From the NCBI GenBank assembly GCA_030378125.1, contig JAUCGN010000013.1:1-17487 (forward strand): a stretch of 17,487 nucleotides of DNA, in the 5' to 3' direction. A program made the translations under genes and the position numbers. Shown piece by piece: positions 1-17,487 of this stretch; the stretch's first letter is position 1, and every line of letters starts with the position of its first letter. Under the pieces are notes generated by a model. That model was not told the origin of the DNA. It worked only from the letters and a program-made list of their open reading frames with translations, and did not search any database. The stretch is from Thiotrichales bacterium HSG1 (GTDB lineage: Bacteria; Pseudomonadota; Gammaproteobacteria; Beggiatoales; Beggiatoaceae).

Positions 1-249
1 GCTGGGCAATTTTTGAGTAAGGTAATTGCTAATTATCAGCCACAAAAAACCAGCAATCGCGAAGAGTTTCTGCAAGTTGCTAAAGAGACAGATCTTGCGG
101 AAAAAGATAGCAAAACTGGAGCAAAAAGCTTTACCGATGCCAATGGTCGTTTTAATGTGAAAGTGTTTGATGACCAAGGCGAATTTGAGATTAACGATGT
201 AACCGTTAGTGGAGCATTTGAGCATGAAAAAACTTATACTACTGATTAA
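1..249 (+). CDS. 3' fragment of an unrecognised gene
   Basis: The reading frame is open from the first base of the window to a TAA at 247-249, so this is the C-terminal 82 residues of a gene that begins outside. A TTG at 13 could be read as a start, but it has no ribosome binding site and the frame is open upstream of it, so truncation by the window edge is the better reading. The fragment is hydrophilic and rich in Lys, Asp and Glu (for example TDANGRFNVKVFDDQGEFEI), with no membrane segment and no motif I recognise. It overlaps the next gene by 26 bases, which suggests translational coupling and membership of the same operon as the two secreted proteins downstream. Function unknown. Confidence 0.6.
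   Translation, partial: AGQFLSKVIANYQPQKTSNREEFLQVAKETDLAEKDSKTGAKSFTDANGRFNVKVFDDQGEFEINDVTVSGAFEHEKTYTTD
211..214 (+). promoter_or_regulatory. ribosome binding site deciding the ATG at 224
   Basis: GGAG lies nine bases before the ATG at 224, inside the end of the preceding reading frame. It favours this ATG, which starts a clean signal peptide, over the upstream GTG at 209, which lies before the GGAG and so cannot use it. Confidence 0.55.
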
Positions 250-1645
250 ATATTTGCTAATAACAATAACGTTGCACGTCACTAGTGTGGGCGCGTTACC
301 ACCAAAAGCTCCTTACTTGCAAGAAATACAGTTTGAAGGTTTGCAGGGAACTGCTAAGTGGGATAGTAATTACTCCCAAGTGGATGGGTATCGCCTGATA
401 TATGCAAATTATCCTAGTTTTACCAATATTGATGTTATTGAGCTGGGAGTTTTAACTAGTTACCAACGACTATTACAAAATGGTGATGCGCTTTTTGTGG
501 CAGTCCAAGCCTATAATGCAGATGGTGATAGCGAATTATCCAACATTAGACATTTTAAGTTAGATAAAAGGATTGTCGCTTTATTACCACTAACCGCTGC
601 TAAGGGGAAATTAGCTTCTGGATTATCAATCAAGGCAGGGATAGAAGAGGCTTTAGCAAACGGTCTATGGGCAGATAATGCAAAAAGGGTAAGATGGGAG
701 ATAGTTGATGCCACTAGCGAGATCGGGAAATTTAGTGAGAGCGAACAGTTGAAAACATTATATTATGGTGATGTATTGCCAGACAGAATTACCACAAAAA
801 ATGTTAGGGGTTATGTGAATGATCCAGATGTACTGGCAATTGTTACTACTTCAACCGCAGCTTCTCTTGCCCTAACTTCGCAAACGGTTGAGAATAAGCC
901 ATTAATTATTGCCGGAACGGCGACTTCCACCATCCTTGAAATAAATGATAATCTGATGATGATGCCAGCTTCTAATAAACATCAAGCTGACAAGATTTAC
1001 CAAAAATTTTCTCAGGATAGCGAGACAGAAAACCGTTTGCTGAAATATGCAGTTGTGTTAGATAGTGATATTGATATTGTTGCCTATAGTTTTGATTTAT
1101 ATATGCTTTTGTTACAAAATGCCTTCGATAAGGAGGTGTCTATTCAACAACAAGCTAGTGATACTGGCGATACTTCAAAACCATTTGCCCAATTAGTGGG
1201 TACACTGGTATTTGATGGAACTGAAGAGCAAGCTGAGTTATTAGCAAGTACTCTTGATGTTTTGGCTGCGGACGTTGTTTTTCACATAGGATTTTCAAGA
1301 CTTTTTAAGATGCTTTACAACAAGCGGCCCAATTTAACATGTATAGGCTCTGATGGTACCCATAGTTATAAGGACTACCAAAATGGTGATGTTATGGTAC
1401 TTGCTTTAGAGGGTGAAGAGTATCTTGATAAAGCATCTTATAATAATCATGGCTATGATACTGTTGGTTTTTTGGCTCAAATGTTAGGGGAATTGAGTGT
1501 TCTTGAATTAAGACGTGAGCGGGTTTTACAAAAGACTCAAGAAACTACTTATGTGGGTCGTACTGGTACTAAAGGTTTTGTAGAAAAGCGGGGCAGTTAC
1601 AATATTTTGAAGGCTACCCCAATTGGCTGGAAAAAAATCAACTGA
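224..1645 (+). CDS. exported FN3-like plus class I periplasmic-binding-protein-like protein
   Basis: This is a 473-residue protein. I chose the ATG at 224 over an in-frame GTG at 209 because GGAG at 211-214 lies nine bases before the ATG, and translation from it begins directly with a signal peptide (MKKLILLIKYLL, likely cleaved after SVGA near residue 24). Residues about 25-115 form a fibronectin-III-like beta module (DGYRLIYANYP, then FVAVQAYNADGDSE). Residues about 116-473 look like a type I periplasmic binding fold of the branched-chain amino acid (LivJ/Peripla_BP_6) kind: an opening strand-turn-helix (VALLPLTAAKGKLASGLSIK), a central segment LIIAGTATSTILEINDNLMM resembling the family's 'spaATs' region, and a C-terminal YDTVGFLAQML helix. 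The ligand is unknown. No transporter permease or ATPase lies nearby, so a role as a periplasmic or secreted sensor or binding module is inferred. The N-terminal module is paralogous to that of the next gene. Confidence 0.75.
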   Translation: MKKLILLIKYLLITITLHVTSVGALPPKAPYLQEIQFEGLQGTAKWDSNYSQVDGYRLIYANYPSFTNIDVIELGVLTSYQRLLQNGDALFVAVQAYNADGDSELSNIRHFKLDKRIVALLPLTAAKGKLASGLSIKAGIEEALANGLWADNAKRVRWEIVDATSEIGKFSESEQLKTLYYGDVLPDRITTKNVRGYVNDPDVLAIVTTSTAASLALTSQTVENKPLIIAGTATSTILEINDNLMMMPASNKHQADKIYQKFSQDSETENRLLKYAVVLDSDIDIVAYSFDLYMLLLQNAFDKEVSIQQQASDTGDTSKPFAQLVGTLVFDGTEEQAELLASTLDVLAADVVFHIGFSRLFKMLYNKRPNLTCIGSDGTHSYKDYQNGDVMVLALEGEEYLDKASYNNHGYDTVGFLAQMLGELSVLELRRERVLQKTQETTYVGRTGTKGFVEKRGSYNILKATPIGWKKIN

Positions 1646-1650
1646 GAGGA
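1645..1650 (+). promoter_or_regulatory. ribosome binding site for the GTG start at 1660
   Basis: AGAGGA begins on the last base of the preceding TGA stop and sits nine bases before a GTG. It supports GTG as the start of the following gene and suggests reinitiation after the upstream stop. Confidence 0.6.
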
Positions 1651-1659
1651 ATAAATTAA

Positions 1660-4600
1660 GTGAATACAAAACAAACTATAGGAAGTTTCCTGCTTCTTAT
1701 ATTATTATTTTTATCACAACTGACTATGGCTTTGCCACCTTCTAAGCCGGGGATATTTCTCCATAATGAAGGTTCAGTTGTAACGGTTCGTTGGTATGCA
1801 GAAAATGCTGATGGTTATCGGTTATTTTATGCTCCTTATCCGGAAACAGAACCGGTAGAAATGATCGAGATGGGTACAAGAACAGAGTATTCTCTGCGAT
1901 TGCCTGAAAATTCAGCCTATTATGTAGCTGTACAGGCTTATAATCAAGACGGTGACAGTCCTTATTCTGATAGCAAGTATTTTATTCTTGATGAATTTGC
2001 TTTGATGGATAAAGTTGATGTGGATCCAGATATTTTACCGTTACGCTTTGATCATGTGGCAGTGGATGGTTACATTGCTTTTTTGCCTACTGAGGCAGAT
2101 GCTGAAGAACAGGCACAACGTTTGAGAACAGCACATAGTACAACTAATCGTTCTGAGCGTGCTAGTCAGCTTGGTTCGCCGGTTTTTTATGAGGATGGCA
2201 AAATTGGGTTGCGAGTTGATATTGCGCCCGGGGTAGTGGAGAGGGATTTGCTCTTGAATTTTTGCTTGGAAATAGGGGATGAATGTCGAACCTTATTGGC
2301 GTGGGATGATGGCACTGTTGGTTATGAGGAAACTCTGTTTGTACCTTCAGTTAAAACTGACGTGGAAAAAAGCCTTTATGCAGATTTGTTGATGCCTTCG
2401 GAAGTCATTACTGAATTGCGTAATCTTGTTAAGGTACCACGAGAGTTTAATTTGCGGATCACCGCGGTTAATTCGGTTAATCCACAAAATATTGCTGTAC
2501 ATGCGATAAATGTACCAATAGTTGATGTAGGTGGTCGCCAAATTCGTCGTGAAAAGGGAGAAGGAAAGATAACGTTTTTGGGTAAAAACTTTGGTAGTGA
2601 CAAATTTGGTGCTAGGTTTGAGATAGGTATGGAACTATATCCCTATGCAGGATATAAAGTTAGTAGAACAGATACTCACACTAAAAATGAAGAAGGTAAA
2701 ATTGAAACAAAAACTGAAAAAGAAAAAAAATTCACTGCTGGTATTCAAATTGGTCCAGAATTATCCCTAAAGACTACTTTATTTGGAAAAGAACTTACAA
2801 TGATTAGTGGTGGATTAAAGTTTACCAAAAATATTGGCCAAAATTTATCCGTTACTACTGAGTTAACGTTGGTTGATCTTGATTTAGGCAAGGTTGGAGA
2901 TACCATTGATGCTCTTGGAAAAATCGTTAAAGTTTTGAAACCTTTTTTGGAACCTGAGCAAGCAAAAAATTGGGATAAAACAATGGAAACATTAAGAAAA
3001 TTTCCAATAGGTACGTATTGCAAGAGTGAAGGAGGGTACAAACTTAAAAATCAATTGCCTAAAGATGAGCAAGAATCTTGTTCTGCAATACCTGAATTTA
3101 TAAATGAAGAAAGTGAAGGTGAGGATAAGAAGGATAACTCAGTAAGTGAGAATCTACCTAACGCTTTGATTAATATACCATTAGCAACAGCTATAGGTTA
3201 TAATGGTACCTTTCTAGTTTGGATTGTTCCAGTTAAACTATCAGCTGGTATCAATGGTACTGTGGGATTTAAAGGTGGTGGCGGTCTTGACACCGGACCA
3301 ATAGTGTTAAAGTTTACTGCTGGTCCTTACGCAGAGCTAGGTGCATATGCCTCTGCAGCAGTAACCTTATATCTGGCAGAAGCTGGCGTAAAAGGTGCGT
3401 TGACGATTATTACGGAAATGATTCAGCTTAATATGCATGTTCTCATCACAACAGAACCAAAGATTGCTGGAGTAATAAAGAATATTCTGAGTGGTCCATC
3501 TGGCAGTATATCACTTTATGCAAAAGCTTATGTACCACGTTGGGGAATGCCTCCTTGGGAACAAGAAGAATGGTTGTTGACTCTGATTGATTGGAAAACT
3601 TTTACTAGAGAAGACAGTTTGGTGAAATGGGGAGGGTATACGGAAACGTGTGGGCCACCAGAACCTGAAGAAGGGAAAGGCAAACTAAAAAGTATAGAGT
3701 CGTTATCATCTTTTTCTAAGGTATGCAAACCTAGCTGGCCTAGTTGGGATTCTGTGGGTATTTCAGAAACCGGCGAAGGCGACGGTAAAGTAGGTGGAAC
3801 GGTAAATTCACCGGGTGGGGTTGATATACCAAATCTTATAACAGATGAACCATCTGATGATGCAGAAGGATGGGCCTGTTTTTATATGGAAAGTGGCCAA
3901 AAACCTAGTTTCTGTTTTTCAGCAAACAAGGCTGAACCTGTAGTTGGATTCAAATTTTCGGGAGCTTTTAATGACAAAATTAAAGAGATAAAAGTTTGGA
4001 AAAACACCATAGTGTCTACTTATCAAGATATGGAGTTCAATGGAAAGGGTATATTTGTGCAGGGGCCCAGTTCTGGTGGTCCAAAAACGCATAGTTTAGA
4101 TCGTCAGAGGAAGCTTATTGGTATTGGTACAGATACTGTTTACGATATGAGTTCCGCTAAAATCATTTATGATAAGGAGCCTGATTCATCTGAAAAAGGA
4201 TGGGCTTGTTTTTATGAAGATGCTAGATATGAAGGTAAGCGTTTTTGTTTGCGAGTGTTAGAAGGGAAAAATACTTATAAAATTTCTGATGTCAACCAAC
4301 ATATAGCAGGTTTTCATGATGAAATCAGTTCTATCAAAGTTGGTTCACAAACAAGTGTTACCCTTTACAAGGACGCTAAATTTAAAGGTGACTCCAAAAT
4401 TCTTCAAGGTTCAGGTTATGTAGGTAATTTCAATGACGAAGCTGATTCTGTGGAAATATTCTCACCTGCACTAACAGGATGGGCCTGTTTTTATGAACAT
4501 ACAAATTTTGGTGGTAAGGAACAGTGTTATGAAATAGAAACTGGGCAAAATGGTCGTTGGGTTCCTTGGGTTGGTGACAATATGAACGACGAAATCAGTT

Positions 4601-4740
4601 CTATTAAAATGGGACCAAATATAGAAGTTGTAATTTATGAACACTCAAATTTTGGAGGAAATTCCAAGACTTTTAATAGCTCAGGATATGTGAGTGGTTT
4701 CAATGATGAAGCGAGTTCTTTAAAAATTAGATTCAAGTAA
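1660..4740 (+). CDS. large exported protein with FN3-like module and three C-terminal beta/gamma-crystallin domains
   Basis: A 1026-residue protein starting at GTG, supported by AGAGGA nine bases upstream. It has a signal peptide (hydrophobic FLLLILLFLSQLTMA, cleaved near residue 24) and then an FN3-like module at about 25-112 (DGYRLFYAPYP, YYVAVQAYNQDGDS) that closely parallels the previous gene. Residues about 113-720 are beta-rich with Gly-rich stretches (GFKGGGGLDTGPIVLKFTAG) and match no family I can name. The C terminus carries three repeats opening with GWACFY at residues 737, 847 and 940. The last two contain the beta/gamma-crystallin calcium motif (N/D)(N/D)xx(S/T)S in both halves or close to it: HDEISS, NDEADS, NDEISS, NDEASS. 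The first repeat is degenerate (NDKIKE). Beta/gamma-crystallin modules of this kind occur in secreted bacterial Ca2+-binding proteins and inhibitor I36-like proteins. A secreted, Ca2+-stabilised surface or matrix protein is inferred. Confidence 0.8.
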   Translation: MNTKQTIGSFLLLILLFLSQLTMALPPSKPGIFLHNEGSVVTVRWYAENADGYRLFYAPYPETEPVEMIEMGTRTEYSLRLPENSAYYVAVQAYNQDGDSPYSDSKYFILDEFALMDKVDVDPDILPLRFDHVAVDGYIAFLPTEADAEEQAQRLRTAHSTTNRSERASQLGSPVFYEDGKIGLRVDIAPGVVERDLLLNFCLEIGDECRTLLAWDDGTVGYEETLFVPSVKTDVEKSLYADLLMPSEVITELRNLVKVPREFNLRITAVNSVNPQNIAVHAINVPIVDVGGRQIRREKGEGKITFLGKNFGSDKFGARFEIGMELYPYAGYKVSRTDTHTKNEEGKIETKTEKEKKFTAGIQIGPELSLKTTLFGKELTMISGGLKFTKNIGQNLSVTTELTLVDLDLGKVGDTIDALGKIVKVLKPFLEPEQAKNWDKTMETLRKFPIGTYCKSEGGYKLKNQLPKDEQESCSAIPEFINEESEGEDKKDNSVSENLPNALINIPLATAIGYNGTFLVWIVPVKLSAGINGTVGFKGGGGLDTGPIVLKFTAGPYAELGAYASAAVTLYLAEAGVKGALTIITEMIQLNMHVLITTEPKIAGVIKNILSGPSGSISLYAKAYVPRWGMPPWEQEEWLLTLIDWKTFTREDSLVKWGGYTETCGPPEPEEGKGKLKSIESLSSFSKVCKPSWPSWDSVGISETGEGDGKVGGTVNSPGGVDIPNLITDEPSDDAEGWACFYMESGQKPSFCFSANKAEPVVGFKFSGAFNDKIKEIKVWKNTIVSTYQDMEFNGKGIFVQGPSSGGPKTHSLDRQRKLIGIGTDTVYDMSSAKIIYDKEPDSSEKGWACFYEDARYEGKRFCLRVLEGKNTYKISDVNQHIAGFHDEISSIKVGSQTSVTLYKDAKFKGDSKILQGSGYVGNFNDEADSVEIFSPALTGWACFYEHTNFGGKEQCYEIETGQNGRWVPWVGDNMNDEISSIKMGPNIEVVIYEHSNFGGNSKTFNSSGYVSGFNDEASSLKIRFK
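3868..4737 (+). repeat. three tandem beta/gamma-crystallin coding repeats
   Basis: Three near-identical 18-base segments, GGATGGGC(C/T)TGTTTTTAT at 3868, 4198 and 4477, mark the start of each repeat unit. A second conserved segment, GA(T/C)GAAATCAGTTCTAT, occurs in units 2 (near 4319) and 3 (near 4589). Units are about 280-330 bases. DNA-level conservation suggests fairly recent duplication or gene conversion, with the first unit the most diverged. Confidence 0.75.
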
Positions 4741-4772
4741 GTTACAACTGAATTTTTTATTTTGAATGTTGC

Positions 4773-4794
4773 AATCTTTGGTAACCGAAAGATT
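4773..4794 (+). terminator. possible weak terminator hairpin after the secreted-protein operon
   Basis: AATCTTTGGT pairs with ACCGAAAGATT with one bulged base, 32 bases after the stop codon at 4740. There is no clean run of T after it, so termination is only a suggestion. Confidence 0.25.
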
Positions 4795-4830
4795 TATAGC
4801 TTCGTTCAAAATGATACCTCAGTTAAAAGT

Positions 4831-4861
4831 GTGGGGTGGCAGAGAAGATTGTCCACCCTAC
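4831..4861. repeat. short imperfect palindrome (REP-like)
   Basis: GTGGGGTGGCA (4831-4841) pairs with TGTCCACCCTAC (4850-4861) with one G-T pair and one bulged T, leaving an 8-base loop. It is G/C-rich in an otherwise AT-rich 224-base gap (4741-4964) and has no T tract on the coding strand, so a dispersed REP-like or miniature element remnant is more likely than a terminator. Apart from this and the hairpin at 4773, I see nothing else in the gap. Confidence 0.4.
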
Positions 4862-4964
4862 ATGTAATTCATTGAATTTATTATCCACAATAAACGTTGG
4901 TTATACTGATGTATATCCCAACTCCCCATTTTAATCAACCAATACGACAATAAAATTCAATAGT

Positions 4965-6941
4965 ATGTTTATTAAAAATAACTTCAAAGTTATCATCTTT
5001 TTACTCATCGGTATTTTGCTAATTGTAAGTGGTTGGCTTGCTTACCAGCAATGGTTCATAGTCCCACCACCGCATGAGATTGTTGCTCCTATTACTCATC
5101 CTCCCTTAACGCAAAAAATAGTCGTACCTCCTCCTATTATTAAACCAACAACACAATTGTCTTTACAATGGCAACCCGGAGATAAACAAACTTACCAATA
5201 TCTCCTCCAAGCCAAAATTAAAACAAATATTGGTTTGGCAGCAACTACACCTAGTTGGCAAAAAATGGATTTAAAAGTGCAAGGTACACTCAATATGCGT
5301 GTATTCAAACGGGTAACTCAAGGCCAATTTATTGGTTTCCAACTATCTCCGGCTGAAGTGACATTTTCAGGACAATCGGTTCCCCAATTTGAAGCACTAT
5401 TTCAAACATTTTTCGTAGCCATATTCTCTCCCGATGGCAAACCTTTACGTTTCCATTTTCCAGCAAATATTTCCTCCAACGACCAACCTTTGGTTGCTGA
5501 AATTATCAATGCCGTACAAACAATAGTTCCATCCCAAAATAAAAAACAATGGGAAAGCGAAGAAAAGCACAATACCGGTCATTACCGTGCCCATTATACC
5601 GTATCAGATAAAGGTGTAATTAACAAACAAAAACTGCTTTACACCAGTATTACTTTACAAAAAAGAAATAACTTGCACCAAACTAGCAATGTTTCCAATC
5701 TTACTGCTAAAATTAAAAAATCTCAGTTTGAAATAGAATTATCTAAACAAAAAAGCTGGTTAAAACAATTTAATGGTTATGGAGAAGTTGAAGTCTATAT
5801 TAGTTCAACTATCGTATCGACAAATTCATACCTAATCAAATTGATGCATTCCAATGCACCATTAAATCCCAATTTAGCCATCTGGCAAGCACCAGACGAT
5901 CCCAACGAAGTACTAGCAATCTTTGCCAAACAACAAGGAATTAGCAAAGATGTGTTGGCCAACCTTGAAAAACAAAATTTAAAGAAAAAATTCGCCCATA
6001 CTAATGTCAAAGAACTAACAGACAATATCGTTCTTGCTACATTGAATAATGAATCACCGGGGGAAATGTCCGCACATTTTATTCAACTCGCAGAATATTT
6101 ACGTGCTTATCCTGAACATACTCGCCATATTTTACGACAACTACAAACTAGTAATGTACCACTTAAAGCCAGTGCCACACTTATTTCAGCCTTGCAAACT
6201 GCCGGTACTCCAGAAGCTCAATATGTATTAGCAGATATGATTAGTGGTGCAGAAATCGTTAATCCAGCTTATGTATTTCAAGGTGTAATAACAACAACAA
6301 TGGTTTCAGAACCTTTGCCTGAATTAGTGGATTCTTTATGGACACAGCTAGAAAATGCAGAAATAGATGGCATGTCTGACCTTTCATTGCTCGTATTGGG
6401 TGCAGCCAGTGGTAATCTACAAAAAACCGGAGAGTCTGAACGAGCCACAGAAATTGATCAACGTCTATTCGACTACTTGCAAGAAAATACTGACAATAAA
6501 GATAGCAATGCTACCTTTGATGAAGAAACCGTATTACGTTCATTAGGCAATACCGGGCGAACCGATTTATTACCAACAGTAGAACCTTTTTTCAACGCAG
6601 AGAACCCTGAAATTAGGGCAGTCGCTTATAAAAGTCTCAGACACGCAGATGATACCCAATCCCGGGAAAAATTAGTAACAGCTTTACGTGAAGATAAAGA
6701 ATTACATGTACGATCTGCTACACTAGAAACACTTGTTAAACGCCCAGACAATAAAAAATCAGTAGATGCAGTGCGGCAACAAGTTGTTAATGAACAAAAT
6801 GAAGGGCTGAGAGTTGAAATGTTACGCTTTATAGGAGCCAATAAAACTCCCAAGGTTGTAGAAACCTTACAACAACAGCTAGAAACGGAAACATCACGGC
6901 ATATGAAAAAAGAAGTTTATCGAGCATTGTTTGCAGAATGA
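4965..6941 (+). CDS. membrane-anchored HEAT-repeat protein resembling the vitellogenin/LLTP lipid-transport module
   Basis: A 658-residue protein. Residues 8-28 are a hydrophobic anchor (VIIFLLIGILLIVSGWLAY) followed by a Pro-rich linker (33-62), so the bulk should lie in the periplasm. Residues about 63-300 are beta-rich, starting LQWQPGDKQTYQYLLQAKIK and including FSPDGKPLRFHFP and a Vitellogenin_N-like YTVSDKGV. Residues about 350-658 are helical repeats: LISALQTAGTPEAQYVLADM (about 406-425), then EETVLRSLGNTGRTDLLPTV and HEAT-like units to the end. This order, and the AGTPEA and LGNTG landmarks, recall the eukaryotic large lipid transfer protein N-terminal region (vitellogenin, MTP, apoB; Vitellogenin_N). 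The membrane-anchored HEAT-repeat call is secure. The lipid-binding role is inference. No good Shine-Dalgarno precedes the ATG, and the gene stands alone between two gaps. Confidence 0.7.
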   Translation: MFIKNNFKVIIFLLIGILLIVSGWLAYQQWFIVPPPHEIVAPITHPPLTQKIVVPPPIIKPTTQLSLQWQPGDKQTYQYLLQAKIKTNIGLAATTPSWQKMDLKVQGTLNMRVFKRVTQGQFIGFQLSPAEVTFSGQSVPQFEALFQTFFVAIFSPDGKPLRFHFPANISSNDQPLVAEIINAVQTIVPSQNKKQWESEEKHNTGHYRAHYTVSDKGVINKQKLLYTSITLQKRNNLHQTSNVSNLTAKIKKSQFEIELSKQKSWLKQFNGYGEVEVYISSTIVSTNSYLIKLMHSNAPLNPNLAIWQAPDDPNEVLAIFAKQQGISKDVLANLEKQNLKKKFAHTNVKELTDNIVLATLNNESPGEMSAHFIQLAEYLRAYPEHTRHILRQLQTSNVPLKASATLISALQTAGTPEAQYVLADMISGAEIVNPAYVFQGVITTTMVSEPLPELVDSLWTQLENAEIDGMSDLSLLVLGAASGNLQKTGESERATEIDQRLFDYLQENTDNKDSNATFDEETVLRSLGNTGRTDLLPTVEPFFNAENPEIRAVAYKSLRHADDTQSREKLVTALREDKELHVRSATLETLVKRPDNKKSVDAVRQQVVNEQNEGLRVEMLRFIGANKTPKVVETLQQQLETETSRHMKKEVYRALFAE

Positions 6942-7270
6942 ATTTTTCTGCTTTTACTCGACTATCAAGTTTCTGATTCAAAAAAACATTAGTAACTTCT
7001 CATTAACAGTAGGTAAAACCAAAATTTAAAATATGGAATTTGTTTTATTTCAAGATATTAGAATATCTGTCAACTTGGTTTACCTGTAGATAATGAGAAG
7101 TTACGGATTTAATACGAGCATTACCTGAAGTAGGTTGGTTTTAGCCTGTAATGTCATACATATGATGCTTTTAGCATTACATATATAACACTACCAAATT
7201 ATTAATATCTGTAATTAATTTTTTCTTAATAGTCGACATCCAGTACCTTGATTATGTTTAATTGACGAGA
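6942..7270. other. convergent intergenic region (329 bases)
   Basis: This non-coding gap separates the plus-strand HEAT-repeat gene from the minus-strand pdxB. It holds the 113-bp inverted-repeat element at 6992-7104 and, at 7147-7181, a weaker AT-rich palindromic patch (TGTAATG ... CATTACA enclosing TCATA-CA-TATGA). I find no open reading frame with a ribosome binding site and no tRNA-like structure here, and no classic hairpin plus T-run terminator for either gene. Confidence 0.6.
6992..7104. repeat. 113-bp inverted-repeat element (MITE-like or long hairpin)
   Basis: GTAACTTCTCATTA at 6992-7005 is the exact reverse complement of TAATGAGAAGTTAC at 7091-7104. A second block, AGGTAAAACC (7011-7020), pairs with GGTTTACCT (7077-7085) apart from one extra A. 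A nested palindrome, AGATATT-AG-AATATCT, lies at 7053-7068. No open reading frame is inside, and I see no clear target-site duplication (flanks are CATTA and GGATT). It may be a non-autonomous mobile element or a bidirectional terminator for the converging genes. Confidence 0.6.
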
Positions 7271-8374
7271 TTATTCCAAATTAAAACCTAAACCCTGTAA
7301 ACGCTTTGCTAATATAGACCTTTCTGCTGGTATTTGAATAGTTAGTTGACTAAACTCTCTACGCAGAGGATAATTTTTCCTTAACTTATCAAAATTAGCA
7401 TTCGCTTGACTTAAAGCAGTACTATCCCGCCGTATGTCATAAGAAGACATGACTGCAATATGAACTGCAACATCATCATCTATAGTATTAGAAAATGAAA
7501 GACGATTAACTGGTGGTGGCGGAAGCTGTGGATGCCAACTAGGTTCTTGTTGAAAATGCTCACATATTTTGGTATACAACATTTCAGTACCACGAATTTT
7601 ACCATCCAAACTATACCCAGCAATATGTGGAGTTGCCAAAGCCACCTGTTGTAATAGTAACTTATTAATATTAGGCTCATTTTTCCACACGTCTAACACC
7701 ACAGTCAAATTGGGACGAGCTAACAAAGTTAATGATAAAGCAGATTCATCTATCACTACTCCTCGCGAAGTATTGATTAAAATAGCATTATTTTTAAGTT
7801 TAGATAAAAATTCACTATTAACTAGATGATAAGTTGGATAATCACCACCTTTTTTTAATGGGACATGTAAAGTAACAATATCTGCCGTTAGAACTTTATC
7901 CAAATCAACATAATCAGTGTTTTCAAGTAGAGGATCATGTACTAAACATTGGATTTCCAAGGCTTGTAATTTTTTTAATACTCTTGAACCAACGTTACCA
8001 CAACCAATAATACCAACGGTCTTATCTCTGAGACAAAAATTTTGTCTTTCAGCAATCACTAATAATGCACTTATCACATATTCAGCAGCAGCTGTAGCAT
8101 TGCTACCCGGAGCATTGGCAAAACCAATATTATTTTCTTTTAGATAATTCAAATCAACATGGTCGAAACCTATAGTTGCTGTACCTACGAAACTCACAGA
8201 ACTATTAGCTAATAACGAGGCATTTATTTTCGTAACGGAACGTACTAATAAGGTCGTTACTCCCGTTAAATCAGCACTGCTTAAGTTGCGACCATTAACA
8301 GTATTTACTTTACCAAAAATGCCAAAGGCATCTTGTACCAATGGTATATTTTCATCTGCAATTATTGTATACAT
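7271..8374 (-). CDS. pdxB: 4-phosphoerythronate dehydrogenase (PdxB)
   Basis: A 367-residue NAD-dependent D-2-hydroxyacid dehydrogenase that oxidises 4-phospho-D-erythronate in the DXP-dependent pathway to pyridoxal 5'-phosphate. It acts in the cytoplasm. The N terminus (IIADENIPLVQDAFGIFGKV) and FVGTATIGFDHVD are typical of PdxB rather than SerA. The nucleotide-binding glycines are G124-C-G126-N-V-G129 in VGIIGCGNVGS. The catalytic set is visible as R204 (NTSRGVVIDE), E233 (DVWKNEP) and H250 (ATPHIAGYS). The C-terminal tail of about 80 residues fits the PdxB dimerisation domain, and total length is close to the E. coli enzyme. It is the last gene of the minus-strand series, 155 bases downstream of phosphoribulokinase. 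No strong Shine-Dalgarno precedes the ATG. Confident call. Confidence 0.95.
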   Translation of the reverse strand: MYTIIADENIPLVQDAFGIFGKVNTVNGRNLSSADLTGVTTLLVRSVTKINASLLANSSVSFVGTATIGFDHVDLNYLKENNIGFANAPGSNATAAAEYVISALLVIAERQNFCLRDKTVGIIGCGNVGSRVLKKLQALEIQCLVHDPLLENTDYVDLDKVLTADIVTLHVPLKKGGDYPTYHLVNSEFLSKLKNNAILINTSRGVVIDESALSLTLLARPNLTVVLDVWKNEPNINKLLLQQVALATPHIAGYSLDGKIRGTEMLYTKICEHFQQEPSWHPQLPPPPVNRLSFSNTIDDDVAVHIAVMSSYDIRRDSTALSQANANFDKLRKNYPLRREFSQLTIQIPAERSILAKRLQGLGFNLE

Positions 8375-8457
8375 TTAATAGCAATTTTTTAATTTGGTAA
8401 ACCAGCTTGTGCATAAAACAACATGGATACCTGACAGGTTAATTATTTTAAGTATAG

Positions 8458-8480
8458 TTCCCAACATTGTTCGTTGGGAA
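8458..8480. repeat. 8-bp perfect hairpin between prk and pdxB
   Basis: TTCCCAAC (8458-8465) and GTTGGGAA (8473-8480) form a perfect stem with a 7-base loop. It lies about 50 bases past the phosphoribulokinase stop in the direction of transcription. The following minus-strand sequence is AT-rich but has no uninterrupted T-run, so it is either a weak terminator or attenuator, or a dispersed REP-like palindrome. Confidence 0.45.
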
Positions 8481-8529
8481 TGCGTACCGTGACACTCTAT
8501 AATCACTCCAAATGATGTAAACTAATTCA

Positions 8530-9408
8530 TCAAAATTCCATATGTTTACGTCGTTCTTCCATCATGTCACTAATGATAGGTCTAAAGATAATTTGCATGG
8601 CAAAACCCATCTTACCGCCTGGTACTACAAGAGTATTTGGACGTGACATAAAAGAATCGTGGATCATAGTTAACAAATAAGCATAATCTTGATCTCGATA
8701 CTTATTGAATCTAATTACCACTAAACTTTCATCAGCAGTCGGAATTCCACGTGCAATGAATGGGTTAGAAGTATCAACCAATGGAACCCGTTGGAAGTTG
8801 ATATGGCTATGAGTAAACTGTGGAGTTATATATTTTACATAGTCAGGCATACGACGTAATATTGTATTAGTAACCGCTTCCGCAGAATAACCACGTTCAT
8901 CAACATCACGGCGAATCTTTTGAATCCATTCCAAATTTACACTGGGCACTACCCCAACCATTAAGTCTACCCATTGAGCTACATTAGCTTCTGAAGTAAC
9001 AACTCCACCGTGCAGTCCTTCATAAAACAACAAATCGGTATTAGACGGAATATCTTCCCAAGGAGTAAAGGTACCCGGTTCTTGCTTGTAAGGTTCGGCT
9101 TCATCTTCGTTATGCAGGTATTTACGACTTTGCCCATTTCCATTTTCTGAATAGTTATGAAATAAATTTTCTAACTTATCAAACAAATTAGCATCTGGTC
9201 CAAAATGGCTTAGATCTTTACCTTCTTTTTCACATGCGATAACCGCTTCTTTCATGCCAGCTCTATCATAACGATGAAAACTGTCACCTTCAATCACTGA
9301 AGCGTTATATCCACCCCGTCTAAAAATATCTTCAAAGGCATTTTTAACTGTGGTAGTTCCCGCTCCTGATGAGCCGGTTATGGAAACAATTGGATGTTTA
9401 ACGGACAT
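8530..9408 (-). CDS. prk: phosphoribulokinase, class I prokaryotic type
   Basis: A 292-residue kinase that phosphorylates ribulose 5-phosphate to ribulose 1,5-bisphosphate, the Calvin-cycle step before RuBisCO, in the cytoplasm. I chose the ATG at 9408 over an in-frame ATG at 9429 because AAGGAG lies six bases before it and the protein then matches the family length. Walker A is G12-S-S-G-A-G-T-T19. The segment GDSFHRYDR places D42, H45 and R49 where the Rhodobacter enzyme has its base and substrate contacts. YEGLHGG (E130) and KIRRDVDERG (R167, D168, R172) complete the active site, one residue offset from Rhodobacter numbering. Related kinases (E. coli PrkB) occur in non-autotrophs, and no RuBisCO or other cbb gene is in the window, so carbon fixation is possible but unproven. 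Confidence 0.92.
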   Translation of the reverse strand: MSVKHPIVSITGSSGAGTTTVKNAFEDIFRRGGYNASVIEGDSFHRYDRAGMKEAVIACEKEGKDLSHFGPDANLFDKLENLFHNYSENGNGQSRKYLHNEDEAEPYKQEPGTFTPWEDIPSNTDLLFYEGLHGGVVTSEANVAQWVDLMVGVVPSVNLEWIQKIRRDVDERGYSAEAVTNTILRRMPDYVKYITPQFTHSHINFQRVPLVDTSNPFIARGIPTADESLVVIRFNKYRDQDYAYLLTMIHDSFMSRPNTLVVPGGKMGFAMQIIFRPIISDMMEERRKHMEF

Positions 9409-9414
9409 CTTTTT

Positions 9415-9420
9415 CTCCTT
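9415..9420 (-). promoter_or_regulatory. ribosome binding site for phosphoribulokinase
   Basis: On the minus strand AAGGAG sits six bases before the ATG at 9408. It is the best Shine-Dalgarno in the minus-strand gene series and decides the start against the in-frame ATG at 9429. Confidence 0.75.
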
Positions 9421-9450
9421 AAAGTTCATGGAAGGAATTATTAATCGTTC

Positions 9451-9479
9451 ACAATAACGGATTTGTGTATAGAATTCAA
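9451..9479 (-). promoter_or_regulatory. candidate sigma-70-type promoter for phosphoribulokinase
   Basis: On the minus strand TTGAAT (9474-9479) is separated by 17 bases from TATTGT (9451-9456). Each box matches four of six consensus positions. It lies directly after the amidohydrolase stop and about 40 bases before the phosphoribulokinase start, so this gene may have its own promoter. In AT-rich DNA such matches arise by chance. Confidence 0.3.
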
Positions 9480-9480
9480 G

Positions 9481-10725
9481 TTAATTGAGAATTCTTGTAC
9501 CAGTCCATAAAGAACGAGTGTGAAAAACAGCTTTGCTAAAACTTTGTTTAGCGACTCGTAAGTGACGTTTAAGAACAAAATCAAACAATAATGGATTATA
9601 GTGACGAATTTGTTTTAAAATATCTGCTTGTTGTTCAGTAATGAAATCTTGGTTTTGTAACTGACGTAAGGAGATTAGTGGAATTATTCCAGGTAACGGG
9701 TAGTCTGAAGCATATAAAAGACGTGGATGCCAATCGGTACGTGGGATTAAAGTTTTAAGGCTAAAAATTCGATCAGTCTGAGTTATAGCGGATATATCTC
9801 CATACAGTAAGCCTTCATAAAGTTTTTCATCCATGAGCCGAGTAAATAAATCAAAATTACTTACTAATGGGCCATGTTTACCTTTATCCGTGTCAATATT
9901 TTTCCCAAGCGAACCACAATGGGCGACAACAACTTTCACTCCATGTTCTAAAGCCCGGCGTAAATTTAATGGATTAGCATAGGCTTGAGTATTAGTACCA
10001 AACACTGCTTTTTCATCACCACAGTGGCATAGTAATGGTAGACCCCAGTGAGCCATTGCTTGATAAAATCGGTCACAAAGTGGAGAGGATGGGTCCATTC
10101 CCATTGCTGGTGGCAACCATTTAACACCTCTCGCACCTTTGATAAAAGCATTTTCTACAGCTTCTACACAATCTTTGCGATAAGGATGGATTGAGGCAAA
10201 CCATTCAAAATTATCTGGAAATTGTTGGTGGATTTTGGCAGCATAACTGTTGGGAGTGTAGAAAGCGGTTTTAGCTAGTAGACGTTTACCATGTTCGTCA
10301 TAACTATGGTCAAATGCCAATAAAACAAATTTTATCCCCCGTCCCCACTGCAAATTACGCAAATGGTCAATAAAACCTTCATCTACGGACATGTCTGAGG
10401 TTGGACAACTGGCATTGAGATAAAAACGAAATTGAGTATATTGTTTAATATCTAATAAATTTAGAGAATTAGGGTTGACCCATATACCACTATCAGTATC
10501 TCCCAAACCAACTAAATGCACATGCCCATCCCAAACTTGGGTTGTGTCTATGTCATGTAAAGCTGATAATACTACTTCATGGTTGGCTAAATTATCTGGT
10601 AATTTACCCTTGCAAGCATTAAAAAATTTATGTCCATCAGGCCAATATAATGATTTAATATCTAACGCAAAGGTATCTCTTAACCCAAATCCAAGTAAAC
10701 TTAGTAAAAAATAACGGCGTTGCAT
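9481..10725 (-). CDS. amidohydrolase-family (Amidohydro_2-like) protein with Tat-type signal
   Basis: A 414-residue protein. The N terminus QRRYFLLSLLGFGL looks like a twin-arginine signal (R-R-x-F-L), implying folded export with metals already bound. The body shows the landmarks of the metal-dependent TIM-barrel hydrolases, in order: DGHVHL (H68, H70), GVKWLPP (K202), LLCHCGDE (H234), VVVAHCGS (H269) and LYASDYPLPG (D341). These are the expected metal ligands and catalytic Asp of the Amidohydro_2 (PF04909) type group, whose members hydrolyse or decarboxylate varied substrates. The substrate cannot be read from the sequence. It starts 23 bases after the pilE stop, so cotranscription with pilE is likely although no functional link is evident. 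The phosphoribulokinase start follows 72 bases downstream. No clear Shine-Dalgarno is seen. Confidence 0.8.
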   Translation of the reverse strand: MQRRYFLLSLLGFGLRDTFALDIKSLYWPDGHKFFNACKGKLPDNLANHEVVLSALHDIDTTQVWDGHVHLVGLGDTDSGIWVNPNSLNLLDIKQYTQFRFYLNASCPTSDMSVDEGFIDHLRNLQWGRGIKFVLLAFDHSYDEHGKRLLAKTAFYTPNSYAAKIHQQFPDNFEWFASIHPYRKDCVEAVENAFIKGARGVKWLPPAMGMDPSSPLCDRFYQAMAHWGLPLLCHCGDEKAVFGTNTQAYANPLNLRRALEHGVKVVVAHCGSLGKNIDTDKGKHGPLVSNFDLFTRLMDEKLYEGLLYGDISAITQTDRIFSLKTLIPRTDWHPRLLYASDYPLPGIIPLISLRQLQNQDFITEQQADILKQIRHYNPLLFDFVLKRHLRVAKQSFSKAVFHTRSLWTGTRILN

Positions 10726-10748
10726 ATTGATTTAATAAAGATCGCTAC

Positions 10749-11201
10749 TTACCAACATTTATCACTTGGTTGTTCAGCATTATCATTAGCTATCTTATCA
10801 CCAGCTTGATCTATAGTAAAAATAATACAACTGGTGTCTTCTGTTTGTGATCTAACGGCTTTTGCAGTTATTGTATAGGTATCATTAGTACCAGTCAAGC
10901 TAAGTTCATAATGACCATTGTATATATCTAATTTAGGATTTTTGGATACAAAAGTTTCCCCTTCTTTTGCAAAACCAGCTTGTTGAGCATTCAGACCGAC
11001 AAGGGTTGTAGCATAACGATTATTTTCAACATAAAAGTTTTCTTGCAGCTGCGACAATTCCAATAGAGATGCTTTTGCTTCAAGGCGGTTACTGGTCAAT
11101 ACATGTTGCCGATAAGAAGGATAAGCTACAGCAGTTAAAATAGCTATAATTACCACCACTATCATTAGTTCAATTATAGTAAAACCTTTATCTTTTATCA
11201 T
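10749..11201 (-). CDS. pilE: type IV minor pilin, PilE-like
   Basis: A 150-residue type IVa prepilin. The leader MIKDKG is followed by the prepilin peptidase site G6-F7 and the hydrophobic helix FTIIELMIVVVIIAILTAVA, with the conserved mature Glu5 at E11. The rest is a pilin-like globular domain with QENFYVENNRYA, a motif common in minor pilin PilE and related proteins. A C-terminal Cys pair (C125 and C149) should form the D-region disulfide loop. In Pseudomonas, pilE lies directly downstream of pilY1 in the fimU-pilVWXY1E minor-pilin cluster, where these proteins form the priming tip complex; the same order is seen here. Two miniature elements separate it from pilY1, and the nearer one ends just before the pilE leader, leaving only 15 native bases plus an 8-base duplication before the ATG. 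Confidence 0.9.
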   Translation of the reverse strand: MIKDKGFTIIELMIVVVIIAILTAVAYPSYRQHVLTSNRLEAKASLLELSQLQENFYVENNRYATTLVGLNAQQAGFAKEGETFVSKNPKLDIYNGHYELSLTGTNDTYTITAKAVRSQTEDTSCIIFTIDQAGDKIANDNAEQPSDKCW

Positions 11202-11216
11202 ATGTTTTTTCCAATT

Positions 11217-11322
11217 AAGATTTGGGTAGTCCTAAACTAAGTAGTGTTAAACCTACTACGTTATTGAAACCTAATAGGTTTTTTGAGGTCATCACTACAT
11301 TATTTAGGAATACCAAGATTTG
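11217..11322. mobile_element. miniature inverted-repeat element A with 8-bp target duplication
   Basis: The element is 90 bp (11225-11314). Its 22-base ends, 11225-11246 and 11293-11314, are inverted repeats identical at 18 of 22 positions, beginning GGTAGTCCTAAA on one side and reverse-complementing to GGTATTCCTAAA on the other. It is flanked by a perfect 8-bp direct repeat AAGATTTG at 11217-11224 and 11315-11322. It encodes no protein, so it would need a transposase in trans. It lies immediately upstream of pilE. Confidence 0.85.
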
Positions 11323-11340
11323 AACACTGAAGTATTATTA

Positions 11341-11405
11341 ATAATATTTGGAGTCCAAACTTTAGTTTGACAATACCAAGATAAATCTTAGACTCCAAGT
11401 ATTAT
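11341..11405. repeat. cloverleaf-like palindromic segment between the two miniature elements
   Basis: Arms of 15 bases (11341-11355 and 11391-11405) pair with one mismatch, sharing TTGGAGTC/GACTCCAA. Inside them are two perfect small hairpins, CAAACT-TT-AGTTTG (11356-11369) and AAGAT-AA-ATCTT (11378-11389). AATACCAAGAT at 11372-11382 repeats the right junction of element A (11309-11319). It may be a degenerate third copy of the same element family or a structured RNA within the pilY1-pilE transcript. Confidence 0.5.
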
Positions 11406-11409
11406 AGTT

Positions 11410-11515
11410 CATTATTTGGTAGTCCTGCAATGCATAGTGATAAATCTATTAATTACTTGACATTTAACAGCTTTTTTAGAACAAACACTATTCTGTGCAG
11501 GACTACCCATTATTT
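11410..11515. mobile_element. miniature inverted-repeat element B with 8-bp target duplication
   Basis: The element is 90 bp (11418-11507), the same length as element A. The 22-base ends, 11418-11439 and 11486-11507, are inverted repeats identical at 18 of 22 positions, with a perfect outer 12 (GGTAGTCCTGCA) and an inner ATAGTG. A perfect 8-bp direct repeat CATTATTT flanks it at 11410-11417 and 11508-11515. The right duplication covers the last Lys codon and the TAA stop of pilY1. There is no coding capacity. Confidence 0.87.
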
Positions 11516-14500
11516 CTGTAACCAAAATATTCTAGTTGGCGGTACAGCTTCTACCAATGGTTGTTCATAACCAACTTGTACTGCTCTATCTCCAGTATTG
11601 GTGTACATAACAACCGGATCAAAGGCTAAGGTAGAAACATCTAATGAACGATCAGAACCTTCATCACCACGCTTATCTTCATCGAACTCCTCACTTTCAC
11701 CTTCTTCTTTCTTATCAAAAGCCGGTCCACCATCTAACAAGTTGATAGCATAAAAACGACTGGTACCCGGATTAAATGTTCCACAACTACCACTGGAAGT
11801 TTTACCAGAAGAGTAAGATGGTGGTACATAAGTAATGAAAATTACATTATTTTCAACAATAATTGGCCTACCTAAACCTTTCTCTCCTATCCAAGAGCTA
11901 TCAGATTCTTGTAGATTAAAATACCAACCATCCTTATCTGTATCTGTCAAATCAATTGTGTTAGATGACCAGTTAGTGACATTAGCTAAATTATTTAATA
12001 AGATTGGTTTACTAAAATCAAAATCCTGCTCATTGTCGAGAATAGCATAAAATTGATCATGTGCATGGTATACGCCACCATCACCATTTCCCGGTGCGAG
12101 GGGATTAGGTCTAGCACCAGTAACTGCTGCTAAAATATTTTGGCCTTTCAAATTAGCTAAAGCAGGTGGATAAAAGAAACTACGTTTGTCTGGATCAGAA
12201 CCAGCAGCTAGTTTGGCTATGACTCCAGCTTTTTTTGGATCATCATCCTCTTTATCCAAATCAATTCTCCACAATTGACCACCAACATCACCTACATAAA
12301 TTCGATCAGTAACACCATCTCCATTAGTATCTTGTAAAGATAGATCGGAAGGGATCGCATATTTCATGTCTGGCAATACTAAATCAGCACCATCATCATT
12401 ACTAGCCCACCATAAAAGCTCACCACTTTCTGGTTCTACCATATAAATAGCATTACCCATAGTAATTTCTTTAGCTGGATTGAATTTACCTTCTTCTTCT
12501 ACAATCGGATCATAACCACCACCAAATACTACCAATCTACACCAAGGATAGTTACAATAACTTGAATTAACCTCTGTTATATTAGGGGCTGACCAAGTTT
12601 GCCCCAATTTATTAAAGCCATTTTCACCACCTTTAACAGTCCACATTAACTTAGGCAATCCATCCTTATCAGTTACATCAAGTGCATAGATATTTCTGCC
12701 TCCACGCCGCATACCAACAAACATGGTAGCAAAGTTACCGTTAGATGGGATAATTTTTCCATCACTAGTATTAATGAAAAAAGTAGGAGTAGCGTCAACA
12801 CCATAAGCATGAGTATCACCAACTTGATCTTTCATACCTAGTTGATTAATTAACAGTTCTTTAGGTAAGAAAGACCATTTTTCTTTACCAGTAGCAACAT
12901 CATTCATCCTAATTAGCCCATCATTAGTACCAACGAATAATCGGCTTTCTTCATGAGCATAACTTCCATCTTCACCTTCACCGGTTCCGTCATAAAAAAT
13001 TACCCTAGGGGTGCTATGCAATGGGTCAGAAAATGCCCAACGGTCACCATCAGCAATTCTGATAAAATCACCTGATTCCTCTTCTTCAGTATCTCCCTCT
13101 ACCGGTTCGTCTACCGATTCATCTACCGGCTCGTCAGTAGTAGTAGAAGAACCCTCACCTTCAGTGACATTTTTACCAATAATCCATTTTATCAAATTCT
13201 TAGCTTTTTCTTCCTTAGCAGCAGCCTCAGCAGCTTCTTCTTCAGGTGTTTTTGCAACTTCATTTTCTCCATCACCTGTACCACCTGCCATAAGCTCATC
13301 AACTAGTTGTTTTTCAAAAGAGGTAGTTGCAGAATCAAATTCTTGAATTCGATAGTTGCTTAAATTAGCATTGTTGTTAATGTTGGGGGTTAAAACACCC
13401 AAATAGGTATAAATTTCCCTTTCATCACTGTCTAATTCACCACCCATACCACCTGCTGTCACATTACCACCATCACCCGGATCACTCCAAAAACTAGTGC
13501 TTCCATCAGAAATTTGACCCTCTTCATTGGTGGCTTCATTACCGTTAGCATCTTTTAAGCTACCATCTTTATACTGGTATCTTTTGATGTTACCATACCA
13601 ACGAGGTTCAGGTTTAGGTCTGAATACAGAATAATAAATATCGTCTTTATGTCTCAAATTGTTGAGATTGTTAACCGATATACTTGGTGCAGCAAATGAA
13701 CTATTAGTTGTTGTTGCTTGAGCACTTATATTGCTGAAAGCGGTTGATAATTCTTCGACAGTTTTGGCTAAATAAAAATTACGTCCACTACATTTTTCAT
13801 CATTACCGCCTCCGGGCGAAGCCAATCGACATAGATAGTCAACTGCTTTAAGATTATCTGTAGTATCCTCTAAATCTTTGACGTACTCACCAGGTACTGG
13901 AACAAGCTGAGATTTGGCTATATATTTGATTGTTTTACCGCTAGTACTAATCGTTGTGGCACCTTCAGTTGTATCAAAATATCCTCCCATTTTAGGTCCA
14001 ACAACATAATCCTCTCCCACTTTATATTTACCTAACCAAGCAGTTCCTAATTGGAAACCAATAGTATGAACAACTATGTTTTTCTTTTGATTCAAATAAT
14101 CAGCTAAATCAATACCACATTTTTCACTTCTGGAAATGTCAACTACTTTTCCGTTTAGGATAAAAGAGTCAACACATTCATCACTACCCAACAAGGATTT
14201 AACATTAGCACTTTGGTTAGCAGATTGTTCTGCATTAACATTAGCTCTACCATCTGTGAGTAATACAATATGACTACTTTGACAACTACTAGTTGACTGA
14301 ATCGGAGGTGTATATTTTGCCGAACCAGAAACTACTTTCTCGCCAGCACACTCACCTGCATAAGGATTCATATTAATATTACAGCCACCTGGGACATCAT
14401 TTTCGCTATCATGTGTAGCTGGATGGCTAACTAAGTGAAAAGATCGGTTATTACGGGTTTTTCCATTAACAACATTTTTACCTAAATAATATTGAGCTGA

Positions 14501-17487
14501 TTCAAACAACGCACCAACAATTGGAGTAGAACTATTAGGGATTCGCATCCTTTTGACTAAGGTTTGCAAACGTCTGCGTACCGTCAAAATATCACCCTCA
14601 CCATCTTCTCCTAATTTACCTTTAATTTGGATACGCAAACTAGCAGCAAGAGCTTGATCTTTATCGAAGGCAATTATATCTCGTCGGCCGGAACCCTTTA
14701 CAAAGAAAAAAGCATCATTATAGGCTTCCCATCCTGGTTGATTAACTATCTCCTGGAGTATACTAGCGAGATTTGGTGTTCGATAAGTTTTGCCTTGTTG
14801 CCAAACACCTGGTTCCCATTCAACAGTGCTGGTTGCTTTCCTTGAACTAAGGTCAAAATCTTCGCCAGAAAAGTCTTTTGGTTCAGAAGACAGTTCACCA
14901 TAAACATTGAAGGTAGCATTGTCTTGATTAGGATTTCCTTTTTTGGCATTTACTATCAAATGGGCCCCAACAACTTCAGCACCATTACCGATAGGAAGTG
15001 ACCTAAAATGAAACCCGACTAAACGTTGCTCTCCACTACGCACACCGGTTTCCAGTTCATGACTCAGCATAAATACTTTACCGTTTTCAGTACCACTTAT
15101 TTTTTCTTCTCCATCATCAAGTTGTTCTGAAATTTTAGAATAATAGGTTTGGTTTACACAACCACCACCTGGTTTTATATCTTCAGTATCAAATCTAATT
15201 CTAAGTTCTGGAGAAAGTCCAGACATATAGTCAAATGATGAAGCTTTACGAATTGAGGTTAAATCATCTGAAGAAATAATAAACGCTAAGTCACCACCAC
15301 ACCAACTACTACCATCCACAACTTCTTGGATAACAGTTTTCAACTCTGGGCTTTCGTAAGTTAATCCTTTGCTCCAACTATTTGGCGACCATGATACTGA
15401 GGCACTTGTTAGACTACGATTGCTTATATTAGATGGCTCTTCAGTAAACACGTCAGCAGTGGTAGATTCAGCATGAATAGTGAGATTTGTACTACTACTA
15501 TTATCCTCAGCACTGGTAAAAGTTATATAAGCACTTTCAACTCTAGCACCACGCGGTACATCAATAGCTTCAAATCGTAATCCTACCTTTTGTTTTTCAG
15601 CTATTTCTTCCTCAAAAGCAATTTTATAAGCTATTTCTAATCTAGGAAGAGTTGTAGTATTTGTGTTAAGATCAACATACGGGGCAATATTTCCACCAGT
15701 AGAACTATGTGGGTCTAGTGTTGTGACAACCCTTCTAAATCCAACGCTATCAGGAAGTTCTTCATCTGAATCTCTAGTAGCTTCTGTCGTGAAGATAAAA
15801 ACTACATTATTTTTTCTTTTCCAATCATCTCGGTCAATTACTTTCTGTAAAATGGTAGAAAGGTCTGGAGTAGTAAATTTAATACAATCAGGATCGGTTA
15901 TAATACCATTCTCATCTTGAGTACAATATTCACTTGGTGCATCTCCCTCGCCTTCCCAAATATTTTTTAAACCATCAGGTAGACTACTAACTCCATCCCA
16001 ACTTGTGTTTTCATCCATTGCAGACGGTAACTGTGGAACGTTGTTCCATTGTATTTTTGGTGTTATTCGGTCGCGTATGTATGTACTGCTAGCTGGTTCT
16101 GATGGCTCAAACAATCCATAGCTATTAGTAAAATCCCTAGGATTACCCAAGTCTTCAGCATGTATGGATAAATTTAAATTTTTTTTACCATATGTAGTTG
16201 AATCAGTACCATTTTGGTGAGTAAAAATAATTTTAGCACTAAGGATTTCAGCACCTTTTGGAAGTCCTAATTTTTCAAAATGTACCCCAACTATAGCTTC
16301 AGTCCCTTCACAGACGAATTTCTGTCCCGTTACACATCTTCTGCCAAGACGGATTTGTGTGTCTTCTAAATTATTTTTCCACCCAACAGCAGCATCGAAA
16401 TGTCTTCTTTGATATTTTAAATTATCTTTGCTTTCAATTATGGAGGTAATGTTTCCAGTGCTTTTCCAAGTTATGCGTAATTTAGGGGGCATAAATCCAC
16501 TAGTATTGTCGCTGGAGTAAAAACTTCTGCTTTTACTTACGTCAGGAGAATTGTTATTACTTTTAAGCAATATAACTAAACTGTTATATGGGTGCTGTTT
16601 ATCAATCCCACTATTCCAACCATCTTGATCTATTATTGCTTGAACAACATTCTTAATGTTGGGACTATTAAATGTTTGCCCATTACTAACACTTGGTATT
16701 TCATTCCAATCATCTTTCACAGCACTACCATTCTCATCGGTGATAAAAGGGAAGTTAGATGTTAGATAAGCTGGGTCATATGTGAATTCTTTTCCAGATG
16801 GATCTCTAAAATACAAACCATCATTAGCGGCTGCGTAAATGCCCATGTCAAAATTATCAATTGCAGTTTGTGAACTATCACTGGTAAACTCAATATCAGC
16901 ACCGATAACTTCTGCATTTTGAGGAATATTAATGTTCTTAAACCTCAATCCAACTAATACGTTAGTATCAACCGGCACTTTATTGGAATCTGTTGGTCTA
17001 GTACCTAAATAAATCGAACTATTACCATTTGGAATTCCCTTGAGAAGCATTTTATGATTGCTGTCTAAAAGTTCTTCTCCATCATTTGCACCATTATCCT
17101 CACCAACAAACACAGTGGTAGTAATAGAATCTCCATCTACCTCATTGCCCCCATAGGAAACTACCTCATTTTCTCTGGTGGTCATATCTAAGTTATCGTC
17201 ATATAAAAACATTTCACCAGAATCTTCATACTGTTCAGCATCATCTGAGTTTTGAACGATAGATACAGTGATATCCCCCATAGAATCTTTCTCTTCACCT
17301 TCCAATTCACTAACATCTTTATCAATAAATTCGACTGGAAATATAATTGGAGCATTCACCGGTGGCTGTGGAACTTTATTAAGTGCTGCAAAACGTCCCA
17401 ACCCCACATTAACATTTTCTATTGTGTCTAACATTTGGTCCAACGCTTCTTTTAATACATCTATACGGCGTTGGTCGGTAGGTTTGC
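11510..17487 (-). CDS. pilY1: giant PilY1-type pilus tip adhesin / assembly protein (5' end outside window)
   Basis: The minus-strand frame is open to the right edge (KPTDQRRIDVLKEAL reads in before the TTG at 17443), so the gene continues outside and at least 1991 residues are visible. Numbering below starts at that TTG. Residues 1-45 are part of a von Willebrand A domain (MLDTIENVNVGLGRF). It resumes near 945 with STPIVGALFESAQYYLG and HIVLLTDG (about 1061). The metal-binding DxSxS would lie upstream. Between them sit four related modules centred on VG(L/V/F)(R/H)F at residues 164, 385, 620 and 809. An acidic Ala/Glu-rich linker (about 1395-1450) precedes the C-terminal PilY1/PilC beta-propeller (about 1465-1977; DPLHSTPRV, RLFVGTNDGLIR). 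A Ca2+ loop is D1705-T-N-G-D-G-V-T-D1713. PilY1 primes pilus assembly and mediates adhesion and surface sensing from the pilus tip or cell surface. Confidence 0.92.
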   Translation of the reverse strand, partial: KPTDQRRIDVLKEALDQMLDTIENVNVGLGRFAALNKVPQPPVNAPIIFPVEFIDKDVSELEGEEKDSMGDITVSIVQNSDDAEQYEDSGEMFLYDDNLDMTTRENEVVSYGGNEVDGDSITTTVFVGEDNGANDGEELLDSNHKMLLKGIPNGNSSIYLGTRPTDSNKVPVDTNVLVGLRFKNINIPQNAEVIGADIEFTSDSSQTAIDNFDMGIYAAANDGLYFRDPSGKEFTYDPAYLTSNFPFITDENGSAVKDDWNEIPSVSNGQTFNSPNIKNVVQAIIDQDGWNSGIDKQHPYNSLVILLKSNNNSPDVSKSRSFYSSDNTSGFMPPKLRITWKSTGNITSIIESKDNLKYQRRHFDAAVGWKNNLEDTQIRLGRRCVTGQKFVCEGTEAIVGVHFEKLGLPKGAEILSAKIIFTHQNGTDSTTYGKKNLNLSIHAEDLGNPRDFTNSYGLFEPSEPASSTYIRDRITPKIQWNNVPQLPSAMDENTSWDGVSSLPDGLKNIWEGEGDAPSEYCTQDENGIITDPDCIKFTTPDLSTILQKVIDRDDWKRKNNVVFIFTTEATRDSDEELPDSVGFRRVVTTLDPHSSTGGNIAPYVDLNTNTTTLPRLEIAYKIAFEEEIAEKQKVGLRFEAIDVPRGARVESAYITFTSAEDNSSSTNLTIHAESTTADVFTEEPSNISNRSLTSASVSWSPNSWSKGLTYESPELKTVIQEVVDGSSWCGGDLAFIISSDDLTSIRKASSFDYMSGLSPELRIRFDTEDIKPGGGCVNQTYYSKISEQLDDGEEKISGTENGKVFMLSHELETGVRSGEQRLVGFHFRSLPIGNGAEVVGAHLIVNAKKGNPNQDNATFNVYGELSSEPKDFSGEDFDLSSRKATSTVEWEPGVWQQGKTYRTPNLASILQEIVNQPGWEAYNDAFFFVKGSGRRDIIAFDKDQALAASLRIQIKGKLGEDGEGDILTVRRRLQTLVKRMRIPNSSTPIVGALFESAQYYLGKNVVNGKTRNNRSFHLVSHPATHDSENDVPGGCNINMNPYAGECAGEKVVSGSAKYTPPIQSTSSCQSSHIVLLTDGRANVNAEQSANQSANVKSLLGSDECVDSFILNGKVVDISRSEKCGIDLADYLNQKKNIVVHTIGFQLGTAWLGKYKVGEDYVVGPKMGGYFDTTEGATTISTSGKTIKYIAKSQLVPVPGEYVKDLEDTTDNLKAVDYLCRLASPGGGNDEKCSGRNFYLAKTVEELSTAFSNISAQATTTNSSFAAPSISVNNLNNLRHKDDIYYSVFRPKPEPRWYGNIKRYQYKDGSLKDANGNEATNEEGQISDGSTSFWSDPGDGGNVTAGGMGGELDSDEREIYTYLGVLTPNINNNANLSNYRIQEFDSATTSFEKQLVDELMAGGTGDGENEVAKTPEEEAAEAAAKEEKAKNLIKWIIGKNVTEGEGSSTTTDEPVDESVDEPVEGDTEEEESGDFIRIADGDRWAFSDPLHSTPRVIFYDGTGEGEDGSYAHEESRLFVGTNDGLIRMNDVATGKEKWSFLPKELLINQLGMKDQVGDTHAYGVDATPTFFINTSDGKIIPSNGNFATMFVGMRRGGRNIYALDVTDKDGLPKLMWTVKGGENGFNKLGQTWSAPNITEVNSSYCNYPWCRLVVFGGGYDPIVEEEGKFNPAKEITMGNAIYMVEPESGELLWWASNDDGADLVLPDMKYAIPSDLSLQDTNGDGVTDRIYVGDVGGQLWRIDLDKEDDDPKKAGVIAKLAAGSDPDKRSFFYPPALANLKGQNILAAVTGARPNPLAPGNGDGGVYHAHDQFYAILDNEQDFDFSKPILLNNLANVTNWSSNTIDLTDTDKDGWYFNLQESDSSWIGEKGLGRPIIVENNVIFITYVPPSYSSGKTSSGSCGTFNPGTSRFYAINLLDGGPAFDKKEEGESEEFDEDKRGDEGSDRSLDVSTLAFDPVVMYTNTGDRAVQVGYEQPLVEAVPPTRIFWLQK
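13101..13136 (-). repeat. three 12-bp tandem repeats in the acidic linker of pilY1
   Basis: ACCGGTTCGTCT, ACCGATTCATCT and ACCGGCTCGTCA follow each other without gaps. On the coding strand they encode DEPV-DESV-DEPV. Because the unit is a multiple of three, slippage would change linker length without shifting frame. Confidence 0.8.
14600..17130 (-). repeat. four tandem beta-sandwich-like modules encoded within pilY1
   Basis: Each module has the same three landmarks. The first is a strand pair, such as VGLRFKNINIPQNAEVIGAD, VGVHFEKLGLPKGAEILSAK, VGLRFEAIDVPRGARVESAY or VGFHFRSLPIGNGAEVVGAH. The second is a helix-like block ending in W (NIKNVVQAIIDQDGW, DLSTILQKVIDRDDW, ELKTVIQEVVDGSSW, NLASILQEIVNQPGW). 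The third is a closing strand (PKLRITW, PRLEIAY, PELRIRF, ASLRIQI). Spacing between the first landmarks is 221, 235 and 189 residues. The pattern resembles DNRLRE/CBM96-like surface modules, but that assignment is from pattern memory only. Confidence 0.75.

Follow-up and report, generated by a model that had tools for sequence, protein, structure and literature searches.

What are the two 90-bp units that lie between a pilY1-like and a pilE-like gene of Thiotrichales bacterium HSG1, and how did they come to stand there? The window that we analyzed, a stretch of 17,487 nucleotides, is contig 39 of a 2.22-Mb draft genome (63% complete, 457 contigs). A sequence-only reading had described the two units as related miniature elements, each exactly 90 bp long and flanked by its own 8-base duplication, in a gap of 308 bases. 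The gap indeed measures 308 bases between the pilE start (11201) and the pilY1 stop codon (11510-11512), both elements have exactly the length given, and the duplications, AAGATTTG for element A and CATTATTT for element B, form two perfect pairs (Table 1). Their 22-base ends, said to match at 18 of 22 positions in both cases, do so in element A but match at 19 of 22 in element B. The pilY1 stop codon is kept despite its overlap with the right copy of CATTATTT. Too short to encode a transposase, the two elements are non-coding and bounded by terminal inverted repeats, as MITEs are.

Table 1. Features of the pilY1-pilE region, in positions of the window.
Feature	Position	Strand	Remarks
pilE-like type IV pilin gene, downstream neighbor	10749..11201	-	PF16732 ComP_DUS 67.9 bits, PF07963 N_methyl
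Left target duplication of element A, AAGATTTG	11217..11224	.	identical to 11315-11322
Element A: MITE, family A copy, 90 bp, 22-bp ends 18/22	11225..11314	+	
Right target duplication of element A, AAGATTTG	11315..11322	.	
Third dispersed repeat, palindromic, ~47 bp	11350..11396	+	outside IS1-MITE family
Left target duplication of element B, CATTATTT	11410..11417	.	
Element B: MITE, family B copy, 90 bp, 22-bp ends 19/22	11418..11507	+	
Right target duplication of element B, CATTATTT	11508..11515	.	overlaps pilY1 stop codon
pilY1-like gene, upstream neighbor, open at window end	11510..17485	-	PF05567 T4P_PilY1

Elements A and B agree at 58 of 90 ungapped positions. The kinship of their interiors, previously noticed by eye, holds up as well, with agreement at 27 of 46 interior positions, a value that none of 20,000 interior shuffles reached. 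More broadly, 42 distinct 90-bp elements from the own, sister and public genomes align without a gap; this alignment comprises only exact 90-bp elements with a related interior, 3 of 45 distinct 90-bp elements (L103, L105 and L110) having been left out for their different interior and one borderline case (L106) kept. Judged by this alignment, A and B are diverged members of one 90-bp superfamily rather than two unrelated inventions.

Multiple copies with differing target duplications, as expected of MITEs and as the sequence-only reading had anticipated, abound in the own genome. Searches at E<=10 gave at least 63 matches to A and at least 75 to B, self-matches and end-only matches included (40 of 61 first-look candidates were scored for A and 40 of 53 for B, and the match counts are lower bounds), and the exact pattern GGTAGTCCTRNAN5TAGTG occurs 92 times, compared with zero times in a reversed control. 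The top 30 loci of each search, 60 in all, together with regions added by further search (L001-L080), yielded by script 58 distinct complete short elements of 71-91 bp, of which 30 measure exactly 90 bp and nine 72 bp, the others having lengths within the same range. In family A, the 72-bp form would fit the loss of one of two interior repeats spaced 18 bp. Within this set, a perfect 8-bp duplication flanks 17 of the 58 copies, at 17 different targets that are 85% A+T, as compared with 0.1% in mispaired flanks. When a match at 7 of 8 positions or better is accepted, the count rises to 23/58 (six beyond the perfect ones; mispaired flanks 1.3%). Perfect duplications of 6, 7 or 10 bp flank none of the 58 copies, and one of 9 bp flanks a single copy. 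By family, the perfect 8-bp duplications are distributed as 11/27 in B, 5/17 in A, 1/7 in A2 (a sister of family A) and 0/7 in the others, family B including three more copies at 7/8 and one with a 9-bp duplication only. The remaining 35 copies do not have an 8-bp duplication at 7/8 or better, which could result from age, from recombination between copies or from adjacent deletions, a known property of IS1.

One copy was caught in an especially informative position. A family B element at C337:3950-4039 interrupts an IS1-family element 43 bases from its start and is flanked on both sides by AAAAAATA (L205, 908-1090, equivalent to G000:C337:3907-4089). At the same site, the IS1 copies of C421 and C362 are uninterrupted and carry a single stretch, TAAAAATA, one base different from AAAAAATA. 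The nested copy thus shows directly that a 90-bp unit can insert and that 8 bp are duplicated when it does, and the C421 and C362 copies provide the uninterrupted counterpart that is looked for in MITEs.

The pilY1-pilE locus itself can be compared with four relatives of the same genus (G001-G004), in all of which the two genes are adjacent, with pilY1 stop and pilE start separated by ~60 bp in G001 and G003, ~78 bp in G002 and ~416 bp in G004. None of these four gaps contains an element of the A/B family with its ends, so that the comparison with sisters, proposed by the sequence-only reading, came out in its favor at the level of the locus, the sequences being too diverged for base-level proof at the insertion site. 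Within the G004 gap, a 33-bp stretch resembles the inner hairpin of certain MITE copies at 79% (best E 1.4e-4); the palindrome in which it lies is a different one, with TATAG-type ends. The MITE family is present elsewhere in the genomes of G001 and G002, and the exact MITE end pattern is absent from the whole genome of G003. Since the sister gaps are devoid of these elements, the insertions in the window look specific to its lineage.

Which mobile element do the ends belong to? The IS1-like parent, initially no more than a guess, is supported by Pfam and NCBIfam matches on elements with the same type of end. Two 778-bp IS1-family elements of the own genome, C362:2057-2834 and C421:811-1588, are 94.5% identical and have the 22-bp GGTAGTCCTGAACAAAGTAGTG at both ends. 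The C362 copy combines the DDE transposase domain of IS1 (PF03400, DDE_Tnp_IS1, 65.4 bits, cut-off 24.1) with an InsA-type zinc ribbon in its first frame (PF03811, Zn_ribbon_InsA, 28.6 bits, cut-off 26.1). The reading frames of both copies, as seen in their translations, are broken, and neither copy has a recognizable 8-bp duplication of its own. There are ten DDE_Tnp_IS1 matches in the own genome, and the C337 copy, which shows no PF03400 match at E<=0.001, is not among them. Full-length members of the IS1 family that share this type of end do occur in the own genome, as the sequence-only reading had anticipated, but no intact one was seen in this 63% complete assembly. Six DNA matches to the IS reach a contig end (C4, C14, C32, C274, C415 and C441), so that an intact multi-copy parent could have been lost in assembly. 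The end of contig C105, beside a family B copy, yielded no readable product when translated in one frame.

Relatives complete this picture. A genome from another genus of the family (G018) has a 743-bp relative with GGTAGTCCTGTATGGGTAGTG ends and the 8-bp duplication GAAGCATC, which matches the NCBIfam IS1 equivalog NF033558 with 137.9 bits (cut-off 100), and another genome (G023) has an 817-bp element with the duplication ACTTTTTT and a transposase split over two frames; both show the GGT ends and 8-9-bp duplications of the IS1 family. Among 30 IS1 loci of the own genome and relatives inspected by script (L122-L151), paired GG...CC ends with a duplication were found in two. Several PF03400 matches from relatives are free of stops. 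Among the four relatives of the genus, the strongest PF03400 match, in G001, covers the model in part (46.4 bits, positions 22-117 of the model), and G004 and G012 contain many MITEs and only fragments of IS1. In G012, a member of the same family as the window genome, a single weak IS1 fragment was found; 17 of the copies, among the 22 scored out of 121 candidates, have the same score against element A (86.9 bits), which suggests a recent burst.

The consensus ends of the MITEs share 16-20 of 22 positions with the parent end. We rejected the idea that families A and B are simple internal deletions of the 778-bp IS, as only the ends match when the interiors are compared by eye. Separately, two internal-deletion derivatives of the 778-bp IS1 occur at C26:3573-3704 (132 bp; L076, 1074-1205) and C169:7341-7460 (120 bp; L063, 5342-5461). 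Both retain the left terminus together with the first part of the transposase gene region, and represent a second route to non-autonomous elements.

The elements rarely lie within long reading frames. Open frames of at least 40 codons on both sides, on one strand, surround 1 of the 58 elements as compared with 63% of random points; at 60 codons the figures are 0/58 and 50% of random points from the same loci. This replaces an earlier count (1/58 inside a predicted ORF versus 73% of random positions) that can miss genes split by an element. Loss of the insertions that hit genes would be expected to leave such a distribution. A preference for the 3' ends of genes was considered and dropped, with 64 of 101 neighboring gene ends being 3' ends, close to the 86 of 142 that the types of gap in the same loci predict. 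A scan of positions 11100-11700 gave three promoter sites versus 2.9 expected, hence no promoter excess and no reason to claim a mobile promoter. With regard to the genes of the window, the pilin at 10749-11201 matches a family (PF16732, ComP_DUS) named after a DNA-uptake receptor. Positions 1660-4740 encode a 1026-aa protein with C-terminal beta/gamma-crystallin-like repeats (PF03995, PF08964), and no Pfam match at E<=0.001 was obtained for its upstream neighbor (209-1645).

Beyond the own genome, a search of 40 genomes, the own one included, at E<=0.001 detected B-type matches in five and A-type matches in seven, two of the latter with a single partial match only. A scan of genome contigs with an end plus RTAAA (one genome per species, GTDB r220) retrieved 32 stretches: 15 from Thiomargarita (one assembly), six from Parabeggiatoa, five from Thioploca, three from Halobeggiatoa and three from other groups, these last three without a paired element. 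A perfect 8-bp duplication accompanies nine of the 29 paired elements listed for L081-L121, a set that includes one place twice (L090). The superfamily is found in Thiomargarita, Parabeggiatoa, Halobeggiatoa and Thioploca with a near-constant length and the inner hairpin. Thioploca and Thiomargarita also contain 135-142-bp elements (L084, L095, L107 and L108) with the same IS1-type ends and a different interior, which contains GGGTTA/TAACCC-type repeats.

We consider it very probable that A and B are MITEs with IS1-type ends that arose by two insertions with 8-bp duplications, an IS1 transposase acting in trans. According to this model, A and B, which have no gene of their own, would carry 22-bp ends of the type recognized by an IS1-family transposase. 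They would have entered the AT-rich intergenic DNA between pilY1 and pilE in two separate events, each of which would have duplicated 8 bp of target, and the transposase would have come in trans from an IS1-family element with GGTAGTCCTGAACAAAGTAGTG-type ends, such as those whose 778-bp copies lie elsewhere in the genome. That this IS1 transposase, and not another one using such ends, moved A and B in trans is what we infer.

The alternative that survives best adds to this history instead of replacing it: the host might since have taken the MITEs into use as hairpins transcribed between its genes, for instance as REP-like elements that stabilize mRNA 3' ends. The near-constant length (30 of the 58 complete copies measure exactly 90 bp), the fact that at most one of the 58 interrupts a long open frame and the inner hairpin speak for it. 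This inverted repeat, at positions 25-39 and 43-57 of the 90-bp unit (the same in element A), has 78.7% of its cells paired in the 42-row alignment, compared with 31-50% when slid, and shows two-sided changes at 9 of 15 pairs, in 55 cells versus a shuffled mean of 28.6, a value reached by none of 500 shuffles. In the outer stem, end positions 13, 14 and 16 of 22 are mostly unpaired, left and right ends differing consistently. However, the measures least misled by relatedness, namely the number of pairs with a two-sided change and the number of pair types, are unremarkable: shuffles reached them in 28 and 100 of 500 cases for the inner stem, and in 411 and 345 of 500 for the whole structure. 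The RNAalifold consensus contains the outer stem and omits the inner one, and the share of 3' ends among the neighboring gene ends is near the expected one. Moreover, palindrome-directed mutation can also produce paired changes. The paired changes of the inner hairpin are hence no more than suggestive, selection on the fold being possible, and we hold adoption by the host to be unlikely. A related and bolder proposal is that the 90-bp length and the compensating inner hairpin have been kept across genera because the fold is selected, either as the shape of a substrate for IS1 trans-mobilization or as a transcribed hairpin tolerated or used by the host, while the outer ends track the locally active IS1 transposase. 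As the robust covariation measures do not exceed the shuffles, we give this proposal an equally slim chance.

Could the MITEs have been moved by a transposase from outside the IS1 family that likewise duplicates 8 bp of target, such as that of IS1595, ISL3 or IS66? Several IS families do generate duplications of this length. An ISL3 case with 8-bp duplications is described, in the accessible part of the source, for Microcystis (PMC11448079). Nonetheless, Pfam and NCBIfam assign to IS1 the transposases of the elements that bear such ends, in the own genome as well as in another genus, and no element of another family with these ends came up, the transposase searches having covered the IS1 family; we regard this option as very improbable. 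Finally, the notion that the 90-bp units are not mobile DNA but a regulatory RNA or hairpin conserved at this locus is barely tenable: both units fold well on the pilY1-pilE strand (z -6.2 and -5.6, none of 200 shuffles being as stable) and the inner stem has its paired changes across 42 distinct copies, but the whole window has no Rfam match at gathering scores, no terminator-like site was found in 11100-11700, the units are absent from the locus in the four sister species, and copies are scattered over dozens of unrelated places, 17 of the 58 complete ones each having a perfect target duplication of its own, so that a locus-specific conserved RNA element is refuted.

The two MITEs are not the only repeats in the gap. 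A third one, at ~11350-11396 between A and B, had been overlooked by the sequence-only reading. This GGAGTCC...GACTCC palindrome has 14 other matches at E below 0.01, in 13 places of the own genome, folds strongly (z -5.3) and is unrelated to the IS1-type MITEs. In several places (L177, L179, L181, L184 and L075, as well as the pilY1-pilE gap of L153), this 47-bp repeat forms part of a larger element with a right end similar to TATTTATCTGAAAAACTATA; the copy of the window is without the TATAG-type end. This end recalls the dsrA-intron MITE of Ca. Thiomargarita nelsonii, which ends in TATAG according to the accessible part of its description (PMC4853749).

These observations place the window elements in the context of familiar mobile DNA. 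With the IS1 family (PF03400/PF03811, NF033558) they share GGT ends and 8-bp duplications, and the full elements with such ends, of 743-817 bp, encode an InsA-like zinc ribbon and the IS1 DDE domain; unlike them, the window elements are gene-less and their interiors differ from that of the IS. The ends also differ from those of enterobacterial IS1. Searches of the open-licence literature brought up no paper on IS1-derived MITEs of this bacterial group and nothing on Halobeggiatoa with transposase, and a search with GGTAGTCCT gave, among the matches listed, only papers unrelated by title. The coexistence of many MITEs with decayed IS1 copies raises a testable question, namely which transposase keeps them moving. 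Comparable cases are known from other bacteria, among them MITEAba12 of Acinetobacter, which is reportedly longer than the window elements. As described in the accessible text, it likewise has only its ends in common with the proposed parent IS, but that parent is ISAba12 and the duplications are of 9 bp (PMC6382973). A 187-bp MITE of Microcystis, as far as the available portion of its report goes, resembles ours by its 8-bp duplications, mainly intergenic location and more than 30 copies, and differs by its 9-bp imperfect ends and its ISL3-family parent with GGCTCTTCG ends (PMC11448079). The closest comparison concerns Ca. T. nelsonii, a giant sulfur bacterium whose genome also abounds in MITEs; in the accessible sections of the 2016 study, the hupL and dsrA-intron MITEs are reported without a parent, along with palindromic repeats of unknown identity, and the authors suspect mobile elements to be a main cause of the many contigs in such assemblies (PMC4853749), a fragmentation to which the 90-bp family is a candidate contributor. 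The hupL MITE, at contig positions 1357-1561, has 10-bp direct and 19-bp inverted repeats and no ISfinder parent in that text (PMC4853749), as opposed to the 90 bp, 8-bp duplications, 22-bp ends and probable IS1 parent of the elements described here, which these descriptions set apart from the T. nelsonii MITEs. The superfamily of the window is a new and well-anchored one within a familiar type of mobile DNA: a smaller family, different from the hupL and dsrA-intron MITEs, and tied by its ends, its duplications and its nested insertion to a named IS family.
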